A stretch of 56,541 bases of DNA from a virus: positions 1 through 56,541 of the IMG/VR virus record IMGVR_UViG_3300010354_000110, one strand, 5' to 3'. Shown piece after piece: positions 1 through 56,541 of this stretch; within the stretch, counting starts at the first letter, position 1, and the number at the start of each line of letters is the position of its first letter. The notes below the pieces were generated by a model. The model was given only the letters and a program-made list of their open reading frames with translations, was not told where the DNA came from and searched no databases. A program made the position numbers and the translations under genes.

Positions 1-1
1 A

Positions 2-112
2 GCTGCAGAGTGGATTCTTGAGTTGCAGAAGATTATTCGTGTGATGTCAGACTACAGTCTGAAGGCAGAGCGGCAAATCAAAAACCTGCGGAAAAAGGTT
101 GCTGCGAAGTAG
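2..112 (+). CDS. C-terminal end of a truncated gene, function unknown
   Basis: An open frame runs in from the window edge and stops at 110-112. The 36 visible residues are helical and charged (ends KNLRKKVAAK), as in a coiled-coil tail of a structural or DNA-binding protein. The start and fold lie outside the window, so no function can be given. Confidence 0.6.
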   Translation, partial: AAEWILELQKIIRVMSDYSLKAERQIKNLRKKVAAK

Positions 113-442
113 ACACTGGAATACCTTACTGGTGGTGGTGCGATAGCCGACAGCGAGCATTCGTCTTGTCAGTGTGTAGCTAACTAGTACGTTGTGGCTG
201 AGCGTGAGTTGGGGCATGGTCCAATCTTTCCTGTCTGACCTCTCGGACAGTCAATCGGCCAAGAGAGGTTCTGAACACATGGGGTGTAAAATGCAGATCA
301 TGACATACTGCGGGTCTATGCTGGATGTGAGTATAGAAGATGTGACTACAGCATCTAGACTGTACAACTTGGGGGTTGTAGGCAGTCCTGTTGATGGTTT
401 TTTCTCGACTCTAATCCAAGTCCTTCTTCACGGATAACACAA
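113..442 (+). other. Gene-poor gap with hairpins
   Basis: I support no gene here. An 81-codon frame at 192-437 has no convincing ribosome site and an unprotein-like composition. What can be seen is RNA-like structure: an imperfect long hairpin with arms GTCTA (314-318) and TAGAC (356-360), a second hairpin ACAAC/GTTGT at about 363-378, and a T-rich run near 396. It may be a 5' leader or small RNA upstream of the gene at 443. Confidence 0.35.
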
Positions 443-766
443 ATGACCAAAGACAAACTTAAAAAACTGATGGACTCTGGTGTATTGCAGGCGGCTCTGG
501 AAGACAAGCCGCTGCAGTATCGAGTTGATGCTGATAGTGGATGGTTTGATTTAGCAGGGTTCCCCGATCTCGATAGTGATGTTGAGTTCAGGGTACGCCC
601 TCAATTATACAGACCACGAGTAGTTCGCTACGGCGATTATACTGAACAGGAAAAGGAAAAGATCGGTACCTTTATAATTGTGCGTAAAGATGGTACCTGT
701 TATGAGGACTACTATAGAGACTGGACCATCCATGAGGACGCTACTGTTTTGATTATGCGAGATTAA
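443..766 (+). CDS. Hypothetical protein, 107 aa
   Basis: Small acidic protein, first clear gene of the rightward block. No family recognised. It contains two Trp- and Tyr-rich segments typical of small beta-rich phage accessory proteins. It is followed after 2 nt by the next gene, so the two are probably co-translated. There is no good Shine-Dalgarno site upstream of the ATG, which leaves the start somewhat open. Confidence 0.7.
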   Translation: MTKDKLKKLMDSGVLQAALEDKPLQYRVDADSGWFDLAGFPDLDSDVEFRVRPQLYRPRVVRYGDYTEQEKEKIGTFIIVRKDGTCYEDYYRDWTIHEDATVLIMRD

Positions 767-768
767 AC

Positions 769-951
769 ATGCTTACTGAACCGATCATTAGCGAAGGTAT
801 TCGCTCTGACCACAGGACTAATAAACTCGACAGAGAAATCCAGCGACTTCTAAAGAAAGAGGTGCTGGACGATGCCGATCGGTTTACTTGGTTCTATCTA
901 ACTTCTCAACAGGAAAGCCATGACCAGTTCAACGGAGCCAGGTTCGACTAG
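769..951 (+). CDS. Hypothetical protein, 60 aa
   Basis: Small charged protein in the reading direction of the block, packed between neighbours (2 nt after the previous gene, 32-nt overlap with the next). No recognisable motif. The dense packing supports it as a gene, but its function is unknown. Confidence 0.55.
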   Translation: MLTEPIISEGIRSDHRTNKLDREIQRLLKKEVLDDADRFTWFYLTSQQESHDQFNGARFD

Positions 952-1378
952 TCGCTCTATCGATGAGCCTATCAAACTGCTGATGGCTGGCATGCTAAGG
1001 AATGCCTCAGACGACATCGATAAGTTCATTGCTAATTCAGATCGCGACTATTTTGCAAACACAAATCTGTCGAACAAACATGTCAGAGAATATCTAATCC
1101 CTGTTGTGTGCGTTATTGAGTGGCTAGCATCTGCTGATGACGCTTCAGCAACACTTATAACATTCAACAACGCCTGTGAGATGCTAGGGCTGTGCCCAGA
1201 AGCTACACAGGAACTGTTCCTCAAAAAGATCAGGGGCATATCAAATGCCGGACGTTCTGCAATCCGTCGCTACGTATCAGGAATTCTTTCAGACGATAAG
1301 CAGTTCAGGCAGTATCGTCTCTTTAGTCGGGGGCCGGGTAAAAATCCCTATCGCAGACATTGCGGCAAGCCTAAGTAA
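920..1378 (+). CDS. Hypothetical protein, 152 aa
   Basis: Mostly helical protein of unknown family. Its 3' end overlaps the HD-hydrolase gene by 134 nt in another frame, an unusually long overlap for this genome. The overlapped C-terminus (residues about 108-152) is rich in Arg and Lys and looks less constrained than the rest, so a stop codon may have been lost here. Confidence 0.65.
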   Translation: MTSSTEPGSTSRSIDEPIKLLMAGMLRNASDDIDKFIANSDRDYFANTNLSNKHVREYLIPVVCVIEWLASADDASATLITFNNACEMLGLCPEATQELFLKKIRGISNAGRSAIRRYVSGILSDDKQFRQYRLFSRGPGKNPYRRHCGKPK

Positions 1379-1832
1379 CATCAATCGCTTCAATGGGCAT
1401 ATGGGTCAGTACTCGGTTGCCCAGCATTCATGCCTAGTATGCGATTTACTAGGTGGTAGTTATACAGGACTGATGCACGACTCGTGGGAGAGTGTCATTG
1501 GTGATGTAGCGACTCCTGTTAAGAATGCACTCAATCTGCTAGGCAATGGGATTTGGCGTGAGTTTGAGAACAGCATGGCTAAACGGTTCGCTAATAACTG
1601 GCGATTTTGTTTTCCACTGCCTCAGGCTGTACATGATGCAGACCGTACGGCACTGAGGATCGAGGTTGCATCTCTTGCATCTAATGAGATGAAGACATCG
1701 TTGCGTAAGGCTGGGATCGAGCCGCTTTATGATCTTGAATGGATCATCCAGGAAGTATGGACTCCTGATAGGTCCTTTACTGAATTCATGAATCGCTACC
1801 AAACATATGGACCTACCGGGAGAGAAATTTAA
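1245..1832 (+). CDS. HD-domain phosphohydrolase (YfbR-like)
   Basis: Predicted metal-dependent HD hydrolase; relatives dephosphorylate deoxynucleoside monophosphates. Visible motifs are RFNGHMGQYSVAQHS at residues 48-62 (H52, H61) and LMHDSWESVIGD from about 76, with the H78-D79 pair. The N-terminal GGRVKIPIADIA segment is typical of the family, which supports the ATG at 1245 despite the long overlap with the preceding gene. Together with dNMP kinase, ThyX and MazG it belongs to a nucleotide-pool set. The stop overlaps the methyltransferase start (TAATG). Confidence 0.82.
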   Translation: MPDVLQSVATYQEFFQTISSSGSIVSLVGGRVKIPIADIAASLSNINRFNGHMGQYSVAQHSCLVCDLLGGSYTGLMHDSWESVIGDVATPVKNALNLLGNGIWREFENSMAKRFANNWRFCFPLPQAVHDADRTALRIEVASLASNEMKTSLRKAGIEPLYDLEWIIQEVWTPDRSFTEFMNRYQTYGPTGREI

Positions 1833-2572
1833 TGATCGAACTATACAACGCCGACTGCTTGATTAAGCTGGCAGACATCCCAGATGCTTCGGTTGATATG
1901 GTTCTTGCTGATCCTCCTTATGGTACAACGGCTTGTAAGTGGGACTCGGTGATACCATTTGAACCGATGTGGTCTCATTTGAAGCGGATTACTAAACCGA
2001 ACTCAGCAATCGTGATGACGGCTAGTCAGCCGTTCACTTCCGCACTGATTATGAGCAACGCGGGGATGTTTAAGTATTGCTGGGTGTGGGAAAAGGAGCA
2101 GGGAAGTATGCCGATGAATGCACCTTACCAGCCAATCAAGGTTCATGAGGATATTGTGGTCTTTAGTCACGCTGCCGCCACCTTTTCTAAGAGGGGCAGT
2201 ATGAGTTACTACCCGCAAAAAGAAGTCGGAAGGCCATACAAGGCAACTCAACGTAAATCAGGCAATATTGTATTCCACAGTGACCCTTCTGGAGACCATT
2301 TTAAGGACAACAGTGGTGACAGATACCCCAGGTCTGTAATCAGGCACAACACGCAACGCGGTTTACACCCCACCCAAAAACCTGTCGACCTTATGGAGTA
2401 TCTAATCAAGACTTACACCAACGAAGGGGCTATAGTCCTTGATTTCACTATGGGTAGTGGAACAACTGGCGTAGCTTGCAAGCGTCTTGGTCGCTCATTC
2501 ATAGGGATTGAGAAGGATGAGAAGTATTTTGCAATCGCGAAGGAAAGGATCGACAATGCAGTCTGTGATTGA
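1832..2572 (+). CDS. DNA methyltransferase, N6-adenine or N4-cytosine, beta class
   Basis: The catalytic motif DPPY is at residues 27-30 and the SAM-binding motif DFTMGSGTTG near 204-213. Catalytic-before-SAM order is that of beta-class amino-methyltransferases, and the HPTQKP segment just before the SAM motif is also typical. It modifies an exocyclic amino group in a specific DNA sequence, probably to protect phage DNA from host restriction. No partner nuclease is adjacent, so it is likely an orphan. The recognition sequence cannot be read from the protein. Confidence 0.9.
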   Translation: MIELYNADCLIKLADIPDASVDMVLADPPYGTTACKWDSVIPFEPMWSHLKRITKPNSAIVMTASQPFTSALIMSNAGMFKYCWVWEKEQGSMPMNAPYQPIKVHEDIVVFSHAAATFSKRGSMSYYPQKEVGRPYKATQRKSGNIVFHSDPSGDHFKDNSGDRYPRSVIRHNTQRGLHPTQKPVDLMEYLIKTYTNEGAIVLDFTMGSGTTGVACKRLGRSFIGIEKDEKYFAIAKERIDNAVCD

Positions 2573-3197
2573 TCTAGTAGCAATTCATGGCAAATTAGGA
2601 ACCGGCAAGGACACACTGGCCTCATTCCTTACTGACCACACACCATACAGTTTTGCTGATCCCTTGCGTAAGGGCTTGCTGGCCCTGAATCCGCTTGTTG
2701 ATACAGGAGATGAGCCGGAGTGGTTGCAGCACTTAGTTCACCGACATGGATGGGACGAAGCTAAGAAAATTCCGGATGTCAGACGGCTGATGCAGGTCTA
2801 TGGTACAGAGGCTGGTCGAGACATTCACGGTCAGGATTGCTGGGTAAATATTGCTGAGCGGTTTGTTGACACCAATCAGCGGGTTGTAATTAGGGATGTG
2901 CGATTTCACAATGAGATCGATGCAATCTATAGTTGGGAGTTCACCAAGCCCAAACTAAAGAGCCGTGTGGTCACTGTTAAGATTGTCGGTGAGTCTCGTA
3001 GAACTCACGAGCAGTCTGCTACTAAACACGCAAGTGAGGATGGACTAGCCGATTACCTGTTCGATTATATCCTCTTCAATGATGGTACAATCGATGATCT
3101 ACGGTGGGCTGCGTGCTACATTGTGGAGCGTAAACCACCTAAGAAACAGATGAAACTGATCTGTCACTCACGCACTATTTCCGAGGTTGTTGAATGA
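2556..3197 (+). CDS. Deoxynucleoside monophosphate kinase
   Basis: P-loop kinase with GKLGTGKDT at residues 12-20, resembling phage dNMP kinases that phosphorylate dNMPs toward dNTP supply for replication. The start at 2556 was chosen because AAAGGATCGACA precedes ATG and conserved sequence begins at once (MQSVIDLVAIHG). An RDVRFHNE segment in the middle fits the family. It overlaps the methyltransferase end by 17 nt and the next gene by 4 nt (ATGA). Confidence 0.8.
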   Translation: MQSVIDLVAIHGKLGTGKDTLASFLTDHTPYSFADPLRKGLLALNPLVDTGDEPEWLQHLVHRHGWDEAKKIPDVRRLMQVYGTEAGRDIHGQDCWVNIAERFVDTNQRVVIRDVRFHNEIDAIYSWEFTKPKLKSRVVTVKIVGESRRTHEQSATKHASEDGLADYLFDYILFNDGTIDDLRWAACYIVERKPPKKQMKLICHSRTISEVVE

Positions 3198-4321
3198 CTC
3201 TTCATGAAGCAGTAGAAAAGTACGGCAGTAAGCGAGCTGCGGCAAAAGAACTGGGGATTCCATGGACCACGTTTAGGCGGCAATACAAGCAGGAAGTCAG
3301 CACTTCTGAGGTGGTTAATCAGCCTACAAACGAACTAGATGCTGCTGTACTTGCTGCTGGTTTTGATCTGGGAGACATTACCGGTGCATGGTTGAAATCA
3401 AAGACCGGCACAGTGCAGGTCAAGAAGAGGCGAAGTACAGAACCGAAGCAGTTGGGGGAGCACCTACAACATTACCTCAAAACCAGCCGCTCCCATGTGG
3501 TCCGTGGGACAGAGACTGTCTCAGAAAACTGCATGCTTGTTATCGGTCTCCATGATTTTCATCTGGGAAAATTGACATGGGATGTTGAGGTTGGGGAGGA
3601 TTACGATCTGGAGATTGCTTCGGCGGTCTACCGTCAGGCGGTTTCTGATACGTTGGGGTTCTTTGGGTCACCTTCAATAAATCGCATTGTGTTGCCGATT
3701 GGTAGTGATTTCTTTCATAGCAACAACTTCAAGAGTGAGACAGACTCCGGAACAAAGCTAGACTCAACAGACGACCGGATGTCTAAGGTGTTTGATTGTG
3801 GTGTAGCGGCTGTTGTGTCTGCAATTGATGATTGCGTGCAGATTGCTGATGTTCAGGTTGTCTGGATTCCTGGAAACCATGACCGTGAGAGTTCGTGGTA
3901 CTTGTCTCAGGTGCTGAGGCATCGCTATGAAGGAAATCCATATGTGACTATTGACCACAAGGACACTCCGAGAAAGTACGTTCGGTATGGCGATTCTTTG
4001 ATTGGGCTGACACACAAACCAAACAAACGATTGCCGCTTACAATGAGTATTGAGGCTGCTAAAGATTGGTCAGAAGTTCATACTAGGGAGTGGCTCGTGG
4101 GGCACTACCATACCCGGAGGGAAGAACGCTACATGGCCGCTAATGAAGAACTAGGCGTTGTTCAGCGTACTCTAGCAAGTCTGAGTACCTGTGACTCTTG
4201 GCATAACGAGAATATGTTCATTAACAACCTTCGTGCTGCTGAGTCGTTTCTGTACAGTTTTGATACTGGCTATGCTGGATCACGAATTGCGAAAGTGAGG
4301 AACGAATGGGGGCTGTTGTAG
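3194..4321 (+). CDS. Calcineurin-like metallophosphoesterase with N-terminal helix-turn-helix
   Basis: Residues 1-30 form a putative DNA-binding HTH (SKRAAAKELGIPWTTFRR). The metallophosphoesterase core then shows GLHDFHLGK (D121, H123), GSDFFHSN, PGNHD near 224, THKP and GHYHT. These motifs bind two metal ions and are used to hydrolyse phosphodiester or phosphomonoester bonds. The HTH suggests a DNA substrate or target. An endonuclease gene overlaps its 3' end by 16 nt. Confidence 0.85.
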   Translation: MTLHEAVEKYGSKRAAAKELGIPWTTFRRQYKQEVSTSEVVNQPTNELDAAVLAAGFDLGDITGAWLKSKTGTVQVKKRRSTEPKQLGEHLQHYLKTSRSHVVRGTETVSENCMLVIGLHDFHLGKLTWDVEVGEDYDLEIASAVYRQAVSDTLGFFGSPSINRIVLPIGSDFFHSNNFKSETDSGTKLDSTDDRMSKVFDCGVAAVVSAIDDCVQIADVQVVWIPGNHDRESSWYLSQVLRHRYEGNPYVTIDHKDTPRKYVRYGDSLIGLTHKPNKRLPLTMSIEAAKDWSEVHTREWLVGHYHTRREERYMAANEELGVVQRTLASLSTCDSWHNENMFINNLRAAESFLYSFDTGYAGSRIAKVRNEWGLL

Positions 4322-4923
4322 ATTTGTTAGGGAGGCGGTTTGGCAGGCTGCTTGTTGTGGGTAGGGCTGAAAACAATAAGCACAATAAAGCCTGCTGGAC
4401 ATGCCTGTGTGATTGTGGTAGTACTACTGCAGTGGTTGGCGACTATCTTATAAAGGGGGATACGGCATCCTGCGGCTGTTTGTGGAAAGAGCGGGTTACC
4501 AAGCACGGTAAGTCTTATTCTCCTGAGTATGAGGTTTGGAAGAATATGATCCGGAGATGCACTAACCCTAACGCACAGGATTATCCCAACTATGGTGGTC
4601 GTGGCATAACCGTGTGCGAAGATTGGCTGAAGCTTGAGAACTTTTGCCGAGACATGGGACCTAGGCCAACAAGGTTGCATAGTTTAGAACGATCCGACAA
4701 CGACAAAGGTTACTGCAAAGAAAACTGTCGATGGGCAACTAAGAAAGAACAGAATAACAACAGGAGAAGTAGTCGTGTATTCACCTACAACGGTAAAACA
4801 CAGTCCTTGCAGTCCTGGGCTGATGCTCTTGAAATTTCTGTTAGTACTTTGTGGAGTAGGGTTAAGAATGGGTGGGACATCTCCAGAGTTTTGACAGAAC
4901 CTGTAAGTAACCCAAGAAAGTGA
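4306..4923 (+). CDS. HNH/AP2-like homing endonuclease family protein 1
   Basis: One of seven related free-standing genes in this window. The N-terminus has the FGRLLVV strand and a zinc-ribbon-like CDCG...SCGC pair. A central YGGRGITVCEDWL block follows, then an HNH-like ENCRWAT segment, and a C-terminal helical DNA-binding repeat (QSWADALEISVSTLWSRVKNGW). Members are mobile DNA-cleaving enzymes that spread by inserting between phage genes. This copy sits between the phosphoesterase and terminase genes, overlaps the former by 16 nt and has no TGTGGTC/GACCACA motif. Confidence 0.85.
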   Translation: MGAVVDLLGRRFGRLLVVGRAENNKHNKACWTCLCDCGSTTAVVGDYLIKGDTASCGCLWKERVTKHGKSYSPEYEVWKNMIRRCTNPNAQDYPNYGGRGITVCEDWLKLENFCRDMGPRPTRLHSLERSDNDKGYCKENCRWATKKEQNNNRRSSRVFTYNGKTQSLQSWADALEISVSTLWSRVKNGWDISRVLTEPVSNPRK

Positions 4924-4930
4924 GGTCTTA

Positions 4931-5620
4931 ATGGCAGACAATAAAGAACCTGACGACTATACTGGAACAACTAGTGCCGACGAGCGGCAGAGAGTGGCAG
5001 AAATAGTACGAAATGGACTAGCACAATGTTATCGCCGTGAGACTATTATCAGGCAGATTATTGAGTACTGTCCAAGACTCAGTCGTGCAGTTGCGAACGG
5101 CTGGATTAGTCGTATTCTCAAAGGCATTGCTAAGTCCGATGCACGCCTGATGACAGATGCGAATATCAACCGTGGTCTGTACATGCTCAGGCTTGAGCAG
5201 GCGTACGCACTGGCGGTTGAGCGGGGCGACATCAAACTTGCTCTTGCTGCCGCATCTGCATTGGCTGAGGCACAGGGCATTAAGTCTTCTGGTAATTCTC
5301 CTGCTAGTCGCAAACTTGTTCAGAACAATGTAGACAAGTCTACTACAAACATTCTCCATGTAACTCCAGAAGGTTTGGAGGACCTGAATGAACTGTCCGA
5401 AGCACAGATCAGACAGGCACTCAATCGTAAAGAAGTCACACCAAAGCAGGCAGAAGCCCTTGTGGCAGCATCAAACGGAGACTACAGCCTACTGGAACAA
5501 GCTGAGGAAGAAGAACCAGAAGTAATCGAAGACCCTCAGGCATACGAAGGGGTTGAAGATAGTAGCGTAGGCTATCCTAGTTACATGTACATGGACGATC
5601 CACTGGAAGAGGAGGGGTAA
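4931..5620 (+). CDS. Terminase small subunit (inferred)
   Basis: 229 aa, ending with a stop that overlaps the large terminase start (TAATG), the classic position for the small subunit that recognises packaging sites on phage DNA. The N-terminal half is helical with an HTH-like stretch (residues about 28-60: RETIIRQIIEYCPRLSRAV). The C-terminal third is very acidic, as in many small terminases. The assignment rests on position, size and helix content. Confidence 0.7.
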   Translation: MADNKEPDDYTGTTSADERQRVAEIVRNGLAQCYRRETIIRQIIEYCPRLSRAVANGWISRILKGIAKSDARLMTDANINRGLYMLRLEQAYALAVERGDIKLALAAASALAEAQGIKSSGNSPASRKLVQNNVDKSTTNILHVTPEGLEDLNELSEAQIRQALNRKEVTPKQAEALVAASNGDYSLLEQAEEEEPEVIEDPQAYEGVEDSSVGYPSYMYMDDPLEEEG

Positions 5621-7122
5621 TGGCGAATCCTGACAGACTCACATTAGAACTCTATCGCAGATCGCCCGATGCATTCCGAGCCGACACGATTGTAGATACC
5701 AATCTCAATCGTGCTCGGCTTGGTGACATTATGACACCCGTACAGCAGCAAGACTTCACAGCACGCAATCCAACAATGCTCTGGGTTGCTCAGGTTCCGC
5801 TATTCCAGAAGGGTAAGCCTCCGCAGGATAGAGAGCGACCACAGGTCAGGCGGTTCTATAGTCAACGCTCTCGCGGTTACTCGAAGACATCTGACATTGC
5901 ACTTGACCTGCTGTGGCTGTTGATCTTCAGCAACTACCGTTTAGATGGTCAGATTGCGGCAGAAGATTTTGACCAAGCCGCACTGACTCTCAAGCAGGCT
6001 GCTAAGATCATTGATGCTAATCAGTGGATGGGCAACTTTCTTGAAATCCAGAAGAAAGCTATTATCAACCCAGCTACTAAAGGACAGTTCATCTGTCACA
6101 CCAGCGATGTGGCATCCTCGTTCGGCCAAACACCAGATGTGGTCTTTGCTGATGAGTGGTCACACTGGTCTGATGAGGAGTGGTGGTCGTCTATTTATTC
6201 TTCGTTCGGAAAAAAGAACAAGATGATGATTGTGGGCTGCAACGCCTGCAAGACTGATTCATGGCAGATTGAACTCAGAGAAGGGTTCATTAAGGACCCT
6301 CTCTGGTACACATCGATTCCCAAAGGTCCTGCACCTTGGTTCAGTGCCGAAGACCTTAACTCACAGAGATTGGCTATTCCTTACCTGGAATATCTGCGGC
6401 TGTGGGAGAATGTTGACTCAGCCTCTAGTGGCAAGTTCATTGAGAAGCAGTTTGTAGAGAAGTGTCGAGACGCCACACTGTTCAGACATGACTCAGGATC
6501 AGAGCACATTCCAACCTATGTGGTCAGTATTGACTATGCTGAGCGTAACGACCGAACTGCTATCACCGTCGGTCATCTCTACGACGGCACGTTCATCATT
6601 GACCGTATGGATGTGATTGATCCGGTGCTTAGAGAGAACGGAACAATCCTTGTTTCTGAAGTGCTAACTATTCTGGATGAGATTGATCGGGAATTTGGTC
6701 AGCATTCTGAACTGATCTTTATCTTTGATCGCCACCAGATGGCGCACGCGATTCAGGTGCTGCGTGCAGCAGGTAAGACAGTCGAGGAGTTTGAGTTCAA
6801 ATCGGGCATCGGCAATCACCAATGTGCCGTTCTGCTTCAGCAATACCTTATGGAAGGTAAAGTGAAGTGGTACCCAGGCTGCGGCGAGATTTACGATGAG
6901 AACGGCGATGTCTGGACTCCTCGTGGAGTTGACGATAACCTTGAAACAGAGTTAGAGTCGCTGCTGGTAAAGGGTAACTCTTCTCGTTGGAGATTCGATC
7001 ATACTAAGTCTGGTCATGATGACCGGTCTTTCACAGTGGCCGCTGCAATTAAGTACATCAACGACAGATTACTGGCAGAGGCTGAAACCGACTACTTTGA
7101 AAGTGAGGGATGGGATGTTTAA
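5620..7122 (+). CDS. terL: Terminase large subunit, ATPase and nuclease
   Basis: DNA-packaging motor. A variant Walker A is at residues 84-90 (SRGYSKT) and Walker B with catalytic acid at about 174-179 (VVFADE). The C-terminal RNase H-like nuclease shows VSIDYAERND near 303, an acidic IFIFDRHQ segment and a GHDDR segment near the end. It cuts concatemeric DNA and translocates it into the prohead through the portal. It follows the small subunit and precedes the portal by one gene, as in many phages. Length (500 aa) is normal. Confidence 0.93.
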   Translation: MANPDRLTLELYRRSPDAFRADTIVDTNLNRARLGDIMTPVQQQDFTARNPTMLWVAQVPLFQKGKPPQDRERPQVRRFYSQRSRGYSKTSDIALDLLWLLIFSNYRLDGQIAAEDFDQAALTLKQAAKIIDANQWMGNFLEIQKKAIINPATKGQFICHTSDVASSFGQTPDVVFADEWSHWSDEEWWSSIYSSFGKKNKMMIVGCNACKTDSWQIELREGFIKDPLWYTSIPKGPAPWFSAEDLNSQRLAIPYLEYLRLWENVDSASSGKFIEKQFVEKCRDATLFRHDSGSEHIPTYVVSIDYAERNDRTAITVGHLYDGTFIIDRMDVIDPVLRENGTILVSEVLTILDEIDREFGQHSELIFIFDRHQMAHAIQVLRAAGKTVEEFEFKSGIGNHQCAVLLQQYLMEGKVKWYPGCGEIYDENGDVWTPRGVDDNLETELESLLVKGNSSRWRFDHTKSGHDDRSFTVAAAIKYINDRLLAEAETDYFESEGWDV

Positions 7123-7876
7123 CTACCCGCCGTATAAACGGGGAGCGTTTATGCATGTCAATAAGGACCTGTCTATTGTTCCTTACTGGCTAGAATGCAA
7201 CGCTGCAGAAAAGGCATACAATCAGGCGAATAGTGCCTATCTTGCAGCAGAGGACCTATACTGCCGATCTCCTAAGGCAGCATGCAGCGAACTGAAAAAT
7301 AAGTTGCGTGAGCTAGTTACTCTCTCTGCTTCTAGTGTTAAGCCTGTAGATGTTTTTGAGATCGCAGAGAAAAAAGTTGAGCACGCTCTGACCACAGCGA
7401 GAGGTAATGTCGCCCTTTCCCAGAAGTATTTGGGGGAGGCTGCCATGGCTGTAGCCCCTATCTTTTTTACCTTTGACGAAGCGGCCTTTGATAAGATGGT
7501 TGCTGAGGTCTTTGGTAAAGATGATGCACTTGGAAAGACCCGCACAGAGGCTCTAAAGGCTCGCAATAAGGCTGGCTCAGAGTTCAAGGCTGCCATGCTT
7601 AAGTATGCCCCGTGTTTCTCTGATACCTCCTTTTTGACTGGCTGCGAGAAAGGCAGAGAATATCGTAGAGCCTACGAAGAGGCTACACGAGTGGTGTCTA
7701 CATGGCGAAACAGGGCAAAGCAGTTCGACACCCCAGTTACAATTGAGTGTCTGGCTATCCACACCCTGCCAGAAGACACGAATAAAGTGTGGGCAGAGGC
7801 GTATCGTGCCTTAGGTTTCGACTCGCTACAAAAGCGACCTACTTACCGTCCATTTCTGCATAAGGAGTTTGTATAA
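7115..7876 (+). CDS. Hypothetical helical protein between terminase and portal
   Basis: About 253 aa, rich in Ala, Lys and Glu, with long helical stretches suggesting coiled coils. The ATG at 7115 (after GAGGGATGGG) overlaps the terminase end; an alternative ATG at 7151 has a GGGGAG site. Its stop overlaps the portal start. The position between terL and portal suggests a packaging or head-assembly role, but no family is recognised. Confidence 0.75.
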   Translation: MFNYPPYKRGAFMHVNKDLSIVPYWLECNAAEKAYNQANSAYLAAEDLYCRSPKAACSELKNKLRELVTLSASSVKPVDVFEIAEKKVEHALTTARGNVALSQKYLGEAAMAVAPIFFTFDEAAFDKMVAEVFGKDDALGKTRTEALKARNKAGSEFKAAMLKYAPCFSDTSFLTGCEKGREYRRAYEEATRVVSTWRNRAKQFDTPVTIECLAIHTLPEDTNKVWAEAYRALGFDSLQKRPTYRPFLHKEFV

Positions 7877-9387
7877 TGGCTGATTCTGTAATTGCTGAGC
7901 AGTGGCCTCAAGGACTTGCACTGACAGAAGAGAACATCAACAAGATGGCTCAAAACCATCATTTATATTTCGTAAGTGATTCATACGCTTTACCGATTCT
8001 GCCGGACTTAGATGCCGCTAGTTGGACTCAAATAACAGCAGGTACGCAATCGGCACCGGCCATTCTGCGTGAGCAACTACGCGAACTGGCTATCAATGTG
8101 CCATCTGCTACTCGTGTATTGAATCTGTATAAGATTTACACGATTGGTGGTGGTGCTACCGTTATGGTTCGACCTAGCGATCCTGAGTTGAAGATTGTCA
8201 ATCAGGTTACAAAACGTGCGACTAATAAACTCCGTAATCAACTACGCCGAAATAGTCTGCACTTAGGCTTCGGTGAGATGGCTCGTCGTCTGTATCGAGA
8301 TGGTGAGTTGTTTATCCGACGCATTCATAATGACGACGGTAGCTATGACTACCGCTTTGTCGATCCTGAGAACGTATGTGACCAGGACGGAAACGAGAAC
8401 GGCGGTATCATTACTGATCCGTACGACACAGTGACTGTTCTTGGATACATCCTGTGCAAACAGAAGTTCGATGAGCAAGGCAATCCGGACGGCTATGAGA
8501 AGTATGCTGAAGTCCTACCCGAAGACATGCTGCATATTGCACTCGATGTTGATTCCACAGTAAAGCGTGGCGTGAGTCGCTTGCTTGGTTGCAAGACAGC
8601 ACTTCAGAGATATCGCTCACTGATTCTCAATGAAGTGACGCTTCGTGAGCGTCAGTCGGCAATCGTGATGGTGCGTAAGGTTGCTGGTGGTTCTGGTGCT
8701 GCTCGTAGTGTTCTTGATGCAGCTAAGACTCAGGTCAGTGAGCCTGTCGATGCTTATTCAGGGCAGGAACGCTATCGTGCTGGAACTGTAGCGACCACAA
8801 CCAAGGGTGTTGAGATCACATTCTCGCATCCCGACAACAACTTTAGCGATGCAGGCCCCCTGTTCTCGCTCCTTGATCGTGAAGTTGCTAAGGTCACTGG
8901 CTTCACCTTTGAGCAGATTTCCTGTAACACGACCGAAGGTTCGTTGGCGACTGCGATGGTTGCTGAAGGACCTACCTTCCAGATGATTGCAGAAGAACGG
9001 AACTTCCTGACTGCTCGGCTGGAGAAGTACTTCCTGTGGCTCCTGGAAGACTTCGGGCTGAATGATGACTATGTGGTCGATATTGACTATCCGCCAATCG
9101 CCACAGTTGATAAACTGAAGGTCGCACAGGCGTGCAACATTGGAGTGATGGCGAAGGCTATGTCCATCAAGGAAATGTCTCGTCAGCTTGGTCTTGATCC
9201 TGAACAACAGCGGACAGAGGTTGAGGCAGATTCTGAACTGACGTTCATCAATCCGAACTATGGGAATCAGAATCCCGGTGCTGCTGCCAAGGCTACCAGC
9301 AGTCGAGGCAATGCTGCGGCGGGGGGCACAAACCAAAACAGTGTGTCGTTTGGTTCTGCTGATCCAGGAAAACAAGGAACCAGATAG
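7876..9387 (+). CDS. Portal protein
   Basis: 503-aa protein forming the dodecameric vertex through which DNA enters the head. Features match phage portals: an N-terminal region before residue 60, a mixed alpha/beta clip region with a VDPENVCDQDG segment, and a helical stem region with GFTFEQISCNTTEGSLATAM. The C-terminus is low-complexity (GAAAKATSSRGNAAAGG). The extreme C-terminus (GSADPGKQGTR) is echoed by the end of the adjacent endonuclease gene, suggesting the insertion altered the portal tail. Confidence 0.85.
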   Translation: MADSVIAEQWPQGLALTEENINKMAQNHHLYFVSDSYALPILPDLDAASWTQITAGTQSAPAILREQLRELAINVPSATRVLNLYKIYTIGGGATVMVRPSDPELKIVNQVTKRATNKLRNQLRRNSLHLGFGEMARRLYRDGELFIRRIHNDDGSYDYRFVDPENVCDQDGNENGGIITDPYDTVTVLGYILCKQKFDEQGNPDGYEKYAEVLPEDMLHIALDVDSTVKRGVSRLLGCKTALQRYRSLILNEVTLRERQSAIVMVRKVAGGSGAARSVLDAAKTQVSEPVDAYSGQERYRAGTVATTTKGVEITFSHPDNNFSDAGPLFSLLDREVAKVTGFTFEQISCNTTEGSLATAMVAEGPTFQMIAEERNFLTARLEKYFLWLLEDFGLNDDYVVDIDYPPIATVDKLKVAQACNIGVMAKAMSIKEMSRQLGLDPEQQRTEVEADSELTFINPNYGNQNPGAAAKATSSRGNAAAGGTNQNSVSFGSADPGKQGTR

Positions 9388-9397
9388 CGGGTGTTCT

Positions 9398-10078
9398 ATG
9401 GCAAGAATGGACATGACTTCACAAGTATTCGGAAGGTTGACAGTAATCGCTGTTTCTACTGAAAAAGTAAAACAGAACAAGATATTCTGGGAGTGTTTAT
9501 GCGAATGTGGTAATGTTGTTGTCATCGATGGCTCCCACCTCCGTACAGGTAACACAAAGAGTTGCGGATGCTTTAAGATTGATAGGCTTAAAGCCGCAAA
9601 AACTGTACACGGCATGTGTAATACACCAACTTACTCAAGTTGGGAGCACATGCGGTGCCGCTGCAATAACCCTAATAGCAATTACTTTGCCGATTACGGT
9701 GGTCGCGGCATAACAGTCTGTGAGCGGTGGCTGAAGTTCGAGAACTTCTACAAGGACATGGGAGATAGGCCGTCACAAGGCCACACGCTAGGGCGTATTG
9801 ACAACAACGGACCCTATTCTCCAGAAAATTGTAGGTGGGAAACCGTAAGTCAGCAGCAGAGTAACAGGAGGAATACTCGATTCTTGACTTACAATGGAAA
9901 GACGCAAACACTCACCGAATGGTCCTTGGAGATAGGCATCCCTTACGGGACTCTCCGCTCTCGTATCGATCAGTATGGCTGGTCAGTTGAGGAGAGTCTG
10001 ACGACGCCCTTGATGAGGATTCGCAGGGCCGGTCCTGGCTCAGCCAATACTGGTAAGCAGGGATTTGCCAATCAGTAA
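9398..10078 (+). CDS. HNH/AP2-like homing endonuclease family protein 2, with portal-like tail
   Basis: Same module order as the other family members: FGRLTVIAV, a CECG...SCGC zinc-ribbon pair, YGGRGITVCERWLKFENF, DRIDNNGPY, ENCRWET and a C-terminal NUMOD-like helix. It starts 10 nt after the portal. Unlike the other copies it ends with a longer tail, GPGSANTGKQGFANQ, closely resembling the portal end GSADPGKQGTR. The simplest reading is that the gene inserted near the portal 3' end and captured the displaced portal tail in frame. Confidence 0.85.
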   Translation: MARMDMTSQVFGRLTVIAVSTEKVKQNKIFWECLCECGNVVVIDGSHLRTGNTKSCGCFKIDRLKAAKTVHGMCNTPTYSSWEHMRCRCNNPNSNYFADYGGRGITVCERWLKFENFYKDMGDRPSQGHTLGRIDNNGPYSPENCRWETVSQQQSNRRNTRFLTYNGKTQTLTEWSLEIGIPYGTLRSRIDQYGWSVEESLTTPLMRIRRAGPGSANTGKQGFANQ

Positions 10079-10084
10079 TCTGAC

Positions 10085-10114
10085 TTGACAGACCTCGGCT
10101 GGTCTGTGTATCAT
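10085..10114 (+). promoter_or_regulatory. Sigma70-type promoter
   Basis: TTGACA (10085-10090), 18-nt spacer, TATCAT (10109-10114), followed by TTGCC. The same layout and trailing TTGCC occur at 48370-48399 on the other strand. It should drive the gene at 10170 and the ThyX group. The predicted start site falls at the base of a strong hairpin. Confidence 0.75.
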
Positions 10115-10116
10115 TT

Positions 10117-10153
10117 GCCCTGTACTCAGCGCTCCGCTGGGTGCAGGGCTTTT
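10117..10153 (+). terminator. Hairpin plus U-run directly downstream of a promoter
   Basis: GCCCTGTACTCAGC (10117-10130) pairs with GCTGGGTGCAGGGC (10136-10149), a 14-bp stem with two G-U pairs, followed by TTTTC. It looks like an intrinsic terminator for the portal/endonuclease transcript. Because a promoter ends only 3 nt before it, it may instead be an attenuator or a protective 5' hairpin of the next mRNA. Confidence 0.7.
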
Positions 10154-10169
10154 CTCATTGGAGGACCAC

Positions 10170-10376
10170 ATGGCTAACAGCGACTGGCCTCGCATTGCCG
10201 ATCAAGAGCACATTGAGCATCGCTGGGTGTACTTCGCACCTGTTATTGGTCAGGTGATCGAAGACGACTGGCAGTTCCGTCTTCCATTGAAGACAGCTTT
10301 CGCCGAGTGTTATTTTTCGGTCGGTGACATTGTTGGAAAGCACGATCTAGAGTGCATCTGGAGGAAACAAGCGTGA
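10170..10376 (+). CDS. Hypothetical protein, 68 aa
   Basis: First gene after the promoter and hairpin. GGAGG lies a few bases before ATG at 10170, and the heptamer GACCACA itself sits between the ribosome site and the start. Trp-rich small protein with no known family. The stop overlaps the GTG start of thyX (GTGA), so the two are translationally coupled. Confidence 0.75.
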   Translation: MANSDWPRIADQEHIEHRWVYFAPVIGQVIEDDWQFRLPLKTAFAECYFSVGDIVGKHDLECIWRKQA

Positions 10377-11254
10377 GTTCAAAAGACCAATTCTCAGCAA
10401 AGATTCTTGCAGACTCAGTGAATATCTGTGGTAATAGGTTGACCACATGGGAGGTCACTTATCCTCGCATCATTCACTCTGAGATGCTTCGGCACCGCAT
10501 CATGTCCCGCAATGCTGCTAGTAGCCGAGCAGTTCCTATTGAGCGATTCATTGATGCTGTTGTTGATGCTCCTTTTGTGCCTCTGCACATCGGGGCTGCT
10601 CAGGGAGGAATGCAGGCATTCAATGAGGTACAGGGCGATGCTCGTCGTGAAGCGTTAGCAGTGATTGAATTTCACAGTACTGATGCTGTTCATATTGCCG
10701 ACACCCTGTCTAAGTTGGGCGTACACAAGCAGGTAGCTAACCGGTATCTTGAACCATTCCTGTTCATCACTGAGATTATCAGTACCACATCTTTCAAGCA
10801 TTTCGAGTTGCTGCGGGACCATCCTATGGCAGAGCCTCATATCCAGCATGTGGCTAGGCTGATGTCCAAGGTTCGATCTGAGAGTATTCCTGAGTTGTTG
10901 CAGGTTGGTCAGTGGCATCTACCGTTGGTTTACGAAGAAGACCGACACTTGTCACTAGAAGATCAGAAGAAGGTGTCAGTTGCTAGATGTGCTCGTGTGA
11001 GCTACGTTAGGCAGAATGAGATCAAAGACTATACCGATGATTTTGCTCTGTATGAGCGGCTGGTGGGCAGTGATCCCAAGCATGCTAGTCCTACAGAGCA
11101 TCAGGCTACCCCTTGGGTAAAGAACCTTGGTGTTCTAGGTGATCCTTTATGGGTTCCACTCCAATCAGGCAACTTCCTTGGTTGGAAGCAGCACCGGAAA
11201 GAGATCGAAGGCGAGTTCGTACCAGACGAGCCATATATAGGACCAACCCGATGA
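10373..11254 (+). CDS. thyX: Flavin-dependent thymidylate synthase
   Basis: Converts dUMP to dTMP using FAD, NADPH and methylene-tetrahydrofolate, supplying thymidylate for phage DNA. The ThyX signature RHRIMSRNAASSR is at residues 40-52. The GTG start at 10373 follows GGAGGAAACAAGC and overlaps the previous stop. Length (293 aa) is somewhat longer than cellular ThyX. It belongs with dNMP kinase, HD hydrolase and MazG to the phage nucleotide set, and overlaps the next gene (ATGA). Confidence 0.93.
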   Translation: MSSKDQFSAKILADSVNICGNRLTTWEVTYPRIIHSEMLRHRIMSRNAASSRAVPIERFIDAVVDAPFVPLHIGAAQGGMQAFNEVQGDARREALAVIEFHSTDAVHIADTLSKLGVHKQVANRYLEPFLFITEIISTTSFKHFELLRDHPMAEPHIQHVARLMSKVRSESIPELLQVGQWHLPLVYEEDRHLSLEDQKKVSVARCARVSYVRQNEIKDYTDDFALYERLVGSDPKHASPTEHQATPWVKNLGVLGDPLWVPLQSGNFLGWKQHRKEIEGEFVPDEPYIGPTR

Positions 11255-11838
11255 ACCAAACCCAACAAGAGAAGGCCAAGTATGAGCAGGTCTGGTCCCA
11301 TGACCAGTACCGCAAATTCTCTCCTGGTCTTGCTGCTATCACACAACAACCAATAACACAGCTGCTGGGCTATAGGACCACAGTTCTCGATGTTGGCTGT
11401 GGCAGTGGCAAGGCTGCACAGAGGCTGATCGAACTAGGCTACCAAGTATCTGGTTTCGATATTGCAGACAATTGCCTAGATCGGGATACAAAGGAAGCCT
11501 TTGGATTCCAGTTCTATCGGGGCTGCATCTGGGAAGACCTTGGTAAAGTTCCGAAACATCATGCAGTGTTTTGCACTGACTTGATGGAACATCTGCCTAC
11601 AGAGCGTGTACATGCCTCCTTAGCAGCGATGCGAGAAGCATGCACCTACGGAGTGTTTCTAGGGGTTGCCCTATTCAATGACGGCTTTGGCCCAAAACTA
11701 CTAGGCACACCCTTGCACCTCACTGTTAAGCCTTATCAGTGGTGGTTGGAAGAGATCGCTAAGGCAGGATTGACGGTTACCTACTTCGCAGTGGACACCA
11801 GAGGTCCTGGTTGGCTATACTGCTTTGCGACTAAGTAG
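11251..11838 (+). CDS. Class I SAM-dependent methyltransferase
   Basis: Rossmann-type methyltransferase with motif I VLDVGCGSGKAA near residues 44-55, followed by GYQVSGFDIADN. This is a small-molecule or macromolecule methyltransferase fold; no DNA target motif is seen, so the substrate is unknown. The ATG overlaps the thyX stop, which suggests co-translation and perhaps a link to nucleotide or cofactor metabolism. Confidence 0.8.
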   Translation: MNQTQQEKAKYEQVWSHDQYRKFSPGLAAITQQPITQLLGYRTTVLDVGCGSGKAAQRLIELGYQVSGFDIADNCLDRDTKEAFGFQFYRGCIWEDLGKVPKHHAVFCTDLMEHLPTERVHASLAAMREACTYGVFLGVALFNDGFGPKLLGTPLHLTVKPYQWWLEEIAKAGLTVTYFAVDTRGPGWLYCFATK

Positions 11839-11856
11839 GGTTCTATTGGAGTTCTC

Positions 11857-12132
11857 GTGTTTGTTACTCGAATGTCACCTGATACTGAACTCAAAATCTA
11901 CAACCGCCAGACAGGCGAGTACGTAGGCACAGTTAAGGTATTGAGACCAAAGTGCGATGGCGGCAGGTCACAATTAGGCTTGGATTTCGACAAGAACCTA
12001 TACGCATTCGATTTCAAGCAGAGAGAACCTGTGGTCACTGTTGTCGATTCAATGTCATTTGGTGACCACAATCCCGACGATGAAGAGTGGAATGTTCCGA
12101 AAGAGGCTGGTAACCTCTATGACGATTACTAA
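11857..12132 (+). CDS. Small protein with CsrA-like features
   Basis: 91 aa from a GTG start preceded by ATTGGAG. The N-terminus FVTRMSPDTELKIY, the central GTVKVLRP strand and the RSQLGLDFDKNLYAFD segment match in order the beta strands of CsrA (family pattern: LTR, then I.I, then V.LGI.AP). CsrA binds GGA motifs in mRNA leaders. The likeness is weak and judged by eye; the acidic C-terminus (DDEEWNVPKEAGNLYDDY) is not part of that family. Confidence 0.6.
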   Translation: MFVTRMSPDTELKIYNRQTGEYVGTVKVLRPKCDGGRSQLGLDFDKNLYAFDFKQREPVVTVVDSMSFGDHNPDDEEWNVPKEAGNLYDDY

Positions 12133-12144
12133 GGAGACGTTGTT

Positions 12145-12627
12145 TTGTACTATATTGGATTTGATTTAAGTATTTCCTCAACAGGTGTGGCAGTTATCGA
12201 TGAACAAGGCTACTTAATCGAAACTATCGCAATCAAGACTAAGCCGGATGACTACCGTGGACCACAGGGGTTTGCTAATCGCTTGGTATTCATCACTGAC
12301 ATGCTGATGTCCGTATTGCGTGAATACCGGCCAGCTAAACTGGCAATCGAGCAGACCTTAACAGGTACGGCTGGGTACGGTGTCCAGGATAGAGCAAAGT
12401 TGATTGGTGTTCTTCAGTATCGAATAATTACTGAAGTTCCTGAGCACAACGATCCGTTGTACGTCTATCCGTCGTCATTGAAGAAGCTGGTCACTGGTAG
12501 TGGTAAGGCTGACAAGGCTGAAATGAAGAAGGCTATCGATAGTGTGTTTGGATACGATCTGGGCCTTGAGACAAGCGACGAGTATGACGCGGTGGGTCTT
12601 TGTCTGGTACGAGGTGAATGGCTATGA
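12145..12627 (+). CDS. RuvC-like Holliday junction resolvase
   Basis: RNase H-fold nuclease with the expected acidic residues: D7 (GFDLSISSTG), E69 (LAIEQTLTG) and D145/D148 (SDEYDAVGL). It probably resolves branched DNA arising in replication and recombination before packaging. The start is TTG at 12145, 8 nt after AAGGAG. An endonuclease gene overlaps its end (ATGA) and separates it from DNA polymerase. Confidence 0.85.
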   Translation: MYYIGFDLSISSTGVAVIDEQGYLIETIAIKTKPDDYRGPQGFANRLVFITDMLMSVLREYRPAKLAIEQTLTGTAGYGVQDRAKLIGVLQYRIITEVPEHNDPLYVYPSSLKKLVTGSGKADKAEMKKAIDSVFGYDLGLETSDEYDAVGLCLVRGEWL

Positions 12628-13445
12628 GAATTAAAGCAGAAGAACGACTCGGCAAAGTATTCGGTAACTTAACAGCAATATCTATAGTATCAGTATCGAA
12701 GCATTCCAAAGTGCTTTGCAAATGTTCCTGCGGAAACGAGTGTGTAGTTTTCGTTGGGAGTTTAGTGTCTGGTCATACCAGATCGTGTGGGTGCCTTCAG
12801 AGACGGATTGAAGACCTTTCTGGTTCCGTGTTTGGTAGGCTTGTTGTCCGAGAATTCGCGTATATAAAGAACAACATCTCATACTGGACCTGTGTGTGCT
12901 CTTGTGGTACAGTCAAACCTGTCTGTAGGTCTGCCTTAGTAAGCGGGGCTACTGTATCCTGCGGGTGTTTCAGCAAAGAACTGGCAAAAGCACATATTGT
13001 TTCACTTAACACAACACACGGAATGGGGAATACACCGGAGCATCGTTCTTGGTGTTCCATGCTGTGCCGGTGCTTCAATACAAAAGATAAGTCTTGGCCT
13101 AGATATGGTGGTCGTGGCATTACTGTTTGCGAGGAGTGGCTGAAATTCGAGAACTTCTATGCAGATATGGGGGATAGGCCTGAAGGAATGAGCCTAGACC
13201 GTGTTGACAATGACGGACCTTACTGTAAGGAGAATTGCAGGTGGTCTACCATAGACCAGCAAAACAACAATAGAACAAATTATTGCAGATTTTTGATGTA
13301 CCGTGGAGAAGTAAGGACAGCGTCTCAATGGGCGAGAGCCATGGGCATATGTTTGGGCACGTTCTGGAACAGGCTCAAACGGGGCTGGTCTATTGAAGAT
13401 GCGTTAGAGACCCCACCAGGAGTAAAACGTGGACCTCGTATTTGA
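12624..13445 (+). CDS. HNH/AP2-like homing endonuclease family protein 3, double zinc-ribbon
   Basis: Family member with two N-terminal FGxL...CxC...SCGC modules instead of one (about residues 8-55 and 60-115), then YGGRGITVCEEWLKFENFYADMG, DRVDNDGPY, ENCRWST and a C-terminal helical repeat. The start at 12624 (ATGA with the RuvC-like stop) is chosen; ATG at 12618 is possible. It overlaps the DNA polymerase start by 17 nt, so it may reduce or couple polymerase translation. Confidence 0.85.
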   Translation: MRIKAEERLGKVFGNLTAISIVSVSKHSKVLCKCSCGNECVVFVGSLVSGHTRSCGCLQRRIEDLSGSVFGRLVVREFAYIKNNISYWTCVCSCGTVKPVCRSALVSGATVSCGCFSKELAKAHIVSLNTTHGMGNTPEHRSWCSMLCRCFNTKDKSWPRYGGRGITVCEEWLKFENFYADMGDRPEGMSLDRVDNDGPYCKENCRWSTIDQQNNNRTNYCRFLMYRGEVRTASQWARAMGICLGTFWNRLKRGWSIEDALETPPGVKRGPRI

Positions 13446-15498
13446 CATCGAGACAGACGCCATTGATGCAAGCATTGTACACTGTATCGCCGTTAGGGAT
13501 TGTAACTCCGGGGCTGCTGTTTTGTACGGCCCTGATGCGATTCTTGCTGGGTTACAGCACATAAGTGAAGCAGACCGCCTGTTTGCCCACAACGGCCTGT
13601 CCTTTGACATCCCAGTACTCAATCGTCTCCTTAACTGGGAGCCTAAAGAGACCACAGAGGTCATTGATACCTTGATCTGGTCTAGGTTCCTATATTCAGA
13701 CCTAGCTAAGAACGATCTGAAGGCTTACGGAGACGATGAAGAGGCCGAGTTCAAAGCATTGATCGGCAAGCATTCGCTTGAAGCCTGGGGCAAACGCCTT
13801 GGGGTTCACAAGGTCGACTTCCAAGGTCCGTGGGAGGTATATACCCAAGAAATGGGTGACTACTGCCTTGCAGACACCGCAACCAACATGGCTATTGTTC
13901 GTCACTTCATGGGAATGAACTGTACGAACTTTACTGCATTGAAGATCGAACATGACTTTGCTTGCATCTGTAACAAGATGACTGAGACTGGTGTTTGCTT
14001 TGATGTTGAGAAGGCTAAGGCACTGCATGCTTCATTGAAGACCGATCTTGAAAGACTGACCACAGAGATCACTAGCGACATCCCGCCCACTGTGGTCCAG
14101 ATGAAGACTCCAGAGTACTATCTAGCTACTTGGCCTGATGGTACACAGCAGCAGTTCCCCACGAAAGGTGCTGCAGATGCTGCACGTAAGGTCTTGAAGT
14201 ATCGTCCTCGTGATTGCTCAATTACTGCTGGTCCAGTTGCTCAGAAGATTATCCCATTCAACCTGAACTCACGTCAACAGGTACGTGAGCTTCTATACCA
14301 ACGTCATGGGTGGCTGTCCCCTGCTCTGACTGAGACAGGTGAGAAGATGGTCGGTCAGTTATCAGGTGAAGAACTTGCTCGTGACTATGGCAAGCTGTCA
14401 GAAGAACTCTTGCGGGAGTGTCCTTTTGAGATTGGTAAGCAGTTAGCTGACTATTATCTGATAACCAAAATCAGCAGCTTCCTGCTCAGTGCGGATGAGG
14501 ATAAGGGTTGGCTGACGATGTGCGGTGATGGTAGGATTCACGGACGGATTATTACAATTGGGGCAAGTACCTTCCGTTGTACCCACAACAGTCCCAATGT
14601 TGCTCAGGTGCCTCATACAGCGGTAGGTAAGGACAAGCAGCCCCTATTCGGGCTACAAGGCCGCTACGGGGCAGATTGCCGCTCTCTGTTCATCGCTAGT
14701 CCTGGGTATGTGATGGTCGGTGCTGACCTGAGCGGGATCGAGGCTGTGATGTTGGGGCACTTCCTCTATCCCTACGATTCTGGAGAGTTTGCCAAACTGA
14801 TCGCAGCAGGAGACATCCACAGTCGGAATGCTCAGGCGATCCGTGACTTCGGGGGGTTTGCTATCAGTCGTGGTGACTCCAAGGGATGCTTCTATGCTTA
14901 CCTGTATTCTGCGGGTGACATGAAACTGGGCCAGGTGATGATCTCGACCACTCCGGACGCGGCTACCTACTACGCTGATAAGCGGGACTGGTTCCGGAGA
15001 AACCCAGGAGCAATTTCTTCCAAGGTGTGGTCAGACGCACTGAAGGCTCGTCGCTTGGCAACAGCAGAGGAAGCGGCACTCATCGACATTGGAGGCAGAG
15101 TACGTACATCCTTGGAGCAGGGTATTACGGGTCTGGCTGATCTAGGAACAGCCGTACAGACTGCCGCTAAGCGAGGCTATCTGAACGTCTTTGACAGACG
15201 GATTCCTATCAGGAACACGCGAGCAGCCCTCAACGCATTGTTACAAGGCTCAGCAGCCCTGATTAACAAGCAGTGGGTTGTTCTGACGGATCGGCGTTGT
15301 CGTGAGCAGGGTGTTGTGTATCGGCCACTAATGACAATTCACGATGAGTACGACGCTGAAATGCTACCGGAGTATGTTGAAGCATACTCTAAAATCTGCC
15401 TTCAGTCAATTGGTTTGGCTGGAGAGTACTACAAGATTCGCCTGCCGGTTACCGGTGAGGTTAAGCAAGGGGCCTCGTGGCTTGCAGTCCACGCTTAA
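13429..15498 (+). CDS. Family A DNA polymerase (T7-like) with 3'-5' exonuclease
   Basis: Replicative polymerase of 689 aa. The exonuclease domain shows DIETD (6-10), AHNGLSFDIPVLN and YCLADTATN. Polymerase motif A is GADLSGIEAVMLGHFL (Asp near 433) and motif C is IHDEYD (about 637-642). A T7-like region after motif A (DSGEFAKLIAAGDIHS) supports the subfamily. Motif A has Ala-Val where most family A enzymes have Leu-Arg (DxSxIELR), an odd substitution at a conserved Arg. The GTG start follows GGAG. Endonuclease genes flank both sides. Confidence 0.93.
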   Translation: MDLVFDIETDAIDASIVHCIAVRDCNSGAAVLYGPDAILAGLQHISEADRLFAHNGLSFDIPVLNRLLNWEPKETTEVIDTLIWSRFLYSDLAKNDLKAYGDDEEAEFKALIGKHSLEAWGKRLGVHKVDFQGPWEVYTQEMGDYCLADTATNMAIVRHFMGMNCTNFTALKIEHDFACICNKMTETGVCFDVEKAKALHASLKTDLERLTTEITSDIPPTVVQMKTPEYYLATWPDGTQQQFPTKGAADAARKVLKYRPRDCSITAGPVAQKIIPFNLNSRQQVRELLYQRHGWLSPALTETGEKMVGQLSGEELARDYGKLSEELLRECPFEIGKQLADYYLITKISSFLLSADEDKGWLTMCGDGRIHGRIITIGASTFRCTHNSPNVAQVPHTAVGKDKQPLFGLQGRYGADCRSLFIASPGYVMVGADLSGIEAVMLGHFLYPYDSGEFAKLIAAGDIHSRNAQAIRDFGGFAISRGDSKGCFYAYLYSAGDMKLGQVMISTTPDAATYYADKRDWFRRNPGAISSKVWSDALKARRLATAEEAALIDIGGRVRTSLEQGITGLADLGTAVQTAAKRGYLNVFDRRIPIRNTRAALNALLQGSAALINKQWVVLTDRRCREQGVVYRPLMTIHDEYDAEMLPEYVEAYSKICLQSIGLAGEYYKIRLPVTGEVKQGASWLAVHA

Positions 15499-15512
15499 AT
15501 AAGGGGTTTGTG

Positions 15513-16316
15513 ATGGCTGGTGTGTGTGTTAATTTGTTAGGGGAGACGTTCGGGCGTCTCCGAGTTGTGGGCGGTCCGTTTATAGAAGACGGCTGCACTT
15601 GGTGGCTATGTGCTTGTGATTGTGGGAATGAGACGAAAGTACGAGGAGGTTCTTTACGATCAGGGGCCACCAAATCTTGCGGGTGCTATGCTAGATCACA
15701 AACAGCGATAAGGAGCAAGACGCATGGAATGAGTAAGACTCCTGTATATCATACTTGGAGGTGCATGCTTTCTAGGTGTTACTATAAAAAAGATCGGTGC
15801 TATGCGATCTATGGAGGAAGGGGTATCGTTGTATGTGATCGCTGGAGAGAGTCGTTTGAAAACTTTTATGCAGATATGGGAGACAAGCCTTCTAGTAACC
15901 ACAGTCTAGACAGGATCGATTCAGATGGCAACTACTGTCAAGCCAACTGCCGCTGGGCAACACCGACAGAACAAGCTAACAACCGAAGAAACAGCATTCG
16001 TGTGTGTATAGACGGAGTATCTAAGTCTCTTGCCGACTGGGCCGAATTTTATGGGATACGGTTGAATACAATAGACACCCGTATTGCACGCGGGTGGTCT
16101 TATGAAGAGGCGGTATGCGGAAGACCACGAAAAAAGCGTGCTTGCCATACTAATCTTTATTTTGTAGATGGTGCCCATCTCAATGTAAAAGACGCAGCAA
16201 AAAAGTATGGTATGCCGCAATCAGCGGTGCGTGAAAGATTGAACCGTGGGTGGACGATTGAAGAAGCCCTGACAACACCTATTCAGGCGAAATTTAAGCC
16301 AAAAGGTCAACAATGA
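15513..16316 (+). CDS. HNH/AP2-like homing endonuclease family protein 4
   Basis: FGRLRVV, CACDCG...SCGC, YGGRGIVVCDRW, DRIDSDGNY, ANCRWAT and two C-terminal helical DNA-binding repeats (the second at about residues 220-262, YFVDGAHLNVKDAAKKYGMP). The start at 15513 follows AAGGGG. It lies between DNA polymerase and the methylase-like gene, overlapping the latter by ATGA. No heptamer motif is present in it. Confidence 0.85.
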   Translation: MAGVCVNLLGETFGRLRVVGGPFIEDGCTWWLCACDCGNETKVRGGSLRSGATKSCGCYARSQTAIRSKTHGMSKTPVYHTWRCMLSRCYYKKDRCYAIYGGRGIVVCDRWRESFENFYADMGDKPSSNHSLDRIDSDGNYCQANCRWATPTEQANNRRNSIRVCIDGVSKSLADWAEFYGIRLNTIDTRIARGWSYEEAVCGRPRKKRACHTNLYFVDGAHLNVKDAAKKYGMPQSAVRERLNRGWTIEEALTTPIQAKFKPKGQQ

Positions 16317-16906
16317 AACGATTGCTTGTTGCTTGTGAATACTCAGGACGTGTCAGAGAAGCCTTCCGCAAGAAGGGCTGGGATGCTTGGTCCTGTGATT
16401 TACTCCCATCAGAGGATGACTCACCATACCACATTGTCGGTGATGTTCTCTCTCTCTTAGACGATGGCTGGGACATGATGATTGCACACCCACCGTGTAC
16501 TAGGCTTGCTAACAGCGGAGTCAGGTGGCTGAATGAAAGGAATCTGTGGTCAGACTTGGATGAGGCTTGCGAGTTCTACCTAAAGTTCCGCAATGCACCG
16601 ATTACAAAGAAAGCTATTGAAAATCCCATCATGCACAAGTACGCTAAGGAGCGTATCGGCGAGTTACCCAGGCAGATCGTTCAGCCTTGGTGGTTCGGTG
16701 ATCCCTACTTCAAGGCTACAGGCTTTGAGTTACACGGTTTGCCTGACCTAATCCCAACCAACAGACTCGTACCGCCAGCGAAAGGAACACCAGAACACAA
16801 ACTGTGGTCTGCGTGTCACATGGCAAGTCCTGGTAAGGACAGATGGAAAGAACGGTCGAGAACCTACCAAGGCGTAGCAGACGCAATGGCAAATCAGTGG
16901 TCATGA
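16313..16906 (+). CDS. Predicted DNA cytosine methylase-like protein
   Basis: The N-terminal MKRLLVACEYSGRVREAFRKKGWDAWSCDL resembles the SAM-binding start of C5-cytosine methylases, and MIAHPPCTRLANSG contains the PPC catalytic motif. At 197 aa it is much shorter than usual and lacks a clear target-recognition domain, like many phage proteins given this name. It may be a reduced methylase or a decoy enzyme. The start overlaps the preceding endonuclease stop. Confidence 0.7.
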   Translation: MKRLLVACEYSGRVREAFRKKGWDAWSCDLLPSEDDSPYHIVGDVLSLLDDGWDMMIAHPPCTRLANSGVRWLNERNLWSDLDEACEFYLKFRNAPITKKAIENPIMHKYAKERIGELPRQIVQPWWFGDPYFKATGFELHGLPDLIPTNRLVPPAKGTPEHKLWSACHMASPGKDRWKERSRTYQGVADAMANQWS

Positions 16907-17127
16907 AACCCAATGGAGAAGAACTGATGTGGGAATACACTACCTTCGTTACTCACTCACTGGAGACAGCAGCGTCTAATCTCAACTACAGTTATGAAGG
17001 TTGGGAACCGGTTCACCTGTCCGATAGACCCGTCCCAGTAAGCCCACCGGACAGGGGGTATGAGTACGGGACAGTGGTCCACGAGTTCACTGTACTGCTA
17101 AAGCGGAAAAGACCAGAACCTAAATGA
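16903..17127 (+). CDS. Hypothetical protein, 74 aa
   Basis: Last gene of the rightward block. ATG at 16903 overlaps the methylase stop (ATGA). A longer form from 16843 would extend far into the upstream gene and is less likely. No family recognised. The terminator follows 4 nt after its stop. Confidence 0.7.
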   Translation: MKPNGEELMWEYTTFVTHSLETAASNLNYSYEGWEPVHLSDRPVPVSPPDRGYEYGTVVHEFTVLLKRKRPEPK

Positions 17128-17130
17128 AGA

Positions 17131-17168
17131 AACCCCACTAGGATCACTCCTAGTGGGGTTCTTTTTTT
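17131..17168. terminator. Bidirectional terminator at a convergent junction
   Basis: AACCCCACTAGGA (17131-17143) pairs perfectly with TCCTAGTGGGGTT (17148-17160), followed by CTTTTTTT. On the minus strand the hairpin is followed by TTTCTTC. It lies between the rightward gene ending at 17127 and the leftward gene ending at 17173 and should stop both transcripts. Confidence 0.92.
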
Positions 17169-17172
17169 GTAC

Positions 17173-17721
17173 CTAGCTCAGTCGATTTAACTCACCAGCA
17201 ATCACACCAAAGTCTTCCTTGACACTATCCAAGGTCATAGGCTTGTCAGGCACTTCATGCCACTTACGCTTACTGACCACTTCTGACCACACATCGCAAG
17301 CCAACTTGAATACTTTAGGACTCAGTAAGTTGAGTTCGTGGAGGATAGCCCCCACAGACCTCAGACGGGCGTTACAGAACGCCTGCTGGTCATCCATGCC
17401 ACGGATACGTTGCACACGCTTGACCTGACAGTGGAACAAACTTCCGATTGCAGCCGCCAAGCAGTCCCAGTGCGATCGCTCTCGACCTTCCAGCGGCATG
17501 TCAGATAGGCTTACGCCTGATCGGTAGCAGTAATCCATTAGGAAGATGCACATATCACCGATGGCATCGTCTTCGTCAGCAATAGTCTCTGCTACAAAGA
17601 ACTCACCGTATTCCTCAACCAGACCCATCAGAGGCACTAGGCACCCTAGTCCTTTCTGGCTGCCGAAATTGGCTACTGACCACTGTCCAACCGCGTTCTT
17701 CAAATCTTCCCAGTTATTCAT
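17173..17721 (-). CDS. MazG-like nucleotide pyrophosphohydrolase
   Basis: All-alpha NTP pyrophosphatase signature: GLVEEYGEFFVAE (residues 33-45) and DAIGDMCIFLMDY (from about 52), whose acidic residues bind Mg. Phage MazG hydrolyses (d)NTPs and can lower host alarmone signalling. The start at 17721 follows AAGGAG at 8 nt. It is the most downstream gene of the leftward operon and overlaps the previous gene's stop. Confidence 0.85.
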   Translation of the reverse strand: MNNWEDLKNAVGQWSVANFGSQKGLGCLVPLMGLVEEYGEFFVAETIADEDDAIGDMCIFLMDYCYRSGVSLSDMPLEGRERSHWDCLAAAIGSLFHCQVKRVQRIRGMDDQQAFCNARLRSVGAILHELNLLSPKVFKLACDVWSEVVSKRKWHEVPDKPMTLDSVKEDFGVIAGELNRLS

Positions 17722-17899
17722 CAGCTTTCTCCTTTTTCCAAGTGAACACAACATTGCCATATTGGTTCAGAACATACTGACCGCAATTGTTGGCTACGGC
17801 TGAACACTCATAGTTGCTCCTGGTCCAGATAGAACCAACAAAGGCACCAATAATACAGCCAAGAACGGCACCAAGAAAAAAACCCTCGCCGTCACTCAC
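17714..17899 (-). CDS. Small membrane protein, 61 aa
   Basis: GTG start overlapping the upstream stop (GTGA), with AGGAGA upstream. Residues 7-26 (FFLGAVLGCIIGAFVGSIW) form one Gly-rich transmembrane helix, followed by a polar tail with two Cys. Function unknown; it could sit in the host inner membrane. Confidence 0.75.
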   Translation of the reverse strand: MSDGEGFFLGAVLGCIIGAFVGSIWTRSNYECSAVANNCGQYVLNQYGNVVFTWKKEKADE

Positions 17900-18087
17900 A
17901 GCTCTGTCTCCTCTGGTTTGGTTTCTTGTTCACGGGTAGGTAGATAGCCCTGTGCTCTCTGCCAAGTCAACTCATAACGGTCCACCCAGAGCCGTCCGTT
18001 CGCATCAGTGCAGCACTCTTCGAGTGTCTGCCACTTACCTTCACCACGCCACTGCCCTGGACCAGGGACTTTGATCCATCTGGTCAT
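17896..18087 (-). CDS. Hypothetical protein, 63 aa
   Basis: Trp- and Gly-rich small soluble protein (KVPGPGQWRGEGKWQTLEE). Overlaps both neighbours by 4 nt, so it is part of a translationally coupled string. No family recognised. Confidence 0.7.
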   Translation of the reverse strand: MTRWIKVPGPGQWRGEGKWQTLEECCTDANGRLWVDRYELTWQRAQGYLPTREQETKPEETEL

Positions 18088-18575
18088 GTTGTCTCCTGAA
18101 CTTCAATGGGTTCTGCCTGTGTACCTACACACGCGAACTCGGCCATTTTCTTGTCATCGAAAGCGATAGCCGATCCACCAGGATACGGTACAATCCACCA
18201 CTTTCGAGAAGTCTTTACCGGCTGTGGTCTATATGGACTAGCCAGACTGACCACACCATGCCACTGCTCCCAGCCACGCTCAGTCAGCACCTCTACAAGA
18301 CCATCGCACATGAATGCCGGTCTGTTGTATAAGTACCTTTCATCTGCAGTGAGTTCCTTCCATATCTCCGTGTCCATTGGAAACTGGGCAATTTCTTGCT
18401 CAGACATCCTAACATGAACTTTGGAAATGTTAGGCACATTTTCAATGTACTCACCGCATAGTGGGGAAGCCTTCCTGTGCGACCAGTGTAGCCCGTTCCA
18501 GTAAATGTATTCACTAGGAAGAGGCTCACCAGTTCGCAAAGGTCTCCAGCCGAAGCTAGGCGTTTTGTCGATCAT
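18084..18575 (-). CDS. Hypothetical protein with planctomycete-phage-like W/G motif
   Basis: About 163 aa. The N-terminal GWRPLRTGEPLPSEYIYWNG resembles in pattern the GAEIQAGDEFWNG segment of the gene at 35904, suggesting a shared small beta domain. An upstream ATG at 18590 lacks a properly spaced ribosome site. Function unknown. Confidence 0.7.
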   Translation of the reverse strand: MIDKTPSFGWRPLRTGEPLPSEYIYWNGLHWSHRKASPLCGEYIENVPNISKVHVRMSEQEIAQFPMDTEIWKELTADERYLYNRPAFMCDGLVEVLTERGWEQWHGVVSLASPYRPQPVKTSRKWWIVPYPGGSAIAFDDKKMAEFACVGTQAEPIEVQETT

Positions 18576-18813
18576 AGAAGTCCCGTACATTTCCTGAGAT
18601 GAAGTGGGTTACTGATGGGCTTTCATAGACCACAGTTGTGCCTGTAGACTTAACTACAGCTTTTGGTCTGAATGACTGCTCTTCATAGTACTCCTTCACC
18701 AGTTCCTGCACTCGACGCTTACTGAGAAGACTTTTCTCAGCCAGGTCTTTGGTATCCACTACTCCAGATTTGAGTAGCGATCGAACAAGTTCTCGGGACG
18801 TTGGGTCAGACAT
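18556..18813 (-). CDS. Hypothetical protein with helix-turn-helix potential
   Basis: 85 aa; start at 18813 after AAGGAGAGATCA. SGVVDTKDLAEKSLLSKRRVQELVKEYYEE has the layout of a winged-helix or HTH reader (two helices with a short turn), so a small DNA-binding regulator is possible. It overlaps the next gene by 20 nt. Confidence 0.65.
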   Translation of the reverse strand: MSDPTSRELVRSLLKSGVVDTKDLAEKSLLSKRRVQELVKEYYEEQSFRPKAVVKSTGTTVVYESPSVTHFISGNVRDFYDRQNA

Positions 18814-18823
18814 TGATCTCTCC

Positions 18824-19573
18824 TTAGAGGACTTCACGGAAGTGGATGGTGCGGATGTAGTCTGGTAAGCGGCTGATCATTCTAGCCTCTTCGCTGGAGT
18901 AGAAAATGCACCCCAGCTCCTCTCCTGGGCCGTGTTTCCAAAGGTTGATCCAGATTTCACGAGGAGTCCTTGGTCCGTAGTGTTTAGCTAGAGCCTTCTC
19001 CCACACCTCAGTGAAGCGATCGTTTAGCAACTGTGCAAGCGAGCCAACTTCCTGTGGTCCATCAGCATCGAGCAGACGGTCATCGTAGTGCTGTGGTAGG
19101 TCTTCTGGGTAGAGTTCCAACTCGTCCTCTGCTAATCGGTCGATTTCGTAGTTGGCAAGCCACTTGCCACTAGCACGGAGACTGCCCGCAGTCTCGTATG
19201 GAACTGCCGCACCGAGAGACTTAGCAACGAGCACCGTGTATTTCCGATTCTCATCGCTAAAACCGGCATAAGAGAGGTCATGTGGGTTGATTACATACGC
19301 CACTTTACCAACACGGGAATCCGTGAGCACTTTGACCCGGTCCCCCCAGCGAAACTTGCACTGCGGATCGATCCAAGGCGGACGATCTTCGGTGGGTGTT
19401 GGGGCCGGGATTTGGAACAACTGCCCAGAGTTGATTTCAGCAGTGTGGACTTTAGCACCTGGGTGCAGCCCTTGTTCCCAGTCCTTGTCTGCGGGCATCT
19501 TCCACCGATACACAGCAGGCCTGACATCCCCAACCTTTGGGTGCCAATCAATCCACTCGACTTCATCGGACAT
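18824..19573 (-). CDS. Hypothetical protein, 249 aa
   Basis: Soluble protein with a good AAGGAG ribosome site. The centre (RWGDRVKVLTDSRVGKVAYVI) looks like a small SH3/KOW-type beta barrel; the C-terminal third is helical. No known family. It is the largest gene of the leftward operon. Confidence 0.75.
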   Translation of the reverse strand: MSDEVEWIDWHPKVGDVRPAVYRWKMPADKDWEQGLHPGAKVHTAEINSGQLFQIPAPTPTEDRPPWIDPQCKFRWGDRVKVLTDSRVGKVAYVINPHDLSYAGFSDENRKYTVLVAKSLGAAVPYETAGSLRASGKWLANYEIDRLAEDELELYPEDLPQHYDDRLLDADGPQEVGSLAQLLNDRFTEVWEKALAKHYGPRTPREIWINLWKHGPGEELGCIFYSSEEARMISRLPDYIRTIHFREVL

Positions 19574-19630
19574 GTTGTTCTCCTTATGTTCAGACTGACT
19601 ACCTATATACCGCCGCCTAAGGTGGAAGGT

Positions 19631-20185
19631 TCAGTCTTTTTTGGAATATTCCATACGAATTGTCCATTCTCCATCAATCTGGCTGGTATATACCTCACGG
19701 AAACCTGCTGCCTGGAATAGCTGCAGACTCAGTGTGTCCTTATCGTTGACGTTGACCATCAGCTTTCCCATAGAATCAGAAGCCCAGCGGCTCGCCAGAC
19801 CGTCAACGACTTCCTGAAAATACAGGACCAGCTTCTCATGTCCAAGGGAGACATCCACAGTCATGTGGTCAATCATCTTTGAGCGATAGTGGACCACACC
19901 TTCTGCATCAGTTTCTACTCCATAGCGGAGTCCAACACAGACTCGATAGTTGCACCACTTCTCGTCAGGCATCGTGCCGTCTGCATTGGCCTCTCCCTCA
20001 TGATAGTGAACACTCTCATGGATGTCATCAGACCAGCAGTAAACGAACTGTTTACGTGAGCGAGCATACTCCTTCAGGTCCTCTGTGGTCCACACAGAAC
20101 CTACCAAAGAGATGCCACGTTCCAGTTCCAGATCACTGGCAAGTTTGATAGAGACATTTGAAGATTCAGTCAGTCGAGATGTCAT
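19631..20185 (-). CDS. Hypothetical protein, possible GNAT-like C-terminus
   Basis: Start at 20185 follows AGGAGAAG. The C-terminal DTLSLQLFQAAGFREVY resembles the last helix and strand of GNAT acetyltransferases (N..S..L....GF), but the acetyl-CoA loop is not visible, so this is only a hint. It overlaps the zinc-ribbon gene start by 20 nt. Confidence 0.65.
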   Translation of the reverse strand: MTSRLTESSNVSIKLASDLELERGISLVGSVWTTEDLKEYARSRKQFVYCWSDDIHESVHYHEGEANADGTMPDEKWCNYRVCVGLRYGVETDAEGVVHYRSKMIDHMTVDVSLGHEKLVLYFQEVVDGLASRWASDSMGKLMVNVNDKDTLSLQLFQAAGFREVYTSQIDGEWTIRMEYSKKD

Positions 20186-20366
20186 CAGCACTATCTTCTC
20201 CTGGTTGTTTGAAATCTGCATTGATATAGGTACGACAGGCCAGACACTTCATTCTGCGTCTGCCGCTATCTTCCCATGTATCATAGATCGTATAGAGCAG
20301 AGTTGATCCACAGTGGATACAATCCTGCTTATACGACTTCTGCTCAGGTTTGTGAAGTATCCGCAT
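20166..20366 (-). CDS. Zinc-ribbon protein, 66 aa
   Basis: Two CxxC knuckles (CIHCG and CLACR) about 26 residues apart form a zinc ribbon typical of small nucleic-acid-binding or adaptor proteins. ATG at 20366 overlaps the preceding stop (TGATG). The C-terminus is acidic. Confidence 0.75.
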   Translation of the reverse strand: MRILHKPEQKSYKQDCIHCGSTLLYTIYDTWEDSGRRRMKCLACRTYINADFKQPGEDSADDISTD

Positions 20367-20674
20367 CAATTTTGCTCGTTAGAGCCTCCCCAATAGGGTG
20401 GATCATCATCCTCATCATCATCTCCATTATCATCCCAGGCAGCCCAGAAGTCTTCCTCTGAAATACCTAGTTCTAATTTGTCAACCGCTTCCCGCACTGA
20501 TCGGATGATTGATCGGATTGCCGCTTCAGCATCCTGCCTATCGGCATCGGGATACTCGGTATCAAGGAGACTATCCAGCCTGATGACAGCATAGTCAAGC
20601 AACTCGGCTGTACGCTGTAGAGCATCTTGCGACACCATGTCAAGGATTTGTGCGAACTTGTCTTCTTCACTCAT
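20366..20674 (-). CDS. Acidic helical protein, 102 aa
   Basis: Helical N-terminal two thirds and a very acidic tail (WDDNGDDDEDDDPPYWGG). Strongly acidic small phage proteins sometimes mimic DNA to inhibit host proteins, but nothing here shows that directly. Coupled to both neighbours by overlapping start and stop codons. Confidence 0.7.
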   Translation of the reverse strand: MSEEDKFAQILDMVSQDALQRTAELLDYAVIRLDSLLDTEYPDADRQDAEAAIRSIIRSVREAVDKLELGISEEDFWAAWDDNGDDDEDDDPPYWGGSNEQN

Positions 20675-20918
20675 CTGAACCTGCCTGCACTTTCTTCAGT
20701 TTTGCGATGGTGTTGTCGTACATGTCACGATCTCGAACAGTCTGCTGAGCAAACTCATCTAGAATTTCAAGAATTACTTCTTGAATATCTACTGGTAAGG
20801 CTGGAAAACTCTCAGTGAGAAAGTTCAGAGTATCAGTGATGGACTGCCGATTTCTGCGTGTCTCTAAGGTGTACGCTTGCAGGTACAGCTTCATCAGTTC
20901 CGCTTCTTGATTATTCAT
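20667..20918 (-). CDS. Helical protein, 83 aa
   Basis: Start at 20918 after AAGGAGAGTCAG. Predominantly helical with leucine spacing suggesting a coiled coil. Overlaps its neighbours by 8 nt on each side. Function unknown. Confidence 0.7.
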   Translation of the reverse strand: MNNQEAELMKLYLQAYTLETRRNRQSITDTLNFLTESFPALPVDIQEVILEILDEFAQQTVRDRDMYDNTIAKLKKVQAGSDE

Positions 20919-21123
20919 CTGACTCTCCTTGTGGTTGTGGTAACTGGCAATAGTAGATGGCTTCAGCTTTCTTGCTGACTTCATAGCCACCGTTCCAGTC
21001 CATGTCCATGATGAAGAACAGAAAGTCACGGACCAGTTCCGTGTACTTCATGTCCATTTCAGGGATGTTATCTTCGAGACTGTTAATCTCGTTGATTGCT
21101 TCTGTGATCTTAGACCAGTTCAT
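20911..21123 (-). CDS. Hypothetical protein, 70 aa
   Basis: AAGGAG lies 5 nt before ATG. Helical N-terminus followed by an aromatic segment (RDFLFFIMDMDWNGGYEV). No family recognised. It starts 9 nt after the upstream stop. Confidence 0.7.
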   Translation of the reverse strand: MNWSKITEAINEINSLEDNIPEMDMKYTELVRDFLFFIMDMDWNGGYEVSKKAEAIYYCQLPQPQGESDE

Positions 21124-21132
21124 TGGGACTCC

Positions 21133-21714
21133 TTAGCAAGAACAAGAAAAGTACTTCGGTCGCCAGATACACTTCTCCCCAGTCGCATTCTCAATGTGGT
21201 CCCACATTTCGTATGGAATTGAGCCGTGAGCATCTCGACCTCTGAAGTATAGATACTCGTCATCGATCCTGTATGCCTCTGGATAGTAGTCCTCGTCAGC
21301 CGGTTCGATGTGCTTACCCGTTGCGGCTGCAATGACAATGTCATAGCCAGGGCAGTCTGCCTTTGCACAAAAATCCCGTAGCCAAGCCTCGGATTCTGCC
21401 TTGGTAGGTTTCGGCTTCGGTGCTAAGGCTTCATCTGTGAACGCCGGATGCTCCCGTACATGATGCACAGCGGTAACTGTGTTGGGATTCAGGCACACCC
21501 AAACAAGGTTGCCTTTACTGGCGTAGTTCATGAATGGATCACTCACCCCGATACAATCTGCTCGATCGCAAGTGACCACAGTGCCGTTATAGACTCGCAC
21601 CGGCACTCCCGGATCGATAAACTCACCGGCAGGCAATGAGATGACTGCAATGTGCAAAGCATCCCGTAGGTTTGGCTGAGAAGGCTTGTCGCCTAGATTG
21701 ACACTCTGGGACAC
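21133..21714 (-). CDS. Hypothetical protein, 193 aa
   Basis: GTG start after AGGAG; GACCACA directly abuts the ribosome site. The middle has a beta-rich segment with Cys pairs (VVTCDRADCIG) and the C-terminus ends CSC, so metal binding is possible. No known family. Confidence 0.7.
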   Translation of the reverse strand: MSQSVNLGDKPSQPNLRDALHIAVISLPAGEFIDPGVPVRVYNGTVVTCDRADCIGVSDPFMNYASKGNLVWVCLNPNTVTAVHHVREHPAFTDEALAPKPKPTKAESEAWLRDFCAKADCPGYDIVIAAATGKHIEPADEDYYPEAYRIDDEYLYFRGRDAHGSIPYEMWDHIENATGEKCIWRPKYFSCSC

Positions 21715-21729
21715 GGTTACTCCTGTGGT

Positions 21730-22170
21730 CTAGTTGGACTGAGTTACAGGGAAGTCCTGTAACTGCATTTCGATGTCGAGGATGCTATCTGGATGGTTGC
21801 GGTAAACTGTTAGAGACGTTCCGAAAGTCCCGTCACTGGCTTGAGATAAAATATAAGTACCGTGCTTCCAGAAGATAGTTCCCGGAACACTGTTCACTTG
21901 GAAGCACCTGCCATCCGGCAGGTCCTTGATAGTGATCCTTGGCTCTGGCAGAGGGCCTAGGGCACGGACGAATGTGTACCTGTACGCATCCCCTGTCCGG
22001 TCTTTAGGGATGCTGCTTTCGACTCGGTACGCATCTTCCCCCTTTCTTTGTCTAACAAGCCATTCAGTATCTCCATATGCGACAATGCATGCAACACCTT
22101 CCGGCACATCTGCCAGTGTCTTGTATTGTTTTGGTTGCCGTTTACTGACCACAGGAGTCCAGAATTTCAT
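21730..22170 (-). CDS. Hypothetical protein with PDGRCF domain
   Basis: 146 aa after AGGAGG. The C-terminal half ITIKDLPDGRCFQVNSV...TIFWKHGTYIL matches in order the end of the gene at 35904 (WTIDTIPDGRCFECCGY...GVFWKDLSGCFWRL). Both therefore carry one shared small domain of unknown function, on opposite strands of the phage. Confidence 0.75.
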   Translation of the reverse strand: MKFWTPVVSKRQPKQYKTLADVPEGVACIVAYGDTEWLVRQRKGEDAYRVESSIPKDRTGDAYRYTFVRALGPLPEPRITIKDLPDGRCFQVNSVPGTIFWKHGTYILSQASDGTFGTSLTVYRNHPDSILDIEMQLQDFPVTQSN

Positions 22171-22364
22171 TGATCGCCTCCTTTGTTGTGTTTAGCTGCC
22201 AGGTACGCAAAGTGAAGTACTTCGTACACCTCAACAGCAAGATGTTGCCGGTCAACTGTGTCTTTAGACTGTTTTAGTGCTTCCACTTCGATCAGTTCTG
22301 TCAGTTTGATAGCAATCTGTTCTGCTCGTGGATCAAATCGTACTTGTACTGTCAGAACTACCAT
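22167..22364 (-). CDS. Hypothetical protein, 65 aa
   Basis: AGGAGG before ATG; start and stop overlap both neighbours. Helical, charged. No family recognised. Confidence 0.7.
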   Translation of the reverse strand: MVVLTVQVRFDPRAEQIAIKLTELIEVEALKQSKDTVDRQHLAVEVYEVLHFAYLAAKHNKGGDQ

Positions 22365-22594
22365 CAGTTGCCTCCTGTGATATCGGAAATGTCGATGTTC
22401 ATGTCAGCAGCCGCAGCCTTACAGGCATCCAGAAGAAGTTGAGCAGCTATGACCACCACAGCAACTGCTTCCTTAGTAGTTCTTCCAGACAGCATGCTAT
22501 TAGCCATCATGAGATACGTGGCATCATTAGCAAGCAGTACTGCCTGCTGTACCAGTGGGGTCTGATAGATCGAGCGATCAACTGTGTTAGACAT
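22364..22594 (-). CDS. Hypothetical Ala-rich helical protein, 76 aa
   Basis: The middle AVAVVVIAAQLLLDACKAAA is hydrophobic enough for one membrane-associated helix. Its start lies 19 nt from a heptamer dyad (22613-22630) that may control the operon. Function unknown. Confidence 0.7.
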   Translation of the reverse strand: MSNTVDRSIYQTPLVQQAVLLANDATYLMMANSMLSGRTTKEAVAVVVIAAQLLLDACKAAAADMNIDISDITGGN

Positions 22595-22612
22595 TACGGT
22601 TCCCTGTGAGTG

Positions 22613-22630
22613 TGTGGTCAGTAGACCACA
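22613..22630. promoter_or_regulatory. Heptamer dyad, operator-like
   Basis: TGTGGTC (22613-22619), AGTA, GACCACA (22624-22630) form a perfect dyad in the short gap upstream of the gene starting at 22594. Centre-to-centre spacing of 11 bp places both half-sites on one DNA face, as in repressor operators. It is one of the few places where the dispersed heptamer is paired. Confidence 0.6.
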
Positions 22631-22654
22631 GAGGTTAGAACTGGTGCTTTGCGG

Positions 22655-22873
22655 CTATTTAAACAAGATTGAGTCAGCGAATTTACGCAGGCCATTGATT
22701 GAGGTGTCAATGATCTCTGCAATATGCGATACTGCATCCTGTTTTGGAGCAGTTGGGGAGAGATTCCCAAGGTCTTCCACATCACTCATAATAGCGTGCA
22801 AGTGGAGCATCAATTCGTGCAGCCTTGCAAAGTCAGGCTTATTCTCAATGTAACGGTCAGAAACATCCGGCAT
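22655..22873 (-). CDS. Hypothetical protein, 72 aa, first gene of the leftward operon
   Basis: Helical protein of unknown family. The ATG at 22873 has only a distant AGGAAG (17 nt), so the start is uncertain. It borders the 1-kb divergent control region. Confidence 0.6.
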   Translation of the reverse strand: MPDVSDRYIENKPDFARLHELMLHLHAIMSDVEDLGNLSPTAPKQDAVSHIAEIIDTSINGLRKFADSILFK

Positions 22874-22994
22874 CGGAGCACCATTGAACTTCCTGTGGTC
22901 AGTACAGGCGACATCACCTGTTCAGTCCAACCACAACACCAATAGACCGCAGACCAGTCCTGATAGTTCCAGCCTTTCTGGACCACTTTCCAGA

Positions 22995-23135
22995 GATTGT
23001 CCAAAATAGTCTATAATCGCATAGGATCGATTTTGAGACCTCCATTTTCCAGGATGACCCATAGGTCAAGTTGGCAATCCAAATGCCTCCTAGGGCCATT
23101 CTGTGCGACTACAGAGCATTTTAAAGGCCTGTTTG
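22995..23135 (+). repeat. Dispersed structured intergenic element, copy R1
   Basis: One of four related elements (see R2-R4). Core: ATAGGATCGATTTTGAGACCTCC, hairpin TGACC-CATA-GGTCA, then CATTCTGTGCGA and GCATTTTAAAGGCCTGTTT. The 5' edge GATTGTC also matches R2. It lies in the divergent control region. Confidence 0.65.
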
Positions 23136-23198
23136 CAGTACAATTTGATATTGGAAATGCCCATATGGACCACAAGGTAAAATCGGGTCCTATTTGCA

Positions 23199-23224
23199 GA
23201 TATGTCGGAATGTTCCGACATATC
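23199..23224. promoter_or_regulatory. 26-bp palindrome, operator or origin element
   Basis: Perfect 12-bp arms GATATGTCGGAA and TTCCGACATATC separated by TG. A two-base centre is too short for an RNA loop, so this is more likely a dimeric-protein DNA site. It overlaps ATATCGATAT and is followed by another inverted repeat, all between divergent operons. Confidence 0.7.
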
Positions 23225-23230
23225 GATATA

Positions 23231-23252
23231 GTGTATTAGTGTAGTAATACAC
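23231..23252. repeat. Inverted repeat GTGTATTA/TAATACAC
   Basis: Perfect 8-bp arms with spacer GTGTAG, seven bases after the 26-bp palindrome. The AT-rich setting and divergent flanks suggest a control or origin site. Confidence 0.6.
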
Positions 23253-23337
23253 CTACTAAGTACACTCTACCTTGCATATATGGACCACAGTGATTACCCA
23301 TATACCTATCAAATCTAAGTAATAGGAGTAGCTAAAT

Positions 23338-23367
23338 ATGAGTAATGGTAAGCCAGGTACTATCTAA
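23338..23367 (+). CDS. Nine-codon leader ORF
   Basis: ATG at 23338 preceded by AGGAG at suitable spacing, encoding MSNGKPGTI and stop. There is no other nearby gene for this strong ribosome site. It may be a leader peptide controlling the downstream region by translation, or chance; its length prevents certainty. Confidence 0.35.
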   Translation: MSNGKPGTI

Positions 23368-23883
23368 GCCAGGTGGTCAGATAAGGTAGGGTTATTGGTG
23401 GTGGGTGGTGGTGATAGATGGTGGTGGGTGATGATAGATGATGTATGTGTGATGTTCGGTCCGGCCCTACGGGGGGAGGGGGAAATCAAGCGGAAAGCCG
23501 GGTGCAGCAACGATTTACGCTCCCCAGGCGTCACGCATCGTTCCTTGGGAGACGGTATCAGTCAGTTAGTTCGGCCTAGTTCGACCATCGGCAAAGCCAA
23601 GATCGGCGAGCGGTTGACCTCATTCCAAGTCGGCGAGCAAGCGAGAATCCAGGCTTCCCGCCATATTGACAGGATAGGTCATCTGCCAAAATGGCAGGGT
23701 CGGAATTTCCCCCATACCAGAAACCACTTCCAAGGTAACGGTTTAAGAAAATCGAAAATCCTCCTGGATTTTTCCGATACTGATATTCCTTTCCGCTTCT
23801 GTGGTCGATACCTTATTGTAGTTGGTTGTGGTGTTGAGTCGATGGGCGACTCAGCCACTAGCGGCCCCGAAGGGAGTAGACAA
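23368..23883 (+). other. Long leader with G-rich tract and hairpins
   Basis: More than 500 nt without a gene I accept. 23382-23455 is a GGT/GATA-type low-complexity tract with many GG runs. Further on, AACGAT and ATCGTT pair across 23510-23550, and GAGTCG/CGACTC forms a hairpin just before the gene at 23884. One frame stays open throughout, but its composition is not protein-like. It looks like a structured 5' leader or regulatory RNA of the rightward operon. Confidence 0.4.
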
Positions 23884-24087
23884 ATGGACAACGGCAAACG
23901 ATATTATGTGCTTGATCGATCCGTGCGAGAATTCGCAGGAACGATCCTGGAATGTGACCTACTTCAGAATTGGCGAAACATTCGCGACACGGATGACGCT
24001 CCAGTCCAAGAGTGGGTAACGTACGCCGAACTAGGCGATGAACTAACCGACAGTACACACTGCGTTCGTGTAATCCGCACCAGATAA
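23884..24087 (+). CDS. Hypothetical protein, 67 aa
   Basis: First gene of the second rightward block. AAGGGAG precedes ATG. Charged soluble protein with DRSVREFAGTILECDLLQNW. No family recognised. Confidence 0.75.
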   Translation: MDNGKRYYVLDRSVREFAGTILECDLLQNWRNIRDTDDAPVQEWVTYAELGDELTDSTHCVRVIRTR

Positions 24088-24104
24088 TCAGAGGGAACCA
24101 GACC

Positions 24105-24251
24105 ATGCTCTGCTGCCTTTGCTTCGGAATCCTGGAAGCCATGCTGGCAATCCTTGCCGCATGTGGTCCGATATGCGCTTGTATCTGTCGATTGTGTCGA
24201 CGTAAGCCGCACAATCCCAATTCCTGTCCCTGTTCTCACTTGAGAGATTAA
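24105..24251 (+). CDS. Small Cys-rich membrane protein, 48 aa
   Basis: Good GAGGGA site before ATG. Twelve Cys in 48 residues, with a hydrophobic helix (FGILEAMLAILAACGPICAC) and a short Arg/Lys tail. Probably membrane-associated and metal- or disulfide-stabilised. Function unknown. Confidence 0.6.
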   Translation: MLCCLCFGILEAMLAILAACGPICACICRLCRRKPHNPNSCPCSHLRD

Positions 24252-24287
24252 CTGACTCTCCCTTCACCACTCAAAAGGAACCTCACC

Positions 24288-25994
24288 ATGTGCCAAAAAT
24301 GCATCACCCTCCCTGTCCCTGTTGAATACCACGAAGAAATCAGGGAATATCAGTTTTCGGACCTGCCAGAAATAACCGATGACGGCATGGAAGAAATCAG
24401 CAGCCATCTTGCTCGCTGGTGTGGTCCAATATCGACCACACCGCCTCCCACTGATCTAACTTTGGATAGGGTATTCGGAGATTTAATCGCGAACAGCAAT
24501 ATTCGGTTTTGGGTTGAAAACGGATATATACAGTATCCCCCCGCTGAACCTGATTATTACACACAGGCAATGGGGGGCAATTGGACGTTTGACGGACTGT
24601 ATGGGGATACCGCCGACAAGCGTAGGGAAAACATCAAAGCAAGAGCGAAAATAGTAGTAAGAAAGGCCGCCGACTTGCACGCATGGCAGAATCCCCGCTT
24701 TGATACCGCCACCCTCAATTGGGACGCTATCGGTACGGATATCAAAAATAAGGCGGGATCGATCGGTAAGCGTGTCTCCAAAGAGGTAAAGCGCGTATCC
24801 GGCAGTTTTCTCCCCGATACCCTGATTGAATCCCTCAACAATCTTGTCGACCAATACCGATCGACAGACAAAAATCCCCGCATCAGTTTCGATCAGGGAT
24901 TCGCTGACGGTAAGGCCAGGGACTACTGCAATTCTGGTTCCTGCTGGTGGGAAGGTTATTCTGCCGGTAGGAAAGCATTCGCCGAAAATGGTGGATATGC
25001 TGCCCGATTGTGGCAGGACGATAAACCTATTTCCAGGATTTTTATCATTCCTCACACTGTTCAAGGGCACGATTGTCACGTCATTTTCAACGCATACGGG
25101 GATTGGAGGCTGAATCAATGGGCCGAAACGCTGGCGAAAATTTGGGGCATGGAGTCGAAGGAAATCAGCCTGAGGAACGTATCGGACAGGATGTATATAA
25201 ACGGGCATGATGGGTATCTACTATCCCCTGTCTCCCTGTCTGTTTCTCGCGTGACTCTGCAGTGTGAATGCGGGCAAGCATGCCGAAACTGCGGAGGAAC
25301 ATGCAATGAAGAAGAACTCCACTGGTCAGAAAACGGGCATGGTCCGTATTGCTGCGATTGCATCCCCTGGTCAAGTTGCGACCGTTGCGGGGGAGAATGC
25401 TGGGAAGGTTCCGACGATATGGTAACCGTTGACGGGAATACATACTGCTGTGAATCTTGTGCCAATCGTTCTGGATACTACCTATGTTACCATTGTGACG
25501 AATGGTATTCTGAGGATGACGTAGGCGAAGATTGTTCTGGGTATCTTTGCTGTGACGATTGTTCCACCGGTGAAACATGCCACCATTGCGAAAATCGTAT
25601 TGCTGGGGGGAGATACGGGGACGATTATGTGACCACACAGGAGGGGAACTGCTTCTGTGACAATTGCCAGTCTGAAGTATCTCAGTGTCCACACTGTGAC
25701 GAATGGCATGAAACAGGGGAAGATACCTGCCCCAATTGCGAGGATATCCCGTTACCGATTGAAGCGGACGTTGACGCCAGCGGAATTGTGTGCCCTACGT
25801 TTATCTCTCCAGATTTCATCTGCCATACTGCCGAACATCCTGGAATCGGTTTCCGGGATTTCTGTGATGGCGCTCCGTTGCAGGTTCGGCCAGTAGAATC
25901 TGCTATCGACGAATGGCACAAACCGAATCACGGACGGATTGTCAATTCACCATTGGCAATTCTTGCAATCGATCTTTGCCTGTCCGGATTCTAA
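24288..25994 (+). CDS. Large zinc-cluster protein, paralogue of 30144
   Basis: 568 aa in three parts: an N-terminal region of unknown fold (1-200), a conserved middle with ARDYCNSGSCWW, RKAFAENGGYAARL and HVIFNAYGDWRLNQWAETLAKIWG (about 205-300), and a C-terminal array of treble-clef or zinc-ribbon CxxC pairs (about 325-485, for example CYHCDEWYSEDD and CPHCDEWHE). The gene at 30144 shares the middle and a shorter zinc array. Such a protein likely binds nucleic acid or scaffolds host proteins; the exact role is unknown. Confidence 0.8.
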   Translation: MCQKCITLPVPVEYHEEIREYQFSDLPEITDDGMEEISSHLARWCGPISTTPPPTDLTLDRVFGDLIANSNIRFWVENGYIQYPPAEPDYYTQAMGGNWTFDGLYGDTADKRRENIKARAKIVVRKAADLHAWQNPRFDTATLNWDAIGTDIKNKAGSIGKRVSKEVKRVSGSFLPDTLIESLNNLVDQYRSTDKNPRISFDQGFADGKARDYCNSGSCWWEGYSAGRKAFAENGGYAARLWQDDKPISRIFIIPHTVQGHDCHVIFNAYGDWRLNQWAETLAKIWGMESKEISLRNVSDRMYINGHDGYLLSPVSLSVSRVTLQCECGQACRNCGGTCNEEELHWSENGHGPYCCDCIPWSSCDRCGGECWEGSDDMVTVDGNTYCCESCANRSGYYLCYHCDEWYSEDDVGEDCSGYLCCDDCSTGETCHHCENRIAGGRYGDDYVTTQEGNCFCDNCQSEVSQCPHCDEWHETGEDTCPNCEDIPLPIEADVDASGIVCPTFISPDFICHTAEHPGIGFRDFCDGAPLQVRPVESAIDEWHKPNHGRIVNSPLAILAIDLCLSGF

Positions 25995-26042
25995 TCCCCC
26001 CTGTTCCCTCCCTTCCCGTCCCTTTTCCCTTAAGGAAAGAGC

Positions 26043-26486
26043 ATGCCCACACTAACCGCACTCTACCGCGATTGTTTCGCTCCCGTGTCTGCATTCATTG
26101 CCCGTAGATATCCGATGCTTGATTCTGAAGATATCGCACAATCGGCATTCGTGAAATACTGGAAAAGATTCCCCGATGGGGATTGTGGAGAACGGGAACC
26201 CTTCAGGGTTCTCTTGTACCTTGCCAGATTGTGCGCCGTGAATGCTGTCCGCAAGGCCACTCGGTTCAAACGCTCTGAACAATTGCGAAGGGACACAGCA
26301 GTAGATGCCGCATGTGGTCCCGCTGCTGTCGATCCAATAAACTTGGATGAGCTGCCTCCCGATTTGCAATCTCTTGCCGGTGATTTACTTGCTGGCAATA
26401 CTTGTGAATCCCTTTGGGGTAAGTATGGGGGACAATATCGCTGTCGCCAACTGTTCCGCCAACTTCGGGATTGTCTAGTTCGATAG
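26043..26486 (+). CDS. ECF-like sigma-70 family protein, copy 1
   Basis: Residues 6-40 (LYRDCFAPVSAFIARRYPMLDSEDIAQSAFVKYWKR) and FRVLLYLARLCAVNAVRK match sigma region 2, which recognises the -10 element and binds core polymerase. The C-terminal LPPDLQSLAGDL...CRQLFRQLRDCL has the layout of region 4. At 147 aa it is short for an ECF sigma. It could redirect host RNA polymerase to phage promoters. It is preceded by an almost pure pyrimidine tract (25996-26031). Confidence 0.75.
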   Translation: MPTLTALYRDCFAPVSAFIARRYPMLDSEDIAQSAFVKYWKRFPDGDCGEREPFRVLLYLARLCAVNAVRKATRFKRSEQLRRDTAVDAACGPAAVDPINLDELPPDLQSLAGDLLAGNTCESLWGKYGGQYRCRQLFRQLRDCLVR

Positions 26487-26519
26487 GCTGCAGTCTACTC
26501 ATTTCCCTACCGTTCCCTG

Positions 26520-26555
26520 CCCCTCGTGTCCTTGGACATTTGAGGGGCTTTTTTG
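26520..26555 (+). terminator. Intrinsic terminator after the sigma-like gene
   Basis: CCCCTC (26521-26526) pairs with GAGGGG (26543-26548), with an inner TGTC/GACA stem, followed by CTTTTTTG. It should end the transcript of the sigma-like gene. Confidence 0.8.
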
Positions 26556-26565
26556 CTTTACAGAT

Positions 26566-26700
26566 ACCCTCCAAAACGTCACCAAATCGCACAGAATGCC
26601 CCAGGAAGCCCGCAAACCCCCTTGGACGTACTTTACCATTACCCTGGAATCAGAGGGCTTCTAAAGCGATCCTATCGCGTTAGAGGCGTTTTTGACAATC
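26566..26700 (-). repeat. Dispersed structured intergenic element, copy R2
   Basis: Minus-strand copy. It shares GATTGTC, CGATAGGATCGCTTT, AAAGTACGTCC, GGGCTTCCTGGGGCATTCTG, TGTGCGATTTGG and TTTTGGAGGGTATCTG with the other copies. GAAGCCC and GGGCTTC form its main stem. It is opposite in direction to the flanking genes. Confidence 0.65.
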
Positions 26701-26793
26701 TTGGAAAAGTTCCCCGAATCGTCTACAGCGATAGGTCGAAAAAGCGATATTAGGGCAGAGTTTGACAATCCGACAACCGACTAGGAATGCAAC

Positions 26794-27015
26794 ATGACAG
26801 CCAGCGAATTGCAGTCATTGACTCGGGGGGACCGTGTCCAATGGGTCCGCCAAAATCAACAGGTGACCGGAACAGTGACAACACGATCAGGGCGCTATAT
26901 CTGTATCCATTGGGATGATGGGTACACAGCTAAGACCCCTATACTGTCCGCTGATGATTGGTGGCAGTTTGTCAAAAGAGTGGAAGAGGTTATTAACCCT
27001 CCCGCAAAGGTTTGA
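26794..27015 (+). CDS. Hypothetical protein, SH3-like, 73 aa
   Basis: TRGDRVQWVRQNQQVTGTV...ICIHWDDGYTAK has the strand pattern of a small KOW/SH3-type beta barrel, often RNA- or protein-binding. No specific family. TTGACAATCCGACAACCGACTAGG upstream contains no well-spaced promoter. Confidence 0.65.
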   Translation: MTASELQSLTRGDRVQWVRQNQQVTGTVTTRSGRYICIHWDDGYTAKTPILSADDWWQFVKRVEEVINPPAKV

Positions 27016-27035
27016 TACCCCCCGTACTATCATTC

Positions 27036-27055
27036 GGCCCCATCGTCTAATGGTT
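27036..27055 (+). pseudogene. 5' fragment of a tRNA-Glu-like gene
   Basis: GGCCCCATCGTCTAATGGTT is the acceptor, D-stem and D-loop start seen in many bacterial tRNA-Glu genes. After ATGGTT the tRNA sequence stops and runs into a copy of 31 bases found at 27544-27574. This looks like a remnant left by recombination at the shared bases ATGGTT. Confidence 0.65.
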
Positions 27056-27080
27056 CCCCAGAGTATCCATACACTCCCGT
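27050..27080 (+). repeat. 31-bp direct repeat, copy 1
   Basis: Identical to 27544-27574, which encodes the end of the gene at 27288. Here it is noncoding and fused to the tRNA-Glu fragment. Confidence 0.85.
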
Positions 27081-27137
27081 CTAATTCCCTCCCTCACACT
27101 CCCCCGGCTGCCATCACTCTCCCCAAAAGATTCAACC

Positions 27138-27251
27138 ATGAACGCCACAACCAAAATCACCATCTTGATTGCCATCATCGGCTTATCGCCTGCCCTTTGT
27201 TGGCTGGCATTCGCCATTCCCTCACTCTATCGTGCGATTGTTCGCCGATAG
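27138..27251 (+). CDS. Small membrane protein, 37 aa
   Basis: MNATTKITILIAIIGLSPAL and a second hydrophobic run form one long transmembrane helix with a basic C-terminus (RAIVRR), giving an N-out or hairpin topology. The ribosome site is weak. Too short for family assignment. Confidence 0.5.
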   Translation: MNATTKITILIAIIGLSPALCWLAFAIPSLYRAIVRR

Positions 27252-27287
27252 TCTCCACATCCCTCGTCACAATCGAAAGGTTAGACC

Positions 27288-27581
27288 ATGTCTGCAATCG
27301 TCCCCGGAGTTTACCAATTCACTACTTCAGCCGGAATTGTCCAATTCGTCCTCAAGCGAGGACAGCGAGACAAATGGTGTAGTTCCGAATTAGAGGAACA
27401 CTGGCAATGCAGTGCGATAGCTGATGGGTTAGCTACGCTCAATAAGTTGTATGTGACCACAACCGACAGCAGCTACGACCCACCACTGTGGATCGATGAC
27501 AACGCTCCGGGCTGGGTAAAAATCAGCCTGGCAGATGGCTACTATGGTTCCCCAGAGTATCCATACACTCCCGTTAACTGA
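27288..27581 (+). CDS. Hypothetical protein, 97 aa
   Basis: Beta-rich small protein with several Trp and two Cys (KWCSSELEEHWQCS). GAAAGGTTAGACC precedes ATG. Its 3' end (27544-27574) is duplicated upstream at 27050. Function unknown. Confidence 0.7.
   Translation: MSAIVPGVYQFTTSAGIVQFVLKRGQRDKWCSSELEEHWQCSAIADGLATLNKLYVTTTDSSYDPPLWIDDNAPGWVKISLADGYYGSPEYPYTPVN
27544..27574 (+). repeat. 31-bp direct repeat, copy 2
   Basis: The coding copy, at the C-terminus of the gene at 27288 (SPEYPYTPV). It is the likely source of the noncoding copy at 27050. Confidence 0.85.
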
Positions 27582-27611
27582 CTCACAAGCCTACCTGCCA
27601 AGGAGTTGACA

Positions 27612-28073
27612 ATGATCGACCACACAACCCTCGAAACTGCCTACAAGGCCTATTCCAAGTGGGTCACCAGTTACGCCTGTAAATTGTACAGGACTGACCC
27701 AGACCGCATGGTGTCCGATACTTGGTCCAGGGTCTGGTTTGCCCGTGAAAGGCTGGACAGGATCGATCCCGGTCTGCTCAAGGTGATAATGATGGGGCTT
27801 TTCCGGGACTACTTGCGAGATGCAAGGAATGAGCAGAGACGTTTGGAAAAGTGGTCCCGGACCCCGCATCATGGCAGGGAACCTGCAAAACTCCCTGAAA
27901 TTGACCCAGACGCACTACCGGAAGGGGATCGGAGTTTGTATCTTCGGTTGCAGGAGTATGCAAACTCCACGATGTCCTTAGAGGACACACGCATCCCACA
28001 CTCCACTTTGTTCGGGTTCCGCAGACGCATGCGGAAAAGATTCAACAGAACACCACAGGAAACAGAATCATGA
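27612..28073 (+). CDS. ECF-like sigma-70 family protein, copy 2
   Basis: TAYKAYSKWVTSYACKLYRTDPDRMVSDTW followed by LKVIMMGLFRDYLRDARNEQRR resembles sigma region 2, and the C-terminal helices (DTRIPHSTLFGFRRRMRKRF) resemble region 4. It is about the same length as the first copy but divergent. AAGGAG precedes ATG. With the first copy it forms a possible phage transcription-switching pair. Confidence 0.65.
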   Translation: MIDHTTLETAYKAYSKWVTSYACKLYRTDPDRMVSDTWSRVWFARERLDRIDPGLLKVIMMGLFRDYLRDARNEQRRLEKWSRTPHHGREPAKLPEIDPDALPEGDRSLYLRLQEYANSTMSLEDTRIPHSTLFGFRRRMRKRFNRTPQETES

Positions 28074-28384
28074 GCAAGCACACACCGGGACCGTGGGTCA
28101 TCTCTGGAGATGAAATCAACACTGCGGATGGACAGACGAAAATCGCCGAAGTAATCGGGGGAGATGGACGACGTTTTCAGGATGAGGAAGACAACACCGA
28201 ATGTCTTGCCGATGCCCGTCTAATTGCTGCCGCCCCTGACTTGCTGGAAGCATTGGAAGCTGCGATGGAGCTTGGGGCATACCGAGGGGATCGTATGCCA
28301 CTCAAGGCAGTGAAGCCGATTTTCGTTCGGATGGAAGCGGCAATCAACAAAGCCAAGGGAATCAAACGACACCACATCCCCTAA
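28070..28384 (+). CDS. HTPGPW-family phage protein
   Basis: Begins SKHTPGPW and contains ADARLIAAAPDLLEALEAAM, the hallmark of a widespread small phage/prophage protein of unknown function. Overlaps the previous stop (ATGA). Confidence 0.85.
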   Translation: MSKHTPGPWVISGDEINTADGQTKIAEVIGGDGRRFQDEEDNTECLADARLIAAAPDLLEALEAAMELGAYRGDRMPLKAVKPIFVRMEAAINKAKGIKRHHIP

Positions 28385-28479
28385 CTCTCGAACAACGCCT
28401 AAGTACCAGCCATATCGCGTTGAGCCTGTTCCTTCCCACTCCTAATAAATCTGGTCAGAAAGTTCTACACCAAGGCCAG

Positions 28480-28500
28480 AAAAAAGCGATACTATGGCAG
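28480..28500 (+). promoter_or_regulatory. AAAAAGCGATA element at a start codon
   Basis: AAAAAAGCGATACTATGGCAG closely matches AAAAAGCGATATTAGGGCAG at 26739-26758, and both are followed by TGACAA. Both lie just before gene starts, so a shared control element is possible. Weak evidence. Confidence 0.3.
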
Positions 28501-29567
28501 ACACTGACAACCAACAACAAGGTGACAAGATGACCACGACCACGACGGAACACAGGCTTTCCAGGGACATGCTGGAGCGTCTCATCAAGAGATGTACCAT
28601 GTCGATCGATGATTATGTTGCAGAGTTCACTGCACTCGGAGCGAACATCGCACACACAAAAGACGGTCCGGTAATGCACCTGGATCGGGGTTGTCCAGTC
28701 ATCGGTGTAGCTCACATGGACCATGTGAAGTTCTGGAGCAAGCCGAAGATCGTCAAAGAGAAGAAAGAAATCTGGTGCCCGCAGCTAGATGACCGGCTGG
28801 GTATCTGGGTGCTGCTGGACCTGCTGCCGCACTTTGGAGTGCAGACCGATATCCTGTTGACTGATTCTGAGGAATGTGGTCGCTCTACCGCCAAGGATTT
28901 CAACACTGACAAGAAATTCAACTGGATGTACCAGTTTGATCGTCGGGGCACGGATACCGTGCTTTACGGTTACGACTCAGACGAGAATCGAGCACGATTG
29001 GAGGCACACGATCTGACCACAGGGTGGGGATCATTCAGTGACATCTGTTCGCTTGAGCATCTCGGTTGCAGTGGCTGGAACGTAGGCACAGGCTATTACA
29101 ACGAACACTCAGACAACTGCCATGCCAAGCTACAGGAAACGTACTTTCAGGCCTTGAAGTTCGCTCAGTTCTTCAACGAACACAAGGATACACACATCCC
29201 TGTCCCCGCTCGACCTAAGCGTAGGTCGTATGGCTACGGAAGCTATTACACCGGCTGGGATGACATCTACACCAGCAAATATGACGATGTCCTCAGTCGT
29301 GTTACTGACTCTGTTGCTGAAGCTGAGCGTAACGCTCGGTGGAAGTGTGAAGTATGTCATGACATGAACATGGCTGATTGGTCGTGCTGTCATACCTGCT
29401 GGGAAGCCCGTACAGCCACTATCTACGATGACTGGTGTTGTGCGGCCTGTTACGACCTCAACCACTACGATAACGCACGGTGTCACGGCTGTCACACTTC
29501 CTATGAAGAGTCAGAGGCAATCTGGGATGAGCAGCAGAAGAAGCAGGAAGGGGGCCATGATGACTGA
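28494..29567 (+). CDS. M28/M42-like zinc peptidase with C-terminal zinc ribbons
   Basis: The core shows the co-catalytic metal ligands of the M20/M28/M42 clan: VAHMDHV (His-x-Asp), CPQLDDRLG, DSEECGRSTA and a final NEHSDN. The C-terminal 70 residues carry three CxxC pairs (CEVCHD, CAACYD, CHGCHT) forming zinc ribbons. The start at 28494 is in the region AGCGATACTATGG. Such phage proteins may process peptides or modify host proteins; the substrate is unknown. Confidence 0.75.
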   Translation: MADTDNQQQGDKMTTTTTEHRLSRDMLERLIKRCTMSIDDYVAEFTALGANIAHTKDGPVMHLDRGCPVIGVAHMDHVKFWSKPKIVKEKKEIWCPQLDDRLGIWVLLDLLPHFGVQTDILLTDSEECGRSTAKDFNTDKKFNWMYQFDRRGTDTVLYGYDSDENRARLEAHDLTTGWGSFSDICSLEHLGCSGWNVGTGYYNEHSDNCHAKLQETYFQALKFAQFFNEHKDTHIPVPARPKRRSYGYGSYYTGWDDIYTSKYDDVLSRVTDSVAEAERNARWKCEVCHDMNMADWSCCHTCWEARTATIYDDWCCAACYDLNHYDNARCHGCHTSYEESEAIWDEQQKKQEGGHDD

Positions 29568-29844
29568 TCCAGTCTATCCAGCAACAATCCACATCTTCCA
29601 CTCCCGTCGTGATACATACGGCAATGTTTACTGGTCAATGCTGTATGTCGACCACATGACAGGCAAGAGAGTTTACGGCACTGTCAGCGGGGGCAGGTCG
29701 AACATCGTACACGCTTTCCCAGACTGCTATCATTGTGATACAGAACTGGGAATCAGAGAATACAACAAGACAACCAAGGACTGGGGTTATGCGGGGTGTA
29801 CCCGCGATGAACTTCAGACCTATGTTCAGAAAGGTCTGCAATGA
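29557..29844 (+). CDS. Hypothetical protein, 95 aa
   Basis: Overlaps the peptidase gene end. Beta-rich; YGNVYWSMLYVDHMTGKRVYG and GGRSNIV suggest a small beta barrel. An ATG at 29560 is equally possible. Function unknown. Confidence 0.7.
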   Translation: MMTDPVYPATIHIFHSRRDTYGNVYWSMLYVDHMTGKRVYGTVSGGRSNIVHAFPDCYHCDTELGIREYNKTTKDWGYAGCTRDELQTYVQKGLQ

Positions 29845-30113
29845 TCCCTCAGACAATGCCTAAACTGCATCCTGGTGCTCAGTCAATCCTGAGCATGTTG
29901 GCCGGATTGACGCAATACTGTGCTGCCTACAAGGCAGAACTCGGTTCTGAAGTCGGCACTGATTACGTGCTAGGTCCTGCAGTACTGGACATCGCCCAAG
30001 GACTGCGGGCATTGCTCAATGGACCAACTGGAAGTGCCGAATGCGGTAAGATTGATGCGATGATTCTTTCGCTGCTCCGATCTGCCAACTTCCCCGAAGA
30101 ATACATCAACTAA
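29841..30113 (+). CDS. Hypothetical helical protein, 90 aa
   Basis: ATG overlaps the previous stop (ATGA). Helical throughout (AGLTQYCAAYKAEL, VLDIAQGLRALL). No family recognised. Confidence 0.7.
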   Translation: MIPQTMPKLHPGAQSILSMLAGLTQYCAAYKAELGSEVGTDYVLGPAVLDIAQGLRALLNGPTGSAECGKIDAMILSLLRSANFPEEYIN

Positions 30114-30143
30114 CCACACCTTCCCAGTTTATGGAGAGTCATC

Positions 30144-31550
30144 GTGTCCAGTGTTTTCGATGCAAGCCGCTACCACACCGACAAAAGGCCCTACAAGGTT
30201 ACCGGTGGTACCATCTCTTCAGCAGGTTTACGGCTTGTTGAGGACTATCTGAATTTCATGAATGATTGCACGATCGATCTACGCCAAACGGTTAAGTCCT
30301 ATGGTGTATGGATCGGAATGCACAAAGCAGATATTGATGCTGCACAGTCCACAACGGCAATCACAAATATTGTTGATCGCGTTCGAGGCAGTTCGCGGTT
30401 CTATTCTGGGTTGTGGTTAATGCCCGCTAGCGGGCATTGTTTGGGCCAATACAAAGAGAATGCTAAGGCTTATCTCAATAAGCTGGTGTCATTTTTCGCT
30501 GATGTGCTGGAATTCCGCTCTACTGTGAAAGGCATGCCCTATCTGCAAAGCATCGAGCAGTATATCGGGTCTGACTGGCTGGTCACTGGGAAAGGCGACT
30601 ATGTTGGAACATTCCCGAAGCGGGTTGCTAAGTGGCTGTTCAAACGACACGGAGTGAAGCTCAGTGCTTCACATCTCCAGACTATCGGTAACTTGGTTTC
30701 TGACCACGTATCCAAAGACTCTGCGGATATCTACTTGGCGTTCGACCAGGAGTATACGGAAGGCTCTGAGGCCAGGGACTACTGCCATCACGACTCCTGC
30801 TGGTGGGGAGAAGGTCGCAAAGGTCTGCGGGAAGGTTTCGTGAAAGAGGGTGGCTGGGCTATTCGGCAGTTTGATGGGTATACACCCACCAGCCGCTGCT
30901 GGATCGTCTGGGATAAGGAGCATAGTTGCTATGTCTTGTTCAATGCCTACGGAAAAACGGACTTGGCTAACTTCTCACGCAATCTCTCGACGGCTTGGGG
31001 ACTGTCGTACTCACAGGCAAGCCTGTATCCGGACAGGGACGAGTACTTCATCAATAGCGATAAGTGCTACGTGATTGCTGACCCTGTAACCGCAGAGAAA
31101 TTGGCAGGCACAGAACTCTATGTGAGTTGGCACAAGCCTATCAAGCCTCTGATTCAATGTCATTGCTGTTGCGAGCATTTTCCAGAAGATGAGGCAGACA
31201 CCGCTCGATCTGCTGACGGTATTGTTCAGGTATGTCCTGACTGCCTACCGTCGCACACACATACCTGCAATCGCTGCTACAACAGATTTGTTGATGATGC
31301 GATGTCCAGCACCCGTCAGGGGTATTGCATTGCGTGCTCTGATTATGTCAACCCTTGCCGCTGCTGCAACAGTCAGCTTACTGAGCAGACCTATTGCGAA
31401 TCTTGTGTGCGGGTGTATAATCTGATAGACGTGTATGAGATCGACTGGGAATCCATGACCTATCGATTCATTCCTGCACAGATTCCTCCGCATGTGCTGA
31501 ACTCTGGTGGTTCAGTAAGTACAGCACCACAAACCACAGTGGTAGGGTGA
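30144..31550 (+). CDS. Zinc-cluster protein, paralogue of 24288
   Basis: 468 aa from a GTG start after GGAGAGTCATC. The conserved middle EARDYCHHDSCWWGEG...REGFVKEGGWAIRQ...YVLFNAYGKTDLANFSRNLSTAWG aligns with the 24288 protein in the same order. The C-terminal zinc array is shorter (about residues 340-425). No heptamer occurs in this gene, the longest heptamer-free stretch of the window (29.7-32.3 kb). Confidence 0.8.
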   Translation: MSSVFDASRYHTDKRPYKVTGGTISSAGLRLVEDYLNFMNDCTIDLRQTVKSYGVWIGMHKADIDAAQSTTAITNIVDRVRGSSRFYSGLWLMPASGHCLGQYKENAKAYLNKLVSFFADVLEFRSTVKGMPYLQSIEQYIGSDWLVTGKGDYVGTFPKRVAKWLFKRHGVKLSASHLQTIGNLVSDHVSKDSADIYLAFDQEYTEGSEARDYCHHDSCWWGEGRKGLREGFVKEGGWAIRQFDGYTPTSRCWIVWDKEHSCYVLFNAYGKTDLANFSRNLSTAWGLSYSQASLYPDRDEYFINSDKCYVIADPVTAEKLAGTELYVSWHKPIKPLIQCHCCCEHFPEDEADTARSADGIVQVCPDCLPSHTHTCNRCYNRFVDDAMSSTRQGYCIACSDYVNPCRCCNSQLTEQTYCESCVRVYNLIDVYEIDWESMTYRFIPAQIPPHVLNSGGSVSTAPQTTVVG

Positions 31551-31553
31551 ACT

Positions 31554-31787
31554 ATGCAGCAATACATCCTGATTCCTGAGATACCAGTAATCATCAGGAA
31601 GATTGCACCAGATGGTCATCATTGTGCATACTGGGAACAGGGGCATAGTGCGGCGAACAGAGCACGCATCTGGTGCGATCGCCTGACCAATGGGGAAAGT
31701 CGTGAAGCTATCTTGACCTGGAGCACACACAACATCTACAACGGACCGTCCATCAACCTCACCTTCAAGGAGAACTCAAATGGCTGA
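31554..31787 (+). CDS. MQQYI-family protein, paralogue of 52937
   Basis: 77 aa; shares MQQYI(L/V)IPE and RKIAPDG(H/R)H.AY with the leftward gene at 52937-53158. A small beta-strand N-terminus then variable. The two copies lie on opposite strands, 21 kb apart. Function unknown. Confidence 0.75.
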   Translation: MQQYILIPEIPVIIRKIAPDGHHCAYWEQGHSAANRARIWCDRLTNGESREAILTWSTHNIYNGPSINLTFKENSNG

Positions 31788-32055
31788 TCGTCTTCCACAA
31801 ATTCCTGCTGCCCAGTTTGTCGCTAAGTGGCAGGAAAAGGGTCCAGATTACTTTGTTGATCTGGGCTACAACCCAGCAGCTACAAATGCACGGGCAAGTA
31901 AGCTGCGTAAGGCAGGTGTGCCTCTCAAGAAGTGGCCGGCACCGCCACGCAAACCCCGCTCAGGGCTGGATATCGAAGCCTTGAAAGAAATTGCTGAAAA
32001 GGCCCTCAGTGATTCCGCTGAGTCTCTCGATGCTCAAGGAGATTCTGATGTTTGA
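31780..32055 (+). CDS. Hypothetical protein with HTH potential, 91 aa
   Basis: AAQFVAKWQEKGPDYFVDLG...ARASKLRKAGVPLKKWP has the layout of a compact helix-turn-helix, common in small phage regulators. The acidic C-terminus is different. Overlaps both neighbours. Confidence 0.65.
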   Translation: MADRLPQIPAAQFVAKWQEKGPDYFVDLGYNPAATNARASKLRKAGVPLKKWPAPPRKPRSGLDIEALKEIAEKALSDSAESLDAQGDSDV

Positions 32056-32239
32056 GTTCTTCTCAGAGGACAAACTCGGTCGCAAGATCAGTCGTCTCAT
32101 TTCCAAGGCTGAACGTGAAGGCTACGATGACGATCCGGTCTTCGTCGATATGATAGAGAAACTCTATCAGAAGCGTGCAGAGATGTACGCCAGCAGAGGC
32201 TACTCTACCCCCATCCCATCATCCGACTTAGGTCAGTAG
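32048..32239 (+). CDS. Hypothetical charged helical protein, 63 aa
   Basis: ATG at 32048 overlaps the previous stop by 8 nt. Helical and charged (KISRLISKAEREGYDDD). No family. Confidence 0.65.
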   Translation: MFEFFSEDKLGRKISRLISKAEREGYDDDPVFVDMIEKLYQKRAEMYASRGYSTPIPSSDLGQ

Positions 32240-32253
32240 TCGAAAGGTTCGTC

Positions 32254-32646
32254 ATGCTTACTGTTGCTGTTCCGCTTCTTGTCGCTGCGGCGATCTGTGT
32301 GGTCCGTTCTGCACGGACCACAGATGTCAGTGCATCTCTGAATCAGCAGTTTCTGGACGATTTTCAGAAGTTGCTTAACAAGGAGCGGGGCAGCATCAGC
32401 CCTCATCCCATGGTGTATCGCTATCTTTGGTGGGACATGCCAGAAAACTACGAGTCAGTTAATCGGCTTGTCGCCAAGGGGTATTGGAGGGAGGGCTTCA
32501 ACTTCACCAATGGCAAAGACAATATCTGGTTCGATTACAGTCATGCTGTAGGCTGGACTGCATATCGAAAAGACAGCAAGGGCAGGCAGTCATCCTTGTG
32601 GCTGCCCGCTAGGTTTCCTCAGCACTTCAGCACCTTCTTGGGTTAA
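32254..32646 (+). CDS. Membrane-anchored hypothetical protein, 130 aa
   Basis: Residues 2-18 (LTVAVPLLVAAAICVV) form a signal anchor; the rest is a Trp- and Tyr-rich domain of unknown fold. The 10-bp inverted heptamer repeat (32298-32322) overlaps codons 15-23. Confidence 0.65.
   Translation: MLTVAVPLLVAAAICVVRSARTTDVSASLNQQFLDDFQKLLNKERGSISPHPMVYRYLWWDMPENYESVNRLVAKGYWREGFNFTNGKDNIWFDYSHAVGWTAYRKDSKGRQSSLWLPARFPQHFSTFLG
32298..32322. promoter_or_regulatory. 10-bp inverted repeat of the heptamer
   Basis: TGTGGTCCGT (32298-32307) and ACGGACCACA (32313-32322) are perfect complements with a TCTGC centre. Lying inside a coding region, it could be a hairpin in the mRNA or a paired DNA-binding site. 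Confidence 0.55.
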
Positions 32647-32649
32647 GTC

Positions 32650-32856
32650 ATGCACATAGAGCCTATCATCGTGACGAACGGTTCAATCTCATACAGGGGA
32701 CTGATTAAACCTAACGGACAGTGGGCATACTTCATGTCTCCGAAGCAATTTGACCGAGTACTATCTGAAGGAGTAGAACGGCTTTCTTCTCATTACTGGG
32801 AGTCGTGTGCTCCTGGTGCATCTTGGAAAATCGTACGCCTCAAGAGGATCGAGTAA
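32650..32856 (+). CDS. Tandem small-protein family, copy 1
   Basis: 68 aa ending WKIVRLKRIE. Copies 2 and 3 follow immediately and share the ending pattern (V/I)..L(K/T)RI(E/D), plus an N-terminal strand. The three look like tandem duplicates that have diverged. Function unknown. Confidence 0.65.
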   Translation: MHIEPIIVTNGSISYRGLIKPNGQWAYFMSPKQFDRVLSEGVERLSSHYWESCAPGASWKIVRLKRIE

Positions 32857-32997
32857 ATGTCAGAACATCGTGTACCTGTCCTGCTGATAGCAAGGAATGG
32901 AGTGAGCTACCATGGTTTCAAGTGGGGGGAGCACTACTACGGATATGTGAGCAACCCAGGAAACTTCCGAATTGTCCAATTGACAAGGATTGACTAA
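32857..32997 (+). CDS. Tandem small-protein family, copy 2, 46 aa
   Basis: Starts at the base after the previous stop. YHGFKWGEHYYGYVSNPGNFRIVQLTRID shares the terminal pattern with copies 1 and 3. Its stop overlaps the next start (TAATG). Confidence 0.6.
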   Translation: MSEHRVPVLLIARNGVSYHGFKWGEHYYGYVSNPGNFRIVQLTRID

Positions 32998-33215
32998 TGC
33001 CCGAGAAAATTCCTGTTGTGCTTAAATTTTCGGGGAGTCAGGGCGATACGCTGTATGGGGCCATGGACCCAGTGTCTAATACAGTCGCTGTTGGCTCTTA
33101 CCCTGGTGCAATAGAAGACCACCTTGCCAGAGTGTCGTACAGGGTTGTAACCTACACTGCCAACTTCCTGACATCGCTAGGGTGGCGTATTCTGCCCCTA
33201 ACAAGGATCGACTGA
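32997..33215 (+). CDS. Tandem small-protein family, copy 3, 72 aa
   Basis: Ends WRILPLTRID as copies 1 and 2. The N-terminal half is longer and beta-rich. Stop overlaps the recombinase start (TGATG). Confidence 0.65.
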   Translation: MPEKIPVVLKFSGSQGDTLYGAMDPVSNTVAVGSYPGAIEDHLARVSYRVVTYTANFLTSLGWRILPLTRID

Positions 33216-33907
33216 TGAACACTGTCATTGCCTACATGCGTGTCTCAACTGACAAGCAAGACTCTATCGATACTCAGCAGGCAGCAATCAAACGCTACTG
33301 CGAGTACAACAACCTGACAATCGTTGGGGAGTACGTAGAGTCTCAGTCAGCATCGACCGTTGATAGACCACAGTTGCAGGCAGCACTTGCCAGACTAGGC
33401 ACGGACTGCTCAGGACTCGTGGTGTACAAGGCTGACCGGCTGAGTAGATCGCTCAAGGACTTACTTACCCTTCTGGACACCTACTTCAAGACACACAAGC
33501 TCCATGCTGTGGTCGATAAACTCGACACATCAACAGCAATGGGGACTGCCTTCGCTCAGTTGACTGGTGTGTTTTCTGAACTTGAACGATCAACCTTGAT
33601 CGAGCGTACAAGGGCAGGACTTAGGCACAGGAAGGAATCAGGCATGACCTACTGCCGTAGGCTGTATGGGTATGCCGGTGCCTCTGGTAAGGAACTGGAA
33701 GCAATACCAGCAGAGCAGAGAGTACTGAAGCAGATTCTGGAGAAAAGACGACAGCAGTGGTCTTTCCAGAAGATTGCCGACTGGTTAAACTCTCAGAACA
33801 TTCCTGCCCCTAACAGCGGCAAGCAGCACAAGGATAAGCCGGTCTCTGGTGACTGGCATAAGGGAACAGTTCACAGGATTTGCGAGAGGGCATTGGTGAG
33901 TCAATGA
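33215..33907 (+). CDS. Small serine recombinase (resolvase/integrase)
   Basis: 230 aa. AYMRVSTDKQDSIDTQQAAI carries the catalytic Ser of the S-recombinase fold; DRLSRS with its two Arg forms the active-site support. The C-terminal 50 residues are a recombinase-type HTH (RRQQWSFQKIADWLNSQ). It may invert, resolve or integrate DNA. A tRNA gene starts 6 nt after its stop, a classic integration target, so this may be the phage integrase. Confidence 0.88.
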   Translation: MNTVIAYMRVSTDKQDSIDTQQAAIKRYCEYNNLTIVGEYVESQSASTVDRPQLQAALARLGTDCSGLVVYKADRLSRSLKDLLTLLDTYFKTHKLHAVVDKLDTSTAMGTAFAQLTGVFSELERSTLIERTRAGLRHRKESGMTYCRRLYGYAGASGKELEAIPAEQRVLKQILEKRRQQWSFQKIADWLNSQNIPAPNSGKQHKDKPVSGDWHKGTVHRICERALVSQ

Positions 33908-33913
33908 GTACGC

Positions 33914-33988
33914 TTCCCTGTAGCTCAATCGGTTAGAGCAGCGAACTCATAATTCGTTGACAGAGGTTCGCGAATCCTCTCGGGGAAA
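33914..33988 (+). tRNA. tRNA with CAT anticodon (Met or Ile2), 9-nt T loop
   Basis: Acceptor TTCCCTG/CGGGGAA (one G-U), D arm GCTC-AATCGGTTA-GAGC, anticodon arm GCGAA-CTCATAA-TTCGT with anticodon CAT at 33948-33950, discriminator A, no encoded CCA. The T arm AGAGG/CCTCT has a loop of nine bases, TTCGCGAAT, where seven (TTCGAAT) are usual: an extra CG. CTCATAA occurs in elongator Met and Ile2 (lysidine) tRNAs; I cannot tell which. Confidence 0.88.
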
Positions 33989-34017
33989 TGCTGTCCGATG
34001 TTCGGATGGTTGCCAGC

Positions 34018-34087
34018 GGCTTGGTCCGGTAGGGTCTGGCGTGGCAAGGTTTGGTGAGGCTGGCTAAGGTCTGGCCGGGTAAGGGGT
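34018..34087 (+). repeat. GGYNN pentamer array 1
   Basis: About 14 units of five bases, each starting GG and nearly always with a pyrimidine third base; one unit is irregular (34062). Begins 30 nt after the tRNA and ends before the gene at 34110. The regular GG spacing could form two-tetrad G-quadruplexes or a repeated protein site. Confidence 0.85.
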
Positions 34088-34109
34088 CTAACGACCATTC
34101 ACAGGAGAG

Positions 34110-34766
34110 ATGACAATGCGAAAATTCGACTTCGTTCTCACAGGCTTCATGCCTCTGCTCATGCACGCCGATGATATCGATGGTGCAGATGAATTGGAGG
34201 CATGGCGGAAGAATCCAAGAAACAAGAACATCAGTAAGGCTGGTGATGATCGCTCACCAGCATGGACATGGCAGACCTACCTATACCACCACAAGGGGTG
34301 TGTGGTCATGCCCAGCGAAAACATCATGGCAGCCCTGCGAACAGCCGGTGCCCAGCTGATTCTCAAGAAGCAGAAGACCTTCAAGGAAGTGTCTCAAAGC
34401 GGTCTGCTGATTGAGGGTGAGTGCTGCAATTTCTACAACGCCGGAAAGGCTGTCAGCTACGACCAGATTCAAGCCTTCCGAGATGAGCCTTGGCAGACCC
34501 ACATCCAGAAGGTTGAGTCGATGGGCTTCACGTTGTTCAAGAAGCGTGCTCGGGTGGGGACATCAAAGCACATCCGGGTGCGGCCTAAGTTCGATTCGTG
34601 GTCAGTCACCGGTACGATCATGGTGTTGAAGGAAGAAATCACACAGCCAATTCTGGAGCAGTTGTTCCAGTTGGCCGGTCGTGCTGGTCTGTGCGATTGG
34701 CGACCTGGTTGTAAGACACCAGGACCATACGGACAATTTGAGGCATCGCTGACCGAAGTCAAATAG
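34110..34766 (+). CDS. Hypothetical protein flanked by GGYNN arrays
   Basis: About 218 aa (alternative ATG at 34116, better spaced from AGGAG). GFMPLLMHADD, the central VVMPSENIMAALRTAGAQL and the C-terminal LAGRAGLCDWRPGCKTPGPYGQF recall a phage family with a (T)PLLM N-terminus. The pattern slightly resembles Cas7/RAMP-type folds, but I cannot verify that. It is the only gene between two matching pentamer arrays, suggesting a linked function. Confidence 0.75.
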   Translation: MTMRKFDFVLTGFMPLLMHADDIDGADELEAWRKNPRNKNISKAGDDRSPAWTWQTYLYHHKGCVVMPSENIMAALRTAGAQLILKKQKTFKEVSQSGLLIEGECCNFYNAGKAVSYDQIQAFRDEPWQTHIQKVESMGFTLFKKRARVGTSKHIRVRPKFDSWSVTGTIMVLKEEITQPILEQLFQLAGRAGLCDWRPGCKTPGPYGQFEASLTEVK

Positions 34767-34772
34767 TGTTGC

Positions 34773-34837
34773 GGTAAGGTCAGGCTTGGCTTGGCACGGC
34801 GAGGCGCGGTGCGGCGAGGTTTGGTCCGGCAAGGGAG
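34773..34837 (+). repeat. GGYNN pentamer array 2
   Basis: Thirteen uninterrupted five-base units from GGTAA at 34773 to GGGAG at 34833; the third base is T or C in the first twelve. Shares GGTTTGGT and GGCAAGG stretches with array 1. Starts 6 nt after the gene stop and ends before the start of the next. Confidence 0.9.
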
Positions 34838-34866
34838 CGTAAGCTCATTTCACACAAGGAGACAGC

Positions 34867-35355
34867 ATGTTCAAACACGATCCAGAGATTGCTGCCAAGG
34901 TAGAAAGCCTCTACCAAATGGCAAGAGGAATGCAGAGAGGGGATACCCTCCTGTGGTCACAGATCGAATCACATCTCCAGATGACTCGCAATGAGCCACG
35001 GATGCGGTACATTGTTGCAAAGTGGCGGAAACGCCTGCTGACACAGGACAAGATTGAAACATGGAAAGAGCCTAATGTTGGAATCAGGCTCTTGCACGAT
35101 GGTGAGTGTATCAGTGTTGTTGCTGTCAAACGCAACAAGTTCGCTTCACGACATCATACCAAGATTCTTAAGGCAATGGGTGTTGCCCGCAATGAGCAAC
35201 TCAGCGACAATGAGCGGTTGATGAAGATTGCCATTACTGACCACAGCAGGGAGGCAAGGTCTTCTGCCCGTCGTGCTGCCAAGGCCGGGAATGTTTCTTC
35301 TGACCGTCAGAAACTGCTTGCTATCATCCAACAGGACCGGCCATGTTCACAGTAA
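34867..35355 (+). CDS. Hypothetical basic protein, 162 aa
   Basis: AAGGAGACAGC precedes ATG. N-terminal helices followed by a basic middle (KRNKFASRHHTKILKAMG) and a basic C-terminus, suggesting nucleic-acid binding. No family recognised. Lies downstream of array 2. Confidence 0.7.
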   Translation: MFKHDPEIAAKVESLYQMARGMQRGDTLLWSQIESHLQMTRNEPRMRYIVAKWRKRLLTQDKIETWKEPNVGIRLLHDGECISVVAVKRNKFASRHHTKILKAMGVARNEQLSDNERLMKIAITDHSREARSSARRAAKAGNVSSDRQKLLAIIQQDRPCSQ

Positions 35356-35480
35356 TCATCGATTTCGGCAGGTCTAAACAGGAAGTCACTGTTCAGACTT
35401 ACAAAGATGCTCTGGATAGGGCAAAGTTCGAGCGTGAACGATATCCAGAAGCAACTGTGTCCATTGAACCTGCGTTTTGA
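35343..35480 (+). CDS. Hypothetical protein, 45 aa
   Basis: Overlaps the previous stop by 13 nt. Small ferredoxin-like beta/alpha pattern (FTVIIDFG...VTVQTYKDALDRAKFERE). Too short for a family call. Confidence 0.6.
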   Translation: MFTVIIDFGRSKQEVTVQTYKDALDRAKFERERYPEATVSIEPAF

Positions 35481-35492
35481 GGAGAAACTCCC

Positions 35493-35666
35493 ATGAAGAT
35501 TCTTGCCCAGATTGACCATGCCGGTGAAATCTACTGGCTACTTGTCAGCGCTTTTGGCTGCCTGCAGGTCATTGAGTTTTCTGTGGACACCATCTATGTC
35601 AGGTCAATGGACTACATGGAAAAGTGCGAGCCAGAAGTGCTCTTTGATCTGACCAGCAAACTGTAG
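35493..35666 (+). CDS. Hypothetical protein, 57 aa
   Basis: GAGGAGAAACTCCC before ATG. Beta-rich (GEIYWLLVSAFGCLQVIEFS). The repeat R3 begins right at its stop. Confidence 0.65.
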   Translation: MKILAQIDHAGEIYWLLVSAFGCLQVIEFSVDTIYVRSMDYMEKCEPEVLFDLTSKL

Positions 35667-35796
35667 CTGTAACGCTCTAGGATCGCTTCTGTGACCTCCG
35701 GATTATCTGGACATACTTTGGGTCATGTTGACCCATTCCAGGGCTTCCTGAGCGATGCTAGGGGCCTTAAAACGCATTTTGGAAGGTGTTTTCTGG
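35664..35796 (+). repeat. Dispersed structured intergenic element, copy R3
   Basis: Core TAGGATCGCTTCTGTGACCTCC, nested stem TCTGGA/TCCAGG enclosing GGGTCA-TGT-TGACCC, then GGGCTTCCTG and CGCATTTTGGAAGGTGTTTTCTGG. Its 5' edge matches R4 (TGACCA...AGCTG...AACGC), although that part is coding in both cases. Confidence 0.7.
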
Positions 35797-35903
35797 TCAT
35801 TTCTAGGTGTCACTGTCTGACCACAGAGAAATCAATGCATTCTGCCGAATACTGCTGTCATGTTGGCGGTAGTATTCTGACCACACGACACAGAGAAAGG
35901 TGA

Positions 35904-36773
35904 ATGATGGCTCAAATTGGAGTCCCGCGAAAGTACGAGGACGGGCAGTGGCGTCATCCGTGGGTTCCGGCGGTGGGGGACACCAGGCCGGAGGGGATGG
36001 AGATGCTTTGCAAAGTGTCTGGTGGTGGATTCACATGGGAAGCCGTGCCCGTACTCGCACCTATCAGCAGGGAGCGTGTCTACCGCATCCCCGCCGACTA
36101 CATCCCGCCCGATGGCTGGAGGTGCCTGGAGTGGGACGAGGTTGTGCAGGATGGAGATCGATGGACTCACAACGCCGGAGGCCATGCAATCAAACGCGGT
36201 GAGCGTTTACATAACACCAGATTCGGAGCCAAGGCATCGGAGGCGATTAATGGTCTGAAGGGAGGAGGCTACATCATCCGGAAGGAAGTGCCATGCAAGA
36301 GCGATGCGAGCGATGTCCCAAGTGCGAAGGGAGTGGCGAGTACGTCAGTCAGTATGGAAGTAGACAAGGATGCAAACTGCGATGCAGATGCAAAGCCGGT
36401 CGCGTGGCAGTTCCGGAAAGAGCCGATTCCGGTGGAAACGGAACTGGTAGTTCTGAGAGTCGGTGCGGAGATTCAAGCAGGCGATGAATTCTGGAACGGA
36501 TCACGCTGGCGTCATGTTGACTCGCTCGATCATGGACAGTCAGTAGGCGTGAAGTGCCCAGTCTGCCGCCCGCGTCCGATTCCCCAGACGTGGACGATCG
36601 ACACGATTCCGGATGGGCGGTGCTTTGAGTGTTGTGGTTACACCGGCGTGTTTTGGAAAGACCTGTCTGGCTGTTTCTGGCGACTCGACGCGGCGCAGGT
36701 TTCAAAGGGCTGGCACCCGTCAAAGCAGATCACACCAGTAGACATCGTGGCCGAACTGGGAGAAGTGAAGTGA
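35904..36773 (+). CDS. Hypothetical protein with PDGRCF domain, 289 aa
   Basis: Modular: YRIPADYIPPDGWRCLEWDEVVQDGDRW near 65-95, then a low-complexity linker, a GAEIQAGDEFWNGSRWRHV strand block, and a C-terminal PDGRCF...GVFWK domain shared with the leftward gene at 21730. Two tandem ATG codons. Two GACCACA motifs (35819, 35879) precede it. Confidence 0.75.
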   Translation: MMAQIGVPRKYEDGQWRHPWVPAVGDTRPEGMEMLCKVSGGGFTWEAVPVLAPISRERVYRIPADYIPPDGWRCLEWDEVVQDGDRWTHNAGGHAIKRGERLHNTRFGAKASEAINGLKGGGYIIRKEVPCKSDASDVPSAKGVASTSVSMEVDKDANCDADAKPVAWQFRKEPIPVETELVVLRVGAEIQAGDEFWNGSRWRHVDSLDHGQSVGVKCPVCRPRPIPQTWTIDTIPDGRCFECCGYTGVFWKDLSGCFWRLDAAQVSKGWHPSKQITPVDIVAELGEVK

Positions 36774-36967
36774 ACAGCAAGGAACTGATTGCGGCTGCGA
36801 AAAGGGCTATGAACTATGACGACATTGATGATTCTGTGGTGGACTCTCTTGCCCGCTGCATCCTCGCCACAGTTGCGAAGATTCATAGAACCAATTTTTG
36901 TCATAGAACCGAATTTTGGATGACCTGCGAGCAGCGACGCCGCAAGATGATCCGGGAGAAAAGATGA
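36770..36967 (+). CDS. Hypothetical protein, 65 aa
   Basis: GTG start overlapping the previous stop (GTGA). Helical start then a basic end (TCEQRRRKMIREKR). No family. Confidence 0.6.
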   Translation: MNSKELIAAAKRAMNYDDIDDSVVDSLARCILATVAKIHRTNFCHRTEFWMTCEQRRRKMIREKR

Positions 36968-37170
36968 TGATCGAAAAAGGCGAGTGTATTGTTCTCGTTT
37001 GCATTGTTGGGTTAGCAGCTTTCAGTGCTGGACTGGGCGTTGCTATCTGGGGAAATCATCTAGAAGCTGTTGATGCGGGCGTTGCAGAGTGGCGAGTAAA
37101 TCCCAAGACGGGAAGTTGTGAGTTTGTCTGGCTGCCGTGCAAAGAGGGTGATACCGCTGACTTTCGCTAA
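36964..37170 (+). CDS. Membrane protein, 68 aa
   Basis: ATG overlaps the previous stop. Residues about 8-30 (CIVLVCIVGLAAFSAGLGVAIWG) are a transmembrane helix. The rest is a short soluble domain with two Cys. Last rightward gene before the convergent terminator. Confidence 0.7.
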   Translation: MMIEKGECIVLVCIVGLAAFSAGLGVAIWGNHLEAVDAGVAEWRVNPKTGSCEFVWLPCKEGDTADFR

Positions 37171-37193
37171 AAGGGAAAGACTGTAAACGCAAA

Positions 37194-37229
37194 AACACCC
37201 CACTTACCAATTACGGTAAGTGGGGTGTT
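37194..37229. terminator. Terminator at the second convergent junction
   Basis: AACACCCCACTTACC (37194-37208) pairs perfectly with GGTAAGTGGGGTGTT (37215-37229), loop AATTAC. On the minus strand it is followed by TTTGCG, giving a short U-run; on the plus strand the run is poor. It separates genes ending at 37170 and 37235. Confidence 0.88.
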
Positions 37230-37234
37230 CGCAT

Positions 37235-38080
37235 TTAATCCAGCAAGAACTGCGGTGGTCTATTGGAGTCTAGATCGTAGTACCTAACAGGCGGTTTATT
37301 GCCTGCGTTGTACCACTGCTTGATTGTCTCACCATCAACTAGACCACCTCTGCGACAGGCAGTAACGTACTCAGTAGGAACCTTCAACTCAGAAGCTGCA
37401 AAGTGGTCCTGCCTCTCTTTGCCCCTGACGACCACATAGTTGTGCTTATGCCAGTAGGTGTTTGAAGGGATGTAACCCTTACGAGTGTCTCTGGTTTTCA
37501 GCACATGGGCATTGGAAGGCCTCTCTCCTACGTCTTCCAAGAACTTACCGAAGGACTTCCTCCAGGGTGGATGTGTATCATCGAACTCAAGGATACCCTC
37601 CCAGACTCGGTACTCTTTAGGATGTGTGGTCCTGTTAGCCACAGCAGCAAAGAGCCTGAAGTCGTCTTCTAGGATTCGATAATCCTGTCTAGCCGGAACA
37701 TGAGTGAGGTCCAGCGGCTCCGCAGAAAAGACAGGCCAAGGATAGTACCTAGCCGCGTGGTCAGGGTGGTAATTGCAGTGCCGACAAGACCACGGTAGTT
37801 CTCGCATCCTGAAATGTTTGAACTTACCGAGTATGGTTGCCTTGTAGAAGTTAAAATTCACTCTAACATAGCGACCACACTTACACCGCATAAGCCATCC
37901 GATCGCTCTATTGGTGCGATTAACTATCACAGCAACAAAGGACATCATGCCGATCTGGAAGTCTTCTGGATGTGCCTGAGCATCGTTGCTGAGCGTCGTG
38001 CCTTCTGTATACGACCTGTTTGGCTCAGACCACTGACCATCTATCAGTTCAAGTAGACCACCATCTGCAATCGACGGCAT
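37235..38080 (-). CDS. Degenerate relative of the endonuclease family
   Basis: 281 aa. RCKCGRYVRVN...SCRHCNYHPDH keeps the zinc-ribbon layout. KEYRVWEGILEFDD, FGKFLEDVGERPSNAHVLKTRDTRKGYIPSNTYWHKHN follows the family order (ENF.DMGDRPS.HSLDRID.GY..ENCRW), but YGGRGI and the DRID acid are lost. The C-terminal helix-repeat is still seen. A domesticated or decayed endonuclease is likely. Confidence 0.6.
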   Translation of the reverse strand: MPSIADGGLLELIDGQWSEPNRSYTEGTTLSNDAQAHPEDFQIGMMSFVAVIVNRTNRAIGWLMRCKCGRYVRVNFNFYKATILGKFKHFRMRELPWSCRHCNYHPDHAARYYPWPVFSAEPLDLTHVPARQDYRILEDDFRLFAAVANRTTHPKEYRVWEGILEFDDTHPPWRKSFGKFLEDVGERPSNAHVLKTRDTRKGYIPSNTYWHKHNYVVVRGKERQDHFAASELKVPTEYVTACRRGGLVDGETIKQWYNAGNKPPVRYYDLDSNRPPQFLLD

Positions 38081-38511
38081 CAGGCATATTCCTCAACAAA
38101 GCAATCCAGCGTCAAGGTACACCGCTGATAGTTTTCTCCGATCTGACCGGTGTCCTGGGTCCTGATCTTTCTAACAGTCAGACGACCAATCTCAGTGTCA
38201 CCTGCAAGGTTCATCAGAGCCAAGGACAGCCTGTCAAAGACTGAGTAGATTTGAGAAGCCAGTGTTTGATGCTCATAGAGTTTATCCTGACCACGAGCAT
38301 ATGCCTGACCGATCAAGGTACAATCGAACGTAGGCGGATTAGAGCCGATATTCTGATTGAGGCTTGATAGCCATACCTGTGCCCATGCTGACTTATCATC
38401 ATCTTGAGGATCGAACTTGGATGGATCGCTCAGAACAGCATCATCAGGCATCTGATCGAGCAGATACTGAAGAACATTGTTCGATACGATCTCAGCAGTA
38501 ATGTCAGGCAT
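38080..38511 (-). CDS. Hypothetical protein, 143 aa
   Basis: Start chosen at MPDITAEIVSN (38511). Helix-rich N-terminus and a beta-rich end (TDTEIGRLTVRKIRTQDTG). The pattern could fit a small head-tail or tail-completion protein, but this is a guess from position and size. Confidence 0.65.
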   Translation of the reverse strand: MPDITAEIVSNNVLQYLLDQMPDDAVLSDPSKFDPQDDDKSAWAQVWLSSLNQNIGSNPPTFDCTLIGQAYARGQDKLYEHQTLASQIYSVFDRLSLALMNLAGDTEIGRLTVRKIRTQDTGQIGENYQRCTLTLDCFVEEYA

Positions 38512-39049
38512 TCTTAATCCCTTCCTCAAATCTAAGAGCAGCTACCAGTCCAGTCATTCCAAATTTCTTGGACATGGTAGGTATACTCTCGATATAGGCC
38601 AATCTTCCGTCCACAAGTTTGAACGCAGTCCTCACAGCACGCTGATCGTCAACAGCGGAACACCACTCAGCCCTGACTCTAGCACGGTCTGCTTCTGCTA
38701 CAGCATTTAGCCAACCTAGGCCAAAAGCATCCTGCTCTGATAACCCCGTCTCATGTACAAACTGTCGATTAACCCAGTTCACGTTCCCCACTGCGTCTGC
38801 CCGAAAGAAGGCATACGGAATAAGGTTAGACGACACTCGATTAACAGCGATGAGGTAATCCACAGCATCATAGATCGCCTCAACGCGATCTTTGAGACTG
38901 GAGCCCCCATTAGTTTCAAACTGGCTGGCTAAGGAGGAGAGGATCGTAAAGGCTCTCCATCCTCTCACACAGAGACTGAAAAACCAAGTTACAGCCGGAA
39001 TCAGTAAAGTAGTTAGAATTGTAACTGCAGTTGTCGTATCAAGGGACAT
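38504..39049 (-). CDS. Membrane protein with PAS domain
   Basis: Residues about 8-32 (AVTILTTLLIPAVTWFFSLC) are one transmembrane helix. Residues about 65-175 (PYAFFRADAVGNVNWVNRQFVHETGLSEQDAFGLGWLNAV) match the PAS sensor fold. PAS binds small ligands and is normally in signalling proteins; on a phage it may sense host state or couple to lysis or replication. No output domain is attached. Confidence 0.75.
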   Translation of the reverse strand: MSLDTTTAVTILTTLLIPAVTWFFSLCVRGWRAFTILSSLASQFETNGGSSLKDRVEAIYDAVDYLIAVNRVSSNLIPYAFFRADAVGNVNWVNRQFVHETGLSEQDAFGLGWLNAVAEADRARVRAEWCSAVDDQRAVRTAFKLVDGRLAYIESIPTMSKKFGMTGLVAALRFEEGIKNA

Positions 39050-39080
39050 TTGGTGTTATGGTCCAGTGGGGTGAATCGGA

Positions 39081-39236
39081 TTATTTAGGACGCTGAGCAA
39101 TGCGATCATCAGGTATTCGACACCTGCAATCACCATCACAACAACGACCACAGCGGGAGTACCGACACTCGTCAACGATGTCGGATGCCCCACATTCAGG
39201 GCAACGAGAGGGTTTAAGGCTACAGTCTGTTCTCAT
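39081..39236 (-). CDS. Cys-rich zinc-finger protein, 51 aa
   Basis: Ten Cys in 51 residues with CPECG and CGRCCDGDCRC pairs. ATG overlaps the endonuclease stop (ATGA). Likely zinc binding; function unknown. Confidence 0.65.
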   Translation of the reverse strand: MRTDCSLKPSRCPECGASDIVDECRYSRCGRCCDGDCRCRIPDDRIAQRPK

Positions 39237-40027
39237 GTGTTCCTCTTGGAGGGTTGTGTGAGGGCACGCTCGATTTCCCAGCCGCTATCGAGTCTACTTC
39301 GTAGTGTGTTATAAGAGATGCCAAGAGCCTCTGACCACTGTTTAATTGTCCGCACTTGACCATCAAACGCAACAAATCGACTGGTCCTCTTGTTGTTATT
39401 CTGCTCTTCGCTTGTTGCCCAACGACAGTTCTCTCTGCAATAGCTGCCGTTTACATCGATTCTATCTAGTGTATGGTCAGACGATGGCTTATCTCCCATG
39501 TCCTTGTAGAAGTTCTCGAAAGAGAGCCACTCTTCGCAGACAACAATACCACGACCACCATAGTTTTTATAGCGATCTCTATTACTATTGGTGCATCGTT
39601 GGATCATCGAGTTCCACACCCCGTATATCGGAGTCCCCGCTTTGCCGTGCTTTGTGCTGGAGCAACCGCATGACACAGTGCCACCGGTTTTTAGACTGGT
39701 CCCGCTGACAGAGACAACAGAGCCACAAGAACAGGAGCACCTCCAAAAAGCACGACCGTTTTTCCCTGAGTGTGAAAAACCGACAACAGACAGTCGACCG
39801 AAGCACCTACCAGTCAGGTCGTCGATAAACAACCTCTTACGGGGCGATGCTTTAAGACACCCACAAGACTTTGTACTGCCTCGTTTTAGACAGTTGCCTG
39901 CAACAACCACGGATTTACCACAGGAGCAGAGACACTCCCAACAAGAATGCCTATCCGGTCTTTTATGAGAAAAGCCGACAACAACTAGCCGAGTAAAGAC
40001 CTTGCCGGTCAGATCATAACGAGGCAT
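39233..40027 (-). CDS. HNH/AP2-like homing endonuclease family protein 5, double zinc-ribbon
   Basis: Start at 40027 (MPRYDLTGKVF). Two FGRL...SCGC modules (residues about 5-55, 65-115), YGGRGIVVCEEWLSFENFYKDMG, DRIDVNGSY, ENCRWAT and a C-terminal repeat ending SKRNT. Situated between a coiled-coil gene and a zinc-finger gene. No heptamer motif. Confidence 0.85.
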   Translation of the reverse strand: MPRYDLTGKVFTRLVVVGFSHKRPDRHSCWECLCSCGKSVVVAGNCLKRGSTKSCGCLKASPRKRLFIDDLTGRCFGRLSVVGFSHSGKNGRAFWRCSCSCGSVVSVSGTSLKTGGTVSCGCSSTKHGKAGTPIYGVWNSMIQRCTNSNRDRYKNYGGRGIVVCEEWLSFENFYKDMGDKPSSDHTLDRIDVNGSYCRENCRWATSEEQNNNKRTSRFVAFDGQVRTIKQWSEALGISYNTLRSRLDSGWEIERALTQPSKRNT

Positions 40028-40208
40028 TGTGTTCCCCGTATGTGAGTTTTTCGGTTTCATCCTTGTATCTCTGTGCGTCCATGTACAGGCCCGACCAGAC
40101 TTGCTGCCAGAGTTCCTCACGTAGACTACCTACGACAAGTCGAAGACGGGCAAGCTCATCTTCAAGACGATTCACATTGATTACAGACTCAACACTGCTG
40201 CTTGTCAT
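40014..40208 (-). CDS. Small coiled-coil protein, 64 aa
   Basis: AGGAGCAACT before ATG. VNRLEDELARLRLVVGSLREELW has leucine heptads. Overlaps the endonuclease start by 14 nt. Sits between proteases and may be structural or regulatory. Confidence 0.7.
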   Translation of the reverse strand: MTSSSVESVINVNRLEDELARLRLVVGSLREELWQQVWSGLYMDAQRYKDETEKLTYGEHNASL

Positions 40209-40228
40209 AGTTGCTCCTGAATTAAGAC

Positions 40229-40957
40229 CTACTTCTCGATCGAAGAATCTACAAACCGCTTAACAGCTAAGTGGCCTGTAAAGACACCAACACTCCCTTG
40301 ACTCACTGTAGGAAAGCCAACAACAATCCCTACTAGATCGCCCTGAGCATCTAGTACAGCCCCGCCAGACATCCCTGGTGCAACGCTTTCAGGGACGCGA
40401 TGGAAGGCGTCCAGGGACTCTGATCCCTCATCTGTCCAGAGCGAGGCTGCGGGCAGTGTGGTCAGTTTGTCGCAAGCCTTGTACCCAACTACACGCAGCA
40501 CATCATCCTTTTTAGGGGCAGTCTGTGATACACAAACCAATTGCAGGTCAGCCGAAGAAGAGAAAGTAAGCAGACTGATGTCTGAGTACTTACTTACATA
40601 CTTCAACCGACAGGGCTTCCACTTACCATCGGCCTGAATTTCAAGGTAATGATCGGCTGGATAGCTGTTCCACTGCTTTTCCGTCTTGGTGAGTTGTGTG
40701 GAACCTTGAGTGACCACATGGGCTGCACTAAGTGCTGTGTAGTCTGTGTTACCGTTCGGTGTGGCTTTGGCACCTACAAGCACGCAGGACCCGCAAGAGA
40801 TTTGCACTGGTGTGCATGGTATTCCTTTGGGGCAGCGTCCTTGCTGCATCACGCGAACCTTCAGTACAGGACCGACCTGTTCGGAGAACTCTTCGATCTT
40901 GTCCTGAGCAAAACACTGACCACATAAGGCCAGCAAGATTAGCAGATGCTTAATCAT
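40229..40957 (-). CDS. Trypsin-like serine protease with signal peptide
   Basis: Residues 1-18 (MIKHLLILLALCGQCFA) are a signal peptide. Catalytic triad H80 (LSAAHVV), D126 (YSDISLL), S197 (APGMSGGAV), with an oxyanion GxSGG. It would act in the periplasm or outside the cell. Directly coupled to a papain-like gene upstream (ATGA), an unusual two-protease cassette for a phage. Confidence 0.85.
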   Translation of the reverse strand: MIKHLLILLALCGQCFAQDKIEEFSEQVGPVLKVRVMQQGRCPKGIPCTPVQISCGSCVLVGAKATPNGNTDYTALSAAHVVTQGSTQLTKTEKQWNSYPADHYLEIQADGKWKPCRLKYVSKYSDISLLTFSSSADLQLVCVSQTAPKKDDVLRVVGYKACDKLTTLPAASLWTDEGSESLDAFHRVPESVAPGMSGGAVLDAQGDLVGIVVGFPTVSQGSVGVFTGHLAVKRFVDSSIEK

Positions 40958-41766
40958 TTCACCACCCTAATCCCCGGAATGACATAGAAAGCGTGATTGT
41001 TGAAGGTCTGAGCAAAGTGATCCCAGACCAACCATGTCCGTCCTTGATTACCCCAACTTATTCCCCAACTGTTCGTCATCTGAAAGACTTCCGTGCCTTT
41101 CGAGATACGCATGTCAGAAATCAGGACCGCATGATTACCAGGTCCGTTAGCTAAAGGCATGATGCCTGTGCCACGGAAGTTAATCACTCGGCTATCCGCA
41201 TGGATAGCGGCAATCCCCATCCAACCAGCAGCGATAGCAGACCGCCATGCCTGCTTAGTCTTGCACCGATATGCCTGCAGTCCCTTAGTTTTAGCAGCCT
41301 CTGCATCAGCAACCTTGGTATTGTACTGACTGCGGAAGATATAGTTGTAAGGCACTGTGGTCCGTGATGGAGCACCGTACTTACCAACAGCAACTAGACC
41401 GTCCTCAAGTTGAGAACCGTTATCTCGGTTGTCGTTTGTAAGTGAGTACACATATGCCCCGCTTAAAACTAAACCATCAGCAACCCCTGTAAGGCATCTT
41501 GTCGCAGTCAGTGCGTTTGCCGCAGCCCAGCCCCCGCAACTACTAAAGGAACCTTGATTATTCCCGTAGGCAGCAAACGGAAGGAGTTTGGTAATATCCC
41601 GACGATTCGGATTAGAGATAAGCATGTGTATCTCATTATCGTCATAGATCGGATACTCCGGGTTACCCTCAAGGGGTGGGAAAGCGGACACGAAGTTCGG
41701 TGGGAGTGTCAAAGACCCCGGTCGAATAATCTGACCAGTGTCTTCCATCCTGAATTCTTCAAACAC
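40954..41766 (-). CDS. Papain-like cysteine peptidase (C1A type)
   Basis: GTG start after AAGGAGG. Catalytic C77 in NNQGSFSSCGGWA (with Gln71), H212 in GPGNHAVLI and N232 in MTNSWGISWGNQG match papain-family spacing. There is no clear signal peptide. It may cleave host or virion proteins; a role in lysis or entry is conceivable. Unusual on a phage. The GTG start overlaps the HEN6 stop. Confidence 0.88.
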   Translation of the reverse strand: MFEEFRMEDTGQIIRPGSLTLPPNFVSAFPPLEGNPEYPIYDDNEIHMLISNPNRRDITKLLPFAAYGNNQGSFSSCGGWAAANALTATRCLTGVADGLVLSGAYVYSLTNDNRDNGSQLEDGLVAVGKYGAPSRTTVPYNYIFRSQYNTKVADAEAAKTKGLQAYRCKTKQAWRSAIAAGWMGIAAIHADSRVINFRGTGIMPLANGPGNHAVLISDMRISKGTEVFQMTNSWGISWGNQGRTWLVWDHFAQTFNNHAFYVIPGIRVVK

Positions 41767-42379
41767 AGTTCCTCCTTACCCGTTCAACAACAGGCTCAGT
41801 TAGCGTTCGGTAATCAGACCAACCTCTGCAAAGACGTGCCCGAAGTGTTCCAACCTTTACACCAAGTTCGTCAGCCCACTCTGCTGTTGTTCTAGTCACA
41901 CCATTAAGTGTAAGTAGCCTATTCGAAGAAATGTTGTTAGACTGCTCTTTCCGCGTCTCCCATCTGCAATTCTCTTTGCAGTAGCCAGAGGTGCCGTCTC
42001 TTCGACCAATTGAGTGGTCCTTAGAAGGCCTGTCGCCCATATCACGGTAGAAGTTCTCAAACTTCAACCAGTCTTCACAGACAGTGATACCAGCACCACC
42101 ATACCGGCTGTAACTACCGTGCTTCGGATTAAAGCACCGGTAAAGCATACTCTGCCAACTACAATATGTCAAGGTAGAGCACATGCCGTGTTTGGTTCTG
42201 GTGTCTAGTGCAAGGCATCCGCAGGATCGTGTATGGCCTTTAAGAAGCGACACTGAGCGAACAACACACAGGGCACCGCAAGAGCAGACGCACTCCCATT
42301 TAGCCCCATAACCAGGAACCGCAGACACCACACTCAACCTGCCAAAACACATACCAGACAGGTCTTTCTTGGCACCCAT
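41759..42379 (-). CDS. HNH/AP2-like homing endonuclease family protein 6
   Basis: FGRLSVV, WECVCSCG...SCGC, GGAGITVCEDWLKFENFYRDMG, SIGRRDGTSGY (the usual DRID is GRRD), ENCRWET and a C-terminal helix. The DRID position is altered, so activity could be changed. Inserted between the thioredoxin-like and papain-like genes, overlapping the latter by 8 nt. No heptamer motif. Confidence 0.85.
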   Translation of the reverse strand: MGAKKDLSGMCFGRLSVVSAVPGYGAKWECVCSCGALCVVRSVSLLKGHTRSCGCLALDTRTKHGMCSTLTYCSWQSMLYRCFNPKHGSYSRYGGAGITVCEDWLKFENFYRDMGDRPSKDHSIGRRDGTSGYCKENCRWETRKEQSNNISSNRLLTLNGVTRTTAEWADELGVKVGTLRARLCRGWSDYRTLTEPVVERVRRNCV

Positions 42380-42380
42380 A

Positions 42381-43346
42381 CTAACCCCCTGTATGTTTCT
42401 TGACCACAGAAATCAAAGCCTCTGTGGTTAACGGGAGTGGCTGAGCCTTAATGAATTTCATAGATGCTTTCTCATACAGGAGCAGAGATGGAATCTCTGT
42501 ACCTGCACCGTCCGCCTTAACCTTCTTAGCCAGGTCAGTATCATCTAAAGCATTCACGAAACGCCACTCACTGCCGTCGCTCTTAAAGCTATCCCATACA
42601 TCCGTAGCAGTCAGGATAGATGCAGCAGATGCTGAGATATTCTTGTCATACAGGACGAACAGGGATACAGGACCTTTGACCGGTGCCGGTTTGTTATCAT
42701 CAACAACCGGAGGCGGCTGTGGTCCTTGGTTACAAGTGATTCGCAGAGTAACCTGCTTCTGCTGTTCAAAGTCAGTCAGTGCGAAGTCAATCCACTGACC
42801 GTCTTCAAGGTAACCAAAATACTCTGTACCATCTGTACTAGCCAGGAGATGCACAGGACCATTCTTTGATGCCTGCCAAGCTACCTTGCCCTTGGCGTTC
42901 TTAGGACTTACCCGAAACATCTGCCCTGCTTCTACTGACCCAGTAATGGGCTTACCCTGCTCATCAGTAACACTGATTGCAAGTTCGCCAGTACCCTTAT
43001 CTGGAGCTACAGGCACAGGTGAAACTGGCTTAGTCTCGTCTTTAACGACCACAGCAGGCGATGGCTTACTCTCATCCTTGGGCTTAGGCAGCAACTTAGG
43101 CAGTACTGTTTCAAGGGTCTTGGCAAATAGGTTAGCCATTTCCTCTTGAGTGATCGGTGCTGGCGTAGTCGATCCGTCAGGAGCAACAACATCCGGCTTG
43201 TTGATTACCGAGTTGAGGTCTTTTGCCAAGTTGGAATTGAACAACCCAACAAGAGCAACAATGACCACAACAGGCCACTTCATTGCTTGAATCTTGGTCC
43301 ACCAGTCGGCTGGACCGCTTGCAGGCTTAGGAGCCTCTTGAGTCAT
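42381..43346 (-). CDS. Membrane protein with Pro-rich linker and thioredoxin-like domain
   Basis: Start at MTQEAPKP after GAGGA. One transmembrane helix (residues about 24-40), a Pro/Lys-rich linker (about 84-135), a beta domain and a C-terminal VSLFVLYDKNISASAASIL...EIPSLLLYEK segment resembling a thioredoxin fold without CxxC. It lies with the holin-like and protease genes, so an envelope role is likely. Confidence 0.65.
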   Translation of the reverse strand: MTQEAPKPASGPADWWTKIQAMKWPVVVIVALVGLFNSNLAKDLNSVINKPDVVAPDGSTTPAPITQEEMANLFAKTLETVLPKLLPKPKDESKPSPAVVVKDETKPVSPVPVAPDKGTGELAISVTDEQGKPITGSVEAGQMFRVSPKNAKGKVAWQASKNGPVHLLASTDGTEYFGYLEDGQWIDFALTDFEQQKQVTLRITCNQGPQPPPVVDDNKPAPVKGPVSLFVLYDKNISASAASILTATDVWDSFKSDGSEWRFVNALDDTDLAKKVKADGAGTEIPSLLLYEKASMKFIKAQPLPLTTEALISVVKKHTGG

Positions 43347-43359
43347 AATGTCCTCAGGG

Positions 43360-43743
43360 TTAGATGTGGAGTTTGACGAAACTCGTGACAGCATCGTCAT
43401 CTTGTTCCAAAGATTCATCGATCACCGAATTGGCTAGTGCTTCTGCTTGGTCACGAGACAGGGACCGATCTTCACGCATGATCCGAGCTGTCATTCGACG
43501 ACGCAGACGACGTGGTTGACGTTCGTTCTGGTCAGCAACGGATGCACGAACCTGACCAGGATCAGGCTGGTCATCACCGGTAAAGCACTTAATCAGGATA
43601 GGAAGGACCAACTGTACAATTTTGAGCACTGTGACAGTATCAAGTCCAACCTTGCCATCAGCTACTGCACGAGCAGCTACCCGCTGCTCCACCGACGGCT
43701 TAACGACACTATCACTCTCGATTGAAAAGTCTTCAGTTTCCAC
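43360..43743 (-). CDS. Hypothetical protein, one hydrophobic helix, 127 aa
   Basis: Residues 37-54 (TVLKIVQLVLPILIKCF) may span a membrane; the C-terminal half is highly basic then acidic. Overlaps the holin-like gene. Function unknown; part of the membrane/lysis-type cluster. Confidence 0.65.
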   Translation of the reverse strand: METEDFSIESDSVVKPSVEQRVAARAVADGKVGLDTVTVLKIVQLVLPILIKCFTGDDQPDPGQVRASVADQNERQPRRLRRRMTARIMREDRSLSRDQAEALANSVIDESLEQDDDAVTSFVKLHI

Positions 43744-43990
43744 TTACATCTCCTTTGTTGTTAATGAACTTTCTTCGCAGGATTTCGGCCCCCATAGTTG
43801 CTGCTGCAACTACAAACACTGTCCGATCACCAAAATCCATTTGTGCTACATGCTGAAGAATAAATACTCCAGCCTGTGCTGCCAACACAGTCAGCCCCAC
43901 CCGCAACGAGCGGAGCACATCTGTGTTATTGAGTTCTCCAGCGGTAGAACCGCTAGGCGTTGAGGACATCATTTGCTTGATTGTGGTCAT
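43733..43990 (-). CDS. Holin-like small membrane protein, 85 aa
   Basis: Two hydrophobic segments (residues about 28-48 and 56-70) and a basic C-terminus, the size and plan of class II holins. It would form membrane lesions at lysis. No endolysin is adjacent except possibly the proteases, so the call is by architecture only. Confidence 0.55.
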   Translation of the reverse strand: MTTIKQMMSSTPSGSTAGELNNTDVLRSLRVGLTVLAAQAGVFILQHVAQMDFGDRTVFVVAAATMGAEILRRKFINNKGDVSGN

Positions 43991-43993
43991 TGT

Positions 43994-45784
43994 TTACCCC
44001 ACTAAGGTCTGACGCTCTGGAACGAACTTAACAGGAACCTGCTGGTTCAAAATACCCCTATTCCGGTTCTTTAAGCAGATCAGATTGTAAACATCCTTGC
44101 TGTAGTTGTCGGGATCGACCTGACTAGGCCAAACACAAGCAACAATCACATCAGCCGACTGCTCAATCATCCCTGACGTTCTTAGATCGCCCATCTGAGG
44201 TATCACTACACCACGAATTCGTGGGTCTTGTCTCCGAAGTTGGGCCAGAACAACAAGAGCAACATCGAGTTCTTTTGCCAACTGAGCTAGAACCTTGATA
44301 GACTCACTGACACGGTCAAAGTCCGAACCTTTCCCAAGGATAAGCTCGATATAATCAACTGCAATCAGTGTAGCACCTTTCTCAGCGTAGTGCCGAATCT
44401 CACGGACCACATCAGTTAGCGTCTGGTTGCCACCGCGACTGAAGTAGATTGGTGCTTTGCTTGCGATGTCTGCATCAGCGATCTCGTGAAGTTGTTTAGC
44501 AACATCTGGGTTTCTCCACTCAGTTTTTGGGATGTCTGTGAGACGCTGCAGATGGCGGACCATTATTTGTGATTCCGTCATCTCCAGACTGATGAAGGCA
44601 CATGTCGTACCCTGCTTAGCTGCAGAGTCGAGTACATGCCATGCAGTCATCGTCTTACCCTGACTAGGACGACCAGCAACAACAACCAACTCACCACGAT
44701 CAAGACCACCACCTAATGATGCATTCAATCCAGCGATACCGGTGGTAATCAATCTGTCCTCTCCACTGACCACAGATTCAATAGCTGAGTGCAGAAGTAC
44801 TCCCAATCGATCGCTGGTGACTGCGTCCTTGCGTCCCTGAGGTTTCAGATTGCCGTAAGCATAGCGAACAGTATCTGAAATCCATTGTGGTCTAGTCAGA
44901 CCCTTCTCATAAGAGTTCTGAGCACACCAGTACCGCAAAGCTGCTTCCACTTCTGGAGTGGGCACATAGTTCCGGATCATCTCAGTGCATAGAGCAAAGC
45001 AGATGTCTGATCGACTTCTCTGACCTGACATCCCCGACACATCACCCATCCACCGCTTCAGCAGTAGCTCACCTTCAGGTGCCTCCATGAGAGCAAGCAC
45101 ACGAGCAGGCATCCCTGTCGTCTCATAGGCTCCTACATCACCCATAGAGCGTTCAGACTGCTCGGCTGTATCCCACCAACACTTAGCTTCCAGTTGAGCC
45201 TTGGTGACCTTCTGGATGCCTTTCATGAAGGCAATAGGCTCTGCTTCAGTCAAGTCTGGATTCAAGAACACAGACTTGCCAGCCAAAGGATAACGAATCA
45301 AGTTACCCAAGGGCTTCTCTGTGGTCAACTTCGCCTGACGGGGATAGATTTCAATGGCTTCAAGTTCAAAGTCATTGACTGCCCCTGTTGCAAAGATGCG
45401 GGCTTCCGTGCCATCAATCGGTTCATCGAAGAAGACCCAGACATGCACTCCAGTACCTGACCAGGATCGTTCAAGATAAGAAGGAAAGCCAGACTCTAGC
45501 AAGAACTGCTGAAACTTCTGGCCTTCCTGGATCGCCTCGGGTCTGTTCGACCCGTGGTTGTCAACATCGATCGCTATGCAATTGACCTTGGACTGTTCGG
45601 TCAACAAATAGAAGCCACAGCAGTTCCCATTTGTGTGCCTTTCGATGAACTTGTCAACAGGTACAGGACCATTGAGTTTAAGAGGTCTGAATGTCTGGCC
45701 TGCTGGCTGGTATGCAATATGGTTGTGACGGCCACGAAAGGTACTCAGAAGTAGTTCTGCAACTTCAACCGTCAACATCAGCAT
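43994..45784 (-). CDS. Primase-helicase fusion (AEP-like primase plus DnaB-like helicase)
   Basis: The N-terminus carries an archaeo-eukaryotic-primase-like metal motif AIDVDNHG (71-78) and SGTGVHVWVFF (109-119). The C-terminal RecA-like helicase has Walker A GRPSQGKT (371-378), Walker B ATLIAVDYIEL and the QADRxxD-like end region (GMIEQSADVIVA). It would prime and unwind at the fork with the polymerase. The N-terminal AEP type rather than TOPRIM is unusual beside a DnaB helicase. Confidence 0.85.
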   Translation of the reverse strand: MLMLTVEVAELLLSTFRGRHNHIAYQPAGQTFRPLKLNGPVPVDKFIERHTNGNCCGFYLLTEQSKVNCIAIDVDNHGSNRPEAIQEGQKFQQFLLESGFPSYLERSWSGTGVHVWVFFDEPIDGTEARIFATGAVNDFELEAIEIYPRQAKLTTEKPLGNLIRYPLAGKSVFLNPDLTEAEPIAFMKGIQKVTKAQLEAKCWWDTAEQSERSMGDVGAYETTGMPARVLALMEAPEGELLLKRWMGDVSGMSGQRSRSDICFALCTEMIRNYVPTPEVEAALRYWCAQNSYEKGLTRPQWISDTVRYAYGNLKPQGRKDAVTSDRLGVLLHSAIESVVSGEDRLITTGIAGLNASLGGGLDRGELVVVAGRPSQGKTMTAWHVLDSAAKQGTTCAFISLEMTESQIMVRHLQRLTDIPKTEWRNPDVAKQLHEIADADIASKAPIYFSRGGNQTLTDVVREIRHYAEKGATLIAVDYIELILGKGSDFDRVSESIKVLAQLAKELDVALVVLAQLRRQDPRIRGVVIPQMGDLRTSGMIEQSADVIVACVWPSQVDPDNYSKDVYNLICLKNRNRGILNQQVPVKFVPERQTLVG

Positions 45785-45995
45785 CCTCTTTGTACTTATC
45801 CATCACATCAAGAGACTTCTTACCCTCAGACGCAAGTGTGGTCTTCAGGTACTTCACTATTCGCTTTACCAGAGCATCATCACTCTCCCCGCACTGCACA
45901 TCTAGGCAGACAATAAAGTCCCTGAAATGCAGTCCGATAGAGTGGTGATTAGTCGTAGCGTTTAGTTTCGTTTTGTCATTGTAGTCTTTTGGCAT
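45765..45995 (-). CDS. Hypothetical protein, 76 aa
   Basis: Overlaps the primase start and follows the nucleotidyltransferase. HSIGLHFRDFIVCLDVQCGES and a helical C-terminus. No family. Confidence 0.65.
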   Translation of the reverse strand: MPKDYNDKTKLNATTNHHSIGLHFRDFIVCLDVQCGESDDALVKRIVKYLKTTLASEGKKSLDVMDKYKEDADVDG

Positions 45996-46294
45996 TACTG
46001 CACTCCTGTGTAGTCAGCAGCACAGAAACCAGCAGACTGGAAAGCTGCCACAGCTTCTTCTCGACCAACATCGTAACCACGACTAAGCAGGTCATCATTA
46101 ACCCGCTTCCACTCAGCAAACCTGTCTGGAGACAGCAATATCAGATTCAGCTTACCAAAGCGACAGGACTTATCGGACTCGCTGTGGTCCCACAGGGTAT
46201 CTTCATCGATCCCATCAAGGCAGACAACAAGGTCAATATCAGAGTTCTTATGAGGAACTCCGTAGGCATAGCTGCCGGTGATGAATGCGTTCAT
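45995..46294 (-). CDS. Minimal nucleotidyltransferase (Pol beta-like)
   Basis: GSYAYGVPHKNSDIDLVV with catalytic D19 and D21 is the nucleotidyltransferase core, as in MNT toxin-antitoxin partners or tRNA-processing enzymes. AGGAGC before ATG. It lies directly beside two tRNA-like genes (46323-46536), so a role in tRNA modification is possible but unproven. Confidence 0.82.
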   Translation of the reverse strand: MNAFITGSYAYGVPHKNSDIDLVVCLDGIDEDTLWDHSESDKSCRFGKLNLILLSPDRFAEWKRVNDDLLSRGYDVGREEAVAAFQSAGFCAADYTGVQ

Positions 46295-46322
46295 GCTGCT
46301 CCTATAGGTTAGAACTCACAGG

Positions 46323-46431
46323 CCCCTCAGGCTGGATTTGAACCAACAAGTTACTCTCAGATTATTGACCGGTCTGATCTGATTTCACGGCAGTTTGTAT
46401 CCTGCTGCGTTTACCGTTTCGCCACTGGGGG
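46323..46431 (-). tRNA. Oversized tRNA-like gene, anticodon unclear (T1)
   Basis: 109 nt. 5' CCCCCAG and 3' CTGAGGG pair at six of seven positions; D arm GCG/CGC; canonical T arm GTTGG-TTCAAAT-CCAGC; variable arm closed by TCAGAT/ATCTGA. The anticodon arm is odd: GCAG-GATACAAA-CTGC gives a 4-bp stem and 8-nt loop. Type II tRNAs (Leu, Ser) are the nearest relatives but are 85-90 nt. Confidence 0.5.
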
Positions 46432-46439
46432 AGGCACGT

Positions 46440-46536
46440 CCAACGTGGCCGGAATTGCACCGACTAACAGGCCCCAAGTTGCATTTACTAACCCTGGTAT
46501 GCACACCCATGTGTCACTGTCCACACCGCACGTTGG
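46440..46536 (-). tRNA. Oversized tRNA-like gene (T2), related to T3
   Basis: 97 nt bounded by perfect CCAACGTG/CACGTTGG (8 bp). D-like arm GTGTG-GACAGTGA-CACAT, T-like arm with loop TGCAATT. 5' sequence matches T3 (GTGCGGYGTGGACRGTGACAC). The anticodon region does not fold into a 5-bp/7-nt arm. An 8-bp acceptor plus long arm recalls tRNA-Sec or allo-tRNAs, but that is speculative. Confidence 0.4.
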
Positions 46537-46609
46537 AAGATAAGAACGGGCAGGGCCTATCATTGAACACAAAGGACCAATGAGGAAGGGGTCACTGCCC
46601 TAGACCAAC

Positions 46610-46804
46610 CTAGTCCCGCCAATCGCCGCGGGGATCGAGTTGACCTTCTGTGCCAAAGAAGTCCTCTCCCAGCAAAGAATCCAACGCGACCTGCATGACT
46701 TCTGCCGCTTCTTTTTTCTGAGCATACTCAATAGTATCGAGATAGTCAGCAAACTTACGCAGAACCTTGACAACATTTCGACCAGTGCATTTAGGCTGGG
46801 ACAT
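46610..46804 (-). CDS. Hypothetical protein, 64 aa
   Basis: Start at MSQPKCTGRNVVKVL. Helical. Upstream of its start is a run of AAAG units (46823-46838, read on the plus strand). Function unknown. Confidence 0.6.
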   Translation of the reverse strand: MSQPKCTGRNVVKVLRKFADYLDTIEYAQKKEAAEVMQVALDSLLGEDFFGTEGQLDPRGDWRD

Positions 46805-46928
46805 ACTAGACCTACGATAGAACAAAGAAAGAAAGAAACCGACACGGCACGTCGTGAGCGTGCGGATGCTTGGCAACACCCAGACCACATCTGTCTCGTG
46901 TCAGTCTGTCCCGAAGGACAGTACCGCC

Positions 46929-47408
46929 TTAGAAGTCCGCGACTGGCTCAGGAGCAGGAGCAGTCGCCTTGGGCTTCAGGCCAAACATAGCCCGCAACTT
47001 GAGTTTGTCAGTCTCAGTTGCAGGTTTCGCAATTGGATTGCGATTGCTGCGGGGAGTGGAGATATTGAAGCGATCAAACTCCTCTCCCTTGTCATTAGTA
47101 CTGACTCCGCAGTAAACCGGAACAACCTTACCAATCAGTGTCCCGGTCTCAACTGCAGTCAGCCAGTCGTCTGAATCGAGGACAGCAAGCTGATCCACGA
47201 CCACACCGGCTTCAAGAGACTTCTGAGACAGACTCATGAAGATGTCTACCACAGAACTACCGTCAACGGTGATCTTGACACCTTGTGGGTCGGTACGCTC
47301 CAGAAGCTGTACACTCAGGTTCAAACACGGATTGTCATTCTTCGTGTTACCCAAGTCAGCAGCCAAGATACGTGCAGTATATGCACCATTTTGATACTTA
47401 CGAGCCAT
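46929..47408 (-). CDS. Probable single-strand DNA-binding-type protein, 159 aa
   Basis: MARKYQNGAYTARILAADLGNTKNDNPCLNLSVQLLE has the OB-fold strand pattern of phage ssDNA-binding proteins (DUF669/2815 types), with an acidic C-terminus (EPVADF) as in SSB. It lies directly downstream of the Sak4-like ATPase and Cas4-like nuclease, fitting a recombination module. Confidence 0.6.
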   Translation of the reverse strand: MARKYQNGAYTARILAADLGNTKNDNPCLNLSVQLLERTDPQGVKITVDGSSVVDIFMSLSQKSLEAGVVVDQLAVLDSDDWLTAVETGTLIGKVVPVYCGVSTNDKGEEFDRFNISTPRSNRNPIAKPATETDKLKLRAMFGLKPKATAPAPEPVADF

Positions 47409-48283
47409 TACTTCGATTCTCCCTTGGAAGTGTTAGAAGCCTTTGCTTGAGCCACAGCGGCTGAGAAGAAAGCGAATGCTTCTTTAGCGGACTTACCCAT
47501 TGAGATGGGTTCTGGGGGCAGTCCCCAGCGATTCTTTGCGGTTGCATTTGGTGACGGGTGGAAAACAATCTCTCGAATGTCTTCACTGAGTGCTCGGTTG
47601 CCCTTATCGGACTTCACCACAACAGGACGCTGTCGCATCCAACCGATACACCCAACATCACGATGCAGAACCTTGAGCAACTCTGTGTGAAGATCAAGAT
47701 CGATTCGATGGAACTCTTCACCGATTTCACCAGCAGGGTTCTTGTCCTTAACGAGTGCTGAATGTCCAAGCAGAATTACCCGCATAGGCTTCCCATCACA
47801 CCCGTTACGCTCAAGAATCTTGCGTACATCCGTGAGCCACTCAGAGAACTGGGATACGCAGGAGCGAAATCCCTGACCATTGTAACCCATGAACTTACGT
47901 TCTGCTGCCTCTTTTGTGCTGTTGTCAGACTTTGCCGACTGTTCAATGCACATCTCGGCTAAATTCAACTGAAACCCACCAAGGTTCTCGAACACAACTG
48001 TCTGACAGTCCACGGGAGTATCAGGGTTAGCCAGTGCCTTAGTCACTTCCCGAAGGTCTGCCCATGTGGTCGTCTCGATAGGAGCGATATCACTGACAAC
48101 CGTACCAGCACGGACTAGATCAGCATAACCACCGTCACGACCATCAGTCACGAACAATGGCTTAGGAAACTGAGAAGCGAAGGATGTCTTCCCATTCCCT
48201 GGCGAGCCGTAGACGACTAGAAGTTCCTTTTGGTCTGGGTTGACTGCCTTCCGCAAGCGGTCCAGAATACTTGCTGCTGCCAT
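47408..48283 (-). CDS. Sak4-like RecA-fold recombination ATPase
   Basis: Walker A YGSPGNGKTS (25-34), Walker B-like TVVFENLGG, and a GHSALVKDKN segment. Phage Sak4 proteins anneal or pair single strands with an SSB. Upstream exonuclease and downstream SSB-like gene complete the set. Its own promoter and hairpin leader are at 48310-48399. Confidence 0.82.
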   Translation of the reverse strand: MAAASILDRLRKAVNPDQKELLVVYGSPGNGKTSFASQFPKPLFVTDGRDGGYADLVRAGTVVSDIAPIETTTWADLREVTKALANPDTPVDCQTVVFENLGGFQLNLAEMCIEQSAKSDNSTKEAAERKFMGYNGQGFRSCVSQFSEWLTDVRKILERNGCDGKPMRVILLGHSALVKDKNPAGEIGEEFHRIDLDLHTELLKVLHRDVGCIGWMRQRPVVVKSDKGNRALSEDIREIVFHPSPNATAKNRWGLPPEPISMGKSAKEAFAFFSAAVAQAKASNTSKGESK

Positions 48284-48309
48284 TGATGCTCCTGATTAGA
48301 GGGTTAAGG

Positions 48310-48346
48310 AAAACCGGGATGCCAGTCACCACTCTGGACATCCCGG
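48310..48346 (-). terminator. Hairpin plus U-run downstream of a promoter
   Basis: On the minus strand CCGGGATG and CATCCCGG (48346-48314) form an 8-bp stem with an inner TCCAG/CTGG pair, followed by TTTTCC. Either a terminator for the nuclease transcript or an attenuator/5' hairpin of the Sak4 mRNA, as at 10117. Confidence 0.7.
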
Positions 48347-48369
48347 ACAGTCTCACAACTGTGAGGCAA

Positions 48370-48399
48370 ATGGTAGCATAACCACTTGCCATTTGTCAA
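48370..48399 (-). promoter_or_regulatory. Sigma70-type promoter for the Sak4-like gene
   Basis: TTGACA (48399-48394), 18-nt spacer, TACCAT (48375-48370), followed by TTGCC, the same trailing bases as at 10115. Confidence 0.75.
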
Positions 48400-49445
48400 G
48401 TCTCGGTCTTCTGAGGCTTTTCCAAGGGCAGGACAATTGGATCAACCAATCTGTCCGCTAGAAGAATCTCACGACCGGCGTGACACAGTGTACCAAGGTT
48501 CTGAGCCTTTGTCTTAACCTTGACCACAGGTTCAATCGGCTGTTCGCCGTAGCGATACAACCACTTCTGCCTGCAAAACTGAAAGATAGCCTCTTGACTC
48601 GGTGTTACCCCAAGTTCTGGCTTACCATCAGCCACTAACTGTCGCGGTTTGTACAATGTCGCAGCATTGCACTGATCGCTGCACAGCGGGTGGAATTCGC
48701 ACAAAGACCCGTAGTGGAGGCAGGCCCGAAGGTTCCTGTACGAACTAGAAGGATCACCTCCTCTCAAACGAGTTTGTTCCATCTGCGACTGCACCCAATG
48801 GGTTTTGTAGACGAACTCCAACAGTTGCTTTTCATTTCGACGGAAAAACCTCCTCTGAAAGCGATCTGGGTACTGTTCGTACCACGACATCAATCGCCGC
48901 CCATACAGCACAGGCGACTCTTTTTCATCACTAGGCACTTCCCTAGAAACCGGCCAGCCTGCGTACGTACCGAGGTCGTTAATCTCAGTCATAGCAGCCT
49001 TGGTCAGTTTCTTTGGCTCAATTCCAGGCTTCTGGACCACATCCCACTCCAGCCCCGCATCACTAAATCCAGCGGCATATAGCACGAACTGGTATTGTGT
49101 GAGTTGCGGATTGGTCAGTAGTTCTGTCCAGTAGTCATTACTGACGTACCCGGCAGTCTTCATGTCTGTTGCATGAATCTCTCCATTACGTTCAATAATG
49201 GAGTCAATGATTCCACCAATGTATCTCGGCTGCTGTGGTCGCAGGTCTTCTGGTAGATCATCAGGTACAGGCAGTTCAATGCAGAAAGGCACTTCTATCC
49301 CGCGAACCTTTATGTCTGCATCCTCACGCTCATACTTCATCCAGTAGCCGTACATGATAGCACGAGCAGTTTCTACGTCCCAATGATCGGCTCCTTCGTC
49401 TGCCTGCTTGTCATAGAAGTCATTCAGTTTTGCGATGAGATTAAT
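48396..49445 (-). CDS. Cas4-like PD-(D/E)XK nuclease, apparently circularly permuted, ATT start
   Basis: 349 aa. RecB-type nuclease motifs: GGIIDSI (D81), HATDMKT (D94, K96), TQYQFVLY (Q117), Cys cluster CLHYGSLCEFHPLC (242-255). Residues 285-335 (AIFQFCRQKWLYRYG...TLCHAGREILLADRL) are the part usually at the N-terminus of this family. The frame has no ATG/GTG/TTG before ATG 31 codons in, while AGGAGG lies 7 nt before ATT at 49445. An upstream endonuclease stops one base before ATT. Confidence 0.8.
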   Translation of the reverse strand: MNLIAKLNDFYDKQADEGADHWDVETARAIMYGYWMKYEREDADIKVRGIEVPFCIELPVPDDLPEDLRPQQPRYIGGIIDSIIERNGEIHATDMKTAGYVSNDYWTELLTNPQLTQYQFVLYAAGFSDAGLEWDVVQKPGIEPKKLTKAAMTEINDLGTYAGWPVSREVPSDEKESPVLYGRRLMSWYEQYPDRFQRRFFRRNEKQLLEFVYKTHWVQSQMEQTRLRGGDPSSSYRNLRACLHYGSLCEFHPLCSDQCNAATLYKPRQLVADGKPELGVTPSQEAIFQFCRQKWLYRYGEQPIEPVVKVKTKAQNLGTLCHAGREILLADRLVDPIVLPLEKPQKTET

Positions 49446-49446
49446 T

Positions 49447-50073
49447 CTAACGCCTCCTAACTGATGTAGTTAGTGTATCAGGAATCGACCACCCAAGACT
49501 CAACCGCCGTCGTATCACACTCACGCTTATGCCTAGTAGCCTAGACCACTGTGTTATGGTCCTTGTCTCGCCGTTGAAAGATAGGAGCTTGCTAGACCGT
49601 TTGTTGTTCTCTTGCTCATCTTTAGTAGCCCAACGACAGTTATCTTTGCAGTAGTTGCCATTATTATCGATACGGTCGAGACTGTGCTTCTCTGATGGCC
49701 TGTCTCCCATATCTGCGTAGAACTGTTCAAAGGATGACCACTCAGGGCAGACTGTGATGCCACGACCGCCATAGTTCTTGTAGCACTCAAGCGACTCGGC
49801 TCCGCACCTACGACGCATAGCATGCCACGCATCATATTCCGGAGTTCCACGCTTCCCGTGTTTTGTCGTAGCCAGTTTTGCTCGCTCTATCCGCATACAA
49901 CCGCATGATTGTGTATGATTGGTCTTAAGACTTGTACCAAAAGCCGTTGTACACCCACCACAATTACACACGCACTCCCATCTGGTGCTTCCGCAACGAC
50001 TATTCTCAACCCGCCTAACAACAGTCAGTCTCCCAAATACCTGTCCAGTCAGGTCCAGTGCTTTCCTACCCAT
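49447..50073 (-). CDS. HNH/AP2-like homing endonuclease family protein 7
   Basis: FGRLTVV, WECVCNCGGC...SCGC, YGGRGITVCPEWSSFEQFYADMGDRPS, DRIDNNGNY, DNCRWAT and a C-terminal helical repeat. It stops one base before the nuclease start and provides that gene's AGGAGG. No heptamer motif. Confidence 0.85.
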   Translation of the reverse strand: MGRKALDLTGQVFGRLTVVRRVENSRCGSTRWECVCNCGGCTTAFGTSLKTNHTQSCGCMRIERAKLATTKHGKRGTPEYDAWHAMRRRCGAESLECYKNYGGRGITVCPEWSSFEQFYADMGDRPSEKHSLDRIDNNGNYCKDNCRWATKDEQENNKRSSKLLSFNGETRTITQWSRLLGISVSVIRRRLSLGWSIPDTLTTSVRRR

Positions 50074-50086
50074 CTCAACCCCCTAA

Positions 50087-50281
50087 CTAGGTCCAACACA
50101 ACAGAAGAAAAGGACCAACACCGAAACTGTGCCAAGGACCATCATACCAGTCCTTATGATATCCCCAACTCCAGGCGGACAGTCCGTGGACTCCCTTGCA
50201 AGGAAACAGGTGAAGGGCTACATCGCGTGTGTAAACAGTACCGAGTCCCGCGTGTTTCCAGAAGAAAGAGAACCTAACCAT
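50087..50281 (-). CDS. Hypothetical Trp-rich protein, 64 aa
   Basis: AGGAGAGTGAT before ATG. Aromatic, W/H/F-rich (SAWSWGYHKDWYDGPWHSF), possibly membrane-peripheral. No family. Confidence 0.6.
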   Translation of the reverse strand: MVRFSFFWKHAGLGTVYTRDVALHLFPCKGVHGLSAWSWGYHKDWYDGPWHSFGVGPFLLLCWT

Positions 50282-50282
50282 A

Positions 50283-50510
50283 TCACTCTCCTGTTACACT
50301 AACCCCATCCCAGGTCAGTGGAGCAAGCTCCTGCACTGTCACATCAAACTGCTGCTCCTCTTGCAACAAATCAACCTCACCTTGCAACTTAGCATAGGCA
50401 GGCAGGACCATATTGACAAACTGCGAATGGAACTGGCACATCGAAACACAGCCTGGATGTGCTGGAAAGATACTCACAACGTAGTCAAGAATCTCTTTCT
50501 CTGTGTTCAT
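50283..50510 (-). CDS. Hypothetical helical protein, 75 aa
   Basis: Overlaps the next upstream gene by 26 nt. Helical with VLPAYAKLQGEVDLLQEE coiled-coil section. No family. Confidence 0.65.
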   Translation of the reverse strand: MNTEKEILDYVVSIFPAHPGCVSMCQFHSQFVNMVLPAYAKLQGEVDLLQEEQQFDVTVQELAPLTWDGVSVTGE

Positions 50511-50769
50511 TTCCCGTCATCCTTTCAAGGGTTTGTAGTAGCAACCATAGATCAGTCAGGCACTCTCTGTGGTCGCTATGAGCCAAAGACCAGCAAGCCC
50601 ATCTTGCCTGTTCTTTCTCTTCATCTGTGGTCTGATTTGATCTGATGATATGGATGTATGGAGCGATCACTCCGAAGAACTCGATCATCAGAGTTTCTTC
50701 AACCAATCGAACAACTTGAGAATCAGTACTGTACAGACAGTCAGTACACCGCAGTACAGAAACATCCAC
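50485..50769 (-). CDS. Hypothetical helical protein, 94 aa
   Basis: Helical throughout with several Cys; C-terminal basic tail. Follows repeat R4. No family. Confidence 0.65.
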   Translation of the reverse strand: MDVSVLRCTDCLYSTDSQVVRLVEETLMIEFFGVIAPYIHIIRSNQTTDEEKEQARWACWSLAHSDHRECLTDLWLLLQTLERMTGNEHRERDS

Positions 50770-50814
50770 GCCGACGTTGTGGAAGTGAACTCAGTAAAAC
50801 TCTGCCAGAATCTG

Positions 50815-50944
50815 TCCACAGAACACCTCTCAAAATGCTTCCAAATCGCACAGGATCGCGTATGGAGCCTTCAAACGGGTCAGGACGTACTTTGAGTCGT
50901 CCTGAGAATTTGAAGCCCGTATAGGGCATCCTATGCGTTTGCAG
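50815..50944 (-). repeat. Dispersed structured intergenic element, copy R4
   Basis: Minus-strand copy: AAACGCATAGGAT, hairpin CAGGACG-ACTCAAAGTA-CGTCCTG, AAAGTACGTCC, GTTTGAAGGCTCC, CCTGTGCGATTTGG, GCATTTTGAGAGGTGTTCTG. CTTCAAA/TTTGAAG plus ACGGG/CCCGT could add a pseudoknot. Confidence 0.7.
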
Positions 50945-51142
50945 CTAGTTTGTGGTCACTCGAAGTTCTGAACAGGCAGCGTCCCATAAGGTAGCTGCGG
51001 GCTGATCTGGCCTTTTGAACTTGTTGAATGCATCCCGCTCACCACACAGTTGAAAGTACTGGATAGTTAGGATGATGCCAACAAAGCAAAGAAACACGAC
51101 AGCAGCACTACCATCAGAACCAGAGCCACGACGAAACTGCAT
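50945..51142 (-). CDS. Small membrane protein, 65 aa
   Basis: Start at MQFRRGSGSDGS. Transmembrane helix AAVVFLCFVGIILTIQYF. C-terminal soluble part with two Cys. Repeat R4 begins at its stop. Confidence 0.65.
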   Translation of the reverse strand: MQFRRGSGSDGSAAVVFLCFVGIILTIQYFQLCGERDAFNKFKRPDQPAATLWDAACSELRVTTN

Positions 51143-51169
51143 GGTGCACTCCAAAAGTGTTATGTGAAA

Positions 51170-51288
51170 TTGACGTGGCCGGAATCGAACCGGCTTGGAA
51201 CACCTATTGGCCGCAACCCGTGCCGTTTCCGCTTGGGCTGTAGGTTCCGCCGTCATCGCTGCGTGTCACCGTCCACGCCGCACGTCAA
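51170..51288 (-). tRNA. Oversized tRNA-like gene (T3), related to T2
   Basis: 119 nt bounded by perfect TTGACGTG/CACGTCAA (8 bp). D-like arm GCGTG-GACGGTGA-CACGC and canonical T arm GCCGG-TTCGATT-CCGGC. About 70 nt between contain a GGAACCTA/TAGGTGTTCC stem but no standard anticodon arm. Confidence 0.5.
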
Positions 51289-51367
51289 CGCCGGTCTATC
51301 CCGGCTGTCTGCTGAACACGCCATTACTGACGCATTCGTTACGACACCTACACATGGTAGATACGTA

Positions 51368-51437
51368 TGTTCTCTGATGGGAGTCGAACCCATCACGAAG
51401 ATGATTTGTTCACCCTCGCAGTATCCGGCTAGAGAAC
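51368..51437 (-). tRNA. Atypical tRNA-like unit (T4)
   Basis: Perfect GTTCTCT/AGAGAAC ends, canonical T arm ATGGG-TTCGACT-CCCAT, but weak D arm and an anticodon arm with nine-base loop (stem GTGAA/TTCGT, one possible anticodon CAT). 70 nt. Function unclear. Confidence 0.4.
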
Positions 51438-51439
51438 AC

Positions 51440-51505
51440 CCAGCAGATTTCCGCCTATCGCGATTACCTACTCTCGTCAGAATAGGCAGGCTTCCCGACT
51501 GCTGG
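51440..51505 (-). ncRNA. Stem-bounded unit (T5)
   Basis: CCAGCAG/CTGCTGG perfect ends and inner hairpin CCTATTCT-GACG-AGAGTAGG; 66 nt. No T arm recognised. Packed 2-3 nt from the next units, so it may be part of a processed array. Confidence 0.3.
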
Positions 51506-51510
51506 ATTAG

Positions 51511-51566
51511 ACTCCCCAAAATTGCACTCGGTCCTAGGCATGCCCGTTACCGGTCGTGTGGGGAGT
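51511..51566 (-). ncRNA. Stem-bounded unit (T6), 56 nt
   Basis: ACTCCCC/GGGGAGT perfect ends. Contains TGCAATT like the T-like loop of T2 and a CCG-GTAA-CGG hairpin. Too short for a standard tRNA. Lies 3 nt from tRNA-Met. Confidence 0.3.
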
Positions 51567-51569
51567 TCA

Positions 51570-51645
51570 TGGTGGAGGCCAGATTTGAACTGGCGATCTT
51601 CAGCTAATGAGGCTGACGGGGACGACCAGACTCCCCTACTCCACT
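51570..51645 (-). tRNA. tRNA with CAT anticodon (Met or Ile2)
   Basis: Acceptor AGTGGAG/CTCCACC (six of seven), D stem GGGGA/TCCCC, anticodon arm TCAGC-CTCATTA-GCTGA with anticodon CAT, T arm GCCAG-TTCAAAT-CTGGC, discriminator A. Canonical and likely functional. Preceded by its own promoter. Confidence 0.9.
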
Positions 51646-51655
51646 GCATTTGCGA

Positions 51656-51685
51656 AGGATAGCACAACCTGCTGGCGGTTGTCAA
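51656..51685 (-). promoter_or_regulatory. Sigma70-type promoter for the tRNA array
   Basis: TTGACA (51685-51680), 18-nt spacer, TATCCT (51661-51656). The stop codon of the upstream gene lies inside TTGACA. Transcription should start just before tRNA-Met. Confidence 0.78.
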
Positions 51686-51912
51686 GTGTAGCCAAAGAGA
51701 CGCCAGAACCAGTTCGGCTTTTGGTAAGTACCGAACCATTGTAATGATTCTGTTGTAACTGGTAGACAGGGGAAGCCATGTATGCGGTATTGTACATACA
51801 AACCATCCTCAGAGACATCACTGATAACAGCATTGCTGTACGATACAAAACCATACATGTCCTTGTGCTTAATCCGCCAGTGTTGGCCGATCTGCGGTGC
51901 TGTTGCATCCAT
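51682..51912 (-). CDS. Hypothetical protein, 76 aa
   Basis: Overlaps the upstream stop. Beta-rich, aromatic (KDMYGFVSYSNAVISDVSEDGLYVQY). No family. Last gene before the tRNA array. Confidence 0.65.
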   Translation of the reverse strand: MDATAPQIGQHWRIKHKDMYGFVSYSNAVISDVSEDGLYVQYRIHGFPCLPVTTESLQWFGTYQKPNWFWRLFGYT

Positions 51913-52940
51913 CAGGCAACCCCTCCATCGACTCGGCGGTACATCCCGACCACCTGATAATCAGGTTCAGTGTGTTCATGGACATACTCCAGTTCAGACA
52001 GTCTGACCACAGGGAAGAAGCCATCTAGTCTGCTTTTGTGGCCGCTGTCCCTCAGCAGTGAGACCCGGACTCCAAGATTGTCCAAGTTTCGTCTAGCTCC
52101 GATCAGACGACCCGAAGTCACACGGTAATGATGGTCTGAACGGATATTGTCTTTCAGCTTTGTGTTAGCAGAACCAGAACTGTACATCGTAGGTGTGGTC
52201 ATTCGACTCAGCATCGAAATGAGTTCATCCACTACTGCCTCACACGCCTCTTTCTGACTGTCGTTCATCTCTGAAGGTGGTGTATCTTTGCAAACTTTAG
52301 CATGAGCAACGCAGGACAACGCTTCCATGCTGGAGTTCACGTTGCAGGCCAGAGAGAACGGCATGTCTGCACCAACCAGTTTGAGTTGCTGATTGATGTA
52401 ATCTACCTGCTCATCAGACAAAGCAGTGTAAAGATCAGCACCGTGCAACAGGATGTCACGATAACCCAATTTGATTGCGATGTCAACCGCCTGCAACATC
52501 GAATCGCGGGTGTCAATCACAGGACCCAGTGTGAACAGCTCACCATTGCTTGCTCGCTTCTGTGGATCAAAGAAGACCACAGATGGGCACTCTGCTAAGG
52601 TAGCTGTGCCGTCCCTTAGCAGCTCACCTGCACGATTTGATGGGGCAAACTTGATGGTTCTGGGATCGTAGAACACAACCTGATCGAACCTTGCTGGATT
52701 GTCGTAACCGGTCCAGTAAGTAGGGAAGAGTCGAGCATTTGTTCCTGTAGGCCTATGCCCGCAGTTCACTGAAAGACTTGCCGACCCCTTGGATAATAAA
52801 ATACTCTGAACACTGTCCCAGGTGGCTGACGGTCCTCCAAGAAGGATAACGATAGACTGCCTTTTAGCTGATGAGCACAGGCCAAGCAGACCATCTGCGT
52901 CTCGCTTAAAACCGTCTGGTAGAAGGCGGTGAAAGATCAT
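51912..52940 (-). CDS. MptE/DUF115-like Rossmann protein (uncertain)
   Basis: 342 aa. IVILLGGPSATWDSVQ, NCGHRPTGTNARLFPTYWTGYD and VVFYDPRTIKF resemble the Rossmann core of DUF115/MptE-type proteins found in phages and in surface glycan pathways. HGADLY marks a later strand. Substrate unknown; could modify glycans or nucleotides. Confidence 0.6.
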   Translation of the reverse strand: MIFHRLLPDGFKRDADGLLGLCSSAKRQSIVILLGGPSATWDSVQSILLSKGSASLSVNCGHRPTGTNARLFPTYWTGYDNPARFDQVVFYDPRTIKFAPSNRAGELLRDGTATLAECPSVVFFDPQKRASNGELFTLGPVIDTRDSMLQAVDIAIKLGYRDILLHGADLYTALSDEQVDYINQQLKLVGADMPFSLACNVNSSMEALSCVAHAKVCKDTPPSEMNDSQKEACEAVVDELISMLSRMTTPTMYSSGSANTKLKDNIRSDHHYRVTSGRLIGARRNLDNLGVRVSLLRDSGHKSRLDGFFPVVRLSELEYVHEHTEPDYQVVGMYRRVDGGVA

Positions 52941-53158
52941 GCTGGCTCCTTGAAGATCACTGGATGGTATCCGACCGGCCCTTGCCTGAATATATCCCAG
53001 ATCAGAGAAGACTCAGGACGATCACCGGAGCGGAGTTCTTCTACGCAGCGTCTGGGTCCTGAGGTGGCACCAAGCCCGAAGTAAGCTGCGTGTCGTCCGT
53101 CAGGGGCAATCTTACGCACTATGCAGCCTAGTTCTGGTATGACAATGTACTGTTGCAC
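52937..53158 (-). CDS. MQQYI-family protein, paralogue of 31554
   Basis: 73 aa; shares MQQYI(L/V)IPE and RKIAPDG(H/R)H.AY with the rightward gene at 31554. Own promoter at 53191-53219. Overlaps the next gene (ATGA). Confidence 0.75.
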   Translation of the reverse strand: MQQYIVIPELGCIVRKIAPDGRHAAYFGLGATSGPRRCVEELRSGDRPESSLIWDIFRQGPVGYHPVIFKEPA

Positions 53159-53190
53159 ATGATCTCCTGATTCTGTTCGCTGAGAATCAC

Positions 53191-53219
53191 AGGATAACGA
53201 AAGGCCGGGGGCTTGTCAA
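53191..53219 (-). promoter_or_regulatory. Sigma70-type promoter
   Basis: TTGACA (53219-53214), 17-nt spacer, TATCCT (53196-53191), upstream of the MQQYI-family gene. Confidence 0.72.
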
Positions 53220-53228
53220 CTGATCTGC

Positions 53229-53366
53229 CTACAGACTGAGGTTGTTGAGCCAATCTTCAAACCCCTCCACTTTATCCATATCATCTCTTCCCATGAATGC
53301 AACCGCGAACGCGGTATTAGTCGAGAAGTCTCCAAAGGCAAACACCAAGAAGAGGTCAAGACTCAT
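53229..53366 (-). CDS. Small hydrophobic protein, 45 aa
   Basis: Start MSLDLFLVFAFGDFSTN overlapping the previous stop (ATGA). Hydrophobic N-terminal half, acidic end. Function unknown. Confidence 0.55.
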   Translation of the reverse strand: MSLDLFLVFAFGDFSTNTAFAVAFMGRDDMDKVEGFEDWLNNLSL

Positions 53367-53560
53367 GTTGATTCCTTGATAAAGACACCGAAAAGTGTGA
53401 AGCAGCCCACAGCAACGATGGAACAAACAACAGAGGCTGTTGCGGCCCTGTTGTCTCGCACCTTCTCGGCAGCCCCGTTGATGTTGCCGTCTTCTTCAGC
53501 ATAGCCTAATGCACAGACCGTGTAAAGACCTGCACACACAAGAGCAGCGATTTGAATCAT
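53363..53560 (-). CDS. Membrane protein with two helices, 65 aa
   Basis: IQIAALVCAGLYTVCALGYA and ASVVCSIVAVGCFTLFGVFI flank a short charged loop. Overlaps both neighbours. Function unknown. Confidence 0.65.
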   Translation of the reverse strand: MIQIAALVCAGLYTVCALGYAEEDGNINGAAEKVRDNRAATASVVCSIVAVGCFTLFGVFIKEST

Positions 53561-54114
53561 CGCTGGGACTTTGTATCGATAGGTACGCGATCTTTGCATG
53601 TTGTGCACGGCACAGCCCTCGGAGATTGTTTGCCTGTGTCCAGGTTGACCTTGCCCTTGCCAGCAATCTCCCGACTGGCAACTGAGCACTCACAATCAAA
53701 GAGGCGACAACGAAAGATAGGCACTTGTGGCTTTCCTGTCAAGGCTTGGCAAGGAGCACACCCGGCCAGTCGAACTGGCTCGAATGAGCGGTGGACACAA
53801 GAATACCGCAGTTCCAGGTCAATGTTCGTCAGATTTTTTCCAAAAGACAGAAGAACCGACAGAATCCTGCCCTTTTGCATGGTGGTGTACTCCTTGGACA
53901 GCCTCTCAGTCAAGGCGGCTGAAGGGGACTCAAGGACCACTGTGGTCGCATGATTCTCACAGACTGACCACAGGGTGTCATCAATCTTCCCGATGATGCA
54001 GTCATAGTGGACAGACCAGTCTGGTTCGGTATCGACAGAGAACACCCTACCGTACCTCTTCAACTCTGTTGCGATAAAGTCAATGCTTTTCGAGTTAATC
54101 TCCAGAATTCTCAT
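53557..54114 (-). CDS. Protein with C-terminal Cys domain of planctomycete type
   Basis: Start at MRILEINSKSIDF after GGAGAAGTCA. 185 aa: an N-terminal nucleotide-type Rossmann-like part and a C-terminal block VPIFRCRLFDCECSV...PRAVPCTTCKDR with the spacing (C..H/F.CT...V.C..C.DR) I know from planctomycete glycosyltransferase-associated proteins. Likely metal binding. Confidence 0.6.
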   Translation of the reverse strand: MRILEINSKSIDFIATELKRYGRVFSVDTEPDWSVHYDCIIGKIDDTLWSVCENHATTVVLESPSAALTERLSKEYTTMQKGRILSVLLSFGKNLTNIDLELRYSCVHRSFEPVRLAGCAPCQALTGKPQVPIFRCRLFDCECSVASREIAGKGKVNLDTGKQSPRAVPCTTCKDRVPIDTKSQR

Positions 54115-54277
54115 TGACTTCTCCAGACCATCCAATAGGTGTTCCTGAAACCTGCCCAAAAACAAACAGCAACTCCTGCTGAGAAAGTCCACTGGTTTCA
54201 GAGAACTCTTCAACTACTGGAATGCGATTCAATCTGTTTCTGTGCTGTGCAATTCGATCTCGGTCTTGTTGATCCAT
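54095..54277 (-). CDS. Hypothetical protein, 60 aa
   Basis: Start chosen at MDQQDRDRIAQHRN. Charged helix then hydrophobic beta end. Overlaps the next start by 20 nt. Confidence 0.6.
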   Translation of the reverse strand: MDQQDRDRIAQHRNRLNRIPVVEEFSETSGLSQQELLFVFGQVSGTPIGWSGEVNENSGD

Positions 54278-54285
54278 GATTTCCC

Positions 54286-55233
54286 TTAACAGTGCCACAC
54301 TGGGCGACCAACCAGTTTCTCAATAGCAGCAGACTGCACCGCATCGGACTCCAGCATTGCAATGGAATGGTCGAGACCCCGTGGCACAGATGCCATAAGC
54401 CCTCTGCAAATTTTCGCCTTGTGTTGTACAATAGAGTCAAAAGTCCTGCTGCCGTCTGCATGCATTTTCAGGTCAACATTCACTCCGTATCGCTCCAACC
54501 AGCGAACAGTCTCATATCGCCACTTCTCCCGTCTTCCGGTTGCAATCATTACCCGTGATCTTCGTGGCAAGCACTTAGGCTTAACTGATCTAATCCAGTC
54601 TAGGTATCTCGGACCGTCATCATCACACTCAGCAGGACAATCCTCACAGATCAGTCCGTCCATGTCCCAAACGATCCTTCCACTGTACGTGCTGTTACCA
54701 ACATTCCATTCAAGGACATGGGGATTATTGAGATACTGTGCGAAGTGGTCAGCTTTAACAGCGGCTTTGGGATGCTGATAAACAGCACATGTACTGACCT
54801 TTTCACAGTATTTGCCAACAATGCTCAGTGACTTCTGCATAGAATCGCCACTGCATACTGTGTCGTCGATCAATACTGTCTTACCAAGAGCAGTTGATCT
54901 ACCTTTAAGACGGAATCCATGACCAGCATGAACAATATCTCCGGTAGATTGCCGAAGAATATACAATGGAAGATGAAGCATCTGAGCAATCGTAGCCGCA
55001 GGTGCAAGTCCTGATCTAGCCACACCGACCACAGAGTCGTATCCTGCGAGTTCTGGTACAAGACTCAGGGAATCCTGAATGAGTTCCTGAGTAGTGATCC
55101 ATTGCCGCCTGGATAGTGATACAGTCGGGTGATTGTCCACCGATTCTTCCTCTCCTCGGAGTCTTTTACGGTGAGACCTGATTCTCTCCATTGCCTGCTT
55201 ATCAGTTGTTGGTGTAGACATCGAGGATAACAT
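54286..55233 (-). CDS. Phosphoribosyltransferase-HAD fusion
   Basis: The N-terminal half has TVLIDDTVCSGDS, the PRPP-binding signature of type I PRTases. The C-terminal half shows WDMDGLICED (HAD motif I), IATGRREKW (motif II region) and a basic stretch. Fused PRTase-HAD enzymes could salvage or dephosphorylate nucleobase products. The start is uncertain (55233, 55221 or 55191). Confidence 0.8.
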   Translation of the reverse strand: MLSSMSTPTTDKQAMERIRSHRKRLRGEEESVDNHPTVSLSRRQWITTQELIQDSLSLVPELAGYDSVVGVARSGLAPAATIAQMLHLPLYILRQSTGDIVHAGHGFRLKGRSTALGKTVLIDDTVCSGDSMQKSLSIVGKYCEKVSTCAVYQHPKAAVKADHFAQYLNNPHVLEWNVGNSTYSGRIVWDMDGLICEDCPAECDDDGPRYLDWIRSVKPKCLPRRSRVMIATGRREKWRYETVRWLERYGVNVDLKMHADGSRTFDSIVQHKAKICRGLMASVPRGLDHSIAMLESDAVQSAAIEKLVGRPVWHC

Positions 55234-56428
55234 TTCCAGAACCAGAACAAAGAGGAGCGATGAATGCTGACGATGTATAGGTGGCAGTATCTGCTACGTT
55301 GTCTGTGACATCACATGTAAGTGAAACAGTCTGAGTGTCATCAATGATACCGCCTCCCATTGTGATCTTTACTCTTCGAGAGAGGTTTCCGCTATCGCAG
55401 AAGTACCACACTTCTAGAAGGAAGCAAGAAGACCCGAGCGGATCACCAATCGAACCATAGAACCAACTATTACCTGAGTCATAGGTAATATTGAAGTCTC
55501 CATTAAGACAGGGGCAATCTCCAGTGACAGTTCCAAACAACGCTGAAGCGTTTACCGTAGCCCCACCATCGCAAGAGTTAGCAAGACAGACAGGGAAGCA
55601 GGTGTATGCTGGGCATGCTGGCGGAGTCGTGGTGTCGCACGAAGTGACTCGAATAATCGATACTGGATAATCCGGTACTCCATAACGAGAACTGAGCAGC
55701 ATGGTGTAATCATCTGAAGCCCATGCACCATCGTTATAATCTACTACCAGTGTTCCAGATACATATATTCCAGCAGTGGTCCGAAGAAAAGCAAATAGAG
55801 TCACCTTGTCTGTATATATATTGTAGGTCCACCTGATGGCAGCACCCAGTCCAGCATAAGGATAGCATTCTGCTCCACAAAGCAAAGTTCCTGTTGACCG
55901 AGTAATAGCACCAGTGTAATCCCTGAGTTCATAGAACACCTCTGTCAAGGGCCACTCAGGAAACGGCGACTGCGGATCAGCACAGACCTCGATAGTATAA
56001 GTGACTCCAGAAAGAGTGAACACAATGGGTGATAGGTACCATGTACTGAGGTCTAGCCCATTAACAGTGTGATTAACTGGAGGAACGTAGTTGCCATCTC
56101 CGTCAAACGTAGAATATAGTTCCAGTGAAAGTGATACTGTACCATCAGACTGGATTCCCCAGTTGATTCTAAATGATGGAAGCCTATCGACAAGACCCCC
56201 GGTATCGCAAATAGCCAGACTACCAACAAGGCCGCACGCGTTGGTGTGAAAGTACGGAGAATCAAAGTAATCGCAGTCAGTGTCCGGATCAGCTCGTTGT
56301 GCGTATGCAGATATTTTGTGAGACCATGTGCTCACTTCCAATGTCAAGCAACAGATATTCACTGTCCCGTCTGCACATGTGTACGCCTTAGGCTCACAAC
56401 AGCAGTTCTTATTGTTCCAGCCAGACAT
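55202..56428 (-). CDS. Cys-rich structural protein, 408 aa
   Basis: Beta-rich, Cys- and Gly/Thr-rich throughout (NCCCEPKAYTCADG, CPCLNGDFNITYDSG), with no catalytic motif. This composition fits virion tail fibre or surface proteins, including those of planctomycete phages. It probably contacts the host surface or decorates the virion. Confidence 0.65.
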   Translation of the reverse strand: MSGWNNKNCCCEPKAYTCADGTVNICCLTLEVSTWSHKISAYAQRADPDTDCDYFDSPYFHTNACGLVGSLAICDTGGLVDRLPSFRINWGIQSDGTVSLSLELYSTFDGDGNYVPPVNHTVNGLDLSTWYLSPIVFTLSGVTYTIEVCADPQSPFPEWPLTEVFYELRDYTGAITRSTGTLLCGAECYPYAGLGAAIRWTYNIYTDKVTLFAFLRTTAGIYVSGTLVVDYNDGAWASDDYTMLLSSRYGVPDYPVSIIRVTSCDTTTPPACPAYTCFPVCLANSCDGGATVNASALFGTVTGDCPCLNGDFNITYDSGNSWFYGSIGDPLGSSCFLLEVWYFCDSGNLSRRVKITMGGGIIDDTQTVSLTCDVTDNVADTATYTSSAFIAPLCSGSGNVILDVYTNN

Positions 56429-56437
56429 AGTACACCT

Positions 56438-56541
56438 TTAAGGACAAGAAAGACCTGTCATAAACCACTTACAGCCATCCACATCATGGTCAGCGTACCG
56501 ACGCATGAACACAGCTATTCCAGTTCTTCCTACAACCTCTG
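56438..56541 (-). CDS. C-terminal end of a truncated gene
   Basis: Visible residues end RYADHDVDGCKWFMTGLSCP before the stop at 56440-56438. The rest is outside the window; possibly another structural gene. Confidence 0.5.
   Translation of the reverse strand, partial: EVVGRTGIAVFMRRYADHDVDGCKWFMTGLSCP

Follow-up and report, generated by a model that had tools for sequence, protein, structure and literature searches.

The window under study was a stretch of 56,541 nucleotides, positions 1 to 56,541 of IMG/VR virus record IMGVR_UViG_3300010354_000110, from an uncultivated tailed phage. It harbored a serine recombinase gene and a tRNA-Met gene immediately followed by two arrays of five-base units around a 218-aa gene; the gene order, entirely on the + strand, was tRNA-Met, array 1, 218-aa gene, array 2, and 162-aa gene, with later genes downstream. 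The features, with names reflecting the interpretation developed below, were as follows.

33914..33988, + strand: tRNA-Met (CAT), complete (ARAGORN; Rfam RF00005, 61.6 bits)
34018..34082, + strand: array 1, putative vrRNA1 guide tract, 13 in-phase units (12 GGYNN plus degenerate GCTAA; pattern scan)
34083..34096, + strand: putative vrRNA1 3' tail, GG plus hairpin GGTC-TAAC-GACC (fold; covariation across clade tails)
34110..34766, + strand: predicted vipr gene, 218-aa RAMP (Cas7-like) protein, PHROG phrog_4652 (homology and predicted structure)
34773..34832, + strand: array 2, putative vrRNA2 guide tract, 12 GGYNN units (pattern scan)
34833..34846, + strand: putative vrRNA2 3' tail, GG plus hairpin GAGC-GTAA-GCTC (fold; covariation across clade tails)
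34867..35355, + strand: vap1-like accessory gene, 162 aa, putative DNA-binding product (profile match to SUSP1 Vap1; structure model)

The original prediction placed two GGYNN arrays on either side of the gene at 34110, just beyond the tRNA and recombinase region, and this arrangement was confirmed: the tRNA-Met lay 29 nt upstream of vrRNA1, and a start codon was located about 30 nt beyond the end of each array. A six-unit pattern allowing at most two mismatches matched the window 19 times, always within the two arrays, while shuffles gave an expectation of 0.07, and no further array of at least five units was detected elsewhere in the window by pattern scan. The predicted counts of about 14 and 13 units had to be lowered to 13 and 12 in-phase units ending at 34082 and 34832, and the proposed perfect phase of array 2 held, while the apparent slip in array 1 came down to one degenerate unit in an otherwise in-phase tract. 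Array 1 read GGCTT GGTCC GGTAG GGTCT GGCGT GGCAA GGTTT GGTGA GGCTG GCTAA GGTCT GGCCG GGTAA and then GGGG, and array 2 ran through 12 GGYNN units, all perfect, into GGGAG; the regular third-base pyrimidine was accordingly borne out, with GGY in 12/13 and 12/12 units, respectively. The resulting NN codes were (i) TT CC AG CT GT AA TT GA TG AA CT CG AA in vrRNA1 and (ii) AA CA TT TT AC GA GC GC GA TT CC AA in vrRNA2. Two further observations were made in the phage record: a second tRNA-Met at 51570-51645 (- strand) had no adjoining array, and a 468-aa cysteine-rich ORF at 30144-31550 had no Pfam or PHROGs family match. No cultured-phage relatives were found for the window portal protein or the 568-aa protein encoded at 24288.

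The sequence comparison was extended to the clade of the window locus. Across 58 clade arrays, GGY was conserved, and, the last unit apart, NN entropy reached 3.3-3.9 bits out of a possible 4. The 4-bp tail stem was kept in 26 of the 29 clade tails across 15 different 5' arms, while permutation of the tail arms gave a mean of 6.2 and a maximum of 14 tails with such a stem; the stem thus covaried across relatives, and both window arrays were followed by such a hairpin. Promoter-like and terminator-like sites beside either vrRNA (34018-34109 and 34773-34866) were in no excess over chance, and thus the vrRNAs probably lie within a longer transcript from which they would need to be excised.

The 34110 protein had no match in a Pfam scan, and its AlphaFold (AF2) model had a mean pLDDT of 95.3. 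In a Foldseek search against PDB, this model matched best to subunits of the Cas7/Csm3 type, taken from type VII and type III-A complexes, with E near 2e-6 and TM-scores of about 0.5, and the best 50 PDB matches listed were all Cas7/Csm3-type RAMP complexes or subunits. The family profile (A1) had a single PDB match, 36pp 'SUSP1 Vipr protein' (E 4.8e-45), which the 34110 protein alone matched at E 4.1e-7; a profile built without SUSP1 still matched SUSP1 Vipr (E 2.5e-44), and the 34110 protein and SUSP1 Vipr shared 25% identity. The G-rich loop residues were conserved, and phrog_4652, a PHROG of unknown function, matched 56/56 aligned family members. Judged from these profile matches and the predicted fold, the 34110 product is Vipr, a RAMP protein related to Cas7. 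In most clade loci, the 34867 gene was conserved in second position, and its ORF in the window, like that of vipr, was intact. A profile of its clade homologues matched SUSP1 Vap1 (37 bits), and the model of its product (pLDDT 92) comprised a winged helix then long helices, with weak winged-helix matches in Foldseek; a Vap1-like winged-helix helper, putatively DNA-binding, is thereby suggested.

The association of arrays with the flanked gene was evaluated from both directions. A nine-unit exact GGY/NN pattern scanned over IMG/VR retrieved at least 120 stretches, and 91/120 listed pattern-fetched viral contigs encoded a Vipr homologue, usually adjoining the arrays (the 91 being 104 homologue-bearing loci minus the window and minus 12 protein-fetched loci). 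The iterated profile used here was seeded by the window protein only and trained partly on the pattern-fetched loci themselves; over 20 of these loci had already been recovered at E < 1e-3 in the first pass, for which the window protein was the only query. Conversely, all 20 loci fetched by protein alone (12 viral and 8 genome) carried arrays near the gene, and homologues with unrelated, nonrepetitive flanks, which the original prediction had named as evidence that the arrays were incidental, were therefore absent from this set. In eight control loci fetched for unrelated reasons, no in-phase run scored higher than 3, and in the SUSP1 locus (L141), serving as positive control, the gene at 28474-29061 was the profile match (2.5e-44) and arrays lay on both sides of the gene pair. 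The array-gene link, as originally proposed for this one gene, is general and extends over dozens of viral contigs. Tandem vrRNA-like arrays with short constant spacers and an adjoining Vipr homologue were also observed in L104 3331-5340 (about ten) and L107 4600-5060 (- strand; seven).

No established phage element of this form was known to the original prediction, but the main text of PMC13142463 (bioRxiv 2026.04.26.720920, April-June 2026) describes exactly such a form, namely VIPR (Viral Interference Programmable Repeat), first reported there in 2026 and known mechanistically from this one preprint. As given in that text, VIPR consists of the RAMP protein Vipr, vrRNAs of 9-16 YNNGG repeats plus a structured tail, and vap helper genes with a role in DNA interaction; DNA is recognised via NN pairs with one base skipped between them (xNN) and no PAM, and guides are reported to target lysogeny regulators. 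The window contained a RAMP-fold Vipr, arrays within 9-16 GGY/NN units with hypervariable NN, a structured 3' tail, and a vap gene. Vipr homology, the RAMP fold, the vap1 homologue, and the tailed GGYNN arrays together identify the locus, very probably, as an intact-looking VIPR system in an uncultivated tailed phage. Its subtype is probably type II-like, an assignment supported by the profile match of the 34867 product to Vap1.

Compared to the type II VIPR of Escherichia phage SUSP1 (PDB 36pp) as covered in the main text of PMC13142463, the window locus shared a Vipr homologue, GGY/NN arrays within 9-16 units, a hairpin-containing 3' tail, a vap1-like second gene, and carriage by a phage, but three differences were found: (i) in the window, vipr had one vrRNA ahead of it and another separating it from vap1, while SUSP1 had one before and three after both genes; (ii) the window tail, as folded here, was a minimal 4-bp hairpin, the SUSP1 tail including a pseudoknot; and (iii) a real tRNA preceded vrRNA1 in the window, unlike in SUSP1. 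The RAMP effectors of class 1 CRISPR-Cas (Cas7/Csm3, type III-A, type VII) had the RAMP fold, the G-rich loop, and RNA-guided logic in common with the locus; however, they employ a contiguous spacer guide, whereas the guide in the window was interleaved with the repeat every 5 nt. The CRISPR repeats and cas genes of class 1 systems were likewise not recognised near the locus: no CRISPR-like repeat array was present among the tandem repeats of the window, and no Cas protein among the family matches of those window proteins scanned.

Under the VIPR reading, each GGYNN array with its hairpin tail would constitute one vrRNA guide, Vipr would oligomerise along the vrRNA repeats, and the NN dinucleotides would pair with DNA, one base being skipped between pairs, in a PAM-free manner; the bound Vipr-vrRNA would then keep a gene of a competing phage or prophage from being transcribed, with the 34867 Vap1-like protein acting as helper. 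For this phage, we infer vrRNA expression, RNA binding, DNA binding, target identity, and tRNA-linked vrRNA1 maturation. The multi-subunit protein track of the original prediction survives in part, as a RAMP protein expected to oligomerise on repeat RNA, but the arrays would act as guides rather than as a passive track.

The other structure originally suggested, two-tetrad G-quadruplexes, would have the arrays regulate the directly downstream gene as DNA elements or mRNA leaders, and the regular GG steps with 3-nt loops and the short distance from array end to start codon agree with it. Such a fold needs no pyrimidine, strict 5-nt phase, or hairpin tail, all of which are conserved features here, and it accounts neither for the obligatory co-occurrence with a RAMP gene nor for arrays of relatives that were located downstream of genes or hundreds of bases away; we regard it as highly improbable. 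TRAP binds GAGNN repeats, and RAMP proteins coat RNA. A ring or filament protein might in a TRAP-like manner bind the leader RNA and thereby control translation of vipr and vap, as the 5-nt period, the 12-13 units, and the position of the arrays in 5' leaders would allow. This, too, has very little probability, given that many relatives' arrays lay outside leaders, in series of 5-11, that NN was hypervariable, and that no TRAP-family protein was recognised; autoregulation could moreover arise secondarily when the RNP assembles.

The remaining alternative is a VIPR-like remnant, degenerate or domesticated, which has lost DNA targeting in this phage; the degenerate unit of array 1 and the lack of a target found for either window guide could be cited for it. 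Both ORFs, the G-rich loop residues, and the tails were nevertheless preserved, and the absent target is uninformative on this point; we consider a remnant unlikely.

Targets were searched for with the window guides and with guides of relatives. The array 1 guide had no match in IMG/VR in two 9-unit scans, units 1-9 of the array 2 guide had none there, and neither guide had a target in the window itself. The array 2 guide otherwise gave matches in two families plus one 9/12-unit tape-measure match in IMG/VR, about the number expected by chance. As candidates, the matches in L142-L148 were rejected as chance, since they represented two families only and adjoining units were unmatched; the tape-measure match (L157 8152-8187, array 2 units 4-12, skip rule, wobble phase) was likewise rejected as not distinguishable from the chance expectation of the scan. 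Among the 401 arrays of the fetched loci (1.3 Mb in all), an excess of skip-1 matches was seen, but its sources were low-complexity coding repeats in L032 and loci that the window's own pattern had retrieved; it was discarded as circular. A guide of L149 had no match in 301 genomes of its host family.

The Desulfovibrio sp. An276 locus (L152), a clade member, had a Vipr 45% identical to that of the window. When 288 genomes of its family were scanned with one of its guides, one base being skipped between pairs, a single match appeared, with three mismatches over units 1-11; a reversed control pattern also gave one, and the match count by itself was no higher than chance. Units 12 and 13, which lay outside the query, matched the target too, and at the three mismatches the target had the bases of a sibling guide from that array (L152:3166). 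At skip 1, 24/30 bases of the full guide matched, while other skips reached at most 18/30 in the same 3-kb locus. The matched gene encoded a 72-aa helix-turn-helix protein (L188 1375-1593; HTH_17, E 2.4e-5) beside a tyrosine integrase, in agreement with the lysogeny-regulator targeting described in the main text of PMC13142463, and the skipped bases fell at codon third (wobble) positions. The two neighbouring vrRNAs at L152 3084-3235 were variants, both matching this prophage gene under the 1-nt skip, a pattern that would suit guides directed against alleles of a single target.

How guides could be released from a longer transcript was suggested by other contigs. In Gordonia phage Trine (MH271318.1), gene 41 was a Vipr homologue, and the arrays alternated with three mini-tRNA copies (L158 3065-3339). 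Arrays interleaved with minimal tRNA-like elements were also seen in L034 6882-7220 (- strand) and L159-L187. In these mini-elements, an acceptor-like stem of 4-7 bp was stacked on a T-stem of 6-7 bp with a TTCGANT loop, and a GAYGGT linker was present. When arrays preceded at 12-30 nt by a T-arm were sought, 30 stretches were retrieved, and most had a Vipr gene in the vicinity. In 32/40 elements, the T-stem carried a stacked stem of 4 bp or more (permuted mean 7.8, maximum 17), and pair-count covariation scored 0.63 versus 0.17 when shuffled. Arrays directly followed complete tRNA-Arg genes in phage tRNA clusters at L172 3064-3340, L171 1502-1630, L178 9993-10104, and L168 (- strand). Rfam gave no match on 17 multi-array loci. 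With a covariance model, the mini-tRNA was detected in a few array-selected loci (L034, L004, and L005) but not in the clade of the window; a general rule placing tRNAs near arrays was accordingly rejected in favour of a minority architecture, and the role of the window tRNA-Met is for these reasons only a suggestion.

The VIPR arrays interspersed with hammerhead ribozymes in PMC13142463 and the arrays of these contigs are both split by a potentially transcript-cutting element, the separators being hammerheads in the former, as its main text has it, and tRNA-like elements (acceptor-like stem plus T-arm) or true tRNAs in the latter. That text does not mention tRNA, and on this basis tRNA-like elements or tRNAs beside vrRNA arrays seem previously unreported. 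The vrRNAs would be freed by host RNase P and RNase Z acting at the flanking tRNAs or tRNA-like elements, and tRNA-Met 33914 may be a 5' processing element for vrRNA1. We lean toward the view that tRNA maturation serves some VIPR phages in excising guides from a polycistronic transcript, in which case the window tRNA-Met would serve vrRNA1.

VIPR, newly described and possibly pre-CRISPR, is a mode of DNA recognition in which the guide RNA carries a noncontiguous code, and phages are thought to use it to switch off genes of rival phages. The system itself is already known, and the present locus adds to it a member in an uncultivated phage for which no close cultured relative was found; phrog_4652, otherwise a PHROG without function, represents the Vipr family, and a prophage helix-turn-helix gene from beyond the published VIPR clades conforms to the one-base-skip rule. 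If confirmed, the tRNA-like elements separating guides would parallel engineered tRNA-gRNA arrays in nature and offer a simple explanation of vrRNA excision.
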